Origin: Roseivirga thermotolerans
Lineage (GTDB): Bacteria; Bacteroidota; Bacteroidia; Cytophagales; Cyclobacteriaceae
Length of the DNA: 64,000 bases
Direction: 5' to 3'
Assembly (NCBI RefSeq): GCF_014653175.1
Contig: NZ_BNAG01000001.1
Coordinates: 868,001 to 932,000, forward strand
A model generated the notes under the pieces. The model saw nothing but the letters and a program-made list of their open reading frames with translations. It did not search any database and was not told where the DNA came from. Position numbers and translations under genes: made by a program. Positions 1-64,000 of this stretch are shown here, one piece after another. Every line of letters begins with the position of its first letter. Positions within the stretch are counted from its first letter, which is position 1.

Positions 1-1
1 G

Positions 2-247
2 AGGAGAGCCGGGTTTATCTATGAGCTGCAAATGGTTCAAGGAACGGAAGAAGAGGTAAGCAAGTGGATTCCTTTTCCAAACCGGACAAAGACCGGAAAG
101 CAAAGGGTGTATAAATTCTATTTGAATGACCTTCGAACCAACACCATTTATGTTGGAAAAGAGTGGGATGCCTCGGGCGACTGGTTTTTGGCGCTTGCCC
201 GTTTTGTGGAACAAATTAGACTTGCCGCTACTCAGAAAGGCAATTGA
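2..247 (+). CDS. C-terminal end of an unidentified protein (5' truncated)
   Basis: The frame is open from the window edge to a TGA at 245-247. It encodes about 81 residues, rich in W, K and aromatic residues, with no membrane segment or recognisable motif. The first in-frame ATG is at 32, but the frame continues upstream of it without a stop, so the true start lies outside the window. It sits 80 bp before a secreted peptidase on the same strand and could share its transcript. I do not recognise the family and assign no function. Confidence 0.55.
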   Translation, partial: RRAGFIYELQMVQGTEEEVSKWIPFPNRTKTGKQRVYKFYLNDLRTNTIYVGKEWDASGDWFLALARFVEQIRLAATQKGN

Positions 248-327
248 GAACGGTTATTTTCCACACATCCCAAAATTGAGCCTACTATTTGTACGGATAC
301 CTATCTTTAACAAAAACCAATGATAAA

Positions 328-1875
328 ATGAGGACAGTAAAAGTATTTTTTGTGTGCTTATTGCTATGCACATACTCCGCATTTGGGTTTCAAAACACCC
401 AAATCGATTACAATGCACTTTATAAAATAAAGGATGAAGGCCTGAACAACAGCCAGGTGATGGACATTGCCTGGAACCTCACCGATAGGATTGGACCTAG
501 ACTTACGGGTTCAGAAGGTTTAAAAAGAGCTTACGATTGGACGGCCGCTCAAATGAAGGAGTGGGGTCTTTCTAATGTGAAAATAGAGCCATGGGGTGAG
601 TTTGGAGAAGGCTGGGACGTAAGAAAATCTTATCTGGCCATGACAGTACCATACTATCAGGCGTTAATCGGTATTCCAAAAGCCTGGACACCGGGCACCA
701 ACGGACCTATTTCGGCCGAAGCGATATATGTAGACGTAAGTTCCGAAGCCGATCTTGCTCAATACAAAGGCAAACTCAAAGGAAAGGTAGTTTTAATGCC
801 CACCAACATTGAAGCAAAAACCACTTTTGAGGCAGATGCCACCCGTTGGACGGAAGAGCAGCTGCAAGACATGACCACCGAAAGAGTGAGTAATGCGGAT
901 GGTTCTTTTAGCCAAAGAAGAATATCAGACTTCAGAAGAGCAGCCAACTTGAGAAATGCCGCCTATCAAATGTTTAAAGACGAAGGAGTGGCCATGGTGC
1001 TCAATACACACAGAGGAGGAGGACAAGGTACTTTCTTTACTTCTAATGGTGCTCGCAGAGAGGAGAACCCCCTTCCTGAAATGGAAATAGCTCCGGAACA
1101 TTACAACCGAATGGTAAGACTTTTGGTGAAAGGTGAGCCGGTTAGAATAGAAGCCGACACAAAAACCGAATTTCACACCAAAGACCTGCAGGGCTACAAT
1201 GTAATTGCAGAAATTCCGGGTTCAGACCCTAAGCTTAAAGACGAAGTAGTAATGCTTGGTGCCCACCTCGATTCTTGGTTTGCGGGCACAGGAGCCACAG
1301 ACAACGCGGCTGGTTCGGCCACCATGATGGAGGCCATAAGAATACTTAAAGAGTCGGGCGTGCCGTTAAAGAGAACTGTGCGAATTGCTCTTTGGAGCGG
1401 TGAAGAGCAGGGTCTTTACGGTTCAAGAAACTATGTTCAGAAAGAATTTATGAACAATGGTATGCCTAACAAAAAGCACGAGCAGTTTTCGGCCTACTAC
1501 AATATGGACAATGGAACAGGAGCCATCAGAGGTATTTACCTTCAGGGCAACGAAGCCATTCGTACCATTTTCACCGAGTGGTTCAAGGTCTTTGAAGACA
1601 TGGGTGCCAGTACTGTAACCATTAGAAATACCGGAGGAACCGATCACCAGGCTTTCGATGGTATTGGTTTGCCGGGCTTCCAGTTTATTCAAGATCCTAT
1701 AGACTACGGTACAAGAACCCACCACACCAATATGGATTTGTACGAAAGACTACAGGCAGCCGACTTGAGAAAAAATGCGGTGATCATTGCTACAATGGTA
1801 ATGCAAACCGCCAATATGGATCAGAAAATGCCTAGAAAGCCTAAGGTATTTGATAACCTTAACAGAAGCAGATAG
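328..1875 (+). CDS. Secreted M28-family metallopeptidase with PA-like domain
   Basis: A 515-residue zinc aminopeptidase or carboxypeptidase Q-like enzyme, probably periplasmic or secreted. The start at 328 is preferred over an ATG at 289 because it begins directly with a signal peptide (MRTVKVFFVCLL, cleavage near AFG-FQ). The M28 metal-binding pattern is clear: GAHLDSW with His at about 313, TDNAAGS with the bridging Asp at about 325, and SGEEQG with the catalytic Glu pair at about 359-360. A late GGTDHQAF block supplies further ligands. The stretch before the catalytic domain (about residues 130-290) resembles a PA insert. Family membership is strong; the substrate is not visible. A strong terminator follows. 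Confidence 0.9.
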   Translation: MRTVKVFFVCLLLCTYSAFGFQNTQIDYNALYKIKDEGLNNSQVMDIAWNLTDRIGPRLTGSEGLKRAYDWTAAQMKEWGLSNVKIEPWGEFGEGWDVRKSYLAMTVPYYQALIGIPKAWTPGTNGPISAEAIYVDVSSEADLAQYKGKLKGKVVLMPTNIEAKTTFEADATRWTEEQLQDMTTERVSNADGSFSQRRISDFRRAANLRNAAYQMFKDEGVAMVLNTHRGGGQGTFFTSNGARREENPLPEMEIAPEHYNRMVRLLVKGEPVRIEADTKTEFHTKDLQGYNVIAEIPGSDPKLKDEVVMLGAHLDSWFAGTGATDNAAGSATMMEAIRILKESGVPLKRTVRIALWSGEEQGLYGSRNYVQKEFMNNGMPNKKHEQFSAYYNMDNGTGAIRGIYLQGNEAIRTIFTEWFKVFEDMGASTVTIRNTGGTDHQAFDGIGLPGFQFIQDPIDYGTRTHHTNMDLYERLQAADLRKNAVIIATMVMQTANMDQKMPRKPKVFDNLNRSR

Positions 1876-1908
1876 CTTGTAAACTACTGCAAGTAAAACT
1901 CATTATAG

Positions 1909-1944
1909 ACTGCCGACTCTGCCAAGGGTCGGCAGTTGTTTTAT
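1909..1944 (+). terminator. Intrinsic terminator of the M28 peptidase gene
   Basis: A 12-bp stem (1909-1920 with 1925-1936, one G-T wobble) closes a four-base loop and is followed by TGTTTTAT. It lies 34 bp after the stop codon of the M28 gene and separates it from the convergent yjjX. Confidence 0.85.
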
Positions 1945-2012
1945 ATGCCATTGCCCACAGGTTTAGGCCTTTAAAAAAAGCCACCTATTAAGTCAGACTA
2001 TCGGGCTGAGGG

Positions 2013-2546
2013 CTAGTATAAATCCTGATTTACGAAAGGAATGAGGGCTAAGACTACGGCCGGTTCGTAGTATTCGGCCCGGTTGATCAGGTCTTTAGTG
2101 AGAATACCTACCGCACCATTTTTCTGCTTAGAGTTGGAACGCTTAAAAACCATATCGTCTGCCACTCCGAGCTCTATGCCCTTATGAATGAGCTGCTGAA
2201 TTTGTGGAGGAAGATCGAAACTTGCTGTTCGTGCTTTTCCCCTTCGGGTGGAAGAAACAATGTATACCCAGGCAAAAGCCTCCATGCTCTGGTGTACCTC
2301 ATCAATACCACCTTCTATACCCACCCAGTAGTGAGCCTCAGGAACAAGCCTACTGGCATTTTCGGCCCGGTTTTGGGCTCCCTGCAAGGTTTCTTTGTCG
2401 GTCATGGGCTGGTCGGCCACTCCTGATGGAACCGAAATACCCTCCACTAGTATACGACTCTCGGGAAATACCTTTTTAAAGGCGGCAGCCGTACAGTTAA
2501 TCTTTACCGGGTTTTTAGAAGCAACAACTACTTTAATTTCCTTCAT
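2013..2546 (-). CDS. yjjX: Inosine/xanthosine triphosphatase (YjjX/DUF84 family)
   Basis: A 177-residue cytoplasmic house-cleaning NTPase of the YjjX family, which hydrolyses ITP and XTP to the monophosphates. The N-terminus has the family's VVASKNPVKINC block, and the middle has the YWVGIEGG motif followed by an FAWVYI strand, as expected for the fold. The length is normal. The start overlaps the end of the TPR gene by 14 bp on the same strand, so the two are translationally coupled or at least cotranscribed. The family call is firm; substrate range is inferred from the family. Confidence 0.88.
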   Translation of the reverse strand: MKEIKVVVASKNPVKINCTAAAFKKVFPESRILVEGISVPSGVADQPMTDKETLQGAQNRAENASRLVPEAHYWVGIEGGIDEVHQSMEAFAWVYIVSSTRRGKARTASFDLPPQIQQLIHKGIELGVADDMVFKRSNSKQKNGAVGILTKDLINRAEYYEPAVVLALIPFVNQDLY

Positions 2547-3708
2547 TCAACTTTGCCAGTTTCTCCGTCATGCCAAGGCGCTCATAATATACCTTGAGTG
2601 CCCTCATTACTTTCTCATCTTTCGGGTTAACCTCCCGGGCCTTCTCCATATATGGCAGTGCTCTTCGGGTCCAATCATGGCCAATCTGCTCGGTTTCTTT
2701 GCCGCGTATTTCGTATTCTTCCTTGCTCATAAGGTTTACGCGCACATAAACCCTATTGGCCTGTTCGTTAATCATTACCGAATAATTGTAGTTGGCTGTA
2801 AAGTCGTTCGGAAAGCTTGTCAGATAACGCTCGTAACTTCTGGAAGCCATTTCAAAGTAGCGCTCCGATCGCTCAGGCTCGCCATTCAGGTAGGCTTCTT
2901 TAAATATCCGATCGTACAGGTCGGCCTGTCTAAGCACCAGCATGGCGTTGTTGGGGTTACGCTGTATGGAGGTTTTAAGCACCGACTCGGCTGCTTCAAA
3001 TCGCTTGAGACGAATGAGAATGCTGATTTCCTGAAAGATATAGGGCAAGTGATTGGGATACTCAAAAAGGGCTTCTTCCACAATGTCCAGTTGCTGTGTA
3101 TCGGGCACACCCAAAGCCTGCTGGCATACAATGAGGCCGTTGTAAGCATTTTTAGAAAGGCGCATAAAATCTCTAAGTGCCAGGTAATTATCTATAGCCT
3201 TTTGGTATTGACCTGCATTTTGAGCACTCAGGGCCGCATATAAATAGCCGGTAGAATCGGCAGGCTTTAGTATTTGAGCTTTCTCGAACAACTCGGAGGC
3301 CCTACTGAACTTGCTGCTTTGGAAATCGGTGATGCCGTTATTTATAAAGTCAGCCCACAGTAGTTCAATCTGATTGTTCGCCAAAATGTGAAGATTGTTG
3401 GAAGGGTCCGTGAGTTCTTTAGTTTTCTTGTAGGCTTCGGCTATGATGGTAACCAGCTGTTTTTGATCGGCTTTAATCTCCTGAATGGCCGGGTCGTTCG
3501 ATTTCAAGATTTCATGATACACCCTTGCCTTAGTGTACCATGCCCTTGGGTTTTGTTTAGCCTCCGCAGCTTGAAAGGCCTCATCTATCGCGGCTTTGGC
3601 CTCCACATAGTTCTTGTCGTTGAGGAAGGTGTTCGCCACAGAAATCAGGTCCTGCGCACGAGCGTGCTCGGTTAAGAGGGAAACCAATATGATGACGACA
3701 TATTTCAA
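2533..3708 (-). CDS. Secreted tetratricopeptide-repeat protein
   Basis: The open frame extends upstream to an ATG at 3927, but residues before position 74 there look non-coding. A TTG at 3708 gives about 391 residues beginning with a convincing signal peptide (KYVVIILVSLLTEHARAQ), so I prefer it. The mature part is alpha-helical with repeated TPR-like units: ANTFLNDKNYVEAKAAIDEAF, ASELFEKAQ, YQKAIDNYLAL and ALPYMEKAREVNPKDEKVM. It is probably a periplasmic or outer-membrane-associated scaffold. The 3' end overlaps yjjX by 14 bp. No specific partner can be read from the sequence. The start remains uncertain. Confidence 0.75.
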   Translation of the reverse strand: MKYVVIILVSLLTEHARAQDLISVANTFLNDKNYVEAKAAIDEAFQAAEAKQNPRAWYTKARVYHEILKSNDPAIQEIKADQKQLVTIIAEAYKKTKELTDPSNNLHILANNQIELLWADFINNGITDFQSSKFSRASELFEKAQILKPADSTGYLYAALSAQNAGQYQKAIDNYLALRDFMRLSKNAYNGLIVCQQALGVPDTQQLDIVEEALFEYPNHLPYIFQEISILIRLKRFEAAESVLKTSIQRNPNNAMLVLRQADLYDRIFKEAYLNGEPERSERYFEMASRSYERYLTSFPNDFTANYNYSVMINEQANRVYVRVNLMSKEEYEIRGKETEQIGHDWTRRALPYMEKAREVNPKDEKVMRALKVYYERLGMTEKLAKLNEGN

Positions 3709-4031
3709 TGATCCAGCCTTGCCGCTAGTGGCAAATTTAAAAGATTTGAGAGATTCTATTAAAAAGTTGAGGCTTGAATGAGAATTAAATATACACCTCT
3801 TTTCAAGACACTTAAATATAAAAAAATGTATTTGACACGCTTTTAATCGAAACAGGTGTCTATCAGGGTGTAATTCAATACGTTGCGGATAAAACTGGGA
3901 TATTCCTGGCACAATCCCAAAAAACAAAGCGGCTCTTTAGAGATTAGGTCTGTTGTGGTAAATAGTGGCTTCGGTTAGCCACTATTCGGCAGACTTCTCT
4001 ATTGAGCCGCTTTGCAAAGCCTAAAGAGCTT
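3709..4031. other. Intergenic region, 323 bp, dominated by a long imperfect hairpin
   Basis: This AT-rich gap lies between the start of the TPR gene and the end of the BNR-repeat gene. It should hold the TPR gene promoter in 3709-3925. The rest is the long inverted repeat described separately at 3926-4013. I saw no supportable ORF or tRNA in it. Confidence 0.6.
3926..4013 (-). repeat. Long imperfect stem-loop, possible terminator or small palindromic element
   Basis: An 88-nt inverted repeat. Outer arms AAAGCGGCTC (3926-3935) and GAGCCGCTTT (4004-4013) are perfect. The middle section pairs TAGAGA..TCTG with CAGACTTCTCTA with bulges. The inner arms AATAGTGGCT (3961-3970) and AGCCACTATT (3977-3986) are perfect around a TCGGTT loop. 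It lies just downstream of the BNR-repeat gene, so it may terminate that transcript, but it is far longer than a usual terminator. Confidence 0.7.
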
Positions 4032-7000
4032 TTACTTGCTCCAGTTAGGCAAAGCCCCTGCCAGCCATGGGCTGTTTCTGCTGCCAAGCTTTCGGTGCAT
4101 TGCCTCCATTCGGCTTTGAAGAGCTCGCACCGAGGTCAAAATCGGAGTAAACTCATCGGCCGCAATTTCATAGTTTTTAATGGATGTGCCCGTAACATCT
4201 GAGAGCGAGCCATAGATGTCGTAGGCGGCACTTTGGGCGCGCTGGCGCATATCATAGTCACCATCCATATCGAGTCTCCCCAGGTTGGGGTCTCCATTCA
4301 TTGCTATGTTTATGGCTTCCAGTTCTTTTTCTAATTCATCAATTTCTTTGAGCAATTGTAATGATTCCTGAATAGGCATGGCTTTAGCCGATGCTCTGAA
4401 GACATCCAACTCACCGCCCATTTCAGAAAGGACCGACCTAGTGGCGTTCATGGCTGCTACCAGGCGGGCTGCTTTCTTCTTAAACTCTGCCATGGCCGAC
4501 CAATTTGCGGCAGGCAGGGTGCGGTTATTGAGCTCCGACACGCGGAAAGGTACGTTACTAACCAGCTCCGAAAGCTCGCCTTTCAGCACCTGACTCATGC
4601 TTACCGTGTAAGTACCCGGCACTACAAACACGCCCGTAGAGCTGAGGCTCGATGAAGGGTTGGCCTGACGGGCATTTACGCTATAAAAGTTCATGTATGT
4701 AAGATCCCAAACTATTTGGTTTAGTCCTTTGCGCAACGGACTTCTCAGCTCACTCACTACTTCTCCGGCCCGGTCTTTAATGGTGAATATCAGGTAAGAG
4801 GGGGCTTCATTTTGCTCGGCTTTGTATTCCTCCAAACTAGGATACGGAATGGCCTCTCCTTTTTTAAAGGCTTCAGACTCCCGCCTGTTTCTTTCGGCCC
4901 TCAGAGTGGTAGTGCCTTCTTTGAGATAATAGTTAATAATAGCTCCCGTTTGAGGGTTGGGGGCAGAATAGTGCATTTCGCCCTGAAAACCGTGCTCTCT
5001 CGATCCCAAAGAGCCTAGTGGAGTCCATTCGTTGAACATTTTGGCTTCGGAAATAGAAAATATATGAGCTTGTTTTTTGGCAATCTCCTCAGAGAATTCT
5101 CTTAAAATGCTGTAGTCGTCAAGCACATAAAACCCTCGGCCAAAGGTGCCCAGTACCAGATCGTTTTCTCTTTCCTGAATAGCCATGTCTCTCACGTTAA
5201 TTGTAGGTAGCCCGGCCTTTAGGGCTTTCCAGCTTTGACCTCCATTCAGGCTTACATGTACGCCATATTCAGTGCCCGCAAAAAGAATGTTGGCATTTAC
5301 ATGGTCTTGTTCCAGAGCATACACCGCTCCTTCGGGCAGGTTACTGCTTATGCTTCGCCAGGTTCTGCCTTTGTCATTACTCACATAGACATATGGAGTA
5401 AAGTCTCCACTTTTGTGATTATTAAATGCCGCATACACAGTGTTTACATCGTGTTTTGAGGCAATAAGGTCATATACATAAGTGTTTTCAGGTACTCCGG
5501 GAAAGCGGTTTATCTTAAACCAGTTCTTGCCTCCATCTTCCGTTACGCTAATCTGCCCATCGTCAGAACCCACATAAATTAGCCCTTGCTGAAGTCTGGA
5601 CTCATCGAGCGACACTGCGGCACCGTATCTGGAAGTAGATCCATTTTTGGCTACTGCATCCATAGGCCATATTTTACCCATTACAGGCAACAGGTTCCGG
5701 TCTATATCCTGATCTAACTCTCCGCTAATCACCTCCCAGGAGTTCCCGCGATCGGTACTTTTGAAAAGTTTGTTTCCGGCAAAGTATATGGTTTTATGGT
5801 CGTGTGGACTCACCATAAGGGGAGAGTCCCAGTTGAAGTTATATTCTTTTTCTCCTTTTTCCGGACGGGGAACAATGGTTACACTTTCTCCACTTTTTCT
5901 ATCGAAACGAATGAGGCCTCCATTTTGCGATTGAGCATACACAATATTGGGTTCAACAGGGTCGGGTACCGACTCAAAACCATCGCCTCCTTGAGTCACA
6001 ATCCAATCGGAACTAATAATTCCGTGTCGGCTCACCGTTTGCGAGGGGCCATGTAGGCTGTAGTTGTCTTGGGTTCCGCCCATTATGTTGTAAAAGGGTT
6101 CTGCATTGTCTACCGAAACTTTATAGAACTGCGTTACCGGCAGGTTGGTAAAAAACTTCCAGTTTTCTCCCTGATCAAAGCTTTCATACACACCGCCATC
6201 GCAGCCCTGAAGAATGTGCTTGTTGTTTTTAGGGTTAATCCACATGGCGTGGTTATCCCAGTGCTTACTCTTTTCTCCCAGTTGGGTGAAAGTTTTTCCT
6301 CCATCAACCGTCACCATGGTGAATGTGTTGAGAGAGTACACACGGTCTACATCTACCGGATCGGCTACAATCTCCTGATAGTAGTTTCCGCTGGTAGAAT
6401 GGTTGCTCATTTTTTGCCAGGAGGCTCCACGATTCGTGCTTCTGTAGAAGCCGCCTTGCCCGTTCTGTGCTTCTACAATGGCATAAAGTACTTCAGGGTT
6501 GGCGGGAGAAATGGCCATACCTATACGTCCCTTGTCCACTCCCGGAAGTCCGCGGTTTATCTTGTCCCAAGTTTTGCCGGCATCGGTAGATTTGTATATG
6601 CCCGACTCAGGGCCTCCACCCAGGTAGGTCCATTGTCTTCTCCTGCGCTGATGCGCGGTGGCATAAATTACATCGGGGTTTCTGGGGTCAAGGTGTACCT
6701 CGTTTACCCCTGTATGCTCCGATATTTCGAGTACCTTTTCCCAGGTTTCGCCACCATCGGTTGTTTTGTAAAGACCTCTGTCGCCTCCTGCACTCCACAA
6801 GGGGCCATAAGCAGCCACATATACTACATCCGAGTTTCTGGGGTCTATAGCAATCATGCCAATATGCTCAGACTTTTTTAGGCCCATGTGTTTAAATGAG
6901 GCTCCTCCATCAATGGATTTATAAATGCCGTCACCATAAGAAACCGAGCGCTGGTTGTTGTTTTCTCCGGTTCCTACCCAAATCACATTGTGGTTGTTGG

Positions 7001-7343
7001 GGTCCATGGCCAGGGCTCCTATAGAGTAGCTGCCATAATTATCAAAAATGGGATCGAATGTAGTACCGGCATTCGTGGTTTTCCATACCCCTCCGGCAGC
7101 AGCGGCTACGTAAAACTCGGCAGGGTTATCAGGGTTCACCGCCAGGTCAGCTATTCGACCCGATGTAAGGGCCGGACCCACGCTTCTGAAACGAAGGGTG
7201 TTTAATGAAAAGCCATCGGAAGGGTCTTTTTGAACCGCTGCACTTTCCGTTTTTTGATTTCTTCTTTGGGCTTGTGCCTCATACCATGAGAAGGAGCAGG
7301 TAAGGACTACCAGTACAAGCCAGTAGGGCAAATATTTTTTCAT
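4032..7343 (-). CDS. Large secreted BNR/VPS10-type beta-propeller protein
   Basis: A 1103-residue exported protein with a 26-residue signal peptide (MKKYLPYWLVLVVL, cleavage after AQA). About residues 50-790 are tandem sialidase-like BNR/Asp-box repeats, seen many times as Y+S(T)DGG/NxGxxW variants such as TNAGTTFD, SIDGGASF, TTDGGETW, STDAGKTW, STDRGNSW and SNDKGRTW. This indicates one or two large beta-propellers of the sortilin/VPS10 and glycosyl-hydrolase-annotated class. About 790-1103 is a C-terminal helical and beta extension without a known motif. Such proteins are often annotated as glycosyl hydrolases, but no catalytic residues can be assigned, so I call only the fold. Promoter and start look normal. 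Confidence 0.85.
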   Translation of the reverse strand: MKKYLPYWLVLVVLTCSFSWYEAQAQRRNQKTESAAVQKDPSDGFSLNTLRFRSVGPALTSGRIADLAVNPDNPAEFYVAAAAGGVWKTTNAGTTFDPIFDNYGSYSIGALAMDPNNHNVIWVGTGENNNQRSVSYGDGIYKSIDGGASFKHMGLKKSEHIGMIAIDPRNSDVVYVAAYGPLWSAGGDRGLYKTTDGGETWEKVLEISEHTGVNEVHLDPRNPDVIYATAHQRRRRQWTYLGGGPESGIYKSTDAGKTWDKINRGLPGVDKGRIGMAISPANPEVLYAIVEAQNGQGGFYRSTNRGASWQKMSNHSTSGNYYQEIVADPVDVDRVYSLNTFTMVTVDGGKTFTQLGEKSKHWDNHAMWINPKNNKHILQGCDGGVYESFDQGENWKFFTNLPVTQFYKVSVDNAEPFYNIMGGTQDNYSLHGPSQTVSRHGIISSDWIVTQGGDGFESVPDPVEPNIVYAQSQNGGLIRFDRKSGESVTIVPRPEKGEKEYNFNWDSPLMVSPHDHKTIYFAGNKLFKSTDRGNSWEVISGELDQDIDRNLLPVMGKIWPMDAVAKNGSTSRYGAAVSLDESRLQQGLIYVGSDDGQISVTEDGGKNWFKINRFPGVPENTYVYDLIASKHDVNTVYAAFNNHKSGDFTPYVYVSNDKGRTWRSISSNLPEGAVYALEQDHVNANILFAGTEYGVHVSLNGGQSWKALKAGLPTINVRDMAIQERENDLVLGTFGRGFYVLDDYSILREFSEEIAKKQAHIFSISEAKMFNEWTPLGSLGSREHGFQGEMHYSAPNPQTGAIINYYLKEGTTTLRAERNRRESEAFKKGEAIPYPSLEEYKAEQNEAPSYLIFTIKDRAGEVVSELRSPLRKGLNQIVWDLTYMNFYSVNARQANPSSSLSSTGVFVVPGTYTVSMSQVLKGELSELVSNVPFRVSELNNRTLPAANWSAMAEFKKKAARLVAAMNATRSVLSEMGGELDVFRASAKAMPIQESLQLLKEIDELEKELEAINIAMNGDPNLGRLDMDGDYDMRQRAQSAAYDIYGSLSDVTGTSIKNYEIAADEFTPILTSVRALQSRMEAMHRKLGSRNSPWLAGALPNWSK

Positions 7344-7479
7344 GAATAGAATGAGTTTGATTCTGACAAAAGAACAAGTTAGTCCTTCGCTTCAAATTAT
7401 TTTTTCCTCTGATCAAAAAACCTGATTTCACCAGTTATTGGAAGCGCATTTTTAGTACCCCTCCGATAATATTTAGTTA

Positions 7480-7500
7480 ATTGCTATTATATTTAGCAAT
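7480..7500. promoter_or_regulatory. Palindrome upstream of the radical SAM gene
   Basis: Perfect 7-bp arms ATTGCTA (7480-7486) and TAGCAAT (7494-7500) around a 7-bp AT spacer, ending 15 bp before the start codon of the radical SAM gene. Symmetry and position fit a repressor operator, but no cognate regulator is identifiable. Confidence 0.4.
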
Positions 7501-7515
7501 ACTAAAATCAATACT

Positions 7516-8565
7516 ATGATAAAAGGAAGAGGAGCACAGATTCAGGTGAAGAATAGGTTTTTGCTGCACGAGTACGTACAGGAGCATCTGGAAGGAATAG
7601 ATGAATACGATGAGGGGGCTCCTCCTACCCAATATGTTCCCATATTCCCCAAAACGATAGTCAACAAAGTGGTAAGTCCCGATGTGGGCATGGAGTTTTC
7701 GCTAAATCCCTATCAGGGCTGCGAGCACGGCTGCATTTATTGTTATGCGAGAAACTCCCATGAGTACTGGGGCTATAATGCCGGGCTTGACTTCGAACGC
7801 GTAGTCCTTTATAAGCAGAATGCCCCTTCCCTGCTCGAAAGCTATTTTCAGAAACCCAGCTATGAGCCGGCCACCATTGTACTTTCAGGCAACACAGACT
7901 GCTATCAGCCAATAGAGCGCAAGCTCGGCATTACCCGAAAACTTCTGGAGGTCTTTTTAAAATATAAACATCCGGTGGGCATTATTACCAAAAATGTGTT
8001 AGCAACCAGAGATGCCGACCTTCTCAGTGATCTGGCGAAGGACGATTTGGCTACTATTATCTTTTCTGTAACAACGCTGGATGAAAAAGTAAGGCGAAAA
8101 CTTGAACCCCGAACAGCTACTACACAGCAGAAGCTCAGGGCAATAGAGACGCTGAGCCGTTTGGGAGTAAACTGCAACATTATGATTGGCCCAATTATTC
8201 CCGGGCTGAACGACCATGAAATTCCCAATATTATGGAGGCCGCCTCAAAGGCCGGAGCAAGGAGTGCAGGCTTTACCATGGTCAGGCTAAACGGTCAAAT
8301 TGGTCAGGTTTTCGAGCATTGGGTGAAAAAGGCTTTTCCCGATAGAGCCACTAAAATACTTAACCAAATAAAGGGAGCCCATGGCGGGCAACTCAACGAC
8401 AGCCGTTTTGGAAAGCGAATGCAGGGAGAGGGTATAATGGTTGAATCGATTCATAAGCTGTTTGCTATAAGCAAGACCAAGTACTTTGGAAATTCACACC
8501 ACAGGCCCCCTCTAAGGACAGATTTATTCGTGAAAACGAAAAGGGGGCAAATGGGCTTGTTTTAG
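7516..8565 (+). CDS. PA0069-family radical SAM protein (SplB-like)
   Basis: A 349-residue cytoplasmic radical SAM enzyme. The 4Fe-4S cluster motif CxxxCxxC is C69-EHG-C73-IY-C76, immediately followed by YARNSHEYWG, which is characteristic of the PA0069/Rv2578c-type proteins related to spore photoproduct lyase. A later VLSGNTDCYQP segment and GVNCNIMIGPIIPGLND match the usual TIM-barrel strands. The reaction of this subfamily is not established. The gene stands alone with a palindrome just upstream, and degenerate copies of the Fic-locus palindrome lie downstream. Confidence 0.88.
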   Translation: MIKGRGAQIQVKNRFLLHEYVQEHLEGIDEYDEGAPPTQYVPIFPKTIVNKVVSPDVGMEFSLNPYQGCEHGCIYCYARNSHEYWGYNAGLDFERVVLYKQNAPSLLESYFQKPSYEPATIVLSGNTDCYQPIERKLGITRKLLEVFLKYKHPVGIITKNVLATRDADLLSDLAKDDLATIIFSVTTLDEKVRRKLEPRTATTQQKLRAIETLSRLGVNCNIMIGPIIPGLNDHEIPNIMEAASKAGARSAGFTMVRLNGQIGQVFEHWVKKAFPDRATKILNQIKGAHGGQLNDSRFGKRMQGEGIMVESIHKLFAISKTKYFGNSHHRPPLRTDLFVKTKRGQMGLF

Positions 8566-8587
8566 GGGTGGTTTTTAACAAGACAAT

Positions 8588-8614
8588 GAGCCATAAATGG
8601 ATTGTTTATAGCTT
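8588..8614. promoter_or_regulatory. Degenerate copy of the Fic-locus palindrome upstream of the phosphoesterase
   Basis: GAGCCATAA (8588-8596), nine bases, then TTATAGCTT (8606-8614). It has the same 27-bp length as the two Fic palindromes, with one substitution in each arm. It lies 110 bp before the phosphoesterase start. A further pair of partial half-sites (GAGCCATA and TATAGTC) lies at 8633-8651. Confidence 0.5.
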
Positions 8615-8723
8615 ATGAATGGATAGTTTCGTGAGCCATATGTTTATAGTCAGTAGCATAGCATTTTCCTACTCCTTCTAATTTCTTATCTTCATACGCA
8701 CCAACTAAATTAAGCGTACTACA

Positions 8724-10685
8724 ATGAACACAAACACAAATCGGGTTTTTGACCATGTATTCATTATCATGTTCGAGAACCAATACCGGAGCTATGTAAT
8801 GGAAAACGAATATTTCCGGGGTCTCGCCAGGCAAGGCATAGACATGGCTAACTACTTTGGGGTAATGCATCCCTCGCAAACCAACTACATTGCTTCGATT
8901 GCTGCCGAGCTATGTAATATGACAGACGATGATCCACCTCCGAGCCCACTTGAGCAGCGCACCATCGTAGACCTGATAGAAGAATCGCCCTATAGACTCG
9001 ACTGGAAGGCATATATGGATAGCTACATACCTCAAAACCAACCGTGGTCTGAAGGCATGCAGCCTAAAGACGAGTATCCGTATATGATTAAACATAACCC
9101 ATTCTCTTCTTTCAAAAACATTATTGAGAATGAGTCCAGGTGGAAGAAAATCCAGAACGAAGCAGCGCTTTACTCCGATTTGCTCAATGGTACTCTTCCG
9201 GCCTACAGCTGGTTTACTCCTAATATGTGGAACGATGGGCACTATCTGGACGGAACAAATCCGATCGATATTCCGGCCGATAAAGACAAGCAGCCCAAGG
9301 AGCGCGCCCCTACTTTAGTCGATCAGGCAGCCGTTTGGCTAGAGGGATTTTTCGGCTCTTTAAATTTCCCGGGACCAGACTCACACTTTCCTCCCAATAC
9401 CTTAGTGGTGGTCACTTTTGATGAGGCGGATTTTGAAGCGGCATACGATCTGCCCAAAGACAAAAAGTATTTCTATGATGGTCCCAACCAGATTTATACC
9501 GTCCTTCTTGGAGATATGGTACAGGCAGGAGGAGTAGCTTTGGAAGGCTACAACCACTACAGTTTAATCAAAACCATTGAGCACAATTTTGGCTTGGGAT
9601 CTTTGGGTAAGAATGATAAAGAGGCCAACTGGTTTAAGTTTTTGTGGGGCGAAACGTTTATTTGGGAAGCTCCGGAACCGACTCCTTTTGAGGTTTCAGG
9701 TCAAATGACCTCTGCGAACTACAAAGACGTTCTTTATATGGTTTATGCTGAAGAAGGAGGGGCTTTGCATTATGCCACTTTCGATGGTGACCATTGGAGT
9801 GAGAGCAGAACCGTGGGTGTTTCAGCTTCAGGGCCATTAGCCATGGCCTCAACAAGCGATCAGTTGACCTTGGCTTATGTTGACGAGGGAAAACTGATGA
9901 CCCTCAATTACTCAGAATCCAAAGGTTGGGGCACGAAGCCTCTGCTTATGGAACAAGGCGTGAGTAAAGTAAGCATGGCAGCATTTAATGAAGCAGGCCA
10001 GCTGATGTTGGCTTATTCAGACGCTTCAGGCAATGTACATTCTATGGTGACCGATAACTCTGGCCAATGGCAACCTTCCGTTGCAGTGGGTTTTAGCAGT
10101 GCTGGAGAAATTCAGCTGGGAGTTTTGGGGCCATCTATCTATTTGATTATGCAGGACACCGCTTCAGGTCAAATGATGATATGCTCCTATAATACGGCCG
10201 ACTTCAACGTGGTGACTTTGCAGAAATCTGCCTACAACGGCCCGCAGAGCAACACCTCTAAAGACAAGTGGTCGCCCAATGTCTATCCGGTCGCCCATTT
10301 TTCTGCTGCAGCCTATGCAGGAACACCAAAGGAGAAAGAGCCTGTTTCTCAACCCTATTTGGGCTCAGGCGAGCTGGCTTGTGCTACGCTCGATGGAGTG
10401 ATGCACCTTGTGCATCGCGGAGTTGGCAACGATTTGTTGCTTACCGAATCGTTTTCGATTCATGGATTAATGACTCCGGAACACCCCATTTCGTACGACC
10501 CTGCGCAATCGGCCACAACTAATTCCGGTTATGGAACACTGGCTCAGGCCGGCTGGTCGGAGCAGTCATCTATATTAGGAGCCTATGCTTCGGGATCTAC
10601 AGGTATGGCCGAAGTAAATGGAGAATTGATTTTGCTCTTTGTTAAAGAAAACGGAGCATTGGAAATGGTAAGAGGAGGTTATTAG
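8724..10685 (+). CDS. Phosphoesterase (acid phosphatase/phospholipase C-like) with C-terminal propeller-like domain
   Basis: A 653-residue protein. The N-terminal half (about 1-310) matches the phosphoesterase family of AcpA and bacterial phospholipase C. It begins with FDHVFIIMFEN, then has HPSQTNYIA with the presumed nucleophile region, FTPNMWNDGH, VVVTFDEADF and the late NHYSLIKTIEHNFGL histidine motif. The C-terminal half (about 325-650) holds repeated strands such as YMVYAEEGGALHYATFDG and LTLAYVDEGKLM, resembling a beta-propeller or lectin-like module. No clear signal peptide is seen at this start, so export is uncertain. The metal-dependent phosphoester hydrolase role follows from the family; the substrate is unknown. 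Confidence 0.82.
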   Translation: MNTNTNRVFDHVFIIMFENQYRSYVMENEYFRGLARQGIDMANYFGVMHPSQTNYIASIAAELCNMTDDDPPPSPLEQRTIVDLIEESPYRLDWKAYMDSYIPQNQPWSEGMQPKDEYPYMIKHNPFSSFKNIIENESRWKKIQNEAALYSDLLNGTLPAYSWFTPNMWNDGHYLDGTNPIDIPADKDKQPKERAPTLVDQAAVWLEGFFGSLNFPGPDSHFPPNTLVVVTFDEADFEAAYDLPKDKKYFYDGPNQIYTVLLGDMVQAGGVALEGYNHYSLIKTIEHNFGLGSLGKNDKEANWFKFLWGETFIWEAPEPTPFEVSGQMTSANYKDVLYMVYAEEGGALHYATFDGDHWSESRTVGVSASGPLAMASTSDQLTLAYVDEGKLMTLNYSESKGWGTKPLLMEQGVSKVSMAAFNEAGQLMLAYSDASGNVHSMVTDNSGQWQPSVAVGFSSAGEIQLGVLGPSIYLIMQDTASGQMMICSYNTADFNVVTLQKSAYNGPQSNTSKDKWSPNVYPVAHFSAAAYAGTPKEKEPVSQPYLGSGELACATLDGVMHLVHRGVGNDLLLTESFSIHGLMTPEHPISYDPAQSATTNSGYGTLAQAGWSEQSSILGAYASGSTGMAEVNGELILLFVKENGALEMVRGGY

Positions 10686-10696
10686 CCTCCTTTTAT
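10673..10696 (+). terminator. Terminator overlapping the phosphoesterase stop codon
   Basis: AGGAGG (10673-10678) pairs with CCTCCT (10686-10691) around a 7-base loop that contains the TAG stop. A T-rich tail follows. The last codons of the gene therefore form part of the hairpin. Confidence 0.65.
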
Positions 10697-10758
10697 ATAC
10701 TGGCAGAGGGAAGGGGGGTGAAAATTGTATCGGATATTGAGTACAGCGTGTAGAGATA

Positions 10759-10789
10759 ATGAGCTATAAATGGATCATTTATAGCTCAT
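10759..10789. promoter_or_regulatory. Palindrome 1 upstream of the Fic gene (putative operator)
   Basis: Perfect 13-bp arms (10759-10771 and 10777-10789) around GGATC. The core is GAGCTATAA-N9-TTATAGCTC at 10761-10787. It is repeated 45 bp downstream with the same core and spacing, next to the start codon. Confidence 0.75.
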
Positions 10790-10804
10790 AAAATATACTA
10801 TATT

Positions 10805-10833
10805 TGAGCTATAAAAATAAAACTTATAGCTCA
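10805..10833. promoter_or_regulatory. Palindrome 2 touching the Fic start codon (putative operator)
   Basis: TGAGCTATAA (10805-10814), nine bases, TTATAGCTCA (10824-10833). The final A is the first base of the ATG at 10833. The same 27-bp core occurs in palindrome 1. Protein binding here would cover the translation start, and in RNA the hairpin would occlude it. Confidence 0.75.
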
Positions 10834-11945
10834 TGCCCTGGAACTGGAAGAAAAAAGGCTGGCCTCATTTTGAATATGACCTGACTAGATTCGCTTCTTT
10901 GGAAAAGAAGTATTTACGAAATTCAGGGCTCTTAGATGGCAGCTTAAAGCACCTAGATAGCCAGGAAGATGAATCTCTGAAACTTGAACTACTCATTGAT
11001 GAGGCACTTTATACTTCAGAAATAGAAGGGGAAATACTTAACAGTGATTCGCTTAAATCATCGATCAGGAAGCACTTAGGGCTTAAAACAGACATGAAGC
11101 GTGTGCCTCCGGCTGAAGAAGGCATAGCGGATATGATGGTGAGTCTTTATAAAACCTATGAGAAGCCTCTTACACATGAGATGATGTTTGAATGGCACAA
11201 AATGCTGACTCTAGGCCGTAGAGACTTGATTGACATTGGTGCTTACAGAACCCATGAAGATTCTATGCAGGTAGTTTCAGGCTCTATCAATAAGCCAAAG
11301 GTTCATTTTGAAGCTCCTCCTTCAGAAAGAGTACCGAAAGAAATGGAAGAGTTTGTTGGTTGGTTCAATCGTATGTCTACATCTGAGGAGGCCAGTCTAT
11401 ATCCCTTAGTCTTTTCAGGCATAACCCACCTTTACTTTGAAAATATACACCCTTTTGAGGATGGTAATGGAAGGATTGGCAGGGCACTTTCTATCAAGGC
11501 CATTTCTCAGCAAATGGGAAAACCGGCTTTGCTGGCCTTCTCAAAAGTGATTCAGCAAAATAAGAAGGACTATTACGAGGCCTTGAACAAAAACAGTTTC
11601 GACCTGGACATTAACCCATGGCTGGAATACTATGCCCAAACTGTGCTTCAGGCCCAGGAATACACGCAAAAGTTGATTGACTTTCTGATAGAGAAAACCA
11701 AGTTCTACCAAAAGTTCGACAAGCATTTGAATGAGCGCCAGGCCAAAGTGATAGACCGTGTTTTTAGAGAAGGGCTGGAAGGCTTTAAAGGAGGCCTAAG
11801 TGCCGCCAACTATATAAGAATAGCTCAAACCACTGCTTCTACAGCTACCCGGGATTTACAGTCTCTGGTAGAAATGGGGGCTTTAAAAAGGACTGGAGAA
11901 AGAAAGGCTACGAGGTATTATTTAAGCCTTGAAATTAATAAATAA
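10833..11945 (+). CDS. Fic family protein with N-terminal DUF4172-like and C-terminal winged-helix domains
   Basis: A 370-residue Fic enzyme, expected to transfer AMP from ATP to a hydroxyl group of a target protein. The active-site loop HPFEDGNGRIGR is complete at residues 206-217, with His206 as catalytic base. An inhibitory-helix motif of the (S/T)xxxE(G/N) type is visible as T61-SEI-E65-G66, placing it among class II, self-inhibited Fic proteins. The N-terminus (MPWNWKK..WPHFEYD) matches the domain usually found before Fic in this group. The C-terminus (about 310-370) resembles a winged helix (YIRIAQTTASTATRDLQSLVEMG, then a basic wing), suggesting DNA binding. Two palindromes cover its promoter and start, so autoregulation is plausible. 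No toxin-antitoxin partner is adjacent. Confidence 0.92.
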   Translation: MPWNWKKKGWPHFEYDLTRFASLEKKYLRNSGLLDGSLKHLDSQEDESLKLELLIDEALYTSEIEGEILNSDSLKSSIRKHLGLKTDMKRVPPAEEGIADMMVSLYKTYEKPLTHEMMFEWHKMLTLGRRDLIDIGAYRTHEDSMQVVSGSINKPKVHFEAPPSERVPKEMEEFVGWFNRMSTSEEASLYPLVFSGITHLYFENIHPFEDGNGRIGRALSIKAISQQMGKPALLAFSKVIQQNKKDYYEALNKNSFDLDINPWLEYYAQTVLQAQEYTQKLIDFLIEKTKFYQKFDKHLNERQAKVIDRVFREGLEGFKGGLSAANYIRIAQTTASTATRDLQSLVEMGALKRTGERKATRYYLSLEINK

Positions 11946-12033
11946 CACATTTAAAGGGTTGCTCTAAGACTAGATATGGAAAAGACCAATTCTCCAATTT
12001 TTGAAGCGGACATATATTACCACCATCACATAA

Positions 12034-12585
12034 AAGCCCCTCACTAAGCACCTATTGGATTTAATAGGAGCACTTATTTGTGCCCTTAACTATTTACTGT
12101 TCGAAATGGGGTATCCCAAATTCCTTTGAGTGGGGTTGGTTGGAGCAGGTTTTATTTCTTTCGCTAGGTGGGCTGATTATAAGCAAAAGCCAATCGCAGG
12201 AAGAATAATTGGATCATTAACCATAACTCCAGGTTTTATAGCTCTTAAAAATCAAAAATTCAAATTAGATCAACTCTATGAGTTGACTATACATTTCGAA
12301 TTCTTTTACAAAAAGAAATAATACAGTGCATGGAGCTTCTATTATTTGAGATGTGGAACAGAAAATTACCTTTCCTTTCGAGAGAAGGACAATCTTCACG
12401 AATATCATTTCATGCAATGGGGGCCAGCCTCACAGCAACAACTTCTTAAGGTATTAGAAAAGATTTATGAGAATGGAGTTCCAATCAAGGAGTACATGGA
12501 TGGTAGAACATACTTAGGAGAAAATCTTTCTTATGAGGAAATCCAAGCGTTCAAATCTAAATACTCATTGAAAATGAATAATTGA
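12034..12585 (+). pseudogene. Decayed hypothetical gene with two in-frame stops
   Basis: One reading frame from 12034 to 12585 encodes protein-like sequence interrupted by TGA at 12127-12129 and TAA at 12319-12321. The first part has hydrophobic stretches (LIGALICALNYLLFEM, VGLVGAGFISFARWADYK). The second contains SLTITPGFIALKNQKFKLDQ, and the third is hydrophilic and helical (QQQLLKVLEKIYENG, SYEEIQAFKSKY). Continuity of composition across both stops suggests one former membrane-anchored protein of about 180 residues. The 79-residue last segment (ATG at 12346) could still be translated. It lies between the Fic gene and a REP-like palindrome, in a loosely packed region. Family not recognised. 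Confidence 0.6.
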
Positions 12586-12592
12586 AGAGGAG

Positions 12593-12612
12593 ATTCCCGC
12601 CTGCGCGGGAAT
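12593..12612. repeat. REP-like palindrome
   Basis: ATTCCCGC (12593-12600) and GCGGGAAT (12605-12612) around CTGC, flanked by GAG and GAC. It has the GC-rich form of widely dispersed REP sequences, and sits just after the 3' end of the convergent glycyl-tRNA synthetase gene, which it may help terminate. Confidence 0.7.
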
Positions 12613-12622
12613 GACATAAATG

Positions 12623-14167
12623 TTACAGTTTCCTCAACAATTCCTCCAACGCACAGCTTTCTTTCAACTTGCTTTTCAGCTCATCGATAGAAACCCTGAT
12701 TTGAGACAGGTCATCTCTATCTCGGATAGTTACCGTGTTATCTTCCAGCGTATCGTAATCAACGGTTACGCAGAAAGGAGTACCGATGGCATCTTGCCTT
12801 CTGTAGCGCTTGCCGATAGCATCTTTCTCATCGTACTGACAGTTAAAGTCGAACCGCAGGTCTGATAGGATTTCTCTGGCTTTTTCAGGAAGCCCATCTT
12901 TCTTCACCAAAGGAAGTACTGCCACTTTATAAGGAGCCAAAGCCGCAGGTATTTTCAATACAGTTCTTTCACTACCATCTTCCAAAGTCTCTTCAGTATA
13001 AGACGCAGACATAATGGCCAGGAACATACGATCCAAACCAATCGATGTCTCGATTACATAAGGCACATAAGATTTATTCTCTTCCGGATCGAAGAATTGT
13101 AGCTTCTTACCAGAGTGCTCTTCGTGTGCTTTTAAGTCGAAATCGGTTCTTGAGTGAATTCCTTCCAGCTCTTTAAAGCCCATTGGGAAGTTGAACTGCA
13201 CATCGGTGGCCGCATTGGCGTAGTGCGCCAGGTTAATATGGTCGTGGAATCGGTAGTTTTCTTCACCCAGACCCAATGCTTTGTGCCATGCAATTCGCTT
13301 GGCTTTCCAGTTTTCGTACCAGGTCATTTCCTCACCCGGCTTCACAAAGAATTGCATTTCCATCTGTTCAAATTCTCTCATTCTGAAAATGAACTGACGG
13401 GCTATAATTTCATTTCTAAAGGCTTTACCAATTTGTGCAATACCGAAAGGGATCTTCATTCTGCCGGTTTTTTGCACATTTAAGTAGTTTACAAAGATAC
13501 CCTGGGCCGTTTCCGGTCTCAGGTAAATTTTATTGGCACCTTCTGCTACAGAACCCAGTTCGGTAGAGAACATCAGGTTGAACTGACGCACATCCGTCCA
13601 GTTCTTAGAACCGGAAACAGGGCAGGCAATTTCAAGCTCTTCGATTAAAGCTTTTATATCGGCCAGATCGCCTTTTTCCATACTGGCACCTAGACGCTGC
13701 TCAATCTCATCAATCTTGGTCTGGCTTCTCAGTACATTTGGGTTGGTGGCCAGGAACTGTGCTTCATCAAAGGCATCGCCAAATCGCTTTTTAGCTTTTT
13801 CAACCTCCTTGGCAATTTTAGCCTCGTACTTAGCCACTACCTCTTCAATCAGCACATCGGCACGATACCGCTTCTTGGAATCTTTGTTGTCAATCAATGG
13901 ATCGTTGAAGGCATCTACGTGGCCAGACGCTTTCCAGGTAGTTGGGTGCATGAAAATGGCGGCATCAATACCGACAATGTTTTCATTCATTTGCACCATG
14001 GCTTTCCACCAATACTCCTTTATGTTGTTCTTTAGCTCAACACCATTCTGGCCATAGTCATAGGCCGCAGCCAAACCATCGTATATCTCGCTGGAGGGGA
14101 ATATAAAGCCATATTCCTTTGCGTGACTTGTTATTTTCTTGAGCAGATTATCGTCATTCTGTGCCAT
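12623..14167 (-). CDS. glyQS: Glycine--tRNA ligase, single-chain type
   Basis: A 514-residue class II aminoacyl-tRNA synthetase that charges tRNA-Gly. It is the homodimeric type found in Bacteroidota, archaea and eukaryotes rather than the alpha2-beta2 type. Motifs seen are YDYGQNGVELKNNIKEYWW near the N-terminus, MFSTELG, YLRPETAQGIFVNY, FRNEI (motif 2) and SIGLDRMFLAI (motif 3). The C-terminal anticodon-binding domain starts near ALAPYKVAVLPL. Length is normal. A TATCTTTG promoter element lies 5 bp before the ATG on the minus strand, so the transcript may be nearly leaderless. High confidence. Confidence 0.97.
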   Translation of the reverse strand: MAQNDDNLLKKITSHAKEYGFIFPSSEIYDGLAAAYDYGQNGVELKNNIKEYWWKAMVQMNENIVGIDAAIFMHPTTWKASGHVDAFNDPLIDNKDSKKRYRADVLIEEVVAKYEAKIAKEVEKAKKRFGDAFDEAQFLATNPNVLRSQTKIDEIEQRLGASMEKGDLADIKALIEELEIACPVSGSKNWTDVRQFNLMFSTELGSVAEGANKIYLRPETAQGIFVNYLNVQKTGRMKIPFGIAQIGKAFRNEIIARQFIFRMREFEQMEMQFFVKPGEEMTWYENWKAKRIAWHKALGLGEENYRFHDHINLAHYANAATDVQFNFPMGFKELEGIHSRTDFDLKAHEEHSGKKLQFFDPEENKSYVPYVIETSIGLDRMFLAIMSASYTEETLEDGSERTVLKIPAALAPYKVAVLPLVKKDGLPEKAREILSDLRFDFNCQYDEKDAIGKRYRRQDAIGTPFCVTVDYDTLEDNTVTIRDRDDLSQIRVSIDELKSKLKESCALEELLRKL

Positions 14168-14172
14168 GCCGC

Positions 14173-14180
14173 AAAGATAT
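14173..14180 (-). promoter_or_regulatory. TAnnTTTG promoter element for glyQS
   Basis: The minus strand reads TATCTTTG, a match to the Bacteroidota -7 consensus. It ends 5 bases before the start codon, implying a very short leader. Confidence 0.5.
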
Positions 14181-14303
14181 GGAAATCACTTTCAACAAAA
14201 CCAATGGGAATTCAAAAATGAAAAACATGAATAAACCCATATTTGACCATTATTTGGCCCGTTTCTGGTGGCGACTTTTTCGAATTGGATATATTTACAG
14301 GAC

Positions 14304-14846
14304 ATGAAGAGACGGATTGTATACATTGTGGGTGCCGTGCTGTTTGTGGTTTTGGCCTATGTGGGCATAAACCAATACATGCTTTACTACACCAAACAGT
14401 TTAGCCCCGAGGCTAGCGCAGAGTATATAACCTCCGATATTTCTGTGAAGGTGTTTTACAATCGTCCTTCGAGAAAAGGCAGAACCATTTTTGGCGATTT
14501 AGTACCTTATGGTCGTTGGTGGCGCACAGGGGCCAATGAACCAACTCATATAGAGCTGAGCCGAGACATTGAGTTTGATAATGGTGCCCAACTGCCGGCA
14601 GGCAAGTATTCACTGGTAACCATTCCGAAACCCAACGAATGGGAAGTGATATTCAATAGCAAAATTCCTGATTGGGGAACCGAGTATTTCCCCGAGTTTG
14701 ACGTACTACGTGTACCTGGGCAGGTAGAGCGGCTTCCCCAACCCGTAGAGGTTTTTACCATAGACTTTACAGAAGAAAATGGTCAGCCTCGCCTCACCAT
14801 GGCTTGGGACGACACCAAGGTTACGGTGCCCTTTAGGGTACAGTAA
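14304..14846 (+). CDS. DUF2911 domain protein, membrane-anchored or secreted
   Basis: A 180-residue protein. I chose the ATG at 14304 over one at 14268 because it starts directly before a hydrophobic signal-anchor (RRIVYIVGAVLFVVLAYVGI). The following domain matches DUF2911: SVKVFYNRPSRKGRTIFG, LVPYGRWWRTGANEPTHI, LPAGKYSLVTIP and WEVIFN are the typical blocks. These proteins are exported beta-rich domains of unknown function, common in Bacteroidota. The gene is followed after 47 bp by a small Spy-like protein on the same strand and may be cotranscribed with it. Confidence 0.85.
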   Translation: MKRRIVYIVGAVLFVVLAYVGINQYMLYYTKQFSPEASAEYITSDISVKVFYNRPSRKGRTIFGDLVPYGRWWRTGANEPTHIELSRDIEFDNGAQLPAGKYSLVTIPKPNEWEVIFNSKIPDWGTEYFPEFDVLRVPGQVERLPQPVEVFTIDFTEENGQPRLTMAWDDTKVTVPFRVQ

Positions 14847-14893
14847 TTAAACCTTCTGCAGTTTTGCCCATCCAAAAGGCAAACAACAACATT

Positions 14894-15358
14894 ATGACAA
14901 AATCTATTCAATTTATGGTGTTTGCCATTATGGTCGTGGTAAGCCAGCAAATGTTTGCTCAAACCAGTGAAAAAACGCTCTTGAAAACGGAGCAATTGGC
15001 GGTAAGGCTAGGGCTCAATGCGGAGCAAAAGGCTGAACTGGATAAGGAATTGAAAGCTGCCCAAGAGGCTCGCAAGCAGCGTATGGAACAATTCAGAACA
15101 ATGCGTGAAGAATTGAGGCGCGATGCTTTTGTGGAAAGACAGGAGCAACGTGAACGAATGAAGGCTTTGCTTACACCGGAACAGTTGGCAAAACTGGAAG
15201 AGTTGAAAGGCAGACGAGGCGAAGCAATACAGCGCATGCAGAGAGAGGACAGGGGACGCCATTTCGATGGCCCACGACAGCCTATGAGGTTTAAGAGGCA
15301 CATGCTCAAACGAAGAATGGAATTGAGAAAGAGCGTGCGAAAGGATGGTGGCCGCTAG
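14894..15358 (+). CDS. Small periplasmic Spy/CpxP-like helical protein
   Basis: About 154 residues from ATG 14894, which begins a signal peptide (MTKSIQFMVFAIMVVVSQQMFAQ). The mature part is a charged, Arg- and Glu-rich helical hairpin with two LT/LN-type repeats: RLGLNAEQKAELDKEL and ALLTPEQLAKLEELK. This arrangement resembles the Spy/CpxP/LTXXQ group of periplasmic chaperone-like sensors. The C-terminal 30 residues are strongly basic. Family assignment rests on pattern only. Confidence 0.7.
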   Translation: MTKSIQFMVFAIMVVVSQQMFAQTSEKTLLKTEQLAVRLGLNAEQKAELDKELKAAQEARKQRMEQFRTMREELRRDAFVERQEQRERMKALLTPEQLAKLEELKGRRGEAIQRMQREDRGRHFDGPRQPMRFKRHMLKRRMELRKSVRKDGGR

Positions 15359-15438
15359 CGGCTGCTTGTGAGAAGGGTGTTTCTGAAAAGGTCAGCGCGG
15401 GCCTAAAAAACCTCAGAAATTTCAGTAGTTGTTAGAAA

Positions 15439-15574
15439 AGAGAGGCTGCCTCAAAAGCCAACTAATTCGTCATCCTCTGTTTGATCGGGAGACTTAACCT
15501 GGATTTATACCTCATTTTAAGAGATCTCCCATTTGTGTGGGGGAATGATACTAAGCTTTTGAGACAGCCTCTTT
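15439..15574. repeat. Composite inverted-repeat element A (MITE- or REP-like)
   Basis: Terminal arms AGAGGCTGCCTCAAAAG (15441-15457) and CTTTTGAGACAGCCTCTT (15556-15573) are inverted copies with one mismatch. Between them are smaller inverted motifs, including CGTCATCC near the left end, GGGAGA/TCTCCC, and GGGAATGAT near the right end. There is no ORF. The element sits between the Spy-like gene and the convergent amidohydrolase gene. A second element of the same plan lies at 43950-44098. Confidence 0.7.
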
Positions 15575-15575
15575 G

Positions 15576-16943
15576 CTATTTCCAATCGTTTTCATTTTTG
15601 GGTCCCATGGTACCTTTTACACTATTCAGTAGTTCCTTACTGTTGTATTTAATACCTCCTTTAACCACCCACTGAACGTTTCGTGTGTGGGTTATGTCAT
15701 TTAAGGGGTTGCCCGTTACCACAAATAAATCGGCTAGTTTACCCACGGTTATACTACCCAGCTTATCGCTCATCCGTAGGGCTTCTGCTCCATTGATTGT
15801 GGCAATACGCAGTACATCGGCATTGGGAATGCCAATGGCGTTTAAGGCTTCCATTTCACGATGGGCGCTAAATCCGGGAATAAACTCCCCCACAGAGGGG
15901 TGGTCAGTTCCGAGGGTTATTTTGCCGCCTTTATCGTAATACCGTTTCACAGTCTTTTTCTTTACATCAAATATCTTTTGGAACATGGCCAGCTCTTGCC
16001 GGGTGTCTTTGGTAATTTCAAAAGCATAGGGAGTGAGATACTGTCTTTCGTTGTGCCAATAATCATAGAAAGCTTTGCGGTGCCCATAGTATCCATAGGC
16101 CGTCAGCGTGGCATCGAAATATACGTTGTTGGCAATGAACCAGTCAATCTGTGCATCGATTTGTGAGGCCGTTTGCGGGTTGTTTAAATCCAGATTCTGA
16201 AGGGTGGCATAGGCCGATACGGAATCAGGTATGGCATCGCCTCCTAAAAAATGCTCTATCCTGTCAATGCCCATGCGTATGGCTTCTTTTGGGTTAACGG
16301 TGTTTCGATAGCCGGAACCCAGGTGTCCTGTAACGGTAAGGCCGTGCAAGTGGGCTCGTTCTATAAGCGCCTGTAATAGTACCGGGCTTATGCCCTTGGC
16401 CTTAAAGCCTGCAACTCCCTGTTCAGCCCAATGGTCTACGGTGGCATAGACGTCTTCTACCGTAGTGCGTCTGTCCCAAGCGGGAAAGGCCGTTCCGAAG
16501 TAGGGGCCTGAGCTATGAATTCGAGGGCCTATTTTTTCTCCCCTGTCAATAGCTCTTCGGGCTTCTAACATTACTTCCGGCTGAATTTCTCCTCCCGGAA
16601 AGGTAGAGGTGACTCCATTGGCCAGAAAGATAACGGGGTTGGCCACTACTTCATCTCTCCGCACGCCATCGAAAGTTACCCGGTAGTGGGCGTGTAGGTC
16701 AAATATGCCCGGCAAAATGTATTGGTTATCACTTAGCTCAAGAGTCTCGTACTCACGGGTGTTCTCAAGTGGTTCTCCAATGGCAACTAATTTTCCACTT
16801 CTTATGACCATGCCTTTGTTGGCCTTCATTTGCCCTGAAGGCGTGTGAAAGTAGTAACCTCCAGTAATGTAGAGGTTTTGGGCTACTAGCGAAGACTGCG
16901 TTAAAAAGAGTAATAAGCTGAGAAAGCCAATAAATCTTTTCAT
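15576..16943 (-). CDS. Secreted amidohydrolase-superfamily protein
   Basis: A 455-residue metal-dependent hydrolase with a signal peptide (MKRFIGFLSLLLFL, cleavage after VAQ). The first metal-binding pair is GIFDLHAHY (His84, His86). Later ligands appear in TVTGHLG, RIEHFLGG and LGTDHP, giving the amidohydrolase barrel, and the C-terminus returns to the small beta-sandwich (GSITVGKLADLFVVTGNPL). It resembles imidazolonepropionase-like and Xaa-Pro-type peptidases annotated as amidohydrolases. It follows the alpha/beta hydrolase-OsmC gene by 13 bp, so the two form an operon. The substrate cannot be read from sequence. Confidence 0.88.
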   Translation of the reverse strand: MKRFIGFLSLLLFLTQSSLVAQNLYITGGYYFHTPSGQMKANKGMVIRSGKLVAIGEPLENTREYETLELSDNQYILPGIFDLHAHYRVTFDGVRRDEVVANPVIFLANGVTSTFPGGEIQPEVMLEARRAIDRGEKIGPRIHSSGPYFGTAFPAWDRRTTVEDVYATVDHWAEQGVAGFKAKGISPVLLQALIERAHLHGLTVTGHLGSGYRNTVNPKEAIRMGIDRIEHFLGGDAIPDSVSAYATLQNLDLNNPQTASQIDAQIDWFIANNVYFDATLTAYGYYGHRKAFYDYWHNERQYLTPYAFEITKDTRQELAMFQKIFDVKKKTVKRYYDKGGKITLGTDHPSVGEFIPGFSAHREMEALNAIGIPNADVLRIATINGAEALRMSDKLGSITVGKLADLFVVTGNPLNDITHTRNVQWVVKGGIKYNSKELLNSVKGTMGPKNENDWK

Positions 16944-16956
16944 AACTCTGATTTGG

Positions 16957-18168
16957 TTAGTCCTTTAAGGTAGTATTTACCTGCAAACCATTGGTCAAAG
17001 TTTTATGAACGGGGCATTTGTCGGCTATTTCTGTTATGCGTTTGCGCTGCTCATCGGTCAGGTTGCCGGAGAGCTCCAGATAGCGGTCAATAAACTCTAT
17101 TTTACTTTTTTCACTCAAATCACGAGCATCATTTGCATGGCGTTTTTCACGAGTGAGATGTACTTTTACCTCTTCCAGAGGCCATTTTTTGTGGTTGGCA
17201 TAGAGCCTGATGGTCATGGCGGTGCAGGCCCCGAGTGCGGCAACGAGTAGGTCATAGGGTGTAGCCCCGAGGTTTGTTCCTCCTACTTCTTCGGGCTCAT
17301 CGGTCAACAGGAAGTGTCCGCTGGCCATTATTTCTGTTTGCAGCCCCCGGTCGGCTTCGTTTCTTACCACTACCTGTTCATTGGTCTTTAGGTCTGTTTG
17401 CTTTTCAAAATCTACATAGCGCGATGCCCATGCGGCTATTACTTGCCCCACGTAGGCCGCATCTCCCTTGTTGGTGAGCAAATGATCGGCCCCATCGAGC
17501 GAAACGTAGCTTTTAGGGTGCATGGCAGAAACATAAATTTTTTCGGCATTTTTAATATCAACCACATCATCTTGAGGAGAGTGCATAATGAGCAGAGGCC
17601 TTCTGAGTTCTTTAATCACTTCCGATTTTTCGTATTCGGCCAAATCATTTACAAACTGTTTTTTTATGGTAAAGGGCCTTCCGCCTAATGAAACCTCTGC
17701 TTTGCCGGTCGATTCAATCTGCTCAATGGAGTTTTGAAACAGGTGGGTGACGTGCGTTGGGTCGGCTGGGGCACCAATGGTGGCTATCGCTTTTATATAT
17801 TTGAGCTGTGCGGCAGCCATGAGCACAGCCGCTCCACCCAGGGAGTGACCAATAATGATTTGTGCTTGCTGGTAGTGTTCTTCCAGATAATTGGCTGCAG
17901 CTATCAGATCGCTGACATTGCTGGAAAAGTTAGTGTCTTCAAAGTCTCCTTCACTCTCGCCTAAGCCTGTAAAATCAAATCGCAAAACGGCAATTCCTCT
18001 GGCGGTTAAAGCACGGCTGATGTGGGTTACAGCCATCAGGTTCTTTGAGCAGGTAAAGCAATGCGCAAACAGGGCATAGGCATATACGCGCTTATCTACC
18101 GGCATTTCCAGCCTGGCGGCCAATTGTTCTCCTTCTTTGTTGGGAAATTTGAGTTTGATGGTTTTCAT
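16957..18168 (-). CDS. Fusion of alpha/beta hydrolase and OsmC-family peroxidase
   Basis: A 403-residue two-domain protein. Residues 1-255 are an alpha/beta hydrolase with nucleophile elbow GHSLGG (Ser109), acid Asp200 or Asp201 in SPQDD, and His229 in GADHL. Residues about 265-403 are an OsmC/Ohr domain with its two conserved cysteines, Cys315 in ALGACTAM and Cys385 in DKCPVHKT, which in the family reduce organic hydroperoxides. The fusion is known in other bacteria. It may deesterify and then detoxify peroxidised substrates, but that is inference. It is the first gene of an operon with the downstream amidohydrolase. Confidence 0.92.
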   Translation of the reverse strand: MKTIKLKFPNKEGEQLAARLEMPVDKRVYAYALFAHCFTCSKNLMAVTHISRALTARGIAVLRFDFTGLGESEGDFEDTNFSSNVSDLIAAANYLEEHYQQAQIIIGHSLGGAAVLMAAAQLKYIKAIATIGAPADPTHVTHLFQNSIEQIESTGKAEVSLGGRPFTIKKQFVNDLAEYEKSEVIKELRRPLLIMHSPQDDVVDIKNAEKIYVSAMHPKSYVSLDGADHLLTNKGDAAYVGQVIAAWASRYVDFEKQTDLKTNEQVVVRNEADRGLQTEIMASGHFLLTDEPEEVGGTNLGATPYDLLVAALGACTAMTIRLYANHKKWPLEEVKVHLTREKRHANDARDLSEKSKIEFIDRYLELSGNLTDEQRKRITEIADKCPVHKTLTNGLQVNTTLKD

Positions 18169-18375
18169 GTTTGCGATTGATTTGCTTCTTCAATTTAATA
18201 GAATAGCATAAGGAAAAGTTTCTTGCTCTAATCCGAACCATGTGGGAGTAAGGGTATTGTCCATCTTCATTGTTTTCAATGCAACTACCTTATTAGAAGC
18301 ACTCTGGGAAGGTCAAAACTCAGTTATAGGAGGAGATTACTGATTAAGCCTAATTATATAGAGTGTGATATATCT

Positions 18376-18410
18376 GGAGCTGTCTGAACTGGCAGCTTCT
18401 TTCTTTTCTA
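18376..18410 (+). other. Hairpin with T-rich tail upstream of hemH
   Basis: GGAGCTGTC (18376-18384) pairs with GGCAGCTTC (18391-18399), allowing two G-T wobbles, and is followed by TTTCTTTTC. It lies 56 bp before hemH. It could be a leader structure or a weak terminator. The remaining 297-bp gap from 18169 shows nothing else. Confidence 0.35.
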
Positions 18411-18465
18411 CCCAGCATTAAAACAAATATCTTTACGGCCTGTTTCTCCAAAAGAGATAAATGCT

Positions 18466-19485
18466 ATGGCAAAGAACATTACGGGAGTCTTGTTAGTAAA
18501 CCTGGGTACACCAGACAGCCCTTCTACCCCCCATGTGAGAAAGTATTTGCGCGAGTTTCTAATGGATGGTCGCGTTATTGATATTCCGTACCTGCTGCGA
18601 GCCATGCTTGTGAACGGTATCATTGCCCCTTTTAGGGCTCCCAAAAGTGCAAAGGAGTATGCCAAGCTTTGGGAAGACAGGGGCAGCCCGCTTAAGTTTT
18701 ATGGCCTGGACGTGCGTGATATGCTTCAGGAAAAACTGGGGGCTGGCTATAAGGTGGCTCTGGGCATGCGTTATCAGAGCCCCGGCATTGAGAGTGCTTT
18801 AGAGGAACTGAGGGCTGCAAATGTGAGCCGCATTGTTGTGGTGCCCCTGTTTCCTCAATATGCTTCGGCCACTACGGGATCTGTTTCTCAAAAGGTGAAT
18901 TCCATTGTAAACCAATGGCAAATTATTCCGTCTATTGCGCATATTAATCAATTCATGGATCACCCTAAGTTCATTGAGGCTTTTGCAGCCAATGGAAGAT
19001 CTATGATGGCTAGGAATGACTACGACCATGTGGTGTTTAGTTATCATGGGGTGCCGGAACGCCATATCAAAAAGGGTTCTGTCGGCAACCAGTGCCAGTT
19101 AGGCACTTGCTGCAATGCCTTCCACGACCGGAATAGGTATTGCTATAGAGCACAGTGTTTTTATACCTCTCGCCTACTGGCCAAAGCGCTTGGGCTCAAG
19201 GAAGATGAGTATACAACCACCTTCCAGTCTAGGTTGGGCAAAGACCCGTGGATTCAGCCTTACACTGATGAGTTTTTGAAAACGTTGCCCTCTATGGGTA
19301 AAAAGAGGGTGCTGGCTTTTTCTCCGGCATTTATTGCCGATTGTCTGGAAACAACCCTGGAGGTTGGAGAGGAGTTTAAAGAAGAGTTTTTGGAGGCCGG
19401 AGGCCAGGTATGGGATCTTGTGCCGAGCTTAAACGATTCGCCTCTTTGGGTGGAGTGCCTTGAAGATCTGGTAAAAAAGGCTTAG
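18466..19485 (+). CDS. hemH: Ferrochelatase
   Basis: A 339-residue enzyme that inserts Fe2+ into protoporphyrin IX, the last step of the protoheme pathway. It opens with the family sequence TGVLLVNLGTPDSP, carries the catalytic histidine in FSYHGVPERH (His194), and has the conserved acidic helix after SPAFIADCLET. A cysteine cluster (C210, C215, C216, C226, C231) sits in the loop after the active-site histidine, where some bacterial ferrochelatases hold an iron-sulfur cluster or bind metal. Its stop overlaps the convergent lipoprotein gene by 4 bp. Confidence 0.95.
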   Translation: MAKNITGVLLVNLGTPDSPSTPHVRKYLREFLMDGRVIDIPYLLRAMLVNGIIAPFRAPKSAKEYAKLWEDRGSPLKFYGLDVRDMLQEKLGAGYKVALGMRYQSPGIESALEELRAANVSRIVVVPLFPQYASATTGSVSQKVNSIVNQWQIIPSIAHINQFMDHPKFIEAFAANGRSMMARNDYDHVVFSYHGVPERHIKKGSVGNQCQLGTCCNAFHDRNRYCYRAQCFYTSRLLAKALGLKEDEYTTTFQSRLGKDPWIQPYTDEFLKTLPSMGKKRVLAFSPAFIADCLETTLEVGEEFKEEFLEAGGQVWDLVPSLNDSPLWVECLEDLVKKA

Positions 19486-19796
19486 TCTATCCGATAGAGC
19501 TGCTCTATTCGCAGTGTTTCTATACTGTTATTAAGAAAGGCACAGGAGGCTTGCCGATTATAAAGTTCTGCTTTCACGATTACTTCCAGTCCGTCTTCGC
19601 GATAATTGCTGGGAAGGTATGTGGGCTTATAAAGGCGTCCGTTTACATCCAAAACCCACTCGCATTCGGCCATAGCCGGTATGTCTCTCACATCTACGAT
19701 AGTTCCCTGCAGCTCAACAATGTCAATTTCGCTGTTAGAGCAGGCGCAAATGAAACAGCCCAGCAGGGCTAGAACAACGGCTAGTTTGGTTTTCAT
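19482..19796 (-). CDS. Small predicted lipoprotein
   Basis: A 104-residue protein with a lipoprotein-type signal (MKTKLAVVLALLGCFICAC; lipid-attached Cys probably residue 19). The mature domain is short and beta-rich (IVELQGTIVDV, CEWVLDVNGRLYKPTYLP, GLEVIVKAELY), perhaps an OB-like or lipocalin-like fold. The sequence resembles no family I can name. It is translationally coupled to the cysteine desulfurase gene (4-bp overlap) and overlaps hemH at its 3' end by 4 bp. Confidence 0.75.
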   Translation of the reverse strand: MKTKLAVVLALLGCFICACSNSEIDIVELQGTIVDVRDIPAMAECEWVLDVNGRLYKPTYLPSNYREDGLEVIVKAELYNRQASCAFLNNSIETLRIEQLYRID

Positions 19797-20935
19797 GACA
19801 CGGCTTCCGGAACAAGAATTTCTACCAGCTTATTAACGGTATAGTCTACCTCTTCTATTGTGTTGTACTTGCTAAATGAAAAGCGTATGCCTTGCCTGTT
19901 TGGGTCGGCCTTAATGCCATTGAGTACATGTGAGCCCTTGTTGGCTCCGCTGGAACAGGCGCTTCCACCAGAAGCCGAAATACCGTTGATATCGAGACTA
20001 AAGAGTAGCATACCGTTGTTTTCATGCGGAGGAAAGCTCACATTGAGAACGGTATACAAGCTACCTTCCGGGCTAATGTCTCCATTGAATTCTACCCCCG
20101 GTATGTTTTCGCGTAGTTTCTCAATCATTCGGGTTTTCAACGATTGAACATGTTTTTGATGGGATTCCATCTCAGCATAAGCAATTTCCAGTGCTTTGGC
20201 CAGGCCCACAATACCATATACGTTTTCCGTACCGCCTCTGTGGTTTCTTTCCTGTCCGCCACCTTCAATAAACCTACCGATAGTTCTGCTCTTGCACACG
20301 CGCAAGAAACCAACGCCTTTTGGGCCATGGAATTTGTGTGCAGCTCCTACTATAAACTGGCAATTCAGTTTTTTTAGGTCGTGCACATAATGCCCCATGG
20401 TTTGCACGGTGTCTGAATGAAAGGTGGCTCCATATTCTTTGGCCAGGTCTCCAATCTGCTCAATATCATTGATGGTGCCAATTTCGTTGTTGGCGTGCAT
20501 TATGCTAACTAAAGAATTGGGATTGCTTTTTAACAACTGCTCAAGATGATCCATGTTTACATGGCCTTGACCATCGAGCTCCACATAGCTGGCTTTTACT
20601 TTTCCCTGCGCTACTAATCGCTCTACCGTATGGCCAACGGCATGGTGTTCTATCGATGTGGTAATGATATGTTTAATATCGTATGCTTCGACCGTACAAC
20701 GAATAGCTGTGTTGTCTGCTTCGGTGCCTCCTGAGGTAAAGAAGATCTCGGCCGGAACCGTATTGAGTAATTCGGCCACTTTTCTGCGGGCGTATTCTAT
20801 TTTTGTTCGAACCTCTCGCCCATGAGCGTGGGTAGAAGAAGGGTTGCCGTACATGTCGAGCATGAGGGGCTTCATTTCTTCAAAAACGTCCGGGTCTAAT
20901 GGGGTTGTAGCGGCATTGTCGAAGTATACTTTCAT
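19793..20935 (-). CDS. Cysteine desulfurase (IscS/NifS type)
   Basis: A 380-residue PLP enzyme that removes sulfur from cysteine for iron-sulfur clusters and thiolated tRNA. The N-terminus VYFDNAATTPLD is typical. The PLP lysine is Lys201 in GAAHKFHGPKG. The catalytic cysteine is Cys327 in GGSACSSG, on the longer loop of group I enzymes. The conserved HSD and ATxxxHH-equivalent blocks (TSIEHHAV, FHSDTVQ) are present. It lies 11 bp after glmM and overlaps the downstream lipoprotein gene, so the three form one operon. No iscU or sufE neighbours are visible. Confidence 0.95.
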   Translation of the reverse strand: MKVYFDNAATTPLDPDVFEEMKPLMLDMYGNPSSTHAHGREVRTKIEYARRKVAELLNTVPAEIFFTSGGTEADNTAIRCTVEAYDIKHIITTSIEHHAVGHTVERLVAQGKVKASYVELDGQGHVNMDHLEQLLKSNPNSLVSIMHANNEIGTINDIEQIGDLAKEYGATFHSDTVQTMGHYVHDLKKLNCQFIVGAAHKFHGPKGVGFLRVCKSRTIGRFIEGGGQERNHRGGTENVYGIVGLAKALEIAYAEMESHQKHVQSLKTRMIEKLRENIPGVEFNGDISPEGSLYTVLNVSFPPHENNGMLLFSLDINGISASGGSACSSGANKGSHVLNGIKADPNRQGIRFSFSKYNTIEEVDYTVNKLVEILVPEAVS

Positions 20936-20946
20936 GGCTCAAAAAA

Positions 20947-22332
20947 TTAGTTGGCTACAATTTCGCGTATGTCTGACATAATTTTTTGTGCCAGATGCTC
21001 TGCAGTTGCAGCCGATTCTGATTCTGCATATATCCTTATAATGGGCTCAGTGTTCGACTTTCTCAAATGAACCCATTCTTTATCGAACTCTATTTTTACT
21101 CCATCAATGGTGTTGATGGGTTGCTTTTTATACTGCTCACGAATTCTCACCAACACTTTGTCTACATCGATTTCAGGAGAGAGGTCGATTTTATTTTTAG
21201 AAATGTGGTAATTGGGGTATTTGGCTCTCAATATGGAAATTCGTTTTCCAAACTTGGCCAGGTGGGTAAGAAATAGGGCTATACCCACTAGGGCATCGCG
21301 CCCGTAGTGTAGTTCCGGATAGATAATGCCTCCGTTGCCTTCACCTCCAATTACAGCATTAATTTCTTTCATTTTTTGCACCACATTTACCTCTCCCACG
21401 GCCGATGGCTCATATTGACCTCCGTGTTTTTCGGTAACATCGCGTAGTGCTCGTGTCGAAGATAAGTTAGACACGGTATTTCCTTTAGTTTGGCTCAATA
21501 CATAATCGGCCACGGCAACCAGGGTGTATTCTTCTCCGAATACGGTACCTGTTTCATCGACAAAGGCCAGACGATCTACATCAGGATCTACCACTATGCC
21601 CAAATCGTACTTACCGCTTTCCAGCACTGAGCTTATTTGACCCAGGTGCTCAGGTAAGGGCTCCGGGTTGTGTGGAAAATGCCCATTGGGTTCGCAGTAA
21701 AGTGCTTCAACATGTTCTACCCCAAGTGCTTTAAGCAGAGGCAATACAGAAATACCTCCTGTAGAGTTTACGGCATCTACCACTATTTTAAAGTTGGCCT
21801 TTCGTATGGCTTCCACGTCTACCAGGGGTAGAGCTAAAACCATCTCTATGTGTTTTTGTATGTAGCTGTCGTTGGTGGTTACCTTACCCAGCTTTTTTAC
21901 TTCGGCAAATCGGAAATTATCCTTTTCTGCAAGCTCCAGTACTTCTTTTCCGTCTTCGCCACTGATAAACTCTCCCTTGTCGTTGAGTAGTTTGAGGGCA
22001 TTCCATTGCACCGGGTTGTGGCTGGCCGTGAGTATAATTCCACCGCCTGCTTCTTCAATAGGCACAGCTATTTCAACGGTCGGAGTAGTAGACAGTCCGA
22101 GGTCTACCACATCAATACCCAGGCCAACGAGTGTAGCCGATACCAGATCGGAAATCATTTGGCCGGAAGGGCGTGCATCTCTACCAATAACGATTTTTCT
22201 TTTTCCGGTTTTTTCTACAACCCAAGATCCAAAAGCGGCAGCAAATTTTACAGCGTCAACCGGAGTGAGGCCCTCACCTACTTTACCTCCGATGGTTCCT
22301 CGTATTCCAGAAATAGATTTTATGAGTGTCAA
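20947..22332 (-). CDS. glmM: Phosphoglucosamine mutase
   Basis: A 461-residue alpha-D-phosphohexomutase that interconverts glucosamine-6-phosphate and glucosamine-1-phosphate for peptidoglycan and LPS precursors. The active-site phosphoserine loop is LTASHNPVQWN with Ser104, the magnesium loop is DPDVDRLAF, and the sugar-binding loop is GGEGNGG. The C-terminal phosphate-binding loop is RKSNTEPIIRIYAES. The opening SISGIRGTIGG is also typical. Related PGM/PMM enzymes share these motifs, so glmM is the likeliest but not the only possible assignment. It is first in an operon with cysteine desulfurase. Confidence 0.9.
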   Translation of the reverse strand: MTLIKSISGIRGTIGGKVGEGLTPVDAVKFAAAFGSWVVEKTGKRKIVIGRDARPSGQMISDLVSATLVGLGIDVVDLGLSTTPTVEIAVPIEEAGGGIILTASHNPVQWNALKLLNDKGEFISGEDGKEVLELAEKDNFRFAEVKKLGKVTTNDSYIQKHIEMVLALPLVDVEAIRKANFKIVVDAVNSTGGISVLPLLKALGVEHVEALYCEPNGHFPHNPEPLPEHLGQISSVLESGKYDLGIVVDPDVDRLAFVDETGTVFGEEYTLVAVADYVLSQTKGNTVSNLSSTRALRDVTEKHGGQYEPSAVGEVNVVQKMKEINAVIGGEGNGGIIYPELHYGRDALVGIALFLTHLAKFGKRISILRAKYPNYHISKNKIDLSPEIDVDKVLVRIREQYKKQPINTIDGVKIEFDKEWVHLRKSNTEPIIRIYAESESAATAEHLAQKIMSDIREIVAN

Positions 22333-22355
22333 AGTCCTATCGTTTTAAGCAGCGT

Positions 22356-22363
22356 CAAAATTA
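22356..22363 (-). promoter_or_regulatory. TAnnTTTG promoter element for glmM
   Basis: The minus strand reads TAATTTTG, 23 bp before the glmM start. The same octamer precedes fumC and the DUF6702 gene in this window. Confidence 0.5.
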
Positions 22364-22416
22364 GTAAAAAGCACCTAACAATAGGGCCTTTTGCCAAGAG
22401 ATGTACAGTGGGGTAT

Positions 22417-22647
22417 TTATTTGAATTTGGCCAGTACTTTGTCTACTTCATTGTCAGGATTGCCACAGGCTTCTCCGGCTTTTACATCTTTACCACAAAA
22501 GCCGCATTTTACTCCTTCTTTGTTCAGGAAGGGACTTTGCGATGCACAGGTGCCTTTAAACTCTCCGTTTTTGAGCAGAAGCAATCTAACGGACATTCCA
22601 ACAAAAAACAGTGCGACTAATACCAGCGTGAGAATTAATGTTGTCAT
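22417..22647 (-). CDS. Small membrane-anchored protein with a cysteine motif
   Basis: A 76-residue protein. One N-terminal membrane segment (TLILTLVLVALFFVGMSVRLLL) is followed by a soluble tail with four cysteines: GTCASQSP, then VKCGFCGKDVKAGEACGN. CxxC plus nearby cysteines suggests a small metal-binding or redox site. Proteins of this plan are often annotated only as membrane or secreted proteins in Bacteroidota. It is divergent from mazG, with the promoters between them. Confidence 0.65.
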   Translation of the reverse strand: MTTLILTLVLVALFFVGMSVRLLLLKNGEFKGTCASQSPFLNKEGVKCGFCGKDVKAGEACGNPDNEVDKVLAKFK

Positions 22648-22693
22648 TATCGACTAATTTGATGCAAATTTAACATTACTGGCTGCATAACAC

Positions 22694-22701
22694 TACCTTT
22701 G
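22694..22701 (+). promoter_or_regulatory. TAnnTTTG promoter element for mazG
   Basis: TACCTTTG lies 32 bp before the mazG start codon and matches the Bacteroidota -7 consensus. Confidence 0.5.
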
Positions 22702-22733
22702 CGACATAAGTTTCGACTCCATTTTCCGGACCA

Positions 22734-23543
22734 ATGATTGAACCTCCTAAAGATTTACGCAGAAAAGAAAAGCTGGCGGCTTTTGACCGGCTGCTTACTA
22801 TAATGGACGAACTTAGGCTTAATTGTCCGTGGGATAAAAAACAGACCCTCGAATCCATCAGGCACCTTACTATAGAAGAAACCTATGAGCTCTCTGATGC
22901 AATCCTGAACCAGAATCTGGATGAGGTAAAGAAAGAAATAGGTGATCTGATGTTACACATGGTTTTTTACTCTCGAATTGCCGATGAACAAGGGGCTTTC
23001 GATGTGGCAGACGCATTGAATGCGATTTGCGATAAGCTGGTGAACAGACATCCGCATATTTATGGTGATGTGGAGGCCAATGATGAGGAGGCAGTAAAAG
23101 CGAACTGGGAGAAAATAAAACTTAAAGAAAAGGGTAATCAATCGGTACTGGGCGGGGTTCCTCAATCGTTGCCAGCATTGGTTAAGGCCGTGAGAATTCA
23201 GGATAAGGCACGAGGCGTAGGGTTCGATTGGGAAAAAAAGGAGCAGGTTTGGGAAAAGGTAGAGGAAGAAATGCAGGAGTTCAAAGAAGAATTCAATGCT
23301 GAGGAGGGCGAGATTGATAAGGAGCGGGCAACATTGGAGTTTGGCGACTTGCTTTTTTCTCTGGTTAATTACGCCAGGTTTATAGACATAGACCCCGAGG
23401 AGGCCCTGGAAAGAACCAATATTAAATTCATCAAGCGATTCCGGTTTTTGGAGGAGGAGTCTAAAAAAGATGGTAAAGATATCGGTGAGATGACTTTGGC
23501 CGAAATGGATGAGTATTGGGAAAAAGCCAAACAGTTGAAATGA
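22734..23543 (+). CDS. mazG: Nucleoside triphosphate pyrophosphohydrolase
   Basis: A 269-residue two-domain MazG that hydrolyses NTPs to NMP and pyrophosphate, limiting misincorporation and affecting ppGpp levels. The N-terminal repeat has CPWDKKQTLESIRHLTIEETYEL and the acidic metal-binding EIGDLMLHMVFY helix. The second repeat is at about 165-235 with EFGDLLFSLVNYARF. The LGGVPQSLPALVKAVRIQDKA linker is also characteristic. Length is normal. Its stop codon overlaps the start of the ClC gene in an ATGA, indicating translational coupling. Confidence 0.95.
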   Translation: MIEPPKDLRRKEKLAAFDRLLTIMDELRLNCPWDKKQTLESIRHLTIEETYELSDAILNQNLDEVKKEIGDLMLHMVFYSRIADEQGAFDVADALNAICDKLVNRHPHIYGDVEANDEEAVKANWEKIKLKEKGNQSVLGGVPQSLPALVKAVRIQDKARGVGFDWEKKEQVWEKVEEEMQEFKEEFNAEEGEIDKERATLEFGDLLFSLVNYARFIDIDPEEALERTNIKFIKRFRFLEEESKKDGKDIGEMTLAEMDEYWEKAKQLK

Positions 23544-25306
23544 GCTTTAAGCAACTACTAGCTAAATTTTTGATTTGGCGTATTCGCCACTTGAGCACAA
23601 GAAACTTTGTGATCATTGTTGGCGGATTGGTGGGTATAGTTGGTGGCGTGGCGGCCGTTTCGTTAAAAAGCGCAGTTCACTTTATTCAAGAGCTGATAAA
23701 GCATACCAATATAGATTATTCCTACTTGTTCTTTCCTGTATTGGGTATTGTTATTACCGCCCTTCTGGCCAAGTATTTACTCAAAGAGCAGTTGGGTCAT
23801 GGTATTACCACTATTCTATTCTACATCTCCAAAAAATCGAGCATTATTCACCGGAACAAGATGTTTAGCCGAATGATTACTTCGGGTATTACAGTGGGCT
23901 GTGGTGGTTCGGTGGGTTTGGAGGCGCCTATTGTGGTTACGGGCTCGGCCATTGGCTCTAACATTGCCCGCCTGATGCACCTCAACTACAAACAGCGTAC
24001 GCTAATGATTGGCTGTGGAGCTGCAGCTGCCATTTCCGGCATATTTAACTCTCCTGTGGCCGGGGTGATATTCAGCATAGAGGTTATTCTTACAGACATC
24101 ACCATCGGTACCTTTATTCCCCTGCTTATTGCTTCGGTACTTGGCTCTATGGTTTCCATGTTGCTTTTAGGCGATGATGTGCTTTTTTCATTTGAACTTA
24201 CAGACCCTTTTCTGGCTTCAGACTTTGTTTTCTTTCTATTGTTAGGGGCTATTTGCGGTTTGGTGTCTGTGTACTTTACCCGTACCACATTGTGGACCGA
24301 AAAGGCAATTTCGAGGGTTAAGCAGGTGTTTCCGAGGGCATTGCTCGGAGGTCTGGCACTCACGGTTATTATTTTTGTGCTGGCACCTCTTTATGGCGAA
24401 GGCTATGATTCTATAAAGCTCATATTGCAGGGGCGTGCTCAGGAGATTGTGGCTTCGAGCGCTCTTTTTTCTCAATTTTCTGATCCCTGGTTCATTGTCA
24501 TATTTGGCTTGGCCATTCTGTTGCTTAAACCTGTGGCCACCGGGTTAACCATTGGTGCGGGAGGAAATGGTGGAATCTTTGCGCCTTCTTTATTTATTGG
24601 CGGTATTACAGGTTTTATCTTTTCTCAGGTAAACAACTTGCTCAATACCGGGCACAGTATATCCATTTCAAATTTTACACTGGTAGGCATGTGTGGAGTA
24701 ATGAGCGGGGTACTGCATGCTCCTCTTACAGCTATATTTCTTATAGCCGAAATTACCAGTGGCTATACCTTATTTTTGCCATTAATGTTGGTTTCGGCCG
24801 TGGCCTATAGTACCAATAGCTATTTCGAAAAATACTCATTCTATACCTCCAAGCTGGTCAAGTCGGGCGACTTTATACCGTATGATAAAGACAAGCAGGT
24901 GTTAAGCCTGATTAGCATTGAAAAAATGATCGAGAAGGATTTGCTCACTATTCATCCGGAGCAAACTCTGGAAGAACTGGTTGGTTTAATTAAGAAGTCC
25001 AGAAGAAATATTTTTCCTGTGGTCAACGAAAAGAATGAGCTCAAGGGCATTATTACGCTCGATGATGTGCGCGAAATTATGTTCGATCCGCAATCTCAAA
25101 AAAGTGTAATTGCACAGTCCCTTATGCACAGGCCGCCCGAAACCGTACAGTCCGATGAGAAAATGGAAGAGGTAATGGCAAAGTTTGAGAAGACAGGAGC
25201 CTGGAACCTTCCTGTGATAGACCACGGCCAGTATGTGGGAATAGTCTCCAAGTCCAGAATCTTTAATGCGTATCGTACCAAGCTGCGCAGACAACACAAG
25301 GAGTAG
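23540..25306 (+). CDS. ClC-family chloride channel or transporter with CBS pair
   Basis: About 588 residues from the ATG at 23540, which overlaps the mazG stop in ATGA. The membrane part has about ten or more helices and the ClC signature GSVGLEAPIV with the gating glutamate (Glu128), followed by AAAAISGIFNSPVAGVIFSIE. The second half has GAGGNGGIFAPSLFIGG. The C-terminal 130 residues are a tandem CBS domain (LLTIHPEQTLEELVGLIKKS, then RPPETVQSDEKMEEVMAKFEK) that probably binds nucleotides. Whether it is a channel or an H+/Cl- exchanger is not certain. Confidence 0.92.
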   Translation: MSFKQLLAKFLIWRIRHLSTRNFVIIVGGLVGIVGGVAAVSLKSAVHFIQELIKHTNIDYSYLFFPVLGIVITALLAKYLLKEQLGHGITTILFYISKKSSIIHRNKMFSRMITSGITVGCGGSVGLEAPIVVTGSAIGSNIARLMHLNYKQRTLMIGCGAAAAISGIFNSPVAGVIFSIEVILTDITIGTFIPLLIASVLGSMVSMLLLGDDVLFSFELTDPFLASDFVFFLLLGAICGLVSVYFTRTTLWTEKAISRVKQVFPRALLGGLALTVIIFVLAPLYGEGYDSIKLILQGRAQEIVASSALFSQFSDPWFIVIFGLAILLLKPVATGLTIGAGGNGGIFAPSLFIGGITGFIFSQVNNLLNTGHSISISNFTLVGMCGVMSGVLHAPLTAIFLIAEITSGYTLFLPLMLVSAVAYSTNSYFEKYSFYTSKLVKSGDFIPYDKDKQVLSLISIEKMIEKDLLTIHPEQTLEELVGLIKKSRRNIFPVVNEKNELKGIITLDDVREIMFDPQSQKSVIAQSLMHRPPETVQSDEKMEEVMAKFEKTGAWNLPVIDHGQYVGIVSKSRIFNAYRTKLRRQHKE

Positions 25307-25903
25307 GTTCAGTGATGCGTACTAACCTGTTCGTTTACAGAGTGTTTTTAAGGGCTCTTCGCTGCATAATTCAAAAAATTCATGAAAGTTATCAACAAGA
25401 ATTAGAATGAACGGAAGCTATGTAAGTTTCTGAAAAACAGCCGCTTATATGGGGCCTGTGGAAAACTGTGGATAACTGAGTCAAAATGTGGAAAAAAATA
25501 GGCTATTTTTTTTGATTCTTTTTTTTGTCTAAAACCCATTCGCTCAAAGCCTCCCTGAACAATGTTTTTTTGTTTAACAAATCAGCCCATTCATTCAACA
25601 GGAATTTTCATGTTCATTTCTATAAACACGGCTCTATTGAGAATGGAGGGAGCAGAACGAAAAGTTGTCTATGTTAAGACAACATTAACTTAAAATGTTA
25701 CAATGGTAAAGCATTGGAGAAAATTTTTGAGTGGCGTTTTTCCCGGTCTGTCTTTCATGGAGGTGACTATTAAAAAAGTACAATTCCAAAAATTTGAGTT
25801 TGCGCGTATGTACATCCATATTTTCTAAGTTTCCAACCCTGGAGCCCTTTCGCTCGTGTAAAACTTGTTGTTGAGATCGAATGGGCTTATGACCTTTCTG
25901 TCT
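25307..25903. other. 597-bp gene-free AT-rich region, candidate replication origin
   Basis: No supportable gene. The region contains DnaA-box-like 9-mers TTATCAACA (25389-25397), TGTGGAAAA (25457-25465), TGTGGATAA (25467-25475, the perfect consensus in reverse orientation) and TGTGGAAAA (25487-25495). They are followed at 25496-25530 by a run of A and T tracts that could unwind easily. Farther on is a small hairpin GTTGTCT/AGACAAC at 25664-25683. There is no adjacent dnaA or rpmH, and gene orientation does not switch here, so the origin assignment is tentative. Confidence 0.4.
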
Positions 25904-26410
25904 ATGAAATCGAGAAGTAGTGCATATCCCCTAACCCTGGCCTGGGCTCTATTGCTTTGGTCTGCATTGGCCTGTTCTCCTCAGGGCGAGCAGCGGCTTG
26001 AGGTGGTAAAGTTCGATGCTCTTGATGAACTGATTAATAGAGATTCGGAGCAACTGGAGGTGATTAACTTTTGGGCAACTTGGTGCAAGCCCTGTATTAA
26101 GGAATTACCTTACTTTGAAGAACTACACTCAGAAAATGAATCGGTACATGTCACACTGGTATCATTAGATTTTGCCGATGAATTCGAAAAGAAAGTGGTG
26201 CCATTTGTTGACTCAAGAGGGCTTAGTGCCGATGTGCTCCTGCTTGACGAAATTGACTACAATGCTTGGATAGACCGGGTAGACCCATCGTGGAGTGGAG
26301 CCATTCCTGCTACTTTATTGATTAATCACCGTACCAATAAAAGACGGTTTGTTGAAAAAGAACTTACTAAAGAAGAACTTGAGTCAATAATCTCAGAATT
26401 AACAAATTAA
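25904..26410 (+). CDS. TlpA-like thioredoxin-fold lipoprotein
   Basis: A 168-residue protein from ATG 25904, chosen because it begins a lipoprotein signal (lipobox SALAC, Cys24); the frame is also open from 25865. The mature domain is a thioredoxin fold with redox motif WATWCKPC (Cys61, Cys64) and the cis-proline loop AIPATLLI. TlpA/ResA-type proteins reduce disulfides in the periplasm. The next gene on the same strand, 11 bp downstream, is another thioredoxin-fold protein, so they form a pair. Confidence 0.88.
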   Translation: MKSRSSAYPLTLAWALLLWSALACSPQGEQRLEVVKFDALDELINRDSEQLEVINFWATWCKPCIKELPYFEELHSENESVHVTLVSLDFADEFEKKVVPFVDSRGLSADVLLLDEIDYNAWIDRVDPSWSGAIPATLLINHRTNKRRFVEKELTKEELESIISELTN

Positions 26411-26421
26411 ACCATATCAAC

Positions 26422-27033
26422 ATGCAGTTTCTAAAAACAGTTGTTTTGGCCCTTACGCTGGTGTTTGCTACCACAGGCGAACGTATGGAAGGGCTACAGG
26501 TTGGCGACAAGGCTGTCGACTTTAACCTGAAGAATGTAGACGGGAAGATGATTTCTCTCAAAACCAACAAGAATGCCAAAGGCTATATTCTTGTATTTAC
26601 CTGTAATACCTGCCCGTATTCAGTGATGTATGAAGACCGCATTATTGCTTTACACAAAAAATATGCTGAGCAGGGATATCCGGTTTTGGCTATTCAACCC
26701 AATGACCCACAAAAATCTCCGGGCGACTCTTTTGAGAACATGCAAGTGAGAGCCAAAGAAAAGGGGTTTCCTTTTCCCTATGTGATGGACGAAACCCAGG
26801 AGGTAACCAAAACTTATGGAGCTACAAATACCCCTCATGTATATGTGCTTAACAAAACCACCGGTGGCGACTTTAAGATAGAATACATAGGAGCCATTGA
26901 TAACAATAGCCGTAATGCCGAGGCGGCCAGCAAACGTTATGTAGAGGAAGCTCTGGATAACCTGATTGGTGGTGGAGATGTGCCTATTACAACCACCAAA
27001 GCTATTGGCTGCACCATTAAGTGGGGCGAGTAG
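26422..27033 (+). CDS. Secreted redoxin/AhpC-TSA-like protein
   Basis: A 203-residue thioredoxin-fold protein with an N-terminal hydrophobic signal (MQFLKTVVLALTLVFA). The motif FTCNTCPYSV carries a CxxC (Cys61, Cys64), followed by YEDRIIALHKKY. A later ATNTPHVYVLNK provides the cis-proline. This is the group annotated as thioredoxin family protein or redoxin, close to alkyl hydroperoxide reductases. The role is probably periplasmic thiol or peroxide chemistry together with its upstream neighbour. Confidence 0.88.
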   Translation: MQFLKTVVLALTLVFATTGERMEGLQVGDKAVDFNLKNVDGKMISLKTNKNAKGYILVFTCNTCPYSVMYEDRIIALHKKYAEQGYPVLAIQPNDPQKSPGDSFENMQVRAKEKGFPFPYVMDETQEVTKTYGATNTPHVYVLNKTTGGDFKIEYIGAIDNNSRNAEAASKRYVEEALDNLIGGGDVPITTTKAIGCTIKWGE

Positions 27034-27055
27034 TACTACAACTCATTGCATAAGG

Positions 27056-27099
27056 GGGCATTTCAAAAACGTATTCCGAAACAAGTTTTTGAGGTGCCC
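27056..27099. terminator. Bidirectional terminator between redoxin and GH3 genes
   Basis: A 15-bp stem (27056-27070 with 27085-27099, two wobbles) around a 14-base loop, containing runs of A and T within the arms. It lies between two convergent genes and can serve both. Confidence 0.7.
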
Positions 27100-27103
27100 T
27101 TTG

Positions 27104-28639
27104 CTATTGGCTGAACTCAGAAGAATTGATGAGCTCCAGAATATCGTCCAGGTATTCCCGGGTGTTCGATAGCCTTGGTACTTTGTGCTGACCCCCCAGC
27201 TTACCCCTTCTTTTCATCCATTCATAAAAGGTGCCTGGTTGGGCCTGGTGTACAATGGGTAGGCTAAGAGCAATACTTTTATGTCGTTTGGCATCGTAGT
27301 CGGAGTTTATACGCCTTAGGGTGGCATCGAGCACGCGGGTAAAAGTTTCTAAATCGGAAGGTGATTTTTCGAATTCAACAATCCATTCATGGGCCGCATT
27401 TTCATTTTCGCCAAAGTACTTTGGCGCTGCCGTAAAGTTGTTTATTTGTGCTCCTGTTTGCTCACAAGCTACTTCTATGGCCTTTTCGGCATTTTCAACC
27501 ACCACTTCTTCTCCAAAGGCATTAATAAAGTGTTTGGTTCTACCCGATATTTTAATCTTATAAGGGCTGGTGGAGGTAAACACAACGGTATCTCCAATCT
27601 TATATCGCCAGAGCCCCGCGTTGGTCGATATGAGCAAGGCATAGTGTTCTCCTACCTTTACATCGCCCAGGCCAATCACTTTTGGTTCCTCCTTATGAAT
27701 CTCTGCATAAGGAATAAACTCGTAGTAAATACCATAATCCAGCATAAGCAGCATATCGTCTGAGCCCGGCTCATACTGTATTCCGAAAAAGCCCTCTGAG
27801 GCGTTGTAGGTTTCCATATACCTCATTTTTTCTGAGGGGATAAGGTGCTGGAAAATGCTTCGGTAAGGGCCAAAAGCTACCGCTCCATGAAAGAAAACTT
27901 CCAGGTTTGGCCAAACCTCAGTTATGTCTTTGGCACCTTTTAGTTCAAGAATCTTTTGCAACAGCACTATGGTCCAGGTAGGAACACCAGAAATGCTGGT
28001 CACATTTTCATCCATGGTTACTTCGGCCATCTTCTGAATTTTGGCCTCCCATTCGTCCATCAGAGCAATGTCGAGAGTGGGGGTTCGTACGAAGCGTGTC
28101 CAGTAAGGCAGGTTAGACATAATTACAGCCGATACGTCTCCATAAAACGACTCGCTGTTGCTGTCGTGTTGGTTTACTTGCTGGCTGCCTCCAATGGTTA
28201 AGCCTTTTCCGTCAAAGAGCCGTGTATCCGGAAAGTGATTGCAATAAATGGACAGCATGTCTTTGCCTCCTTTAAAGTGACACTCCTCCAGGGCTTCATA
28301 AGAAACGGGAATGAACTTGCTTCGGGCGTTGGTAGTGCCAGAAGATTTGGCAAACCATTTGACATCGGAAGGCCACAACAGGTTTTGTTCTCCTGCCATG
28401 TTGCGTTCGATGTAAGGGCTTATTTCCTCATAAGAGAAAAGAGGAATTAGCTTTCTGAATTGCTCAGGGGTGTGTACATCGGCAAAGCCGTGTGTACGTC
28501 CAAATTCGGTGTTGCGTGCGGTGGTTATTAGTCGTTTAAACAACTCTTCCTGCACTTCCAGAGGGTATTTGATGAAAAGCTCAATTTGATGCATTCGCTT
28601 TTTCATCACCCAGGTTAGGATGGAGTTGATGATGGCCAT
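27104..28639 (-). CDS. GH3 auxin-responsive-promoter family protein
   Basis: A 511-residue protein of the GH3 acyl-adenylate family. Plant members join amino acids to jasmonate or auxin; bacterial members have unknown substrates. Features include FAKSSGTTNARSKFIPVSYE (ATP-binding SSGT loop), FHGAVAFGPYRSIFQ, METYNASEGFFGIQYEPG and the C-terminal RTKHFINAFGEEVVVENAEKA. Length is usual for bacterial homologues. It overlaps the stop of lptB in TAATG, so translation is coupled in the recJ-lptB-GH3 operon. Position beside lptB suggests an envelope lipid role, as inference. Confidence 0.9.
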   Translation of the reverse strand: MAIINSILTWVMKKRMHQIELFIKYPLEVQEELFKRLITTARNTEFGRTHGFADVHTPEQFRKLIPLFSYEEISPYIERNMAGEQNLLWPSDVKWFAKSSGTTNARSKFIPVSYEALEECHFKGGKDMLSIYCNHFPDTRLFDGKGLTIGGSQQVNQHDSNSESFYGDVSAVIMSNLPYWTRFVRTPTLDIALMDEWEAKIQKMAEVTMDENVTSISGVPTWTIVLLQKILELKGAKDITEVWPNLEVFFHGAVAFGPYRSIFQHLIPSEKMRYMETYNASEGFFGIQYEPGSDDMLLMLDYGIYYEFIPYAEIHKEEPKVIGLGDVKVGEHYALLISTNAGLWRYKIGDTVVFTSTSPYKIKISGRTKHFINAFGEEVVVENAEKAIEVACEQTGAQINNFTAAPKYFGENENAAHEWIVEFEKSPSDLETFTRVLDATLRRINSDYDAKRHKSIALSLPIVHQAQPGTFYEWMKRRGKLGGQHKVPRLSNTREYLDDILELINSSEFSQ

Positions 28640-29370
28640 TAGATTTTCCTTTTCAGTTCAAAGTGTTGTCCAAGATACACTTTTCTTACCTGTTCATCGG
28701 CTGCCAGCTCTTCGGCTGTACCGGCCTTCAGTAGTTTACCCTCAAACATTAAATAGGCTCTGTCTGTAATGGAAAGAGTTTCCTGCACATTATGATCTGT
28801 TATGAGGATACCAATATTTCTGTTCTTTAGCTGGGCAACAATACTCTGTATCTCCTCAACGGCAATAGGGTCTACCCCAGCAAAGGGTTCATCGAGCAGC
28901 ACAAACTTTGGGTCTACCGAGAGGGCTCGCGCAATCTCTGTTCTTCTTCTTTCTCCCCCGGAAAGAACGCGCCCCAGGTTTTTGCGAACATGGGTTAGGC
29001 TAAACTCTTCCAGCAGAAACTCCATTTTATCTTTTTGTTCTGCTTTGCTGAGCTTTGTCATTTCGAGCACAGCCATTATGTTTTGCTCTACGGTGAGCTT
29101 GCGGAAAACAGAAGGTTCCTGGGCCAGATAACCAATACCCAGTTGTGCTCTCTTAAACATGGGTAGCGGAGTAATGTCTTCTTTGTCCAGGTAAATGGCT
29201 CCCTCATTGGGTTTTATAAGCCCGACAATCATGTAAAAAGTGGTGGTTTTTCCGGCACCGTTGGGGCCAAGTAAACCAACAATTTCTCCTTGATTTACTT
29301 CTACAGAGATATTGTTTACTACTTTTCTTTTCTTGTAGGTCTTAATGAGGTTGTCAGCGCTTAGCTTCAT
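28639..29370 (-). CDS. lptB: LPS export ABC transporter ATP-binding protein
   Basis: A 243-residue ATPase that powers transport of LPS from the inner to the outer membrane together with LptFG and LptC. It has Walker [11 protein letters not shown]-loop near AQEPSVF, signature [15 protein letters not shown], Walker [12 protein letters not shown] and the switch histidine in ILITDHNV. Sequence and length fit LptB closely, including [21 protein letters not shown]. It is located 12 bp after recJ and directly before the GH3 gene. No lptFG genes are visible in the window. Confidence 0.95.
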
Positions 29371-29382
29371 TTTCCTGTTGGG

Positions 29383-31086
29383 TTAATCGTCAAACTTAAT
29401 GTCTTTGACAAAGAGTTGGAGGCTTTTTAGTCCTCTGAATTCATTTTCTTCTACAGTAAAGGCCATGTGAAACTTGAGCCCGCAATTCACCAGGTCATAA
29501 TAATCACCAAGGCCAAAACCAATGGCATCGAAAGCAACATTGGTGCCCGGTTGTTTTACCGTGAATTTTAAATGCTGTTCTTTTAAAAGTTTAACATTTG
29601 TGGCCTGTACATGCTCTACCACAAACACGGGCTGCATGTTTTGAGGGCCAAATGGCGCCATTTGTGAAATTATATTGAAGAACTTCCGGTCTATTTCGTT
29701 CAGCTTTATAATTGAATCTATGTGAATTGAAGGAATGAGTTGCTCCGGGGTAATGTGCTTGGCTACTACTGCTTCGAACTTTTTGCGAAATGCCTCTACA
29801 TTTTCGATCGACATGGTTACACCGGCCGCATACATATGCCCTCCGTATTGGTCGAGCAAGTCGGAACACTCGCTGATGGCCGCATAAATATCGAAGCCGT
29901 CTACCGAACGAGCGGAACCGGTGACCTTTTCATTGGATTCGGTGAGAATCACCGTTGGTCTGTAAAACTTTTCGATGCAGCGGGAAGCTACTATTCCAAT
30001 TACCCCTTTGTGCCAGTCTTCTTTAAAAAGTACAGTAGCTTTGGCATTGGCAAACTCCTCGTTGGTACTGATCATTTGAATAGCCTCTTCGGTAATGGTG
30101 CTGTCAAAGTCCCTTCTGGCATCGTTCTTATTATTAACCATTTCGGCCAGCAAGTTGGCTTCTTCTTCGTTGTTAGCCAGTAATAGTGCTACGGCCGATC
30201 CGGCATGATCCATTCTGCCGGCCGCATTGATGCGGGGCCCTATGCCAAATACTATTCCGGAGATTGTAAGATCTTTGTTGGTTTTGCAAAGGTCTATTAG
30301 CGACTTGAGTCCGGGTCTGGGCGATCGGTTAAGCTTTTTAAGCCCAAAGTGAGCCAGTATTCGGTTTTCGCCAGTAATTGGTACTATATCTGAGGCTATA
30401 GAAACGGCCAGCAAGTCTAAGTAGGCCCAAAGCTCTTTCATATCGATACCACTTTGCAGACTAAACCCTTGCAACAGCTTAAAGCCAACTCCGCAGCCGG
30501 ATAGTTCTTTGTAGGGGTAAGGACAGTCGTTTCTTTTTGGATCTAAAACAGCATAGGCAGGGGGTAGCTCATCGCCAGGAGTATGGTGGTCGCATACTAT
30601 TACATCGATGCCCAATTCTTTGGCGAGTTGAATTTTTTCGTAGGCTTTAATGCCACAATCCAGTGTTACAATTAGCGAATAGTTATTTTGGGCCGCATAG
30701 CGAATACCTGCTTCGGAAACCCCGTAGCCTTCTTTGTAGCGGTCGGGAATATAGTATTCCAGTTTATTGTAAAATCTGGAGAGAAAGCCGTAAAAGGTGG
30801 CTACGGCAGTAGTCCCATCCACATCATAATCACCATATATCAGAATGCCCTCCTCATTACCAATGGCCTCGGTGAGCCGGTTTACAGCCCGATCCATGTC
30901 TTTCATGAGAAATGGGTCGTGAAGCTGCTCCAGGCTGGGTCTAAAGTAATCCCTGGCTTCTTCAAAGGTGTTTATGCCTTTGAGTTGAATTAGTTTGGCC
31001 AGGGTTTCGCTCACGCCCAGCTCCTGCTGAAGGGTATGCACGGCTTCACCATCAAAATCTTCCTGAATAATCCACCGTTTCTGCAT
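29383..31086 (-). CDS. recJ: Single-stranded-DNA-specific exonuclease RecJ
   Basis: A 567-residue DHH-family 5'-3' exonuclease for recombination and mismatch repair. The catalytic motifs are GDYDVDGTTA (residues 85-94), LDCGIKA, CDHHTPGD (Asp166, His167, His168), and GIGPRINAAGRM. The GVIGIVASR and GGHMYAAG blocks of the DHHA1 domain follow, and the C-terminal OB-like domain completes the enzyme. Length matches the family. It is the first gene of a three-gene operon with lptB and the GH3 gene; the pairing of recJ with lptB occurs in other Bacteroidota. Confidence 0.96.
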   Translation of the reverse strand: MQKRWIIQEDFDGEAVHTLQQELGVSETLAKLIQLKGINTFEEARDYFRPSLEQLHDPFLMKDMDRAVNRLTEAIGNEEGILIYGDYDVDGTTAVATFYGFLSRFYNKLEYYIPDRYKEGYGVSEAGIRYAAQNNYSLIVTLDCGIKAYEKIQLAKELGIDVIVCDHHTPGDELPPAYAVLDPKRNDCPYPYKELSGCGVGFKLLQGFSLQSGIDMKELWAYLDLLAVSIASDIVPITGENRILAHFGLKKLNRSPRPGLKSLIDLCKTNKDLTISGIVFGIGPRINAAGRMDHAGSAVALLLANNEEEANLLAEMVNNKNDARRDFDSTITEEAIQMISTNEEFANAKATVLFKEDWHKGVIGIVASRCIEKFYRPTVILTESNEKVTGSARSVDGFDIYAAISECSDLLDQYGGHMYAAGVTMSIENVEAFRKKFEAVVAKHITPEQLIPSIHIDSIIKLNEIDRKFFNIISQMAPFGPQNMQPVFVVEHVQATNVKLLKEQHLKFTVKQPGTNVAFDAIGFGLGDYYDLVNCGLKFHMAFTVEENEFRGLKSLQLFVKDIKFDD

Positions 31087-31120
31087 TCGTTAAAATTAAG
31101 GGATAATAGGCTATCAGTAC

Positions 31121-31154
31121 AAAAAAAGCAGTGCCATCTGATGACACTGCTTTT
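31121..31154 (-). terminator. Intrinsic terminator downstream of the SPOR-like gene
   Basis: AAAAGCAGTG (31124-31133) and CACTGCTTTT (31145-31154) are perfect inverted arms around 11 bases. On the minus strand the hairpin is followed by seven T residues, ending the transcript of the SPOR-like gene and insulating recJ. Confidence 0.88.
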
Positions 31155-31173
31155 CAGATTGGCTATTTCGTTA

Positions 31174-31827
31174 TTAGTTAGAACCGGCCGGTTCTTTAAT
31201 TACATCTTTCAATGGAACTCGCTGCCCGTCTCTGTAAGGAACAATCCAGGCATCTTCTACTCCCATCTCTCTCAGATATCTTTTAAGCACATTGGCATCT
31301 TCATAGTTTCGGAAGTTTCCGATCACATACTTTCGAAGGTCGTCTGCTCCCTCCTCGGCAAATTCTTTGGAGGTCCCGGCATATTTCTGAAGATCTATTT
31401 TTCGGAAAGCACCTACCTGTACTTTGAATACCACGCCTTTAGAGAAGTCTTCTCCATTAATAATGTCTGGATTATAGGCGGGTTGTTGTGGTTTTGCTTT
31501 GAGGTTTTCAATTTCGTTTTGAGCCGCCTGGTAAGCTGCCTGCATACGGGTAACCTGCTTTTGCAAATCACTGATTTTCTCGTCTTTTGAAGAAACCTGA
31601 GCCTCCAATGAGCTGATTTCGCTTTCCATGCTGGCTATTTTAGCCTTGTTGCTGGTGTTCTCTTCATAGAGAATACGGAAGTCTTCAGGAGACATTTTCT
31701 TCTTCTTTTTCTTCCACTCTTTAAGTTCTTTCTTGGTTAGTGGACGGGTGTCTGAGGTTTGGGCTACAGTGAGCCCCGCTACCATTACACCCAACAGAAG
31801 AGTTAATATTGCCTTTTGCGCTTTCAT
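31174..31827 (-). CDS. Secreted coiled-coil protein with C-terminal SPOR-like domain
   Basis: About 217 residues from the ATG at 31827, which starts a signal peptide (MKAQKAILTLLLGVMVAGLTVAQ); the frame extends to 31860. After a lysine-rich segment (WKKKKKKMSPEDF), residues about 60-115 are a coiled coil with heptads in SMESEISSLEAQVSSKDEKI. The C-terminal domain (VFKVQVGAFRKIDLQKY, then KYVIGNFRNYEDANVLKRYLREMG, then AWIVPYRDG) has the SPOR beta-alpha-beta pattern that binds denuded peptidoglycan. Its usual place is the envelope or septum. Confidence 0.78.
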   Translation of the reverse strand: MKAQKAILTLLLGVMVAGLTVAQTSDTRPLTKKELKEWKKKKKKMSPEDFRILYEENTSNKAKIASMESEISSLEAQVSSKDEKISDLQKQVTRMQAAYQAAQNEIENLKAKPQQPAYNPDIINGEDFSKGVVFKVQVGAFRKIDLQKYAGTSKEFAEEGADDLRKYVIGNFRNYEDANVLKRYLREMGVEDAWIVPYRDGQRVPLKDVIKEPAGSN

Positions 31828-31875
31828 GAGAGTCGGTTTTTCAAGTTCAATATATGACAAATTAGCGGAATCTTA

Positions 31876-33276
31876 TCAGCTTTTCAAACTGCCGATCATG
31901 TCTTCCGGTCTCACCCACTCGTCAAACTCTTCGGCTGTCAGGTAGCCAAGATTCACGGCCTCTTCTTTTAGTGTGGTTCCGTTTTCATGGGCTGTTTTGG
32001 CAATTTTGGCCGCCTTCTCATAGCCTATTTTTGTGTTCAGAGCGGTTACCAGCATTAGGCTGTTATTCAGGTGCTGCTGAATGTTTTTGTAGTTGGGCTC
32101 TATACCTATGGCACAATTGGCTTCGAAAGACACACAGGCATCGCCTAGTAAACGAGCCGATTGCAGTACGTTGTATGCCATTACCGGCTTAAACACGTTT
32201 AGTTCGTAGTGCCCCTGGGTGCCACCAACAGTTACAGCCACATCGTTGCCCATTACCTGCGCGCAAACCATGGTCATGGCCTCGCACTGTGTGGGATTTA
32301 CTTTGCCGGGCATAATTGAGGAACCGGGTTCGTTTGAAGGAATAATGATTTCGCCAATGCCTGACCGCGGGCCGGAAGCCAGCATTCGGATGTCGTTGGC
32401 AATCTTATTAAGCGATACAGCGAGTTGTTTGAGTGCACCATGCGTTTCTACCAGGGCATCGTGAGCGGCCAGTGCCTCGAATTTATTTTCTGCCGAAACA
32501 AAGGGAAGTCCGGTAAACTGGGCTATTTTTTTGGCTACCAGATCAGCGTAACCCTCCGGGGTGTTTATTCCTGTGCCTACGGCTGTGCCCCCCAATGCAA
32601 GTTCAGAAAGGTGATCGAGCGTATTGCGCAAGGCTTTAAGTCCATGGTTAAGCTGCGATACATAGCCTGAAAACTCTTGCCCAAGGGTAAGAGGAGTGGC
32701 ATCCATTAGGTGAGTACGGCCAATTTTCACCACTTTCATAAAGGCATCCGATTTGGCCTTTAGCGTATCTCTGAGTTTTTCGACTCCGGGAATAGTGGTT
32801 TCTACAATCATTTTATAGCAGGCAATGTGCATGCCTGTAGGGAACGTGTCGTTAGACGATTGCGATTTGTTCACATCGTCATTCGGGTGAACCAACGGTT
32901 TGCCTTCGCCCAGTTTATTACCGGCCAAAACATGCGAACGGTTAGAAACCACTTCATTCACGTTCATGTTCGATTGCGTACCAGATCCTGTCTGCCAAAC
33001 TACCAGCGGAAACTGATCATCGTGCTTGCCCTCAAGAATCTCATCACAAACCTTAGAAATCAGATCTCTTTTCTCTTCAGAAAGAACGCCTAGCTCACAG
33101 TTGGCATGGGCTGCGGCTTTCTTCAAGTAGGCAAAGCCATAGACCACCTCTAAGGGCATGCTGGCTTCCGGGCCAATTTTAAAGTTATTTCTTGAGCGCT
33201 CGGTTTGAGCTCCCCAGTATTTATCGGCAGGTACCTGAACCTCGCCCATGGTGTCTTTTTCTATTCTGTATTCCAT
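31876..33276 (-). CDS. fumC: Class II fumarate hydratase
   Basis: A 466-residue iron-independent fumarase of the TCA cycle, converting fumarate to malate in the cytoplasm. The superfamily signature [15 protein letters not shown] is intact. Other blocks are [49 protein letters not shown] and [18 protein letters not shown]. Length is standard. It stands alone with its own TAATTTTG promoter element 26 bp upstream. High confidence. Confidence 0.97.
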
Positions 33277-33301
33277 AGTGTTTGCTTTTTTCAGAGGAGG
33301 C

Positions 33302-33309
33302 CAAAATTA
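33302..33309 (-). promoter_or_regulatory. TAnnTTTG promoter element for fumC
   Basis: The minus strand reads TAATTTTG, ending about 25 bp before the fumC start codon. It is identical to the elements before glmM and the DUF6702 gene. Confidence 0.5.
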
Positions 33310-33395
33310 GCTATAGAAAGCATGGAATTGAAATGATTTTACCAGGAACTTGAGGTAGACAGGTGGGCTGCCTTTTAGTGGCTGAGGAGTTGCAT

Positions 33396-33476
33396 TTTAC
33401 CGATGGGGCGTCTCGTAAATATTTTTTTGTCGAGTCGTTCCGAAGTTTACCGATGCCAGGCGTCTGTTTACCGAAT
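33396..33476 (+). promoter_or_regulatory. Direct repeats TTTACCGA(T/A) upstream of the LiaF-like gene
   Basis: TTTACCGATG occurs at 33396-33405 and 33446-33455, exactly 50 bp apart, and TTTACCGAAT at 33467-33476, 21 bp after the second. The first two copies are each followed by GGCGTCT. The 21-bp spacing of the last two (GTTTACCGA at 33445 and 33466) is that of LytTR-domain operators. The 331-bp gap from 33277 otherwise holds the fumC and LiaF-like promoters. Confidence 0.5.
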
Positions 33477-33607
33477 TCTATCATCTTCAAGCTTCAGGTT
33501 CAGCGTACATTTGAACAGTCAAAAACAACAAACAACTCTTTGGATTAAGGTTGGTCGCCTTAAGAGCCCAAAGGCAAACTCAAAATAAAAACAACAACAC
33601 TAATCAA

Positions 33608-34315
33608 ATGGAAACGAAAATGGATAGACGCGTATTAATTGGTACTTTGTTTCTGGTTATAGGAGCAGTACTCACGCTGGACAACCTGGATATATTCGAT
33701 ATCGACTTGCCCTGGTATCTGTACCGGTGGCACACTTTTCTGGTTGTCATAGGTATTTTTATGGCTACCGTAAGAGAAAAGGTAGGCTTTGGTGTAACGC
33801 TCATTATAGTAGGAGGTGTCTTTCTGCTGGGCGAAATGGCCGACTACTACAGGTGGGACTTTGAGATCGAAGATATTTTCAGATTGTGGCCGCTCGTTTT
33901 TGTAGCTATAGGAGCCTCACTCATCTTTAAAAAGGCACAGCACCGCGATTACGAAAAAAAAAATATTAGCGGAGACCTCGACTTCGTTGATGAACTGGCC
34001 GTCTTTGGAGGAGCCGAACGAATGGTTACCTCAAAAGAATTTAAAGGCGGAAAACTCACCTCTATTTTTGGAGGAACAGATTTAAATCTCATTAACGCAG
34101 ACCTAAGCCACGGCACGAATGTTTTGGATGTATTTATATTATTTGGCGGTTGCGATATTCGTGTACCTGCTGACATGAATGTGAAGGTTAAGGTTACGGC
34201 CATTTTTGGTGGATTTTCTGATGAACGAAAAATGATTGCCGAGAATGAAGCCAACGAAGGAAAAGAGCTCATCGTTCAGGGGCTGGTTCTCTTTGGAGGT
34301 GGTAGCGTAAAGTGA
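33608..34315 (+). CDS. LiaF-like membrane protein
   Basis: About 235 residues from the ATG at 33608; a longer frame begins at 33551. Residues 1-110 contain three or four hydrophobic segments (RRVLIGTLFLVIGAVLTL, HTFLVVIGIFMATV, GVTLIIVGGVFLLGEM, LWPLVFVAIGASLIF) matching the LiaI/LiaF transmembrane region. Residues 130-235 form the beta-helical C-terminal domain with repeated FGG steps (VFGGAERM, SIFGGTDLNL, ILFGGCDIRV, AIFGGFSDER, VLFGGGSVK). In Firmicutes LiaF restrains a cell-envelope-stress kinase; here it directly precedes a LytS/LytTR pair, so a related role is plausible. A terminator follows it. Confidence 0.85.
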   Translation: METKMDRRVLIGTLFLVIGAVLTLDNLDIFDIDLPWYLYRWHTFLVVIGIFMATVREKVGFGVTLIIVGGVFLLGEMADYYRWDFEIEDIFRLWPLVFVAIGASLIFKKAQHRDYEKKNISGDLDFVDELAVFGGAERMVTSKEFKGGKLTSIFGGTDLNLINADLSHGTNVLDVFILFGGCDIRVPADMNVKVKVTAIFGGFSDERKMIAENEANEGKELIVQGLVLFGGGSVK

Positions 34316-34322
34316 TTTAGGG

Positions 34323-34350
34323 GCCTCTTTGATTGAAGAGGCTCTTTTAT
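34323..34350 (+). terminator. Terminator of the LiaF-like gene
   Basis: GCCTCTT (34323-34329) pairs with AAGAGGC (34336-34342) and is followed by TCTTTTAT, just after the LiaF-like stop. A further hairpin of 8 bp lies at 34424-34442. Confidence 0.7.
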
Positions 34351-34493
34351 TTATCCTTCTCTGAGCTAATCTGCCAACAGGCGGGCTCGTTTAAGGGGCT
34401 TTTTTGGAAGGTGCTAAAGCAAGTTCGGCACACCGTGCTGAATCGTTTGAAAGAGCTTTTTGATTAAAACAGGTTTCTAAATTTTACTAAATT

Positions 34494-34514
34494 CCGCCTT
34501 CGGGCGGTTTTTTT
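34494..34514 (+). terminator. Terminator-shaped hairpin abutting the histidine kinase start codon
   Basis: CCGCC (34494-34498), TTCG tetraloop, GGCGG (34503-34507) and seven T residues (34508-34514), with the ATG starting at 34515. This is the classic form of an intrinsic terminator. In this position it may act as an attenuator that must be read through for the kinase to be expressed. Confidence 0.8.
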
Positions 34515-35570
34515 ATGCAGCATCCCTTTTTAAAAAACAGAAACTTCATTCCCTATTTGGGCACCTGGTTGCTTGTGGCCTTTGTTTTTGGTTTTGCCCT
34601 GTATAATTTCTACGGGCTCGACTGGCAAACCGCATTGTTAGACTCATTGGTATTCAATGCTCTTTTTATGGGGCTTGGGCTGGCTTACTGGTTCAATGTG
34701 CGCTATAGCACTTTCGATAAATCTCAACTGGTAAACCAATTGGTGAGTCACTTAGCAGCAGCAGCTATTTCCATAGTAGTTGGTGTGGTAGTGTTTAAGT
34801 TTATTATACTTTCTCTTATTCACGATGAGTTCTATGAAGAGTTCCTTACCTCTTCTGTGCCGTTGAGAGGGGCACTGGGAGTGTTATACTATGCCATTGT
34901 GGTGCTTATTTACTATCTCATACTTTACTATGACGATCTTAACACGCGATCTAAACAACAGGCACAGCTAGAGACTATGCTCAAAAGCTCGGAGCTGGAA
35001 ATGCTCAAGTCGCAGATAAACCCCCACTTCATATTCAATAGCCTCAATTCCATTTCCTCACTCACTCTTATTGCCCCCGATAGAGCCCGGGAAATGGTGA
35101 TAAAACTTTCGGACTTTCTTCGCTACTCTCTGGGTAAAGAGAATGACCAGATGAACACCGTTGAAGATGAAATCAACAATATCATGCTGTATCTGGACAT
35201 TGAGCGAGTACGGTTTGGCGAGCGACTAAGGGTAGAAAAGGAACTGTCTGATGAGGTAAAACACAACAAACTGCCTAACCTCATCCTTCAGCCACTCTTT
35301 GAAAATGCCATAAAGCACGGCATATATGAGAGCCTTGGAGAAATTACCATTCAACTGAAGGCCTGGAGAGAGGGCAGCCTGCTCAAAATTCAGGTGAGCA
35401 ATGAGTATGACCCCGAAGCCGTGTCTAGAAAAGGAAAAGGAATAGGTTTGAAGAACGTGAGAGAACGGTTGGCACTTATTTACGGAGTGAACCAGTTGGT
35501 GGAGGTTAGCAAAACAGATGGTATTTTCACGGTACGTTTAGACATTCCTCAAACAACAGCGGATTCATGA
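34515..35570 (+). CDS. LytS-type sensor histidine kinase (module 1)
   Basis: A 351-residue membrane histidine kinase of the His_kinase (PF06580) family. Four membrane helices span about residues 12-140. The phosphoacceptor region is SQINPHFIFNSLNSISS with His171, and the ATP-binding N-box is LQPLFENAIKHGI. GKGIGLKNVRERL provides the G-box. No extracellular sensor domain is visible, so ligand sensing would be through the membrane. The gene overlaps the downstream LytTR regulator by 4 bp. A terminator-like hairpin ends directly at its start codon. Confidence 0.92.
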   Translation: MQHPFLKNRNFIPYLGTWLLVAFVFGFALYNFYGLDWQTALLDSLVFNALFMGLGLAYWFNVRYSTFDKSQLVNQLVSHLAAAAISIVVGVVVFKFIILSLIHDEFYEEFLTSSVPLRGALGVLYYAIVVLIYYLILYYDDLNTRSKQQAQLETMLKSSELEMLKSQINPHFIFNSLNSISSLTLIAPDRAREMVIKLSDFLRYSLGKENDQMNTVEDEINNIMLYLDIERVRFGERLRVEKELSDEVKHNKLPNLILQPLFENAIKHGIYESLGEITIQLKAWREGSLLKIQVSNEYDPEAVSRKGKGIGLKNVRERLALIYGVNQLVEVSKTDGIFTVRLDIPQTTADS

Positions 35571-36307
35571 AGGCAATAATTATAGATGACGAAAGCCTGG
35601 CCAGAGAGCTCATTAAGGCCTATCTCAAAAAGTTTGATCAGATAGAAGTGATAGCAGAGTGTGCCGATGGGTTTGAGGGACTTAAGGCCATTCAGCAGCA
35701 TGGCCCCGACCTTATTTTTCTGGACGTTCAAATGCCCAAGATTACGGGCTTTGAAATGCTGGAGCTTATAGATAATCCGCCTGTGGTTATTTTTAGTACC
35801 GCGTTTGACCAGTATGCCATAAAGGCTTTTGAGCTGAGTGCAGTAGATTATTTGCTTAAACCCTATTCCGAATCGCGCTTTGAAGAAGCTGTTAAAAAAG
35901 CCATTGCCAGAGTAGGTCAGCAGTCGGAGCAAAAACAAAAGCTCGATAAACTGCAAGAAAGCCGGGCTGAGCAGGATACGCTCGATCGGATGGTGGTGAA
36001 AACAGGCAACAAAATTCAAATTCTCTCGCTCAAACAAATACATCATTTCGAAGCACAAGACGATTACGTGGCCATTCATTCCGATCAGGGTAAATTTCTC
36101 AAACTAATGCGCATGAAAGCCCTGGAAAACGGATTACCTACCGATGACTTTGTGCGTATACACCGCTCCCACATAGTCAATGTAAAGCACATAGAGAAAC
36201 TGGAGCTATACGAGAAAGACTCCTATATACTCTACCTCAAAAATGGCCAGCAACTACCAGTGAGTAGAAGCGGGCACAGTCGCTTAAAAGAGGTACTGAG
36301 GTATTGA
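35567..36307 (+). CDS. LytTR-family response regulator (module 1)
   Basis: A 246-residue regulator. The receiver domain has acidic pocket D7-D8, phosphoacceptor Asp53 in IFLDVQMP, switch Thr78 and Lys98 in YLLKPY. A linker of about 20 charged residues leads to a LytTR DNA-binding domain (about 140-246: VVKTGNKIQILSLKQIHHFEA, KALENGLPTDDFVRIHRSHIVNVKHI). It is translationally coupled to its kinase (4-bp overlap). Likely targets are the LiaF-like gene and the following receptor gene, both preceded by direct repeats with 21-bp spacing; that is inference. Confidence 0.93.
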   Translation: MKAIIIDDESLARELIKAYLKKFDQIEVIAECADGFEGLKAIQQHGPDLIFLDVQMPKITGFEMLELIDNPPVVIFSTAFDQYAIKAFELSAVDYLLKPYSESRFEEAVKKAIARVGQQSEQKQKLDKLQESRAEQDTLDRMVVKTGNKIQILSLKQIHHFEAQDDYVAIHSDQGKFLKLMRMKALENGLPTDDFVRIHRSHIVNVKHIEKLELYEKDSYILYLKNGQQLPVSRSGHSRLKEVLRY

Positions 36308-36388
36308 ACACATATAGAAAAGCTAAAACTCTGTATGAGTTACTGACAACGCGTATAATTAATTTACCTTCCCAACAGCCCCACTTTT

Positions 36389-36418
36389 ACAACTCATCCT
36401 CCTAATACTACGGTTCAG
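36389..36418 (+). promoter_or_regulatory. LytTR-like direct repeat upstream of the TonB-dependent receptor
   Basis: ACAACTCAT (36389-36397), twelve bases, then ACGGTTCAG (36410-36418). The 21-bp period fits LytTR sites. The first half matches 7 and the second 8 of 9 positions of the published [TA][AC][CA]GTTN[AG][TG] consensus. It lies 64 bp before the receptor gene. Confidence 0.45.
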
Positions 36419-36481
36419 TAAGAGATTTTTCCCTGACCCCAAGGCTTAAACCACCTTTGGTTTATCAAAAGCCCAACGGTT

Positions 36482-38644
36482 ATGAAAAAATTCACAACAC
36501 TGCTCTTCTTTCTATTGGTAGGAACAGCCTACGCACAAACTACCATAGAAGGGAGGGTTTTAGACAAAATGCAACAGACAATACCCGGAGCTAATGTTTA
36601 CATTAAGAATAGTTTCGATGGTGCCGTAAGTAAAAGCGATGGTCAGTTTTCTTTTAGCAGCACTCTCGAAGGTAAACACGTTCTGGTGGCCAGTTTTGTA
36701 GGCTATAAAACCCTTGAACTGGATGTAGAATTGAATGGTAACCCGGTGCAAGTAGAGCTTGTGCTGGAAGAAGTTATTAATAAGCTTGATGGCGTAACCA
36801 TTACGGCCGGAGCTTATGAGGCCAGCGATGTTAAAAAGGTAACAGTACTAAAACCTCTCGATATAGTGACTACCGCCAGTGCTGCTGGCGACATTATGGG
36901 AGCTATAAATACCTTACCGGGAACAGCCACTGTAGGCGAGTCGGGACGACTCTTTGTAAGAGGAGGCGAAGGCTACGAAACCAAGGTGTTTATTGATGGT
37001 TTGGAGGTTAGAAATGCCTTTGGAGCCACCGTGCCCAATGTGCCTACACGAGGAAGGTTTAGCCCGTTTTTGTTCAAAGGAACAACTTTTAGCACGGGCG
37101 GTTATTCGGCCGAATTCGGACAAGCCCTCTCCTCCGTATTGGCCCTTAACTCCAACGATTTACCCGATGAATCTCAGGCCGATATATCACTGATGTCGGT
37201 AGGAGCCGATGCTGCCTACACCAAGCGTTGGGAGAACACCAGCCTTTCTGCCAAAGTACAGGTGACAGACCTAAGGCCTTATCAGGATTTGGTAAAACAG
37301 AACTTTGATTGGGAAGAAGCTCCAAACGCCACCGTTACGGAGTTGGTATTTAGGCATAAGGTAAGCCAAACAGGCCTGCTTAAAGTGTATTTCAATACCG
37401 ATCAGTCAGACTTCATTATTCGCCAGACCAATTTAGACAGCCCGGACCGAAAAGATACGCTAGACCTTGAAAACAAGTACTTATACCTAAACGCGAGCTA
37501 CCGCGATGTACTCAGCAGCAGGTGGTCACTGAAGAGTGGAGTGTCGCTCACGAGCAACAAAGACTTTCTGGCTTTTAACAGCCATCAGCTGGCAGGCGAG
37601 GAGCTGGGTATGCATTCCAAAATAACTCTTCAGTGGGAGGCTGCCGAAAAGCTTTCCATCAACATGGGCTCCGATTGGTTTAGCCGTGAATACCTGAGAA
37701 GGGTAAAACCCGTGGGTGAGGGTGCTTCTAAAACAAGCTTCAAAGAAAACCTGCTAGCCAATTTTATAGAGGCCGATTACTTTGCTTCCAACCGGTTTGT
37801 AGTAAGAGTTGGACTTAGAAATGAGTATACCAGCCTTACCCATCAGAACTTTCTGAGCCCACGGGTGGCCATGTCGTATAAGCTCAATCAGGAGGGTCAA
37901 TTCTCTTTGGCTTATGGCCGTTTTGTACAAGCTCCCCAAAACGACTACAGCGCTATTCAACCGGCTTTAAGACCCGAACAGGCTACACACTATATTCTCA
38001 ACTATCAACACATTCGTAACAACAGAATTTTCAGAATAGAAACCTACCTGAAGAACTATGACAACCTGGTGAAATTTGGCACCGAACGCGATACTAACCC
38101 AAACAACTACAACAATATGGGCGAAGGTTCTGCAAAAGGGTTTGATGTGTTTTGGAGAGACAATGAAACCCTAAAGAATACAGACTACTGGGTGTCTTAT
38201 TCTTATGTGGATGCCGAACGCAACTATCAGAACTTTCAGCAAAAGGCAACCCCATCATTCATTTCGTCTCATAACCTATCGGTGGTTATTAAGCACATGA
38301 TAGACCCCCTTCGCACTCAGGTGGGGGCCACATTCAACTATGCTTCGCCAAGGGCCTATACCAACCCTAACAAGCCCGGCTTTCAGAATAGTCAAACACC
38401 CAGCTTTCAAGACATTAGTGTGAATGCTGCAGTACTTATTAAGCAAAACATTATTCTCTACTGCTCTTCCTCTAACCTGCTGGGGCGCGAAAACATATTT
38501 GGTTATGAATATGCCAGCCAACCTAACGGACAAGGCGTATACGAAGGCCGCCCAATAGGGCAGGGCGCCAGACGGTTTCTCTTTGTAGGCCTATTTATTA
38601 CACTCACTAAAGATCAGAAAAACAATCAGTTAGATAACCTTTAA
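36482..38644 (+). CDS. TonB-dependent receptor with carboxypeptidase-like regulatory domain
   Basis: A 720-residue outer membrane transporter. The signal peptide is MKKFTTLLFFLLVGTAYA. Residues about 22-105 are a carboxypeptidase-regulatory-like domain (IEGRVLDKMQQTIPGANVYI), followed by a plug domain (LGTIMGAINTLPGTATVGE-like region, LFVRGGEGYETKVFIDGLEV) and a shortened beta-barrel ending in RRFLFVGLFITLTK. The last strand is not the usual terminal aromatic. The barrel is smaller than in most SusC proteins, and no SusD partner lies beside it. The upstream repeats suggest LytTR control. The substrate is unknown. Confidence 0.9.
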   Translation: MKKFTTLLFFLLVGTAYAQTTIEGRVLDKMQQTIPGANVYIKNSFDGAVSKSDGQFSFSSTLEGKHVLVASFVGYKTLELDVELNGNPVQVELVLEEVINKLDGVTITAGAYEASDVKKVTVLKPLDIVTTASAAGDIMGAINTLPGTATVGESGRLFVRGGEGYETKVFIDGLEVRNAFGATVPNVPTRGRFSPFLFKGTTFSTGGYSAEFGQALSSVLALNSNDLPDESQADISLMSVGADAAYTKRWENTSLSAKVQVTDLRPYQDLVKQNFDWEEAPNATVTELVFRHKVSQTGLLKVYFNTDQSDFIIRQTNLDSPDRKDTLDLENKYLYLNASYRDVLSSRWSLKSGVSLTSNKDFLAFNSHQLAGEELGMHSKITLQWEAAEKLSINMGSDWFSREYLRRVKPVGEGASKTSFKENLLANFIEADYFASNRFVVRVGLRNEYTSLTHQNFLSPRVAMSYKLNQEGQFSLAYGRFVQAPQNDYSAIQPALRPEQATHYILNYQHIRNNRIFRIETYLKNYDNLVKFGTERDTNPNNYNNMGEGSAKGFDVFWRDNETLKNTDYWVSYSYVDAERNYQNFQQKATPSFISSHNLSVVIKHMIDPLRTQVGATFNYASPRAYTNPNKPGFQNSQTPSFQDISVNAAVLIKQNIILYCSSSNLLGRENIFGYEYASQPNGQGVYEGRPIGQGARRFLFVGLFITLTKDQKNNQLDNL

Positions 38645-38654
38645 GTCAAAAATT

Positions 38655-39092
38655 ATGAAAACAGTATTCACCATTCTATTAAGCATTATGCTTGCTTTGC
38701 CTACTACCCCCACACAAGACAATGGCTATGAACTCACGGTGCAGGTAGAGGGCATCAGAAACCGCAACGGATATATTGCCATAGGACTCTTCGACCGCCA
38801 TGGCGATTTTCCCGAAGGCGATGGACTTCAGTCCAAATATGTAGAAGTAAAAGGGTCTAGTGTAGAAGTTGTATTTAAGGGACTCAAAGAAGGAGAGTAT
38901 GCTATTGCTGTAATGCACGATGAAAACGGCAATGAGGAAATGGACTATGCGCAAAACGGAATGCCCAAAGAGGGCTATGGCTTTTCGCTCAATGCCGAAG
39001 GAGAAATGGGACCGCCCAGTTTTGGTGAGGCATCTTTTAAGATCACGCAAAATACGGTTCAGTCCATAGACCTGATTTACCTACTTCGGTAA
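38655..39092 (+). CDS. DUF2141 domain protein, secreted
   Basis: A 145-residue protein with signal peptide MKTVFTILLSIMLALPTTP. The domain has the DUF2141 sequence features ELTVQVEGIRNRNGYIAIGLF, LKEGEYAIAVMHDENGNEEMDY and GMPKEGYGFS. It is a beta-sandwich family of unknown function that often accompanies TonB-dependent receptors in Bacteroidota. It starts 10 bp after the receptor stop and shares its strand, so it is very likely cotranscribed. Confidence 0.9.
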   Translation: MKTVFTILLSIMLALPTTPTQDNGYELTVQVEGIRNRNGYIAIGLFDRHGDFPEGDGLQSKYVEVKGSSVEVVFKGLKEGEYAIAVMHDENGNEEMDYAQNGMPKEGYGFSLNAEGEMGPPSFGEASFKITQNTVQSIDLIYLLR

Positions 39093-39112
39093 GCCTGAGA
39101 TTACTCTACTCT

Positions 39113-39142
39113 ACAGTTGGTCAGTAAAAATCAACAGTTCAG
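39113..39142 (+). promoter_or_regulatory. Consensus LytTR operator upstream of gene at 39202
   Basis: ACAGTTGGT (39113-39121), twelve bases, ACAGTTCAG (39134-39142). Both halves satisfy the published LytTR consensus [TA][AC][CA]GTTN[AG][TG], and the 12-bp spacer is typical. It lies 60 bp before the next gene, in a cluster that encodes two LytTR regulators. Confidence 0.75.
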
Positions 39143-39201
39143 TAGCCTTCTTTTTACCAGCCTTTTATACCTCATTAGTTTAGACTCATAATAAAAACAA
39201 C

Positions 39202-39846
39202 ATGAAAAAGATTATACTCATTATCGGGCTTGTTGTAGCCACAGTGGCTCTCAAAGCTCAAAACCAACAAGCATACCAGCAGGCTATGGGCAAGGGTCTG
39301 GGTCAACTGGCAACCGCTCAAACCCTGGAAGAACTGCAAGCAGTTGCCGCTCATTTTGAGCGCATAGCTGCGGCCATGCCAGACCAGTGGCACCCGCATT
39401 ACTATGCCGCCCTGGCCAACATCAATGCTTCGTTTAGGGTTGAAGGAATGGCTGAAAAAGACAAGTATACCCAAAAGGCCCAGGCCTTTATAGATGCGGC
39501 CGATAAGGCTTCTCCGGATAACTCGGAAGTAGTGGCCCTGCAAGGCTATAAATACATGATAGAGCTTTCGGCCGACCCTGCCAATCGAGGACAGTCATTA
39601 TCACAAAAAGCCATGCGATATTTTGGTAAAGCTTTGCAGATAGACCCCAAAAACCCAAGGGCCAATATCTTTTTGGCCCAAATGGAAATGGGCATGGCTC
39701 AATTTTTTGGTTCTTCTACAGAAAAGGCCTGTGGCCAGGCCAGCCAGGCACTTAAACTCTTTGAGAGCTCTGGTTCAGCACAGTCGTTTGATCCTGCATG
39801 GGGGAAAGAAGTGGCCGAAGAAATAGTGAGCCAGTGTGGCAAATAG
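39202..39846 (+). CDS. Secreted TPR-like helical protein
   Basis: A 214-residue protein with signal peptide MKKIILIIGLVVATVALKA. The mature part is entirely helical, with repeats that resemble tetratricopeptides (WHPHYYAALANINASFRVEGM, KAMRYFGKALQIDPKNPRANIFLAQ and a final ACGQASQALKLFES). It has no catalytic motif. It is the first gene after a LytTR consensus site and 12 bp before a membrane protein gene, heading the second signalling operon. A scaffold or sensor accessory role is possible but unproven. Confidence 0.75.
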   Translation: MKKIILIIGLVVATVALKAQNQQAYQQAMGKGLGQLATAQTLEELQAVAAHFERIAAAMPDQWHPHYYAALANINASFRVEGMAEKDKYTQKAQAFIDAADKASPDNSEVVALQGYKYMIELSADPANRGQSLSQKAMRYFGKALQIDPKNPRANIFLAQMEMGMAQFFGSSTEKACGQASQALKLFESSGSAQSFDPAWGKEVAEEIVSQCGK

Positions 39847-39858
39847 ATTTTTGAACCC

Positions 39859-40548
39859 ATGGAAAAGGCCTTAATAATATCACATGTGGTGGCCGGTAGT
39901 GCCACCCTTCTTTCGGGCTTGCTGGCTGCCTTTTTGGGAAAGAAAGGTGGCTGGTGGCACCGCTTGTCAGGCCGGGTATTTTACTGGTCTATGTTCTGGG
40001 TGTTCATTAGTGCCATACTGCTCATTTCTTTTGTGCGGTTCAGCGCCTTTCTAATGGTGATAGCCGTATTTAGTTGGTATATGACTTTTTCCGGAGTTCG
40101 CGTGCTGATGTTGAGAAAGACGCTTCAGCCTCTTTTTATAGATTGGCTGGCCGCATGCCTTACCATGGCCTTTGGTCTGTTTAGTATGGGGTTGGGCCTT
40201 TACTACCAGTGGCAGTATGAGTGGGCTTCAGTATTGGGCTATTTGTGCCTGTTTTTTGGCTTCTTTACCATGCAAACCGGTTGGCTCAACTTTAACGGAT
40301 TCAGAACTGTGCATAAGGCAGAAAAAATGTGGTGGTGGTTTGCCCATATGAACTCCATGTGTGGGGCGCTTATAGCCAGCATTACAGCTTTTTTGGTTCA
40401 GAACGGAAGAGCCTTCGACCTGCCGTCATCTATGAGCTGGGTGCCCTGGGTGTTTCCTGCTATGGTGGGGTTGCCCTTAGTGTCTTACTGGGCCAATAAG
40501 TATCGAAAGAAATTTAGAGTCGGCAAATATGCCGTTGGCAACAATTGA
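39859..40548 (+). CDS. Multipass membrane protein, DUF2306-like
   Basis: A 229-residue protein with about seven predicted membrane helices (LIISHVVAGSATLLSGLLAAFL, MFWVFISAILLISFV, FLMVIAVFSWYMTF, WLAACLTMAFGLFSMGLGL, VLGYLCLFFGFF and two more). Conserved-looking histidines and aromatic residues (SHVVAGS, WWHRLSGRVFYW) recall the DUF2306 family of unknown function. It lies between the secreted helical protein and the second histidine kinase on one strand, with short gaps, so it may sense or transduce a membrane signal. Confidence 0.7.
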   Translation: MEKALIISHVVAGSATLLSGLLAAFLGKKGGWWHRLSGRVFYWSMFWVFISAILLISFVRFSAFLMVIAVFSWYMTFSGVRVLMLRKTLQPLFIDWLAACLTMAFGLFSMGLGLYYQWQYEWASVLGYLCLFFGFFTMQTGWLNFNGFRTVHKAEKMWWWFAHMNSMCGALIASITAFLVQNGRAFDLPSSMSWVPWVFPAMVGLPLVSYWANKYRKKFRVGKYAVGNN

Positions 40549-40568
40549 TTTTTAGTTAGATTTATCGG

Positions 40569-41594
40569 ATGGGCTACCTACAAAACCTGAACTGGAAGAC
40601 CGAACTTAGAAACACCTTTCTTATTTTCTTCTTCGGCTCATTTACCTCATTTCTGTGGTGTTTCAGTTGTATATGGGAAATAGAAAAAGAAATTTTCTCT
40701 ATGACCTTTACCGGGCTCATGTGGGTGTTCTTGTGGCAGGGAAACGGCCACCTTTCCGATTACCTGAGTTCTAAAATCTCCTGGCTCGAAAACCCACTCA
40801 AACGGTTTATCTGGGGCATTGTGGGAGTACTGGTTTACTCTCCTGCTGCGGTATACTTTCTGTACCTTATGGCATTGTGGACCTTGAACATTAAGGTTGA
40901 CAACGTAGGCACAATAGCCCTTATTTCTATCGGAATTACGTTTGTCATTAGCTTTTTTCTCAATGCTGCGGAGTTTTTACGCAACTGGAAACAAACCGCG
41001 CTCGATGCCGAAAGGCTAAAGAAAGAGCAAATGGCTACCCGGTACGAGTCACTTAAAAACCAGGTAAACCCACACTTTCTGTTCAATTCACTCAACGCAC
41101 TTACCAATCTGGTTTATGAAGATCAAGACTTGGCAGCCGACTTTATCCGGCAGTTGTCCAAAGTATATCGCTATGTGCTGGAAACACGATCTAAGGAGGT
41201 AGTGAGCCTTGAAACAGAAATGAAATTTGTAGAATCTTATCTCTTTCTGCAGCATATACGCTTCGATGACAAGCTAAGGGTTGAAGCCAGCGTGAGCGGT
41301 TTTGAAAACCGGATGCTACCGCCTCTTGCTTTGCAAATGCTACTAGAAAATGCCCTTAAGCACAATACCATAGCCAAAGATGAACCGCTCACCATCTCCA
41401 TTAGAGTAGAAGAAGACATGCTGGTGGTGGAGAACAATCTGCAGATTAAGAATATTCCTACTGAAGAAAGCTCAGGAATGGGCTTGGCCAATATTAAGGC
41501 CCGCTACGAGTTTTTGAGCGACAAGCCCGTGGTGGTAGAGAAAACAGAAAGTTATTTTAGGGTTAAACTTCCACTTTTAAGCATTTCAGAATGA
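40569..41594 (+). CDS. LytS-type sensor histidine kinase (module 2)
   Basis: A 341-residue membrane kinase of the same family as the one at 34515. Four membrane helices occupy residues about 15-138. The phosphoacceptor segment is NQVNPHFLFNSLNALTN with His169, and the ATP site has LQMLLENALKHNT and GMGLANIKARY. Overall similarity to module 1 is moderate. It overlaps its LytTR partner by 4 bp and follows two envelope genes, so its input probably comes from the membrane. Confidence 0.92.
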   Translation: MGYLQNLNWKTELRNTFLIFFFGSFTSFLWCFSCIWEIEKEIFSMTFTGLMWVFLWQGNGHLSDYLSSKISWLENPLKRFIWGIVGVLVYSPAAVYFLYLMALWTLNIKVDNVGTIALISIGITFVISFFLNAAEFLRNWKQTALDAERLKKEQMATRYESLKNQVNPHFLFNSLNALTNLVYEDQDLAADFIRQLSKVYRYVLETRSKEVVSLETEMKFVESYLFLQHIRFDDKLRVEASVSGFENRMLPPLALQMLLENALKHNTIAKDEPLTISIRVEEDMLVVENNLQIKNIPTEESSGMGLANIKARYEFLSDKPVVVEKTESYFRVKLPLLSISE

Positions 41595-42349
41595 AGGTTT
41601 TAATTGTAGAAGATGAGTCTATGGCCGCCAAGCGGCTGTCAGCCCTGTTGAAGAAGATGGAGCCGACAGTTGAAATACTTGATCAACTAGACTCCGTTAA
41701 AACAGCCGTAAAATGGCTTAAAGTCAATGAAGCGGATCTGTTGTTCTTCGATATTCAGCTGGCCGATGGCTTAAGTTTCGAGATACTGAATCAGGTGAGC
41801 GTTAAAGCACCCATCATATTTACCACAGCTTTCGATGAGTACGCCATCAGGGCGTTTAAGGTCAACAGCATAGACTATCTGCTCAAGCCTATAGACCCCA
41901 AAGAACTGGAAATGGCATTGGCCAAGTTTCATAAAAACTTTGAAGACAAAAGCCCTGTTGTTCCCAATATGCATATGCTCCAGGAAGCTATGAAAATGCT
42001 CTCCAGGCAATATAAAGAGCGCTTTGTGGTGAAAGTAGGGGAGCACATTCATACCCTTGCTGTAAAAGACACAGCCTATTTTTTCAGTCAGGAAAAAGCC
42101 ACCTATTTGGTAACGGAAGGTGGCAAACGATACATCATTGACTTTACTCTGGAAGAAGTGGAGGGTCTGGTAGATCCGGATGAGTTTTTTCGGATCAGCC
42201 GTAAATACCTTGTCTCAATGCGAGCCATAAAAGACATTATTACCTACTCTAACAGCCGCTTGCGCATTATGTTGAGGCAGGCAGACGACATGGATGCCAT
42301 TGTGAGTCGCGAAAGGGTGCAGGATTTTAAAAAGTGGCTTGATCGGTAG
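41591..42349 (+). CDS. LytTR-family response regulator (module 2)
   Basis: A 252-residue regulator. The receiver domain has acidic residues E7-D8, phosphoacceptor Asp54 in LFFDIQLADG, Thr78 or Thr79 and Lys99 in YLLKP. The LytTR domain covers about 145-252 (VVKVGEHIHTLAVKDTAYFFS, DEFFRISRKYLVSMRAIKDI, AIVSRERVQDFKKWLDR). It is coupled to its kinase by a 4-bp overlap. It is a good candidate to bind the consensus repeat at 39113-39142, which would make the cluster autoregulated. Confidence 0.93.
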   Translation: MKVLIVEDESMAAKRLSALLKKMEPTVEILDQLDSVKTAVKWLKVNEADLLFFDIQLADGLSFEILNQVSVKAPIIFTTAFDEYAIRAFKVNSIDYLLKPIDPKELEMALAKFHKNFEDKSPVVPNMHMLQEAMKMLSRQYKERFVVKVGEHIHTLAVKDTAYFFSQEKATYLVTEGGKRYIIDFTLEEVEGLVDPDEFFRISRKYLVSMRAIKDIITYSNSRLRIMLRQADDMDAIVSRERVQDFKKWLDR

Positions 42350-42371
42350 ACGATAAGCTCTATTTTCGTGT

Positions 42372-43097
42372 ATGCGTATAGGCTTGGTTCTCTCTTTACT
42401 CTTATTCTCATCCATTCTTATAGCCCGCCAACAGCCCTCTGGCACGTGGGTGATGGCCTACAGCAAAGCCCGCCAACCGGTACTTTCGGCCACTATGGAA
42501 CAAGGCGAACTTGTTTTTGACAAAGGCACTCCTTTCGACTCTTCTGAGGTGTATACTCCCGGCCTGATGGTACTGCAGTTTGGAGATGCCCGAACAGCTA
42601 AAAGCTACTCCTGGGACGGCAACGAAAACTGGCGATGGCGGATAATTCAGGATAGTCTGCTGATGTTTGGACAGAGGGATACCCTGTATGGTCGGTTAAG
42701 TACAGATGAAATAGTGCTTAGCTCTACTATAGACGCTGTGCCTACAGAATACACTTTTCTCAAAGTAGAAAGTGGTTTGAGCCTAACTACTCTGCCTGCA
42801 AAAGCTCAACTAGAGCTCTCGATCGATGAACATGTGTTTGATGGACAGCGGTGGCTGTTTCAAAAAGACACAGTTTACGCGGTGAACATTGCCCCTCCGG
42901 GACAAGAGCTTTTTTTAACAACTCTGGAGCCGCTGCAAGTGGTTGAGTATGCAATAGATAAAGCCCATGGCAAAGTAGAGTTAGGCATCATTTACCTGTT
43001 TCAGGAAAAGCGCAAGCGCTATGTGGGCTTGTTTTATCCGGTGGTAGACGACTTTACACGCCCAAAAGCCAGGCGGCTGAATTTTCGGTTGAAATAG
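42372..43097 (+). CDS. Secreted protein of unknown function
   Basis: A 241-residue protein with an N-terminal signal (MRIGLVLSLLLFSSILIARQ). The mature part is beta-rich and hydrophilic, with segments such as PSGTWVMAYSKARQPVLSA, VLQFGDARTAKSY and RYVGLFYPVV. Tryptophan and short strand patterns suggest a lipocalin-like or calycin-like barrel, but no family is recognised. It lies 22 bp after the second LytTR gene and may be the last gene of that operon. Confidence 0.65.
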   Translation: MRIGLVLSLLLFSSILIARQQPSGTWVMAYSKARQPVLSATMEQGELVFDKGTPFDSSEVYTPGLMVLQFGDARTAKSYSWDGNENWRWRIIQDSLLMFGQRDTLYGRLSTDEIVLSSTIDAVPTEYTFLKVESGLSLTTLPAKAQLELSIDEHVFDGQRWLFQKDTVYAVNIAPPGQELFLTTLEPLQVVEYAIDKAHGKVELGIIYLFQEKRKRYVGLFYPVVDDFTRPKARRLNFRLK

Positions 43098-43168
43098 AAA
43101 AAGCCTTTAAGCTTTAGGTTCCTCAAACAATTCTCTTGCGTATTCAATTGGCCTATTGAAAAAGCCAA

Positions 43169-43176
43169 TATATTTG
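43169..43176 (+). promoter_or_regulatory. TAnnTTTG promoter element for the YkgJ-like gene
   Basis: TATATTTG ends 10 bp before the start codon at 43187, with a TTG 22 bp upstream at 43147. The geometry implies a leader of only a few bases. Confidence 0.5.
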
Positions 43177-43186
43177 CGCGCTTTTT

Positions 43187-43792
43187 ATGTCGGTTGTTCG
43201 CAAGGTGAGGGCAGTAGAACGGGTTTTTGCTGCACTCGATATCGAGATCAGGTCCTTTCAGAAGACTACCCAAATCAACTGCCTGGCAGGCTGCGGCAAA
43301 TGTTGCTTTAAGCCTGATATTGAGGCTACCCCTCTGGAGTTTCTTCCTTTGGCTTTCGACTTATTTTTGACCAGACGCATTGATGAAGCCTATGCCCAGT
43401 TGGCCAATGCGCAGCCGTATTGTCTTCTGTTTGCACCTAAGCCGCTCAGCCTGGACAAAGGCAGTTGCAGCCAGTATGTACACAGGGGGCTAATTTGCAG
43501 GCTTTTTGGCTATTCGGCCATGAAAGGAAAAAACGGAGAGCCTAAGTACGTTACGTGTAAGATTATTAAGGAGTCCCAGCCGGAAAAGGTGGCCCATGCG
43601 CAGGCCTTGAGCATTCAGGGCAACGAAGTGCCAATGATGAGCGACTATTATTTTAGAATCCGTTCCATAGACCCAGACTTAGGCACACACCGCTACCCAA
43701 TCAATGAGGCCATTCGAAAAGCTATTGAGTACGTAATGGCCTACTATGCCTACCGTAGAAGACCTTCTTTGAAAAGAAAGCTCATTGCTTAA
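43187..43792 (+). CDS. YkgJ-family cysteine cluster protein
   Basis: A 201-residue cytoplasmic protein. The N-terminal cluster CLAGCGKCC (Cys32, Cys36, Cys39, Cys40) is typical of YkgJ-like zinc- or iron-binding proteins, and a second group (GSCSQYVHRGLICRLFGYSAMKG, with the C..C pair, and YVTCKII) completes the set of eight cysteines usual for the family. The function of the family is unknown. The gene is monocistronic, with its own promoter element and a composite repeat downstream. Confidence 0.85.
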   Translation: MSVVRKVRAVERVFAALDIEIRSFQKTTQINCLAGCGKCCFKPDIEATPLEFLPLAFDLFLTRRIDEAYAQLANAQPYCLLFAPKPLSLDKGSCSQYVHRGLICRLFGYSAMKGKNGEPKYVTCKIIKESQPEKVAHAQALSIQGNEVPMMSDYYFRIRSIDPDLGTHRYPINEAIRKAIEYVMAYYAYRRRPSLKRKLIA

Positions 43793-43949
43793 TTTTTCTA
43801 TTACCGGGTGAGCTCCGGTTGCATAGAGGCATGGCGCTATACAGGAGAGGAAACTATACTATGTTTCCATTCAATTTCTCCCAATAGTTTTCAGAGGCTT
43901 TCCTGGAGTTATTTCAATGAATTGGGAGAGTTACCGAATAAAAAAACGA

Positions 43950-44098
43950 GGGTGTCTTAAAAAACCTTTAAAACTCGTCATTCTGAATTTATTTCAGAAT
44001 CTATGAGTTGGATTATCAGCGATATAAAGACCCTGAAACCTGCCTTTGCCGCGGGCAGGCAAGTTCAGGGTGACGCTAACTTGGTTTTTAAGACACCC
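43950..44098. repeat. Composite inverted-repeat element B (MITE- or REP-like)
   Basis: Terminal arms GGGTGTCTTAAAAAACC (43950-43966) and GGTTTTTAAGACACCC (44083-44098) are inverted copies. Inside are CGTCATTCTGAA with a hairpin (43980-43987 and 43993-44000), and a second hairpin CCCTGAA..TTCAGGG around CCTGCC..GGCAGG, ending in GGGTGACG. This is the design of Bacteroidota REP sequences. There is no ORF. It occupies most of the 331-bp gap between the YkgJ-like and M1 genes. Confidence 0.75.
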
Positions 44099-44123
44099 CC
44101 GCTCAATATCGGTTTAGGTGTTT

Positions 44124-46460
44124 TTAGTTGCCTCCGTTGGCTCTTTGCATAGGGTTAGAACCAGTAGACTGTCCTCTGGCTCCACCACCGCCCCAGCGGA
44201 ACAGCTCAAATCGAGAAGGCTTGCTTACTCTCGGGAAGTAGTTATTGTCTTCATCCGTATCGGCCGTTTCTCTGTAAGGATCCAGTCTAATTTGCACCAC
44301 CTCTTTATCTTTCATAAAGGCTTTGGTAATGTGCTCTTCGTTCTTTCTCCATATATAGGCCGGAATTCGCTCCACTTCCTTAGTACCATCCACATAAGTC
44401 CACTCAATGATTAGCGGCATTACCAGTCCGCCTTTGTTGGTAAACTCAATTTCGTAGAAGTTTTTATTATCGCCCAACAGTGCTCTCTCTTCTGCCGAAA
44501 GGGAGGCTGTAAATCTCTGATAAGCTCTTTTCGCCTCTTCGGTTACTTCAAACTCATCGTAAGTATGGTAGAAGTCCTGAAGTTTGGGATCTTCCTCCAC
44601 TAAGAACTTCATTCCTTCCTCGCGGTTTCGACTATCGGCTATATCGGTATTTTCCAAAGCGTCTTCGGCAGCAGCAATGGGATACTCGATTTCCGGGTTT
44701 TTGGTGTCTAGCTTATACCATCTCACGTTTTCAATGGCAATGTCTACATGGTCTATGGTGAAGTACCAACCTCTTATGAACCAATCGATATCTACCGCAG
44801 AAGCGTCTTCCAGTGTTCTGAACAAGTCGTCAGGAGTTGGGTGCTTGAAGGCCCAACGCTGTGCATATTGCTTAAAGGCGAAGTCGAACAGTTCGCGACC
44901 CATAATGGTTTCGCGCAGAATATTGAGACCAGTGGCTGCCTTGGCGTAGGCATTGTTGCCAAAACCTATTATGTTTTCTGAGTTGGTCATAATGGGTTCC
45001 AACTGGTCTTTGGGCAGAGCCATATAAGGCGCAATTTTATAGGCAGGTCCTCTTCGGTGAGGGTAGTTGTTGTCAAACTCCTGCTCTGTCAAATACTGAA
45101 CAAAAGTGTTAAGCCCCTCATCCATCCAGGTCCACTGGCGTTCGTCAGAATTCACAATCATAGGGAAGAAGTTATGCCCTACCTCGTGAATAATTACACC
45201 AATAGCACCCCATTTGGTAGACTCTGAGTAGGTACCGTCAGGCAAAGTTCTACCATAGTTAAAGCAAATCATTGGATACTCCATTCCGTTCGAAGCCTCT
45301 ACAGAAATTGCCACAGGATAAGGATAAGGAATGGTGTATTTAGAATAAGTTTTGAGCGTGTGAGCTACTACTTTGGTAGAGTAACGCTCATAAATACCAT
45401 AGGCTTCTTTGGCGTAGTAAGACATAGCCATTGGGTGCTTTTCGCTGCCTTCAATGTCTACAGCCATGGCATCCCAAACAAACTTTCTGGAAGATGTCCA
45501 GGCAAAGTCTCTCACATTTTCTGCCTTGTAGTGCCAGGTTTTAGTGCCTGAAGCTTTTTCCTTTTCATTGGCTTTGGCTTCTTCGAGAGTTACAATTTTC
45601 ACCGGTTCATCGAAGGTTTTTTGAGCCTGAGCCCATCGCTTCTGTTGCTCTGCGTTGAGCACTTCTTTAGGGTTTTGCAACCAGCCGGTTGAGCCAACAA
45701 TGTGGTCAGACGGTACTGTCATTTTCACATCGTAGTTTCCAAAGGTGAGGGCAAACTCACCACGGCCGGTAAACTGTTTGTTGTTCCAGCCCTGAAAGTC
45801 GGAGTAAACCGCCATGCGTGGAAACCATCCCGTAATGGTATAAATATAGTTGCCGTCTTCCGGAAAATACTCATGACCACCACGTGCTCCCGATTCGTTT
45901 CTAGGGGTGGTGTTGTACCACCAGCGAATGTTGAACGATATTTTCTCGCCCGGTTTAAGTACCTGAGGCAAGTCTATTCGCATCATAGTTTGGTTGATGG
46001 TGTAAGGCAACTGGCTGCCTTTGGCATCAGTAACCTCTGTAATATGAAATCCCCAGTCGTTGTCGTGCCCATCAAGAGCGTCAATTTGGTCATAGGTCAT
46101 TCTGGGTCTGATGCTGCTTTCGTCAAACTTGTATGAATCGTTGTCCGGATGTCTTACGTTTTCGTCCAATGCCAACCACAGGTAGGTCAGCGGATCTGGC
46201 GAATTGTTAAAGTAAGTAATGGTTTCGTAGCCATCCAGTCGTTGATTTTCATCATTCAGGGTCGCTTCAATTTTGTAGTCGGCCCTTTGTTGCCAGTACT
46301 TGGGCCCCGGAGCTCCGGAAGCACTTCTGTACATGCTGGGGTCGCGCAGCATTCGTTCTAGCTGCTCAAATCTTTTTCCGTGGTTACTGTTTACAATCTG
46401 GGCAAAAGCACTGCCTCCCAGTATACAGAAAGCCACCAAAGAATAGATGATTCTCTTCAT
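44124..46460 (-). CDS. Secreted M1-family metallopeptidase
   Basis: A 778-residue zinc peptidase with signal peptide MKRIIYSLVAFCILGGSAFA. The zinc site HEVGHN (His425, Glu426, His429) and downstream Glu448 (WMDEGLN) are complete, and the exopeptidase-type substrate loop GMEYP lies at 392-396. Residues 30-260 form the N-terminal beta-saddle (YKIEATLNDENQRLDGYETITY). A C-terminal tail of about 200 residues ends in a glycine-rich low-complexity stretch (RWGGGGARGQSTGSN). It probably degrades peptides in the periplasm or outside. It lies 11 bp downstream of the HupE-like gene in the same operon. Confidence 0.95.
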   Translation of the reverse strand: MKRIIYSLVAFCILGGSAFAQIVNSNHGKRFEQLERMLRDPSMYRSASGAPGPKYWQQRADYKIEATLNDENQRLDGYETITYFNNSPDPLTYLWLALDENVRHPDNDSYKFDESSIRPRMTYDQIDALDGHDNDWGFHITEVTDAKGSQLPYTINQTMMRIDLPQVLKPGEKISFNIRWWYNTTPRNESGARGGHEYFPEDGNYIYTITGWFPRMAVYSDFQGWNNKQFTGRGEFALTFGNYDVKMTVPSDHIVGSTGWLQNPKEVLNAEQQKRWAQAQKTFDEPVKIVTLEEAKANEKEKASGTKTWHYKAENVRDFAWTSSRKFVWDAMAVDIEGSEKHPMAMSYYAKEAYGIYERYSTKVVAHTLKTYSKYTIPYPYPVAISVEASNGMEYPMICFNYGRTLPDGTYSESTKWGAIGVIIHEVGHNFFPMIVNSDERQWTWMDEGLNTFVQYLTEQEFDNNYPHRRGPAYKIAPYMALPKDQLEPIMTNSENIIGFGNNAYAKAATGLNILRETIMGRELFDFAFKQYAQRWAFKHPTPDDLFRTLEDASAVDIDWFIRGWYFTIDHVDIAIENVRWYKLDTKNPEIEYPIAAAEDALENTDIADSRNREEGMKFLVEEDPKLQDFYHTYDEFEVTEEAKRAYQRFTASLSAEERALLGDNKNFYEIEFTNKGGLVMPLIIEWTYVDGTKEVERIPAYIWRKNEEHITKAFMKDKEVVQIRLDPYRETADTDEDNNYFPRVSKPSRFELFRWGGGGARGQSTGSNPMQRANGGN

Positions 46461-46471
46461 GTTAGTTTAGT

Positions 46472-47053
46472 TTACCAAAATTTAGTTTCGATCATTAAAA
46501 TGATGGCTATCCCGGCCACTGCCGATGATACAATCATGTTCCAGTCGCGTCTAGCCACGTTAAACAACCCCACAAAAACAAATGAGGTGATTATAAAGAA
46601 CACCACTATTAAAATTTGCCCCAATTCGAGGCCTACATTAAATGCCAAAAGCGGTGTAAATATGTTTTCTTCTCTGCCCAAAAGGCTTTTGAGATAATTG
46701 CTGAACCCTAAGCCATGAATGAGGCCAAAAAATAGCGCATAGAAATAGTTGCTATTGAATTTAGAAGGGGCAGAACCATGTTTTTTGAACAGGTTGGAAA
46801 CGGCAGTAATAAAAATGGTTACCGGAATAAGAAACTCAATAATGTCGGTTCTGAAGTTAACAATGTTGAGCGTACTCAGGGCTAGAGTAATGGAGTGGCC
46901 AATGGTAAAGGCCGTTACCAGAATAAGTACTTTTTTCCAATCCTGAACAACGTAAATAGCACACAATGCAATGACAAAAAGAATATGGTCATATGCGTTC
47001 TGGTCTATGATGTGTCTATAGCCTACCTCGAGATAAGTGCCAAACTGGCTCAT
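46472..47053 (-). CDS. HupE/UreJ-like membrane protein
   Basis: A 193-residue protein with about six membrane helices. The family's first motif is visible as DHILFVIALCAIYV, and the second as FTIGHSITLALSTL with a conserved GHS; a third is FFGLIHGLGFSNYL. HupE/UreJ proteins are associated with nickel or cobalt uptake in hydrogenase and urease clusters, but members in Bacteroidota occur without those enzymes and have no proven role. It is divergent from a DUF6702 gene and precedes the M1 peptidase, a grouping I recall from related genomes. Confidence 0.85.
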   Translation of the reverse strand: MSQFGTYLEVGYRHIIDQNAYDHILFVIALCAIYVVQDWKKVLILVTAFTIGHSITLALSTLNIVNFRTDIIEFLIPVTIFITAVSNLFKKHGSAPSKFNSNYFYALFFGLIHGLGFSNYLKSLLGREENIFTPLLAFNVGLELGQILIVVFFIITSFVFVGLFNVARRDWNMIVSSAVAGIAIILMIETKFW

Positions 47054-47104
47054 ATTTTCATATCAATGTGTCCAACAACTTCCTAGGAATGCAATAATAA
47101 AGCT

Positions 47105-47112
47105 TAATTTTG
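47105..47112 (+). promoter_or_regulatory. TAnnTTTG promoter element for the DUF6702 gene
   Basis: TAATTTTG ends 24 bp before the start codon at 47137, identical to the elements before glmM and fumC. Confidence 0.5.
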
Positions 47113-47136
47113 AATGGGCATAAAAAAGTATTGTTC

Positions 47137-47634
47137 ATGCAATTGAAGCTTACACATTTGGTGTTTTTGTTGATATTCAGTGGGTTTCATCCTTTTCATG
47201 TGAGTGTGGTAGATGTCGAATACAATGCGCAGGCAAAATCTATACAGGTAAGCCAGCGTATATTTTCAGACGATCTGGAAGACGCACTGGCTGATTTTCA
47301 CGGACTTGAGTCGGTTGATACCGTAGATCCGCAAGATGGGGCACGGCTAGATAGCCTTATTGGCAGCTACCTAAAACAAAAGGTTTTCTTTGTGGTGAAT
47401 GGAAAAGAAAAGAGCATTCATTATGTGGGCTCGGAACTGGAGGGCGATGCCCGCTGGTGCTATTACGAGATAAAAGGTGTTGAAGCTCTGAAAGAAGTGG
47501 AGCTGTCTAACCTTGCACTAATGGATGTGTTTGACGATCAGCAGAACATTGTTCATTTTAAAGTGAGGGGCAAAGTTTACAGCTATCGTCTCGATAAAAA
47601 CAGAAACATCAAAACCTTTAAATTTAATCAGTGA
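47137..47634 (+). CDS. DUF6702 family protein, exported
   Basis: About 165 residues from the ATG at 47137, with a hydrophobic signal (LTHLVFLLIFSGFHPF). Its opening HPFHVSVVDVEYNAQAKSIQVSQRIFSDDLEDAL is the pattern of Bacteroidota DUF6702 proteins. The domain is beta-rich with a C-terminal FKVRGKVYSYRL strand. Function unknown. It is divergent from the HupE-like gene with which it commonly associates, and it overlaps the following RsiV-like gene in GTGA, so translation is coupled. Confidence 0.82.
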   Translation: MQLKLTHLVFLLIFSGFHPFHVSVVDVEYNAQAKSIQVSQRIFSDDLEDALADFHGLESVDTVDPQDGARLDSLIGSYLKQKVFFVVNGKEKSIHYVGSELEGDARWCYYEIKGVEALKEVELSNLALMDVFDDQQNIVHFKVRGKVYSYRLDKNRNIKTFKFNQ

Positions 47635-48464
47635 AGAGAGTATTCTGCTTTTTCGTATTGACGGTCTTAGTGGCTGCGTGTTCCTTCGAAAAGAAAGCCC
47701 CGGAAAACACCCCGCTTGAGCCGAAGGCTATTCGCAAGTTTGTGAACTACGAGATTTCATCCTTTACAGAGATGATGGGCCCTTGCAAAAGTGACAGTGC
47801 TCAAAGGCAATGCCTTATTTTTCAGGTAGAGTTTCCGGTAATTACCGGTCTTGTGCCTCAGTCTGTGGCGGAGAAGCTCAATTACCATATAGAGAAAGAC
47901 ATTCTCTCTTCGTCATTTATTAGCAACAAACCGGGCAGCTTTAAAGAACTCAAAGAAGAGCTCAATGCAGACTATACAAGCATGATCAGCGATTTTCCTG
48001 ATTATAATAATGCCTGGGTTTTTGAGGTGAATAGCGATATTCTTTACCAAGACAGTCTGTTCATTAGTGTAGCCACCACGGTATATTCCTACACGGGAGG
48101 AGCTCACCCCAACTCTGGCCAGGTGTATAGAAGCTACGATTTGCGCACCGGAGACCCCATTACCCTCGATCAGCTACTGGTAGAAAACTACGAGGCCAAA
48201 CTCTATCCGGCAGCCGAAATTGAGTTTCGCATGACCCGCGAAATACCTCCTGAAATGAGCCTTCAGGAAGGGGGATTTTGGTTCGATGAGGGGCAGTTTA
48301 GCCTCAATGAAAACTTTGCGATCATTAACAAGAGCCTCGTTTTTTATTTCAATCCCTACGAAATAGCCCCATATTCTGTAGGACCTACCGAGCTGGAGTT
48401 AAAACTGACAGACTTTGTAGACCTTATAGCAGACGGCAGTGTAATTGATGGGTATAAGAATTAG
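47631..48464 (+). CDS. RsiV-like lipoprotein (DUF3298/DUF4163)
   Basis: A 277-residue protein starting at GTG 47631, overlapping the DUF6702 stop. The signal is KRVFCFFVLTVLVAAC, with a lipidated Cys. The N-terminal part fits DUF4163 and the C-terminal part fits DUF3298, with the conserved TGGAHPNSG motif and the FYFNPYEIAPYSVGP motif. In Bacillus the same domains in RsiV bind lysozyme and hold back sigma V; here there is no sigma factor nearby. The role at the envelope is inferred. Confidence 0.9.
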   Translation: MKRVFCFFVLTVLVAACSFEKKAPENTPLEPKAIRKFVNYEISSFTEMMGPCKSDSAQRQCLIFQVEFPVITGLVPQSVAEKLNYHIEKDILSSSFISNKPGSFKELKEELNADYTSMISDFPDYNNAWVFEVNSDILYQDSLFISVATTVYSYTGGAHPNSGQVYRSYDLRTGDPITLDQLLVENYEAKLYPAAEIEFRMTREIPPEMSLQEGGFWFDEGQFSLNENFAIINKSLVFYFNPYEIAPYSVGPTELELKLTDFVDLIADGSVIDGYKN

Positions 48465-48957
48465 CTTTTTCCTGCTATATATGGCCTGCGCTTCTCTTCA
48501 GGCACAGGAGCTTGAGGTACGCTTTGCCATAAACAATGCCGGTATTCCAGTAGAGGGCACTTTTCGCAGCTCATCCATTCAGTATATGTTTGATAGACAG
48601 CAGCCTGAAAGCGCCTTTTTTAGAGCAGAGGTAGATGTTGCATCGATAGATACCGGCATAAAGGCTCGCGACAGGCACTTGCTCAAGCCCAAGTATTTTG
48701 ATGCCGGGAACTACCCGAAAATGACTTTTAAGTCGACCAAAGTGTACAAGCAAGGTGCTGATTATATACTGGAGGGTGAGCTTAATATAAAAAACACCAT
48801 ACGGCCAATAACCACCCCTTTGTTGATAAGCCATGGAGATGGAGGACAGAAAGAATTTTCGGTTTCGTTTGTGCTGAACAGGCGCGACTTTGGGGTGGGG
48901 CGCAACCATCTGATTTTAGGCGATGAAGTTAGAGTTTCCATAAAACTCAGAAACTAA
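48448..48957 (+). CDS. YceI family protein
   Basis: A 169-residue secreted lipocalin-like protein that probably binds a hydrophobic isoprenoid in the periplasm. The ATG at 48448 lies inside the 3' end of the RsiV-like gene (17-bp overlap) and begins a signal peptide (GIRISFFLLYMACASLQAQ). YceI patterns seen are GTFRSSSIQYMFD, IDTGIKARDRHLLKPKYFDAGNYPKMTFKS and FVLNRRDFGVG. It is the third gene of a coupled operon with DUF6702 and the RsiV-like gene, and overlaps the convergent 2'-5' RNA ligase gene by 11 bp. Confidence 0.93.
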   Translation: MGIRISFFLLYMACASLQAQELEVRFAINNAGIPVEGTFRSSSIQYMFDRQQPESAFFRAEVDVASIDTGIKARDRHLLKPKYFDAGNYPKMTFKSTKVYKQGADYILEGELNIKNTIRPITTPLLISHGDGGQKEFSVSFVLNRRDFGVGRNHLILGDEVRVSIKLRN

Positions 48958-49537
48958 ACTCCTCATAGGGCAGCCATCGACTGCCATTGTGTTTTAGCAG
49001 CCAAAAACTTTTTACATCAAACTCATCCTTAAAGACTCGCGATGCATAGACGGGCCAGGCTTCTGTAAAGTGAGCTTTTTTGAGATCGCGAAAAGCCACC
49101 GTAATGTGTGGATGAAAACCCCCGGCATGAACTGCATGAAACAGGTGCAGTTTTCTTTTTGTGGCTTGCAGTAAGCTCTCGTTCATTTTCATTAAAGGAG
49201 GGCAAGGCTCCGGCTCGATAAAAATGGTGCGAGGCTCAAAAGCCCCAAATCCATTGAGCGTAATAGTAAAAGGCTCAAACGGACCGGCCGAGCGGAGGGC
49301 TTCAAACAACCTGGCCTCTTTGGCTTCGCGCCACTGAAAAGGCATGTGGAATGTAATATGTGGAGGAGAGCGAAATGCAGCCTTGCAACCGTAAGCATCG
49401 GCAAACTCTTGCTTAATGCTATCTATTTTATCGCATAACTCTAGGGGAGGTATTATGGCCAGAAAATATCGGTACTCGCCTGCTTTCAATTCCGGGAATG
49501 ACTTAATGGTTTTTTGCTGAAGCTCACTCTTCAACAA
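48947..49537 (-). CDS. 2'-5' RNA ligase family protein
   Basis: A 196-residue 2H phosphoesterase. The two HxT motifs are His60-Ile-Thr62 in PPHITFHM and His144-Ile-Thr146 in HPHITVAF, spaced as expected for two symmetric halves. Related enzymes act on tRNA half-molecules or cyclic phosphates. Length is typical. It is monocistronic and its 3' end overlaps the YceI gene by 11 bp. Confidence 0.93.
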   Translation of the reverse strand: MLKSELQQKTIKSFPELKAGEYRYFLAIIPPLELCDKIDSIKQEFADAYGCKAAFRSPPHITFHMPFQWREAKEARLFEALRSAGPFEPFTITLNGFGAFEPRTIFIEPEPCPPLMKMNESLLQATKRKLHLFHAVHAGGFHPHITVAFRDLKKAHFTEAWPVYASRVFKDEFDVKSFWLLKHNGSRWLPYEEFSF

Positions 49538-49665
49538 CGAAGTTATAAAACCCGAACGTTTTATTACATTTCAGAATGTATTGTACATAAGGAGTTGCCT
49601 GATACCAGATGTAAGGCCATTGTTGGCATGTAATTTGACTACAGGCGTTTGGTAAATTTCCCTAT

Positions 49666-50169
49666 ATGTTGAAGGCTTTTTGTATTGCAGGCACTCTTGT
49701 ATTTTTTCTTTTTCTGGTAGCCTGCCAGTCAGACGATGCCCCTGTGGCTGAGCTCAAATTTACCAAAGACCAACTACAAACATTACATGGAGAAAGTGGC
49801 CGCACCTGGAAGGTATCGGTGGTTTATGAAAACTACAGCCAAACCGAGTTTAGCCGCTTTAATAATTGCTACAAAGACGACCTCTACACGTTTAGCAGCG
49901 ATACCACTGCGGTGGAAGTGAGCCTTGGAAGTGTACGATGCTTTTGGCCTGACGCTACTGCGGAATCGGCCACTGTAAACTATACGTATGACGAGCAAAG
50001 CGGGCGGGTATTTCTTGAGCATGGAAGGGCAGAGCAAAACGGAGGCTTTTTCTATTCACACTTTTTTGTAATGGAGCTGGTGGAACTTTCAGAAAACAGG
50101 GTGTTTTTCGCTTCTGGTGAGAATGGTCGTTACTCCAAAGCCATAGTTTTTGAACCCTCTTCTCCTTAA
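49666..50169 (+). CDS. Small predicted lipoprotein
   Basis: A 167-residue protein with a lipoprotein signal (KAFCIAGTLVFFLFLVAC, Cys20). The mature domain starts with a linker followed by a helix and several strands (KDQLQTLHGESGRTWKVSVVYENY, DLYTFSSDTTAVEVSLG, ATVNYTYDEQSGRVFLEHG). The pattern resembles the lipocalin-like lipoproteins with GKxWK start motifs common in Bacteroidota. No specific family is recognised and there is no operon partner. Confidence 0.75.
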   Translation: MLKAFCIAGTLVFFLFLVACQSDDAPVAELKFTKDQLQTLHGESGRTWKVSVVYENYSQTEFSRFNNCYKDDLYTFSSDTTAVEVSLGSVRCFWPDATAESATVNYTYDEQSGRVFLEHGRAEQNGGFFYSHFFVMELVELSENRVFFASGENGRYSKAIVFEPSSP

Positions 50170-50269
50170 ACATTTGGAGCGTTCGGTATAATCAATCCGA
50201 CCAGTTGCCCATTTCAGTTTTGTGAGCATTACTTTTTAGAGTAAATTCCAAGCCTTTAACAAATCTGAA

Positions 50270-52801
50270 ATGAAGAAATCTGCAATTTTCACGCTACTAT
50301 TTTTACTCTCCGCATCACTTTTTGGGCAGGGTATAAAGAGCCCTAGTGAGTTTTTAGGCTACGAGCTAGGTACACGTTTTACCCCCAACTATAAGGTCGT
50401 AGACTACTATGAGCACGTGGCTTCTCAATTGTCTAACGTAAAGCTCCAAAAGTATGGAGAAACTAACGAGTTGAGACCACTCATTGTGGCATACCTGTCG
50501 GCTCAGGAAAACATTGACAACTGGGAACAGATAAGAACAGACAACCTGAAGCGAGCCAAGTTGATGGATGGTGAGCCTTCTGGTAAAAAAGTGGGTATTG
50601 TTTGGTTGAGCTACAATGTGCACGGCAATGAGGCCAACTCTACCGAAACCGCAATGAAAACCCTCTATGAACTGGCTCGACCAGACAACGCCAAGTCTAA
50701 AGAGTGGTTGAAAAACACGGTGGTTATCATGGATCCATGCATTAACCCAGATGGCCGCGACCGCTACTCTAACTGGATCAACCAGGTAGCAGGCACCACC
50801 CCTAACCCTCGTCCCGAGGCGGCTGAACATAGCGAGCCATGGCCCGGAGGAAGACCCAACCACTACCTCTTTGATTTGAACCGCGATTGGGCCTGGCAAA
50901 AGCAAATAGAGTCTCAGCAGCGCATGAAGCTCTATAACACCATTTTACCCCACATACATGTAGATTTCCATGAGCAGGGAAGTAACAGCCCCTACTATTT
51001 TGCTCCGGCTGCCGAGCCTGTTCACGAACAAGTAACCCCCTGGCAGCGTCAGTTTCAGGAGATCATTGGTAAAAACCACGCCAAATATTTCGATGCCAAT
51101 GGCTGGTTGTTCTTTACCAAAGAAAACTTTGATATACTCTATCCAAGCTATGGCGACTCTTACCCAATGTATAATGGTGCCATAGGGATGACTTACGAGC
51201 AAGCCAGTAGCGACCTGGCCATTCTTACCGATGAGGGAGATACCCTTAAGCTTTCCGATGCCATTGCCCACCATTTTACAACCGGAATGTCTACCGTAGA
51301 AATTGCTGCTCAGTACAACGAACGTATGGTAGATGAGTTTGCGGCCTACTTTGAGAAAGCCACAACCGACCCTAAGGCCAAGTATAAAACCTACATTATA
51401 AAGGGAAACAATCACCCCGATAAGCTCAAAGCTCTGGAGGCTTTCCTAAACAGGCATCAGATTCGGTATGGGGTTTCCAGTACTAAAAAGCCGGTTTCGG
51501 CCTTTGCTTACAGAACAGGAAAGAACCAAAACGTTTCGGTTCAGGATGGAGATATCGTGATTTCTACCTACCAGCCCAAGGCCGTGTTGGTGCAGGCCTT
51601 TTTTGAGCCAGATACTTACGCCAGTATTACAGATACTTATGACATTACCGCATGGGCTGTTCCTTATATGATGGACCTGGAGGCTTTTGCCACCACCGAA
51701 AGGCTGTCTGTTTCTGAAGGCAAACCAATGTATGCGGCTCCGGAAATGCAGCTGGGAGCTACTCCTGCTGCCTATTTGGCTAAGTGGGAAACGCTGGAAG
51801 ACGCTAAGTTTTTGGCCGAAATTATGAAAGCCGGAATTAAGCTACGTTTGGCAACAAGCCCCTTTAGTGTGAACGGGAAAGAATATGCGGCAGGAACGCT
51901 CATTATTACCAGAAAAGGAAACACGCACATGGGTAGCCGTTTCGATGAAGCGGTAAAAGCAGCTGCGCAGAAGTTTGGCCGATCGCTTTACTCAACACCC
52001 ACCACTTTTGTAGATACGGGAAAAGACTTTGGCTCTAACAACGTGCCTTTCATTAAGGCTCCTACTATTTTGGCACTTAGAGGCGAGGGGGTTTCTTCGC
52101 TCGGTTTTGGAGAGTTCTGGTATTTCATGGAACAAGAGTTGAACTACCCAATTACCATGGTGAATACGGATGATTTTGGCCGTGTAAATCTGGATGACTA
52201 CGATGTAATAGTAATGCCGTCTGGTTCTTATGGTCGAATGTTAAGTGAGAGCCGAATGGAAGAGCTTACTGCCTGGATTCGTGGAGGCGGCAGGGTTATA
52301 GCCATTGAAAGAGCTATGAATACTTTTATGGGTAAAGGAGGCTTTAACCTGAGCCGTTATGCTTCTGATGCTGAGCAAAAAGAAGCTTCCAGACAATCGG
52401 ATGAGGAGAAAGAGGCTATTGCTCTTACCCCTTATGCCGAGAGAGGTTCAAGGTTTGAAAGCTTCAGGCTTCCGGGGGCTATCTTTAAGCTAAAGGTAGA
52501 CAATACCCACCCATTGGGCTACGGATACCCTGATTACTACTTTACACTGAAAAATAACGGTAGCCGATATGCCTATCTGCCAAATGGCTGGAATGTGGGC
52601 ATCATTGATTCGGAGGCAGCGTATGTGAGCGGAGTAGCTGGCGAAGAAGCCAAGAAGACCCTGGCCAAGTCCATGGTATTTGGTGTGGAGAATGTGGGCC
52701 GTGGTGCTGTGGTATATATGGCCGATAATCCACTCTTCAGAGCTTTCTGGGAAAATGGTAAGCTGTTCATGGTGAATGCCATGTTCTTTGTTGGCCAGTA
52801 A
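50270..52801 (+). CDS. Secreted M14-family zinc carboxypeptidase-like protein
   Basis: An 843-residue exported metallopeptidase. The signal peptide is MKKSAIFTLLFLLSASLFG. The M14 zinc ligands are His118 and Glu121 in SYNVHGNEANS, and a later histidine in IHVDFHEQG (about 228); INPDGRDRYSNWIN carries the substrate-binding arginine-asparagine region, and MTYEQASS the catalytic glutamate. Residues about 370-840 form a second part with a glutamine amidotransferase-like fold (YDVIVMPSGSYGRM, WIRGGGRVIAIE). This two-part plan is common in Bacteroidota M14 proteins. Substrate unknown; a terminator follows. Confidence 0.93.
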   Translation: MKKSAIFTLLFLLSASLFGQGIKSPSEFLGYELGTRFTPNYKVVDYYEHVASQLSNVKLQKYGETNELRPLIVAYLSAQENIDNWEQIRTDNLKRAKLMDGEPSGKKVGIVWLSYNVHGNEANSTETAMKTLYELARPDNAKSKEWLKNTVVIMDPCINPDGRDRYSNWINQVAGTTPNPRPEAAEHSEPWPGGRPNHYLFDLNRDWAWQKQIESQQRMKLYNTILPHIHVDFHEQGSNSPYYFAPAAEPVHEQVTPWQRQFQEIIGKNHAKYFDANGWLFFTKENFDILYPSYGDSYPMYNGAIGMTYEQASSDLAILTDEGDTLKLSDAIAHHFTTGMSTVEIAAQYNERMVDEFAAYFEKATTDPKAKYKTYIIKGNNHPDKLKALEAFLNRHQIRYGVSSTKKPVSAFAYRTGKNQNVSVQDGDIVISTYQPKAVLVQAFFEPDTYASITDTYDITAWAVPYMMDLEAFATTERLSVSEGKPMYAAPEMQLGATPAAYLAKWETLEDAKFLAEIMKAGIKLRLATSPFSVNGKEYAAGTLIITRKGNTHMGSRFDEAVKAAAQKFGRSLYSTPTTFVDTGKDFGSNNVPFIKAPTILALRGEGVSSLGFGEFWYFMEQELNYPITMVNTDDFGRVNLDDYDVIVMPSGSYGRMLSESRMEELTAWIRGGGRVIAIERAMNTFMGKGGFNLSRYASDAEQKEASRQSDEEKEAIALTPYAERGSRFESFRLPGAIFKLKVDNTHPLGYGYPDYYFTLKNNGSRYAYLPNGWNVGIIDSEAAYVSGVAGEEAKKTLAKSMVFGVENVGRGAVVYMADNPLFRAFWENGKLFMVNAMFFVGQ

Positions 52802-52823
52802 GGTATAATTCGTAAAACTTTGG

Positions 52824-52868
52824 CGGCTGCCTCAGCATTTTAGACAGATGTGGGGCAGCCGTTTTGTT
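52824..52868 (+). terminator. Terminator of the M14 gene
   Basis: CGGCTGCC (52824-52831) pairs with GGCAGCCG (52854-52861) and is followed by TTTTGTTT. The loop is 22 bases long. It separates the M14 gene from the convergent GTPase-operon transcript. Confidence 0.7.
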
Positions 52869-52935
52869 TGTAATATGGCCGGTGATTCTTAGCCCGAGTG
52901 AGGCAGTCCGGGCAGCTTAAGGTTTTGGAATAAGA

Positions 52936-54849
52936 CTACTGTAATTCTTCTTTCTGTCTTTTCAGGTCGCTGAGTGCGGCCTCTATTCGGTTTGCAAAGC
53001 GCAAAACTTCCTCTTTGCTTAACCGTTGTTCGGCAACAAGGTCATAAAGCCTGTTGCGTTCTTCCAGCAAATCGGGTATTCCCAGATAGCCGATGCTCGG
53101 TTTTACTTTGTGAAGCATTTTTCGGCAGGTTTCATAATCGGGCTGGTCCAGAGCTTCTTTGAGCTTCTGTAAGTCTTTGGGCAAGTTTTCCATTATGGTT
53201 TCAATCAGGTCTATAAGGAAAGCCAAGTTGCCCTGAGCCGAATTCTTTAAGTGTGTTAAGTCTACCGATTCGTTCATTGTGTTGTGTTTAGGTTTGGCCA
53301 TGTCTCTTATTTTAAGAGCCAGGGTTTTGGGGTTGGCTGGTTTCACCAAATAGGCCCATTGCGATATGCTTGAAAGTTCCGGGTGCTTATTTTGAGCATC
53401 GCCCGATAAAAATATGATGGGGACTTGGCGGTTGGGCCCTGCCGTTGTTCGCAATTCTTCAATGAGGCCTGCCGAGTGATCATCGCCCAGATGGAGGTCG
53501 CACACAAGCAAGTCGTAGCTTTCAGACCAAAGCAGGGCTTTCAGATCGGGCAGCGTTTCTACAAAGCGGGCCGATAGCCCCCAATTATCGGCATATTGCT
53601 TGAGCATCATGGTGCTCATGGCGTCATCTTCTGCAAAAAGTACCCTTAGGTTTTGCAGAGAGGCAGCCGAGGGTTCTTCCAGATAGTCGCGGGTGGTATA
53701 CTGAGTAACCTCTCCCGGCTTACAGTCAATAGAGAACCACATGGAGGTGCCTTTGCCCAATTGGCTCTTAATTTTCAGGTGCCCCCCCATTGTTTCAATA
53801 ATTCCCTGGGCAATACCCATACCCAGCCCGGTGCCACCATATTCATAAAAGCTTTGTCCTTCTACCTGAGTAAAGGGTTCCAGAATTTTAGCAATACTTT
53901 CCTCGCTCATACCCACACCCGTATCGTGCACAGAAAATTTGAGGCGAAGCGACTTGGCTTTTTGGCTCACCGGTTCTACGGCAAGGGTAACGCTCCCCGA
54001 ATGGGTAAACTTTATGGCATTGCCAATGAGATTATACAGTACCTGGGAGAGTCTGATGGGGTCGGAAACAATAATTTGCGGTACTCCTGGGGCAATGGTG
54101 GTTTCAAGAACTATTCCTTTTTCCTGAGTACTCAGTGTAAAGCCTCTTACAATAGAGTCGAGAATGTCTTTTAGTTCAAAAGCGAGTTCTTCGAGTTGTA
54201 GCTTGCCTTCTTCAATTTTAGAAAGATCGAGTACATCATTGATTACATGGTTGAGGTGTTGCGATGTGGCCTTTAATGCATGAAGCAGGCTGGGCACATC
54301 CTGACTCTTGGTGGTTTCCAGTAGCTTTACCAAACCGGTAATGCTGTGTAGTGGGGTGCGCATTTCGTGGCTAACCTCAGCGAAGAATCGCTGCTTAAAT
54401 TTTTGAATCCGCAGCAATTCATCGTTTCGGTAGGCTAGTAGCTTCTTTTCTGCTTCCAGGTACTTCTGTTGTATGGCCAACACTTCTTCATTGATGGCCG
54501 CGTTGTTGCGCGATTGCTGAACGGTGAGAATTTGTTCTCGTTCGTGGCTTCGGTCTACTATGAACCACAACCATTGCTTGGCCGATTTTCTCTGAAAGGT
54601 AATGGAGAAAAGGGCTTCTTTCTGTTCGTGCCACTCTACCAGATCGAATACCAATGGTTCGGATTGGAGACTTTTTAAAACGTCTTGCAGGCTCAATAGA
54701 AAGTCGAACTGTTCGAACAGAGGAACGGATTTGTTTATGGTGAGTAGGGTATTGCAGCTTTCGCTTACCAGCCCCTGCTCATCGAAGAGCACTACCTGGC
54801 ACTTTGGCCCAAGTTGCTCTAGCTTAATGGAGTCTAGCCGCTCGCTCAT
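52936..54849 (-). CDS. Soluble hybrid histidine kinase (HisKA-HATPase-REC-HPt)
   Basis: A 637-residue cytoplasmic kinase with no membrane segment. Residues 1-105 look like a PAS-type input, followed by a coiled coil (110-155). The HisKA domain has AEVSHEMRTPLHS with phosphoacceptor His161; the ATP domain has NLIGNAIKFTH, DTGVGM and GGTGLGMGI. The receiver (401-518) has acidic D408-D409, phosphoacceptor Asp451 in LLVCDLHLGDD and Lys503. The last 110 residues are an HPt domain with His580 in KMLHKVKPSIG. It overlaps the GTPase gene by 4 bp. No separate output regulator is adjacent, so phosphate may leave through another protein. Confidence 0.95.
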   Translation of the reverse strand: MSERLDSIKLEQLGPKCQVVLFDEQGLVSESCNTLLTINKSVPLFEQFDFLLSLQDVLKSLQSEPLVFDLVEWHEQKEALFSITFQRKSAKQWLWFIVDRSHEREQILTVQQSRNNAAINEEVLAIQQKYLEAEKKLLAYRNDELLRIQKFKQRFFAEVSHEMRTPLHSITGLVKLLETTKSQDVPSLLHALKATSQHLNHVINDVLDLSKIEEGKLQLEELAFELKDILDSIVRGFTLSTQEKGIVLETTIAPGVPQIIVSDPIRLSQVLYNLIGNAIKFTHSGSVTLAVEPVSQKAKSLRLKFSVHDTGVGMSEESIAKILEPFTQVEGQSFYEYGGTGLGMGIAQGIIETMGGHLKIKSQLGKGTSMWFSIDCKPGEVTQYTTRDYLEEPSAASLQNLRVLFAEDDAMSTMMLKQYADNWGLSARFVETLPDLKALLWSESYDLLVCDLHLGDDHSAGLIEELRTTAGPNRQVPIIFLSGDAQNKHPELSSISQWAYLVKPANPKTLALKIRDMAKPKHNTMNESVDLTHLKNSAQGNLAFLIDLIETIMENLPKDLQKLKEALDQPDYETCRKMLHKVKPSIGYLGIPDLLEERNRLYDLVAEQRLSKEEVLRFANRIEAALSDLKRQKEELQ

Positions 54850-55328
54850 ACCACCATACGTTCAGTAAGCCTAATAAATGCTTCTTCTACGTACTCTCCC
54901 GTTTTGGCGCTAGTAGCAATAGCCTTAAAGGGGAGGATTTGCTCTTGTACATGCTGCCACTCTTCTTCAGATACCAGATCTCGTTTGTTGGCCAGTATTT
55001 CTACGGGAACACCGGGCAATAATTCCTGAATGGCTGTAAGCTCGGTAATTAGGTCTTGATAAGACGAGGGCCGGCTTACATCTATCACGTACAACACTCC
55101 GTGAGCTCCCAGTCTGTAGCTTTGTGGTACTTTATGCTGAGCATCTTCTCCGGCAATATCCCAGATAAGCAGCGTTACCATTCGGCCATTGAGAGTGACG
55201 GTCTTCTTATCTATTTTTACACCAATAGTGGTAATGTATTCTTCTGAAAACTGACTGTGTACAAAGCGCCTGACCAGGGAGGTTTTCCCTACTCCAAAAT
55301 GGCCAACAAGTATTACTTTCTTATTCAT
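54846..55328 (-). CDS. Ras/Rab-like small GTPase
   Basis: A 160-residue single-domain GTPase. G1 is GHFGVGKTS (residues 9-17), switch I has TTIGVKID with Thr33 or Thr34 for G2, G3 is WDIAGED (57-61), G4 is NKRD (114-117) and G5 is TSAK (139-142). The glutamine that is catalytic in Ras (Q61) is replaced by Glu61, and the Ras Gly12 position is Phe11. No lipidation motif is present at the C-terminus, which ends in TERMVV. It overlaps the upstream 280-residue gene by 8 bp and the kinase gene by 4 bp. Prokaryotic Ras-family GTPases exist (MglA is one), but the partner set here is unusual. Confidence 0.95.
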   Translation of the reverse strand: MNKKVILVGHFGVGKTSLVRRFVHSQFSEEYITTIGVKIDKKTVTLNGRMVTLLIWDIAGEDAQHKVPQSYRLGAHGVLYVIDVSRPSSYQDLITELTAIQELLPGVPVEILANKRDLVSEEEWQHVQEQILPFKAIATSAKTGEYVEEAFIRLTERMVV

Positions 55329-56163
55329 TCAGTTCTTCAAAATCCTGGAAGTGTTCTTCCAGTCCCTTCTCAATCATTTCCGGTTTTACGGGCTCTTCTG
55401 ATCCTTTTCGGGCTTTTTTAAGCACTTTTTCGGAGAAGCCCAGAAGCTCATCGTCTACCTTATCTTTAAAGGCACTGCTAATGGTGCCGGTGCATACTAC
55501 GGCAATAAAGAACGATTTAAAGCTTTTGATTATGATCTTATGGTTTTGATAATCTATACTTTCAAGCTCCTGAGAGTCTGACTGGAAGGCGTCTTCTACA
55601 AACGATTTAATGGCTGTGAGCATTCCGGCAACCATGTCGCGATCTAGGTTTGGCTTTTTTGAGTAGCTACCGAGCAACAGGCCTGAATTTTTTTCGATAA
55701 CGTGTATTTCATAGATTTTCGGCTCAATCACTTTAGATAGAATAACGTCTTTTTGTGAGGTGCCCGAAAACCACGCCTTAATGCGCATCTTCCAGCCTTC
55801 CCAAGAGAAGGCCAATTCCATTTGGGCATCTATTTTATCAGAGAGCTTCTGAATTTCACTGGCAATGTACTTTTTAATCATTCGGCCAATGATGGGATAG
55901 AGTGCCTCTACCACCTCATCTTGCGACTCTTGTATTTGTTGTTTAATGGATTTGGTAATTTCCGGGCCATAAACCACCGGAAACTGTTGGTAAAACCGGT
56001 CGGCTTCATCTTTAAGTATGGGCTGAATTTTTTCTTCGAGCCGCTCCCGGTTATTGAGTTGGTCGGTGAGGTCTTCCAGCTTATGGGCAAGCTCTTCCCG
56101 TTCTTCCCAGTCTTGCTCCAGGAGAATTTTTCGAAGTTGCTCAAAGCCCGGTCCCCGACTCAT
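55321..56163 (-). CDS. Possible roadblock/longin-like partner of the GTPase
   Basis: A 280-residue cytoplasmic protein. Residues 1-130 are helical and charged, with a coiled coil (EEREELAHKLEDLTDQLNNRERLEEKI). Residues about 148-245 have an alternating strand-helix-strand pattern (KIYEIHVIEKNSGLLLGSYSKK, then DMVAGMLTAIKSFVEDAF, then NHKIIIKSFKSFFIAVVCTGTI) that resembles the roadblock/LC7 or longin fold. Such domains regulate small GTPases, as MglB does for MglA. A short helical tail follows. The fold is my inference from pattern, not a confirmed match. It overlaps the GTPase gene by 8 bp. Confidence 0.6.
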   Translation of the reverse strand: MSRGPGFEQLRKILLEQDWEEREELAHKLEDLTDQLNNRERLEEKIQPILKDEADRFYQQFPVVYGPEITKSIKQQIQESQDEVVEALYPIIGRMIKKYIASEIQKLSDKIDAQMELAFSWEGWKMRIKAWFSGTSQKDVILSKVIEPKIYEIHVIEKNSGLLLGSYSKKPNLDRDMVAGMLTAIKSFVEDAFQSDSQELESIDYQNHKIIIKSFKSFFIAVVCTGTISSAFKDKVDDELLGFSEKVLKKARKGSEEPVKPEMIEKGLEEHFQDFEELNE

Positions 56164-56172
56164 AGAATGGTG

Positions 56173-56556
56173 TTATTCTGCAATCTGTTTGCCCATTTCC
56201 TGTAACAGAGTACCCAGAAGTTTACGGTTAAGTTTGCGGTCTTCCAGGTCGGCCACAGTTTCGTCCATGTCGGCTCTGAGCTGCGTTACTTTCTTGTTCA
56301 TATCGCTTCTTAGGTCCTGAATTTCGTTGGTAAGGGCGTCTTTGGTTTGGTTAATGAGTTTGTTGAGCGCATCGCGTGTTTCGTTGAGCTCGCTTTCTAT
56401 TTCGGTACGGGTTTTCTTAATGAGGTTTTTAATCTCATTGAACTCGTTGTCGTACTGTTGCATGTTCTCTCCAAAAATGAGCTGCTTTACAGCTTCTATT
56501 TTCGGATCACTTGCCGGGTTGGCAGGTGCTTTAGGGGCTTCTTCTTTCTTTGCCAT
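56173..56556 (-). CDS. Coiled-coil protein of the GTPase operon
   Basis: A 127-residue protein. After a short proline- and alanine-rich N-terminus (KKEEAPKAPANPASDP), residues 25-115 are a nearly continuous helix with heptad spacing (EFNEIKNLIKKTRTEIESEL, ALNKLINQTKDALTNEIQDL, KVTQLRADMDETVADLEDRK). No signal peptide, membrane segment or catalytic motif is seen. It begins 4 bp after the stop of the peptidoglycan-binding gene and ends 9 bp before the roadblock-like gene, so it belongs to the operon and is probably a scaffold. Confidence 0.8.
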   Translation of the reverse strand: MAKKEEAPKAPANPASDPKIEAVKQLIFGENMQQYDNEFNEIKNLIKKTRTEIESELNETRDALNKLINQTKDALTNEIQDLRSDMNKKVTQLRADMDETVADLEDRKLNRKLLGTLLQEMGKQIAE

Positions 56557-56560
56557 AGTA

Positions 56561-57190
56561 TTATTTCAGTAAAGTTTTTAAGGTCTTTTCATCTACCTCG
56601 CCAGAGGGGTAAAGGTTGTTGTTTTTCTGAAACTCGCGAAGTCTGTTTCGGGTAATGGTGCTAAAAATACCATCTTGTGGAATACTATCGGCTTTGCTAT
56701 TAATAAGCCTTTGCAGTTCCCACACGTCTGCTCCGGTATCACCAATTTTGAGCCCTACCAACGACTGGTTGCGGCTTAGCGCAATGTCTTCAGGACTTAA
56801 GTTGTATTCCATCATCAGTCTTATTTCGTCCGTGCTGTAGCCCTGGTCTCTTAGCCGTTTCGATCTTTCCAGTTTCTTTTCCAGCCAAATGACGGTTTGC
56901 AATAAGGTATTGTAATAGTCTGTGGCTTGAGTAGACTCAAAATCTTCTCGATCCATGTACCGCACGTCTATGCCATCGTTGTTCCATAGCGAACGGGCAT
57001 AGCTGCCTGCATCGAGAGCGAGCTTATAATATTGCTGTATTACGGTTGAGTCGTAAAATTCAGTGTCAATGGCATCAGATATTTCATAGTCGTAAGCCGC
57101 AGGGGGGTTGAACCTGCGGTCCTTGAGGTATTGAACCGTAATATATGAGGCCAACCCTAAAAATAAGACGAAGAAAATGAGCCGTTTCAT
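56561..57190 (-). CDS. Membrane-anchored peptidoglycan-binding-domain protein
   Basis: About 209 residues from the ATG at 57190, which starts an N-terminal hydrophobic anchor (KRLIFFVLFLGLASYITVQYL). The frame is open to 57277, but the extra residues do not fit. The middle is helical and acidic. Residues about 148-209 fit the peptidoglycan-binding 1 fold (VGLKIGDTGADVWELQRLINSK, DGIFSTITRNRLREFQKNNNL, SGEVDEKTLKTLLK). It is the first gene of the operon and the only one with an exported domain, so it may link the cytoplasmic GTPase module to the cell wall. Confidence 0.82.
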   Translation of the reverse strand: MKRLIFFVLFLGLASYITVQYLKDRRFNPPAAYDYEISDAIDTEFYDSTVIQQYYKLALDAGSYARSLWNNDGIDVRYMDREDFESTQATDYYNTLLQTVIWLEKKLERSKRLRDQGYSTDEIRLMMEYNLSPEDIALSRNQSLVGLKIGDTGADVWELQRLINSKADSIPQDGIFSTITRNRLREFQKNNNLYPSGEVDEKTLKTLLK

Positions 57191-57277
57191 TAGAGTGTCT
57201 TTAGATGGATTAGCAATAAAAATAAAACAATTTATGGTAGCACCAGCCGAATAGGCCTGAGGAAAGGAAAAAGGCAT

Positions 57278-57313
57278 AAAAAAACCCCGATTCCGTGAGC
57301 AGGAACCAGGGTT
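57278..57313 (-). terminator. Terminator of the TonB-dependent receptor gene
   Basis: Arms 57283-57294 and 57302-57313 form a 12-bp stem with two wobble pairs. On the minus strand it is followed by seven T residues, ending the receptor transcript ahead of the GTPase operon. Confidence 0.8.
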
Positions 57314-57336
57314 ATCTAATTGAATAAACTGTCTTT

Positions 57337-60213
57337 TTAGAAAGAATACTTTAGGCCAAGACCAAATGAACGGCCCGGGCTAAAGAAGGTAAACGGCTGA
57401 TCATCGGCCTGGTACCCTCTGTAAACTTCTTCTCTCTGATCGTTCAGAATGTTGGATATACTAAAGTTGAACGACATGTTTCTTTCTTTACCAAAAGTCT
57501 TGTTCAGGTTAAAGTTCAGACTGTTGAAAGGCTCGGTATATACATCGGGGAACAAACCACCACCTACAATGTACAGGGTAGAGCCCTTTACGTTGTAGAA
57601 TAGACCGGCATCTAGGCCATTGTCAAAGTTTTCGTAGCCAATGCTTGTATTGATGATGAATGGCGCTTGTCCGGCCATGTTTCTTGTGTTTTTCACATTC
57701 TCACCATTTTTCTCATACTGCAAACGAGCGTTGTATTCTCTGTCGGTCATGGTAATTTCTGAGTTCACAACGGTTACGTTGGTGCCAATGTAGAAGTTGC
57801 TAAGTGCCGGAGTAAGGAACGAAAGGTCTTTCTTAAACTCTACTTCGCCTCCTAATACGCGGCCATCTCCTACGTTTCTTGGCTGATACTCTGTACTGGT
57901 TTGTTGCTCAGGAATTCGTACCAACTCTATTGGGTCGTCAAAAGTTTTGTAGAAAGCACTTACTGAAAGTATTTCGGTTCCGGGGAAGAAGATCTCCCAT
58001 CTCAGGTCAAAGTTATTTATTCGGGTTACACCCAGCTGACCGTCCCAGTCGCTGTACTGGAATAAACCTCCGTTAAAAATACGGTTGGTTAGTGGGTCAA
58101 TGATCTGAGCAAACGACAACTCTTTGAATGACGGTCTGGCAATGGTTTTGGAGTATGAAAGCCTTACGTTCTGATCGTCATTAACCGCATACACAAGGTT
58201 TACACTAGGGAAAAGGTCGAAGTCATCAATCACCACTTCGTTTTCCAGATTGTTACCACTACCCAAGTTGGCATATTCTACATCGCGCCCGGTGTGTCTC
58301 TGAATAAACTTCTCACCTCTAAGGCCAAGAACGGCCTTTAATTTAGCGGTTGGGTTCAACTCTGTAGAAACATATACCCCGTAGTTTTTGCTATTGGAGT
58401 TGTAGGCATTCGGGTTAGGGGTGTTGTTTCCTGAGTTCAGGTATATGGTTCCGTTAGGATACAGATATTGGTCTTGCCACACTGCATTAGGGTCGATACC
58501 GAAGTCGGGTTGAGCTCCAAAGAACTGAAGATCGTAGCTCAGAATTTCGTAGTCTCTTTCTTTGTAAATGTAGCTTGAGCCAAACTTGTATTTAGCATCT
58601 CTGCCAAAGGCCTGGCTGTTTCGGGTAATATCAAATTTGGCTACCCAGTTTACTTCTTCCAGCTCTCTCCAAATTCGGCTTGGGTTACCTCCTGCACCAG
58701 CCGAGAAAGTAGTATCTGTATTGCTGTAGGTAAAGGCGGTTTTTCTTACGTCAGGGTCTTGAATGTTTGAGAACGTAGGCGATACTCTCCAGTCAATATC
58801 CCATTTGCCGTCACCCAGGTGGTGTTCACCGTTCAACAAGAAGTTGGTAAGGCCTCGCTGATTGTACTCCAGATTGTTAGAGTAAGCTTTGTAGCCCGAT
58901 TGGCCAATGGCTTCACCATCGTTGTCTATATAAAACTGACCAGCAGTGTTAATGCCGTTCTGAAGGTGAAGAGCGGTGAATTTAAATTTAGACATATCGG
59001 TCTTATAGGCCAGTCCGGCCAAAATTCCGCCAAGCACGTTTCGTTCTGCTTTCACACCATTTTGAATGGTGGCATAGCGCAGGTTGGTATTGTTAGGGTC
59101 TACATAGCGCTGATACTCACCGTAAATCACATCATCGTAGAAAACGGTGTTGCTCTTGTAGCTGGCTGAAAATATGTAGCCTAGCTTATGAGAACCCCAG
59201 ATATCGTATTGATTGGCAGAGGTAAACGAAAGGCTGTAGTCCATAAAGCTGGTTTGTTGAGTAGCACCCAAAGTAGGGTCAAACTGCTTTAAGAAGTTGT
59301 ATATCTCTTGTCCGCTATTTCTATTAATAGGGCTTGGAATGCGCTCCTGGCGAGCCTGATCCGGCAGAGCTCGGGTACCATCGTCAAAACCAAGGAAGTC
59401 GGTAGAGCCTGTATTGCCCATAATAAAGTCTCTGTTAAAGTGCATGTTAGGATTGTAACTTACACTTAGCGATACATCCAGAATTTTTTCGTCCGGAAGA
59501 TCTTTGGTCTCAATATTTACCACACCTCCGGTGAAATCGGCCGATAGTTCTGCAATGGCCGTTTTGTACACCATCATGTTGTCGATGAGGTTGGTAGGGA
59601 AAATATCCATTTGCAAGCTGTTTCTGTCAGGATCCAGCCCGGGGATGTCTACATTGTTCAGAGTAGTTTTGGTGTATCGGTCGCCAAGGCCACGAACGTA
59701 CACGTACTTGCCTCCTTCTACCGAAACTCCGGTAATTCTTTTTACTGCCTCTGAGGCGTCAGAGTCTCCAATTTTACTAAAGCTGGCAGCCGACATACCA
59801 TCCAGTAGGTTAATGGCCTTCTTTTTAGTAATGGCTACTATAGCTTCTGAGTTTCTTACGGCTTCAGCAGTAACCACCACTTCGCCAAGCTCAGAGATGG
59901 CTTCTTTCATTCGAATGTTGTTGAAGATCACAGGCTTGTCGGCTGTTACTTCAACTCCACTAATTACAATGGTTTCGAAAGAAATAAATGAAAACTGAAT
60001 GTCGTAAGTACCAACCGGAGCTTTGATTTCAAACTTACCATCAAAGTCGGTAATGGCTCCGTAATTGGTGCCTTTTGCCAACACCGTTACACCAATGAGC
60101 GTTTCTCCAGAACCTTCATCGTATACAGTTCCTCTAATAATACCCTGCTGGGCAAAAGCCGTACTCGAAAAGGCGGTTAGAAAAAGTAGAAGTTTTAAGT
60201 AAAACTTGTTCAT
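57337..60213 (-). CDS. TonB-dependent receptor with carboxypeptidase-like regulatory domain (large)
   Basis: About 958 residues from the ATG at 60213, which begins the signal peptide MNKFYLKLLLFLTAFSSTAFA; the frame extends to 60225. Residues 22-110 are a carboxypeptidase-like domain (IIRGTVYDEGSGETLIGVTVL), the plug contains KRITGVSVEGGKYVYVRGLGDRYTKTTLNN, and the C-terminal barrel ends in an aromatic strand (FGLGLKYSF). The GLGDRYT motif is typical of a class of receptors in Bacteroidota that lack a SusD partner. The next gene upstream is a beta-helix lipoprotein, a likely partner. The substrate is unknown. Confidence 0.93.
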   Translation of the reverse strand: MNKFYLKLLLFLTAFSSTAFAQQGIIRGTVYDEGSGETLIGVTVLAKGTNYGAITDFDGKFEIKAPVGTYDIQFSFISFETIVISGVEVTADKPVIFNNIRMKEAISELGEVVVTAEAVRNSEAIVAITKKKAINLLDGMSAASFSKIGDSDASEAVKRITGVSVEGGKYVYVRGLGDRYTKTTLNNVDIPGLDPDRNSLQMDIFPTNLIDNMMVYKTAIAELSADFTGGVVNIETKDLPDEKILDVSLSVSYNPNMHFNRDFIMGNTGSTDFLGFDDGTRALPDQARQERIPSPINRNSGQEIYNFLKQFDPTLGATQQTSFMDYSLSFTSANQYDIWGSHKLGYIFSASYKSNTVFYDDVIYGEYQRYVDPNNTNLRYATIQNGVKAERNVLGGILAGLAYKTDMSKFKFTALHLQNGINTAGQFYIDNDGEAIGQSGYKAYSNNLEYNQRGLTNFLLNGEHHLGDGKWDIDWRVSPTFSNIQDPDVRKTAFTYSNTDTTFSAGAGGNPSRIWRELEEVNWVAKFDITRNSQAFGRDAKYKFGSSYIYKERDYEILSYDLQFFGAQPDFGIDPNAVWQDQYLYPNGTIYLNSGNNTPNPNAYNSNSKNYGVYVSTELNPTAKLKAVLGLRGEKFIQRHTGRDVEYANLGSGNNLENEVVIDDFDLFPSVNLVYAVNDDQNVRLSYSKTIARPSFKELSFAQIIDPLTNRIFNGGLFQYSDWDGQLGVTRINNFDLRWEIFFPGTEILSVSAFYKTFDDPIELVRIPEQQTSTEYQPRNVGDGRVLGGEVEFKKDLSFLTPALSNFYIGTNVTVVNSEITMTDREYNARLQYEKNGENVKNTRNMAGQAPFIINTSIGYENFDNGLDAGLFYNVKGSTLYIVGGGLFPDVYTEPFNSLNFNLNKTFGKERNMSFNFSISNILNDQREEVYRGYQADDQPFTFFSPGRSFGLGLKYSF

Positions 60214-60290
60214 ATAGTTTATCAATTAGTAATGTTCTTGCTCGTGTGTGGGTTTATTCTTTTTGGTGCTATTTGGCTTGTTGGCTTAAT

Positions 60291-60328
60291 AAAAAAGCTT
60301 GATCACCTGAAAAGTGATCAAGCCTTTT
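60291..60328 (-). terminator. Terminator of the beta-helix lipoprotein gene
   Basis: GCTTGATCAC (60297-60306) and GTGATCAAGC (60314-60323) are perfect arms around seven bases. On the minus strand the hairpin is followed by six T residues. Receptor and lipoprotein therefore have separate transcription ends. Confidence 0.88.
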
Positions 60329-60342
60329 TGATTTTGTATGAA

Positions 60343-61842
60343 TTAGTTACCAGGCCATTCAGTGGCAGTAGAAGCCCAAGTCCAGGCAAATACTGACAGG
60401 TCTGCACCAACTCCTGCACTTGGTGTAGCAGCAGCAGTAACACCCGATGGAATAGTACCAGTTACAAAGTCTTGTAAAGTAGAACCAGAAGGAACGTTCA
60501 ATTCAATTTTTGTGAAAGTCACACCACTGGCTGTAGTTCTGTTGATATCCTGACCTGTTTTGAGGCCCGTGATAAAGATGTTTTCAAGAGCCACAATAGA
60601 GTTGTCGTCTACGTTAATCAAATCTGTAGCTTTTCTGTCGCCTGCGCTAGCCACTACTGTACCATTTTTAATGGTATGTCCGGCCTCATAAGTACCTTCA
60701 GGACCATCTAGCTCAAAGCAGTGTGCCTCAGAGGTATTAGGAGCAATTACTACAAAGTTCTCCAACTTGCCGGCCCAAGACTGGTCAGTGTCTATACCGT
60801 CATCGTTGATGTTCCAAACCACTGCATTGTTTACGTTTACAGTACCGCCAAAGAATTCAATACCATCGTCTTGGTTGGCCACAACTTCTACATGGTTGAT
60901 GGTAGTACCTCTACCAACACCACCAAGGGTTAATCCGTTGATTTCGTTACCGTTACCGATGTTAGATCCACCATGGCGAATAGAGATGTAAGTGATGGTT
61001 CCTGAGTTATCATCGTCATCATTACCACCATAAAGACCGTTAGAGTCAGAGGTTGGGATACCTTCAATTTGTACTTCGCTCACGTCAGATCCTGAAGTTT
61101 TATTCGAAGCCGAAATTTTGGCTTTTCCAAGAATGATAACACCACCCCAAAGGCCGCTTACATCGGCAGTCAGGTTAGGGCTGGCAAAGTTTCCGGCAGC
61201 CACGTCTTCCGGAGTAATTTCATCTGCAATAGAAGTGAAAATGATTGGCATTGAAGCGGTTCCGGCAGCGTTCAGTTTACCACCTCTCGCTACCAAAAGA
61301 GCAGTAGCGTTGGCACCCGTTCCGGCCTGACCTTTTACAACTACTCCAGGCTGAATGTTAAGTGTTGCGCCAGATAGTACAGTAATTCTGCCACCAAGAA
61401 TGTAAGTTTTTCCTGTTTCCCAGGTTTCTGTACCCGAAATATTATCAGAAACAGTGATGGTAGTAGGCTCTTGTTCAATAGTAATAACAGCGGTGTTATT
61501 GCCTGATTTGCCATTGGCATCTACAACAGTAAGAGTTACAGAGCCTGCTCCTGCGGTGGTGGCCTGAAAGCTAATGGTAAAAGTTCCTGTCGTGGCACCA
61601 GCTTCTGGTGCTTCAGTTACTTCGGCAGTTCCACCTGTGGCAGTAACTGAGTTGCTGGCGTAGCCAGCTGCAATTGTAGCCGAGAAAGTAATGGTAATAC
61701 TTTCACCTTCAGTCACGCTAACAGCATCAGGCTGTGTTACGCTAGGGCCATCAATTTCCGGTTCATCGTCTCCACAAGAAGAGATACCCAGAACGAGCAC
61801 AAAGGCTAATAGTAGGTTTAAAAGTTTAACAGAGTCTTTCAT
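60343..61842 (-). CDS. Surface lipoprotein with Ig-like and beta-helix domains
   Basis: A 499-residue protein with a lipoprotein signal (VKLLNLLLAFVLVLGISSC). Residues about 30-125 are one Ig-like domain (SVTEGESITITFSATIAAG, GAGSVTLTVVDANGKSG). Residues about 130-490 have the repeated short strands of a right-handed beta-helix (ILGGRITVLSGATLNIQPGVVVKGQ, LWGGVIILGKAKIS, GTITYISIRHGGSNIG, INHVEVVANQDDGIEFFGGTVNVNNAVVWNINDDGID). A glycine and asparagine rich turn pattern is clear. It precedes a large TonB-dependent receptor on the same strand, and is probably its surface partner. Substrate unknown. Confidence 0.88.
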   Translation of the reverse strand: MKDSVKLLNLLLAFVLVLGISSCGDDEPEIDGPSVTQPDAVSVTEGESITITFSATIAAGYASNSVTATGGTAEVTEAPEAGATTGTFTISFQATTAGAGSVTLTVVDANGKSGNNTAVITIEQEPTTITVSDNISGTETWETGKTYILGGRITVLSGATLNIQPGVVVKGQAGTGANATALLVARGGKLNAAGTASMPIIFTSIADEITPEDVAAGNFASPNLTADVSGLWGGVIILGKAKISASNKTSGSDVSEVQIEGIPTSDSNGLYGGNDDDDNSGTITYISIRHGGSNIGNGNEINGLTLGGVGRGTTINHVEVVANQDDGIEFFGGTVNVNNAVVWNINDDGIDTDQSWAGKLENFVVIAPNTSEAHCFELDGPEGTYEAGHTIKNGTVVASAGDRKATDLINVDDNSIVALENIFITGLKTGQDINRTTASGVTFTKIELNVPSGSTLQDFVTGTIPSGVTAAATPSAGVGADLSVFAWTWASTATEWPGN

Positions 61843-61925
61843 GTCTTTGATTAGGTTTAAAATTTTGACACAAAAAAACTCTATCGCTTTTACAAAGCGT
61901 TTACGCCTTTGTTAAGAATAGTTGT

Positions 61926-61972
61926 CATTCCGTTTATGAATAGGTTAATTGTATTAACGGAATGTTAACCTA
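61926..61972. repeat. Overlapping inverted repeats in the moxR-lipoprotein gap
   Basis: CATTCCGTT (61926-61934) pairs with AACGGAATG (61956-61964); TAGGTTAA (61941-61948) pairs with TTAACCTA (61965-61972); GTTAAT (61944-61949) pairs with ATTAAC (61953-61958). The first two pairs interleave, so only one can form at a time in RNA. They lie 84 bp before the beta-helix lipoprotein gene. Confidence 0.7.
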
Positions 61973-61976
61973 AGAA

Positions 61977-62966
61977 TTAATGGTTGATAGGAATCTTGGT
62001 GAGCAGTTTTTGGATGATTTGTTCCGTGGTTATTCCGTCTGCTTCGGCCTCATAGTTCAGTATAATTCTGTGGTTCAGAACATCGCTGGCTATTTCCTTA
62101 ATATCTTCTGGCAACACATAGTCGCGTTGGTCAAAGAAGGCAATGGCTTTGGCTGCAAGGTTCAAGTTTATACTCGCTCTGGGCGATGCACCAAACTGCA
62201 TGTAGTAGGCTTCATCATTCAGGCCGTAGTCTTTTGGCTTTCTGGTAGCAAATACCAACTCTATAATATAACGTTCGAGCGACTCGGAGATAGAGACCTG
62301 GTTAACTTCGTCTCGAATGGAGAAAATATCTTCTTTCGTAAGTAGTGTTTCCAGCTGTGGTTGAAAACGCATGTTAGACATACGTCTCATTACTTCCAGC
62401 TCCTCATCTTTAGAAGGGTAGTCAACCTTCACTTTCAGCATAAATCGGTCAATCTGTGCTTCCGGTAAGCTGTATGTTCCCTCTTGGTCCACCGGGTTCT
62501 GAGTAGCTAATACAAGGAACGGGCGATCGAGCTTATAACTGCTCTCGCCAATGGTTACCGTTTTTTCCTGCATGGCCTCAAGCAGTGCCGACTGTACCTT
62601 GGCGGGGGCACGGTTTACCTCATCGGCCAGAATTACGTTGGCAAAGATGGGGCCTTTCTTTACTTCAAACTCAGCCTTTTTTTGGTTGTATATCATGGTA
62701 CCAATCAGATCGGCCGGCAACAAGTCAGGTGTAAACTGAATCCGCTGAAAGTCCAGGTGCAGAACATCGGCCAGCGTATTAACCGTAAGGGTTTTGGCTA
62801 TACCGGGAACACCCTCTAGCAAAACGTGTCCGTTGGTAAAAAGCCCAACCATGAGACGGTTTACCATGTACTCCTGGCCCACCACTATTTTGCCTACTTC
62901 AGAGGCAACACGTTTTATTTTTTCCTGATGCTCTTTTTTTAAATCGTTCGATACAACCTCTTCCAT
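61977..62966 (-). CDS. MoxR-family AAA+ ATPase
   Basis: A 329-residue AAA ATPase of the MoxR group. Walker A is EGVPGIAKT (residues 51-59), Walker B is VILADEVNRAP with Asp115 and Glu116, and the sensor 1 and arginine finger segments follow (TQNPVDQEGTYSLPEAQIDRFM, QFGASPRASINL). MoxR ATPases act as chaperones that activate VWA-domain proteins, usually encoded next door as DUF58 and VWA genes. None is visible in the window, since the neighbouring gene upstream on the same strand is absent here. The family call is firm. Confidence 0.95.
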   Translation of the reverse strand: MEEVVSNDLKKEHQEKIKRVASEVGKIVVGQEYMVNRLMVGLFTNGHVLLEGVPGIAKTLTVNTLADVLHLDFQRIQFTPDLLPADLIGTMIYNQKKAEFEVKKGPIFANVILADEVNRAPAKVQSALLEAMQEKTVTIGESSYKLDRPFLVLATQNPVDQEGTYSLPEAQIDRFMLKVKVDYPSKDEELEVMRRMSNMRFQPQLETLLTKEDIFSIRDEVNQVSISESLERYIIELVFATRKPKDYGLNDEAYYMQFGASPRASINLNLAAKAIAFFDQRDYVLPEDIKEIASDVLNHRIILNYEAEADGITTEQIIQKLLTKIPINH

Positions 62967-63424
62967 GATATTAATACTTAATGCGCGCTAAAATAAAGAA
63001 ATACAATGAACCACCTACACTATACTTTATATGAGCGATAAATGTTGGTGTGCAGGAGGTAAAGCAGGGCAAATATGTGGGAAATTGAAAGTTAGTGCGG
63101 CTGATTCAGAAGCATTTAACAAGAATTAACAAGGTAAAAAAGTTGAAAAAAATTTTCAGGCAAAAGATTAAAATCGTTCTGCTACTTCCAAAATTAATGC
63201 AAGGCCTCAAGTGGTAAGGCTTTTGTCGTTCACATTTTAATTTCTGTTGGGCACTCTACGATACTCGTAATCTGGCCCGGGTAGTCACACGGTGCATACT
63301 TATTAAATTGAACTATTCTAAGTTAATGGTCTGCCGGATCGATGTTGCTATGTGTTTATAAATGGCTGATATTCATCTAATATAAGCTATAAATGAATAA
63401 AACTTTATAGCTGCTATTTTGTCG
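62967..63424. other. 458-bp intergenic region between moxR and the SprB-repeat gene
   Basis: A divergent promoter region. It is AT-rich, with A tracts at 63131-63155 and an AAGGC direct repeat around 63200-63220. Its most notable content is the degenerate palindrome at 63384-63413 described separately. I see no ORF or RNA gene in it. Confidence 0.5.
63384..63413. promoter_or_regulatory. Degenerate Fic-type palindrome upstream of the SprB-repeat gene
   Basis: AGCTATAAA (63385-63393) and TTTATAGCT (63404-63412) are perfect inverted arms with a 10-base spacer. The arms match those of the Fic palindromes, but the centre is 3 bp wider. It ends 11 bp before the start codon at 63425. A related ATAAATGG lies upstream at 63358-63365. 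Confidence 0.6.
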
Positions 63425-64000
63425 ATGACATCACCTAAACAGTTGCATAGTAGGATTATTTTGCTGCTCGTCATATTCATGGCGATGGCAATGCCCCGTT
63501 TACAGGCGCAGTGCACCAACCAGTGCCCGGTGATTACCAACGTGAACATTAACAGTTGTGAAGGGGTGATTACTATTAGTGTAACAGGCGATGGCCCCTT
63601 TACTTACAATTGGGTGGACAGCGGTGGTGGCACTGTAGGAAATTCTTTCATTGCCAGTGGCCTTGCCCCTGATGATTATACCGTAACCGTAACGGATAAT
63701 GATGGCGATGTGGTGACGGCAACATATACCGTAACCAATCCGCCCAATCTGGTGGGCTCCGTTTCGGTCAATGATGTGACCTGCCGTGGCGATTCGGATG
63801 CTCAGGTGGTTGTAACCATGTCGAATGGAAACCCGACTTATGATTGGGAGCTGTTCAATGGAGGCGGGGCGTCTATCCGAACCGGTTCGGCAGCGCCCTT
63901 TTCCAATGTCATAAACCTCAATGGTTTGGGAATTGGAAACTACACCCTTACCGTAACCGATGCCAACGGGTGTACGGGAGATATTACGTTTACCATTACA
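63425..64000 (+). CDS. SprB-repeat surface protein, 3' truncated by window end
   Basis: An open frame of 192 codons without a stop to the window end. It starts at ATG 63425 with a signal peptide (SRIILLLVIFMAMAMPRLQAQ, cleavage before Cys30). The mature part contains SprB-type beta-sandwich repeats, recognisable by the recurrent end motif DYTVTVTDNDGD and NYTLTVTDANGCTGD and by VNDVTCRGDSDAQVVV. SprB repeats are found in gliding-motility adhesins and other very large type IX secretion cargo. The gene is probably several kilobases long with a C-terminal sorting domain outside the window. A Fic-type palindrome sits directly before its start. Confidence 0.88.
   Translation, partial: MTSPKQLHSRIILLLVIFMAMAMPRLQAQCTNQCPVITNVNINSCEGVITISVTGDGPFTYNWVDSGGGTVGNSFIASGLAPDDYTVTVTDNDGDVVTATYTVTNPPNLVGSVSVNDVTCRGDSDAQVVVTMSNGNPTYDWELFNGGGASIRTGSAAPFSNVINLNGLGIGNYTLTVTDANGCTGDITFTIT

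Follow-up and report, generated by a model that had tools for sequence, protein, structure and literature searches.

What role does a Rab-like small GTPase play when its gene lies between that of a peptidoglycan-binding protein and that of a soluble hybrid histidine kinase? The question is raised by five ORFs of the marine bacterium Roseivirga thermotolerans, all on the minus strand within positions 52936-57190 of the window, the whole 64,000-nucleotide stretch of DNA analysed here. We read this operon, with a probability of about 0.55, as a Group 1 Rup system in which a small-GTPase switch, tethered to the wall, feeds a phosphorelay. Its features are as follows.

57283..57313, minus strand: intrinsic-terminator-like site, a hairpin and T-run after the preceding same-strand gene; upstream operon border
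56561..57190, minus strand: PGB, 209 residues, PG_binding_1 domain (PF01471, E 1.4e-11), with hydropathy and homologue co-occurrence as further evidence
56173..56556, minus strand: CC, small coiled-coil protein of 127 residues with an N-terminal 'LIFGEN' motif
55321..56163, minus strand: LON, 280 residues, long N-terminal helices and a C-terminal predicted roadblock/longin-superfamily domain
55408..55725, minus strand: predicted roadblock/longin core of LON, residues 147-252 (AF2, Foldseek)
55585-55644, minus strand: helix 1 of the LON core, residues 174-193, its most conserved element
54846..55328, minus strand: Rup-type (Rab-like) small GTPase, 160 residues (Pfam Ras, E 1.7e-31)
55281-55304, minus strand: P-loop of the GTPase
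55146-55160, minus strand: G3 motif of the GTPase, 'DIAGE'
52936..54849, minus strand: soluble hybrid kinase, 637 residues, with an N-terminal domain, HisKA (His161), HATPase_c, REC (Asp451) and HPt (His580)
54490..54849, minus strand: kinase N-terminal domain, residues 1-120, which includes Gln18 and Gln112; proposed effector domain of the GTPase

The intergenic spacings from PGB through the kinase, calculated from the ORF coordinates, are 4, 9, -8 and -4 nt, exactly as a preliminary description of the five minus-strand genes had stated, and Pfam matched PG_binding_1 in the first protein, Ras in the fourth, and HisKA, HATPase_c, Response_reg and Hpt in the fifth. Its statement that terminators flank the operon on both sides is supported upstream, where the hairpin and T-run occupy 57313-57283, and unsupported downstream of the kinase, where no minus-strand terminator was called and the local fold (z -1.5) is a stem without an adjoining U-run. 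Over 9 kb the terminator scan called 15 sites of this kind where 9.7 were expected, so a single match is weak evidence. No notable repeats were found in the region, and a defence-system identity was discarded, PADLOC having given weak matches only.

That the operon is not a chance arrangement follows from the recurrence of its gene set in relatives. LON is present in 20 of 59 relatives, its own genome counted, and PGB, CC, LON and the GTPase stand together at each of the other 19 loci; full-length PGB homologues occur in exactly the same 20 genomes as LON and the GTPase. In 80 LON loci from a scan of genome contigs, neighbours were scored on the same strand and no more than 3.5 kb from LON. 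The GTPase is near LON in 79 of them, an effector-domain protein in 78 and CC in 77, and the GTPase and effector-domain misses (L067, L102) are loci at contig ends. Gene order, on which the preliminary description had staked its reading, is conserved in relatives. PGB is not near LON in 58 of the 80 loci, mostly of Flavobacteriaceae, which counts against our preferred reading. Full-length PGB was not found in 9 of 20 genomes without PGB near LON, and in three genomes with PGB away from LON it lies beside CC elsewhere (L160-L162). The module is patchy, being missing from three same-genus genomes of at least 98% completeness (G003, G016 and G018), and is therefore dispensable.

The solved structures closest to the GTPase are Rab14, Rab4 and Rab1. 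Its G1, G4 and G5 motifs are conserved, and the G3 glutamine (the Ras-61 position) is missing in 100 of 102 distinct GTPase sequences, that of the window included, the two that retain it both being from Algibacter. Further Ras-model matches in the genome are weak and fall in long frames, and Robl_LC7 (PF03259) has no match anywhere in the genome. Rup GTPases have been described as the prokaryotic group nearest to Rab, Ras, Rho and Ran. They were defined in 2014 as a clade uncoupled from MglB, in a study whose relevant passages catalogue, computationally, Group 1 Rup systems consisting of a Rup GTPase, a coiled coil, an unknown-domain protein often with a transmembrane segment and joined to OmpA, and an output kinase (Wuichet & Søgaard-Andersen, PMC4316618). 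According to the same passages, the hosts include Bacteroidetes, the systems are proposed to work like conservons, and the N-terminal region of the output kinase contains an invariant glutamine, a catalytic glutamine in trans being proposed. Four of our five genes match this set, and conservons are a recognised analogue, so that the earlier view that no described system has this gene set must be given up.

The likeness to Group 1 Rup systems extends to the eukaryote-like G motifs of the window GTPase, with a 'DIAGE' that lacks the G3 glutamine, to the adjoining CC and LON genes, which are placed as the coiled-coil and unknown-domain genes are there, and to an output kinase with invariant N-terminal glutamines, Gln18 and Gln112 being candidates for the published one. 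The window differs in that a roadblock/longin fold is predicted for the unknown domain, and in having a separate membrane-anchored PG_binding_1 protein and no fused OmpA; moreover, outputs in relatives reach SpoIIE, LytTR and kinase-less forms, and two glutamines are invariant in our alignment. While the gene set itself is already described, the predicted LON fold, the separate PGB that co-occurs with LON and the GTPase, and the swapping of outputs behind one N-terminal domain are new here. Our literature searches found no test of Group 1 Rup systems or Rup GTPases.

By hydropathy, PGB has a hydrophobic stretch at residues 4-22, CC has no membrane span, and the kinase has no hydrophobic stretch as strong as that of PGB; LON of the window has neither a transmembrane segment nor OmpA. 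At 12 loci of other classes LON lies inside frames of 598-738 aa, and OmpA follows LON in all three such loci scanned (E 7e-13 to 1.1e-10). Judged from sequence, PGB is here probably a separate membrane-anchored peptidoglycan-binding protein that takes the place of the fused OmpA domain of other lineages. None of the 12 OmpA-type loci is matched by the effector-domain profile, and in 3 of them the examined stretch lacks the GTPase; both findings count against our preferred reading.

The kinase has no recognised sensor apart from the N-terminal domain that it shares with other outputs. This domain has no convincing Pfam match, and a PAS-like fold is an impression only; Gln18 and Gln112 are kept in 92 of 92 aligned copies. 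The domain is followed by a SpoIIE phosphatase in L039 and by LytTR in L106, and in 9 loci the protein that carries it is too short for a kinase. The L039 genome encodes a second effector-domain protein elsewhere (L194) that looks like a complete hybrid kinase, and at L140 a sigma-54 activator gene comes after the GTPase. Because the N-terminal domain stays beside the GTPase while the output changes, its sequence context makes it probably a GTPase effector domain. A LytTR response regulator lies behind the kinase in 10 of the 80 loci; no clear orthologue of it was found in the R. thermotolerans genome, the best of 37 matches reaching 38% identity.

The C-terminal domain of LON is predicted to belong to the roadblock/longin superfamily, and by AF2 and Foldseek the earlier guess of such a fold was right in kind, with Pfam below its cut-off. 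An AF2 model from 80 sequences (mean pLDDT 82.3, pTM 0.51) superseded one from 19 sequences (pLDDT 59.8); its core, modelled rather than solved, is beta2-alpha-beta3-alpha, in agreement with solved roadblock/longin members, with a short helix ahead of strand 1 and helices beyond strand 5, the position of the extra helix being where longins proper and roadblocks differ. Judged by their titles, the 50 Foldseek matches listed are roadblock/longin proteins or complexes containing them, Mon1-Ccz1, Ragulator and MglB among them, and none is PAS or profilin. Since the long helices have no counterpart in the matches, TM-scores normalised by query length stay low, at 0.21-0.36, and rmsd often exceeds 5 Å. 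Aligned with roadblocks by hhalign, LON scored 21.5% in a roadblock-like register across 67 columns, against 0.2-0.8% across 10-13 columns for three control profiles; the 21.5% hardly exceeds the 18.2% of the CC profile against the helical N-terminus of LON. Homology of CC to that N-terminus, to which the 18.2% extends over just 45 columns, is not claimed. Sequence searches against Pfam, NCBIfam, PADLOC and PDB gave LON weak matches at most and do not suffice on their own to identify it: Fuz_longin_1 is sub-threshold (E 0.0012, 19.5 bits against a cut-off of 26.1) and Robl_LC7 is unmatched in LON. Across the 80 members a weak DUF445 match, found in 28, is commoner than Fuz_longin_1, found in 14, and was put down as likely helical bias.

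The low scores would suit a different view of LON, in which its longin likeness is structural convergence on a PAS- or profilin-like alpha-beta sandwich and the protein is a mere scaffold without regulatory contact with the GTPase. We think this improbable given the titles of the Foldseek matches listed and the register that the controls fail to reproduce; the conserved helix, in addition, is presumably the counterpart of the helix at the dimer/GTPase face of roadblock proteins. A module for polarity or motility in the style of MglA/MglB, which would act through localisation instead of controlling a phosphorelay, is similarly improbable. It would share with the window the pairing of a small GTPase with a regulator of the roadblock superfamily, and the presence of MglB among the Foldseek matches speaks for it, but the nearest matches of the GTPase put it in another clade, LON has long N-terminal helices, no neighbouring Robl_LC7 (MglB) gene is present, the partner sits in a kinase operon, and LON is absent from the three same-genus genomes of at least 98% completeness named above. 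Beside Group 1 Rup systems and conservons, the comparison with MglA/MglB drawn in the preliminary description is the less apt one.

Rather less doubtful, if still unlikely, is a flow of information in the opposite direction, with the kinase as sensor, the GTPase as output and LON as a kinase-controlled GAP or GEF. Conservons, described as a histidine kinase-like protein with a roadblock GAP and a GTPase, are modelled with the kinase upstream (PMC13343842, in the part concerned), and their gene content (AGPS, CvnA-D) is analogous in uniting a histidine kinase, a roadblock-superfamily protein, a further protein and a small GTPase in one operon. As that part presents them, they differ in having an MglA-family GTPase, a canonical MglB-type roadblock (CvnB) and CvnC, belong to Actinomycetota, and include no peptidoglycan-binding part and no REC-HPt, whereas R. 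thermotolerans is a member of Bacteroidota whose genome has no Robl_LC7 match. Against the reversed direction, the kinase is soluble and without a recognised sensor beyond the shared N-terminal domain, and it is swapped for a phosphatase or a DNA-binding domain, or is missing, in relatives; such interchangeable outputs suit effectors better than sensors.

Under the Group 1 Rup reading, LON, together with CC, would provide a platform close to the membrane on which the Rab-like GTPase is held, and would set the nucleotide state of the GTPase as GEF, GAP or both; MglB is reported with GEF/GAP roles and Mon1-Ccz1 as a GEF. PGB, or the OmpA domain fused to the platform in other lineages, would tie it to the wall, and this anchor may relay information on the state of the wall or on position. 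The GTP-bound GTPase would bind the kinase N-terminal domain and so set autophosphorylation, with phosphoryl passage from His161 to Asp451 to His580 and on to a separate response regulator, perhaps of the LytTR type in some relatives, and the catalytic glutamine that the GTPase lacks may be provided in trans by the effector domain. The notion of a switch tied to wall and phosphorelay is partly supported: the GTPase module is conserved, has a predicted roadblock/longin-type partner and is linked by gene content to both.

We suggest, tentatively and at slightly less than even odds, that Rup GTPases possess their own unrecognised longin/roadblock regulator, a Rab-longin pairing that would exist in bacteria as a peptidoglycan-tethered switch that controls phosphorelays, phosphatases and transcription factors by way of a single interchangeable effector domain. 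Such pairing is known in eukaryotes and predicted in Asgard archaea. The tri-longin RabGEFs Mon1-Ccz1 and Fuzzy-Inturned are eukaryotic heterodimers with three longin domains each, whereas LON has one predicted domain of this kind; they resemble LON in that longin domains act on Rab GTPases, and are represented among its best structural matches and by the weak Fuz_longin_1 match. The predicted fold is of the kind that regulates Rab-type GTPases in human cells, and would supply a candidate regulator for a class defined as lacking an MglB partner. The assignment would unite Rup GTPases with MglA-MglB, conservons and Rab-Mon1-Ccz1, make GEF and GAP tests direct, and bear on the origin of Rab-longin pairs. 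An anchor to the wall, joined to LON as OmpA in some lineages and encoded separately in this operon, suggests that a widespread group uses G-protein signalling concerned with its envelope.

In a survey of 395 phylum genomes LON occurs in 13, Robl_LC7 in 31 and both in none; mutual exclusion was set aside, as chance alone would give about one shared genome and the result is uninformative. In one species-level collection, 440 LON-encoding stretches were confirmed by tblastn.

We assign the five-gene operon of the window, with a probability of about 0.9, to the Group 1 Rup systems, a class catalogued in 2014 (PMC4316618). Rup GTPases were defined there as a clade not coupled to MglB, and the Group 1 neighbourhood was described as a GTPase, a coiled-coil protein, a protein with an unknown domain (often with a transmembrane segment and OmpA) and an output module carrying an invariant glutamine; the systems were proposed to act like conservons (described in PMC13343842), and none had then been characterised. 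In the main text of PMC4316618 the word "longin" does not appear, and "peptidoglycan" appears once, about OmpA. Rup is regarded as the prokaryotic group nearest to Rab/Rho/Ras/Ran, and longin and roadblock domains as related GTPase platforms (PMC10933270, PMC3521125, PMC4915359 and PMC13015309, jointly). Among the matches listed from the open-licence literature we found no experimental work on Rup systems, which is not proof of absence, and no naming of the Rup unknown domain as longin or roadblock.

The preliminary description of five minus-strand genes spaced by 4, 9, -8 and -4 nt agrees with the coordinates of the ORF calls (57190-52936):

57313-57283, minus strand: terminator-like site, 5' of the operon
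57190-56561, minus strand: peptidoglycan-binding protein (PGB), 209 aa
56556-56173, minus strand: coiled-coil protein (CC), 127 aa
56163-55321, minus strand: predicted roadblock/longin protein (LON), 280 aa
55328-54846, minus strand: Rab-like GTPase, 160 aa
54849-52936, minus strand: hybrid kinase (HK), 637 aa

Terminators had been described on both borders; upstream the terminator-like site supports one, and downstream no minus-strand terminator was called and the hairpin is weak. Pfam cut-offs were exceeded by PG_binding_1 (PGB), Ras (GTPase) and HisKA/HATPase_c/REC/Hpt (HK), while coiled-coil matches for CC and a Fuz_longin_1 match for LON fell below threshold. By hydropathy, PGB residues 4-22 are strongly hydrophobic, CC and HK have no strongly hydrophobic stretch, and the top hydrophobic stretch of LON, from residue 210, coincides with predicted strands. 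Upstream, beyond the terminator-like site, ORF reading gives a TonB-dependent receptor-like gene (57337-60225, minus) and a beta-helix-like exported protein (60343-61842, minus).

Conservation of the gene set, for which a neighbourhood check had been suggested, was found both in relatives and more widely. LON occurs in 20 of 59 relatives (the window's genome counted) and 7 of 40 genera, and PGB, CC, LON and GTPase stand together at all 19 other relatives' loci (L021-L039). An HK-like kinase comes next in 18 of the 19, with a SpoIIE-type phosphatase instead in L039; kinase and PGB are each split in two in L035, and extra genes separate CC from LON in L034, L038 and L039. One scan of genome contigs confirmed 440 LON stretches, and among the best 80 of these a same-strand GTPase lies within 3.5 kb of LON at 79 loci, an effector-domain protein at 78, CC at 77 and PGB at 22. 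The GTPase and effector misses (L067, L102) are loci cut by contig ends, and in the genomes of the CC misses (L056, L058, L062) a CC accompanies PGB elsewhere. Co-location survives rearrangement, because L106 keeps GTPase, effector (with LytTR replacing the kinase), CC, LON and PGB in a changed order.

The GTPase has Rab14, Rab4B and Rab1B as its nearest solved structures (E 5e-23 to 2e-22). Across 102 distinct sequences G1, the switch I threonine (serine in two), G4 and G5 are conserved, and glutamine occupies the Ras-61 position in just 2 of 102. Three more Ras-model matches in the window's genome are weak and lie inside frames of 471-935 aa. Two GTPases occur at 10 of the best 80 of 440 loci (L070, L075, L078, L081, L090, L093, L096, L098, L107, L119); at nine of these (L098 excepted) the first is followed by an effector-domain protein of 198-223 aa, too short for a kinase. 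In the Flavobacteriaceae loci L079, L104, L107 and L070 the module comes, by sequence reading, after a fructose-1,6-bisphosphatase-like gene.

The N-terminus of the kinase is a likely GTPase effector domain. Gln18 and Gln112 are retained in 92 of 92 aligned domains, comprising HK residues 1-120 and 91 N-termini (86 GTPase-adjacent genes from the 80 loci and five from relatives, some duplicates). Behind the domain lies mostly an HK-like kinase (by phmmer, domains not scanned individually), of only ~360 aa in L097 and L104, with no room for REC; Pfam identifies SpoIIE in L039 and LytTR in L106, and at nine loci the effector-domain protein has 198-223 aa, with nothing of kinase length behind the domain. 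Elsewhere in the genome of L039 another effector-domain protein (E 7e-17) reads as HK-REC-HPt, and relative G025, without LON and GTPase, has an orphan one followed by a gene reading as a LytTR regulator. The effector profile had no match in 12 of 12 loci of other classes with OmpA-type LON, where the fetched stretch includes GTPase in 9 and CC in 11; the gene after the GTPase is a sigma-54 activator in L140 and a small kinase in L147. His161, Asp451 and His580 of the window's HK are in place by motif. A LytTR regulator lies at most 275 nt behind the hybrid kinase in L055, L056, L057, L058, L062, L063, L064, L066, L072 and L115 (Pfam on L056, the others by similarity to it), and is a candidate phosphorelay output.

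LON very likely adopts a roadblock/longin fold, as the preliminary description had thought possible; the AF2 model and its Foldseek matches support this as a prediction. With 80 sequences, AF2 gave a mean pLDDT of 82.3 (five models 72.7-82.3) and pTM 0.51, with ten-residue blocks of 72-93 across 151-270 and the order E149-157 E163-168 H175-192 E202-205 E208-214 E218-225 H230-252 H261-272. Foldseek against the PDB returned 65 matches at E <= 0.001, led by MON1A/CCZ1/C18orf8, p14/MP1, AP sigma, Ragulator, dynein roadblock and Mon1-Ccz1-Ypt7; M. xanthus MglB ranked 12th. The best 50 of 65 we take, from their titles and not chain by chain, to be all roadblock/longin proteins or complexes with them. 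Among the matches listed, TM reached 0.71 normalised on the target; against the assignment, query-normalised TM was 0.21-0.36 and rmsd frequently exceeded 5 A. Against a set of 18 roadblock domains from Bacteroidota, several of which hardly differ from one another, the LON profile aligned over 67 columns in plausible register (E 0.001, probability 21.5%), compared with 0.8%, 0.6% and 0.2% over 10-13 columns for effector, PGB and GTPase controls against that set, although the CC profile reaches 18.2% with LON over 45 helical columns. PDB sequence searches gave chance-level matches only, two of them longin-fold (AP-4 sigma, E 0.3; BET5, E 1.0). Conservation peaks in helix 174-193, whose mean majority share is 0.82 while the other elements have 0.36-0.69; an 18-residue segment at residue 83 has a share of 0.79. 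We consider LON probably a regulator of the GTPase; for MglB, GEF and GAP roles are reported, and for Mon1-Ccz1 a GEF role. Within the LON domain (55408-55725), residues 155-223 weakly match the PADLOC phage-defence candidate PDC-M49B (E 7.6e-4), possibly as simply another roadblock-like domain.

Judged by its genomic distribution, PGB appears to belong to the system. The set of genomes with a full-length PGB (from model position 1 or 2 through 209, E < 1e-60) is identical to the set with LON and GTPase (GTPase threshold 1e-15), 20 of 59; the remaining PGB matches begin at model position 105 or later, at E 1e-13 or weaker. By genus it is present in 7 of 7 with LON versus 0 of 33 others, a pattern with a chance of 1 in C(40,7), ~5e-8, if genera were independent, which they are not. 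Within the window's genus PGB and LON are both absent from 5 of 19 genomes, two of them only 80-84% complete. Among 20 genomes picked for PGB not near LON, full-length PGB was found elsewhere in 11 and not found in nine; in three (L160-L162) it lies away from LON, paired with CC. At 12 loci of other classes LON is part of a longer frame (598-738 aa), which in 3 of 3 scanned with Pfam carries OmpA at its C-terminus, and either arrangement, separate PGB or fused OmpA, would supply a peptidoglycan link. The complete wall-to-phosphorelay mechanism, as proposed, we favour by a little. An MscS-type channel gene adjoins PGB-CC in L034 (5926-6735, a stretch that L055 also covers), L161 (2767-3588) and L162 (60-881), assigned by Pfam for L034 and L161 and by sequence reading for L162; at these few loci it is suggestive of envelope tension.
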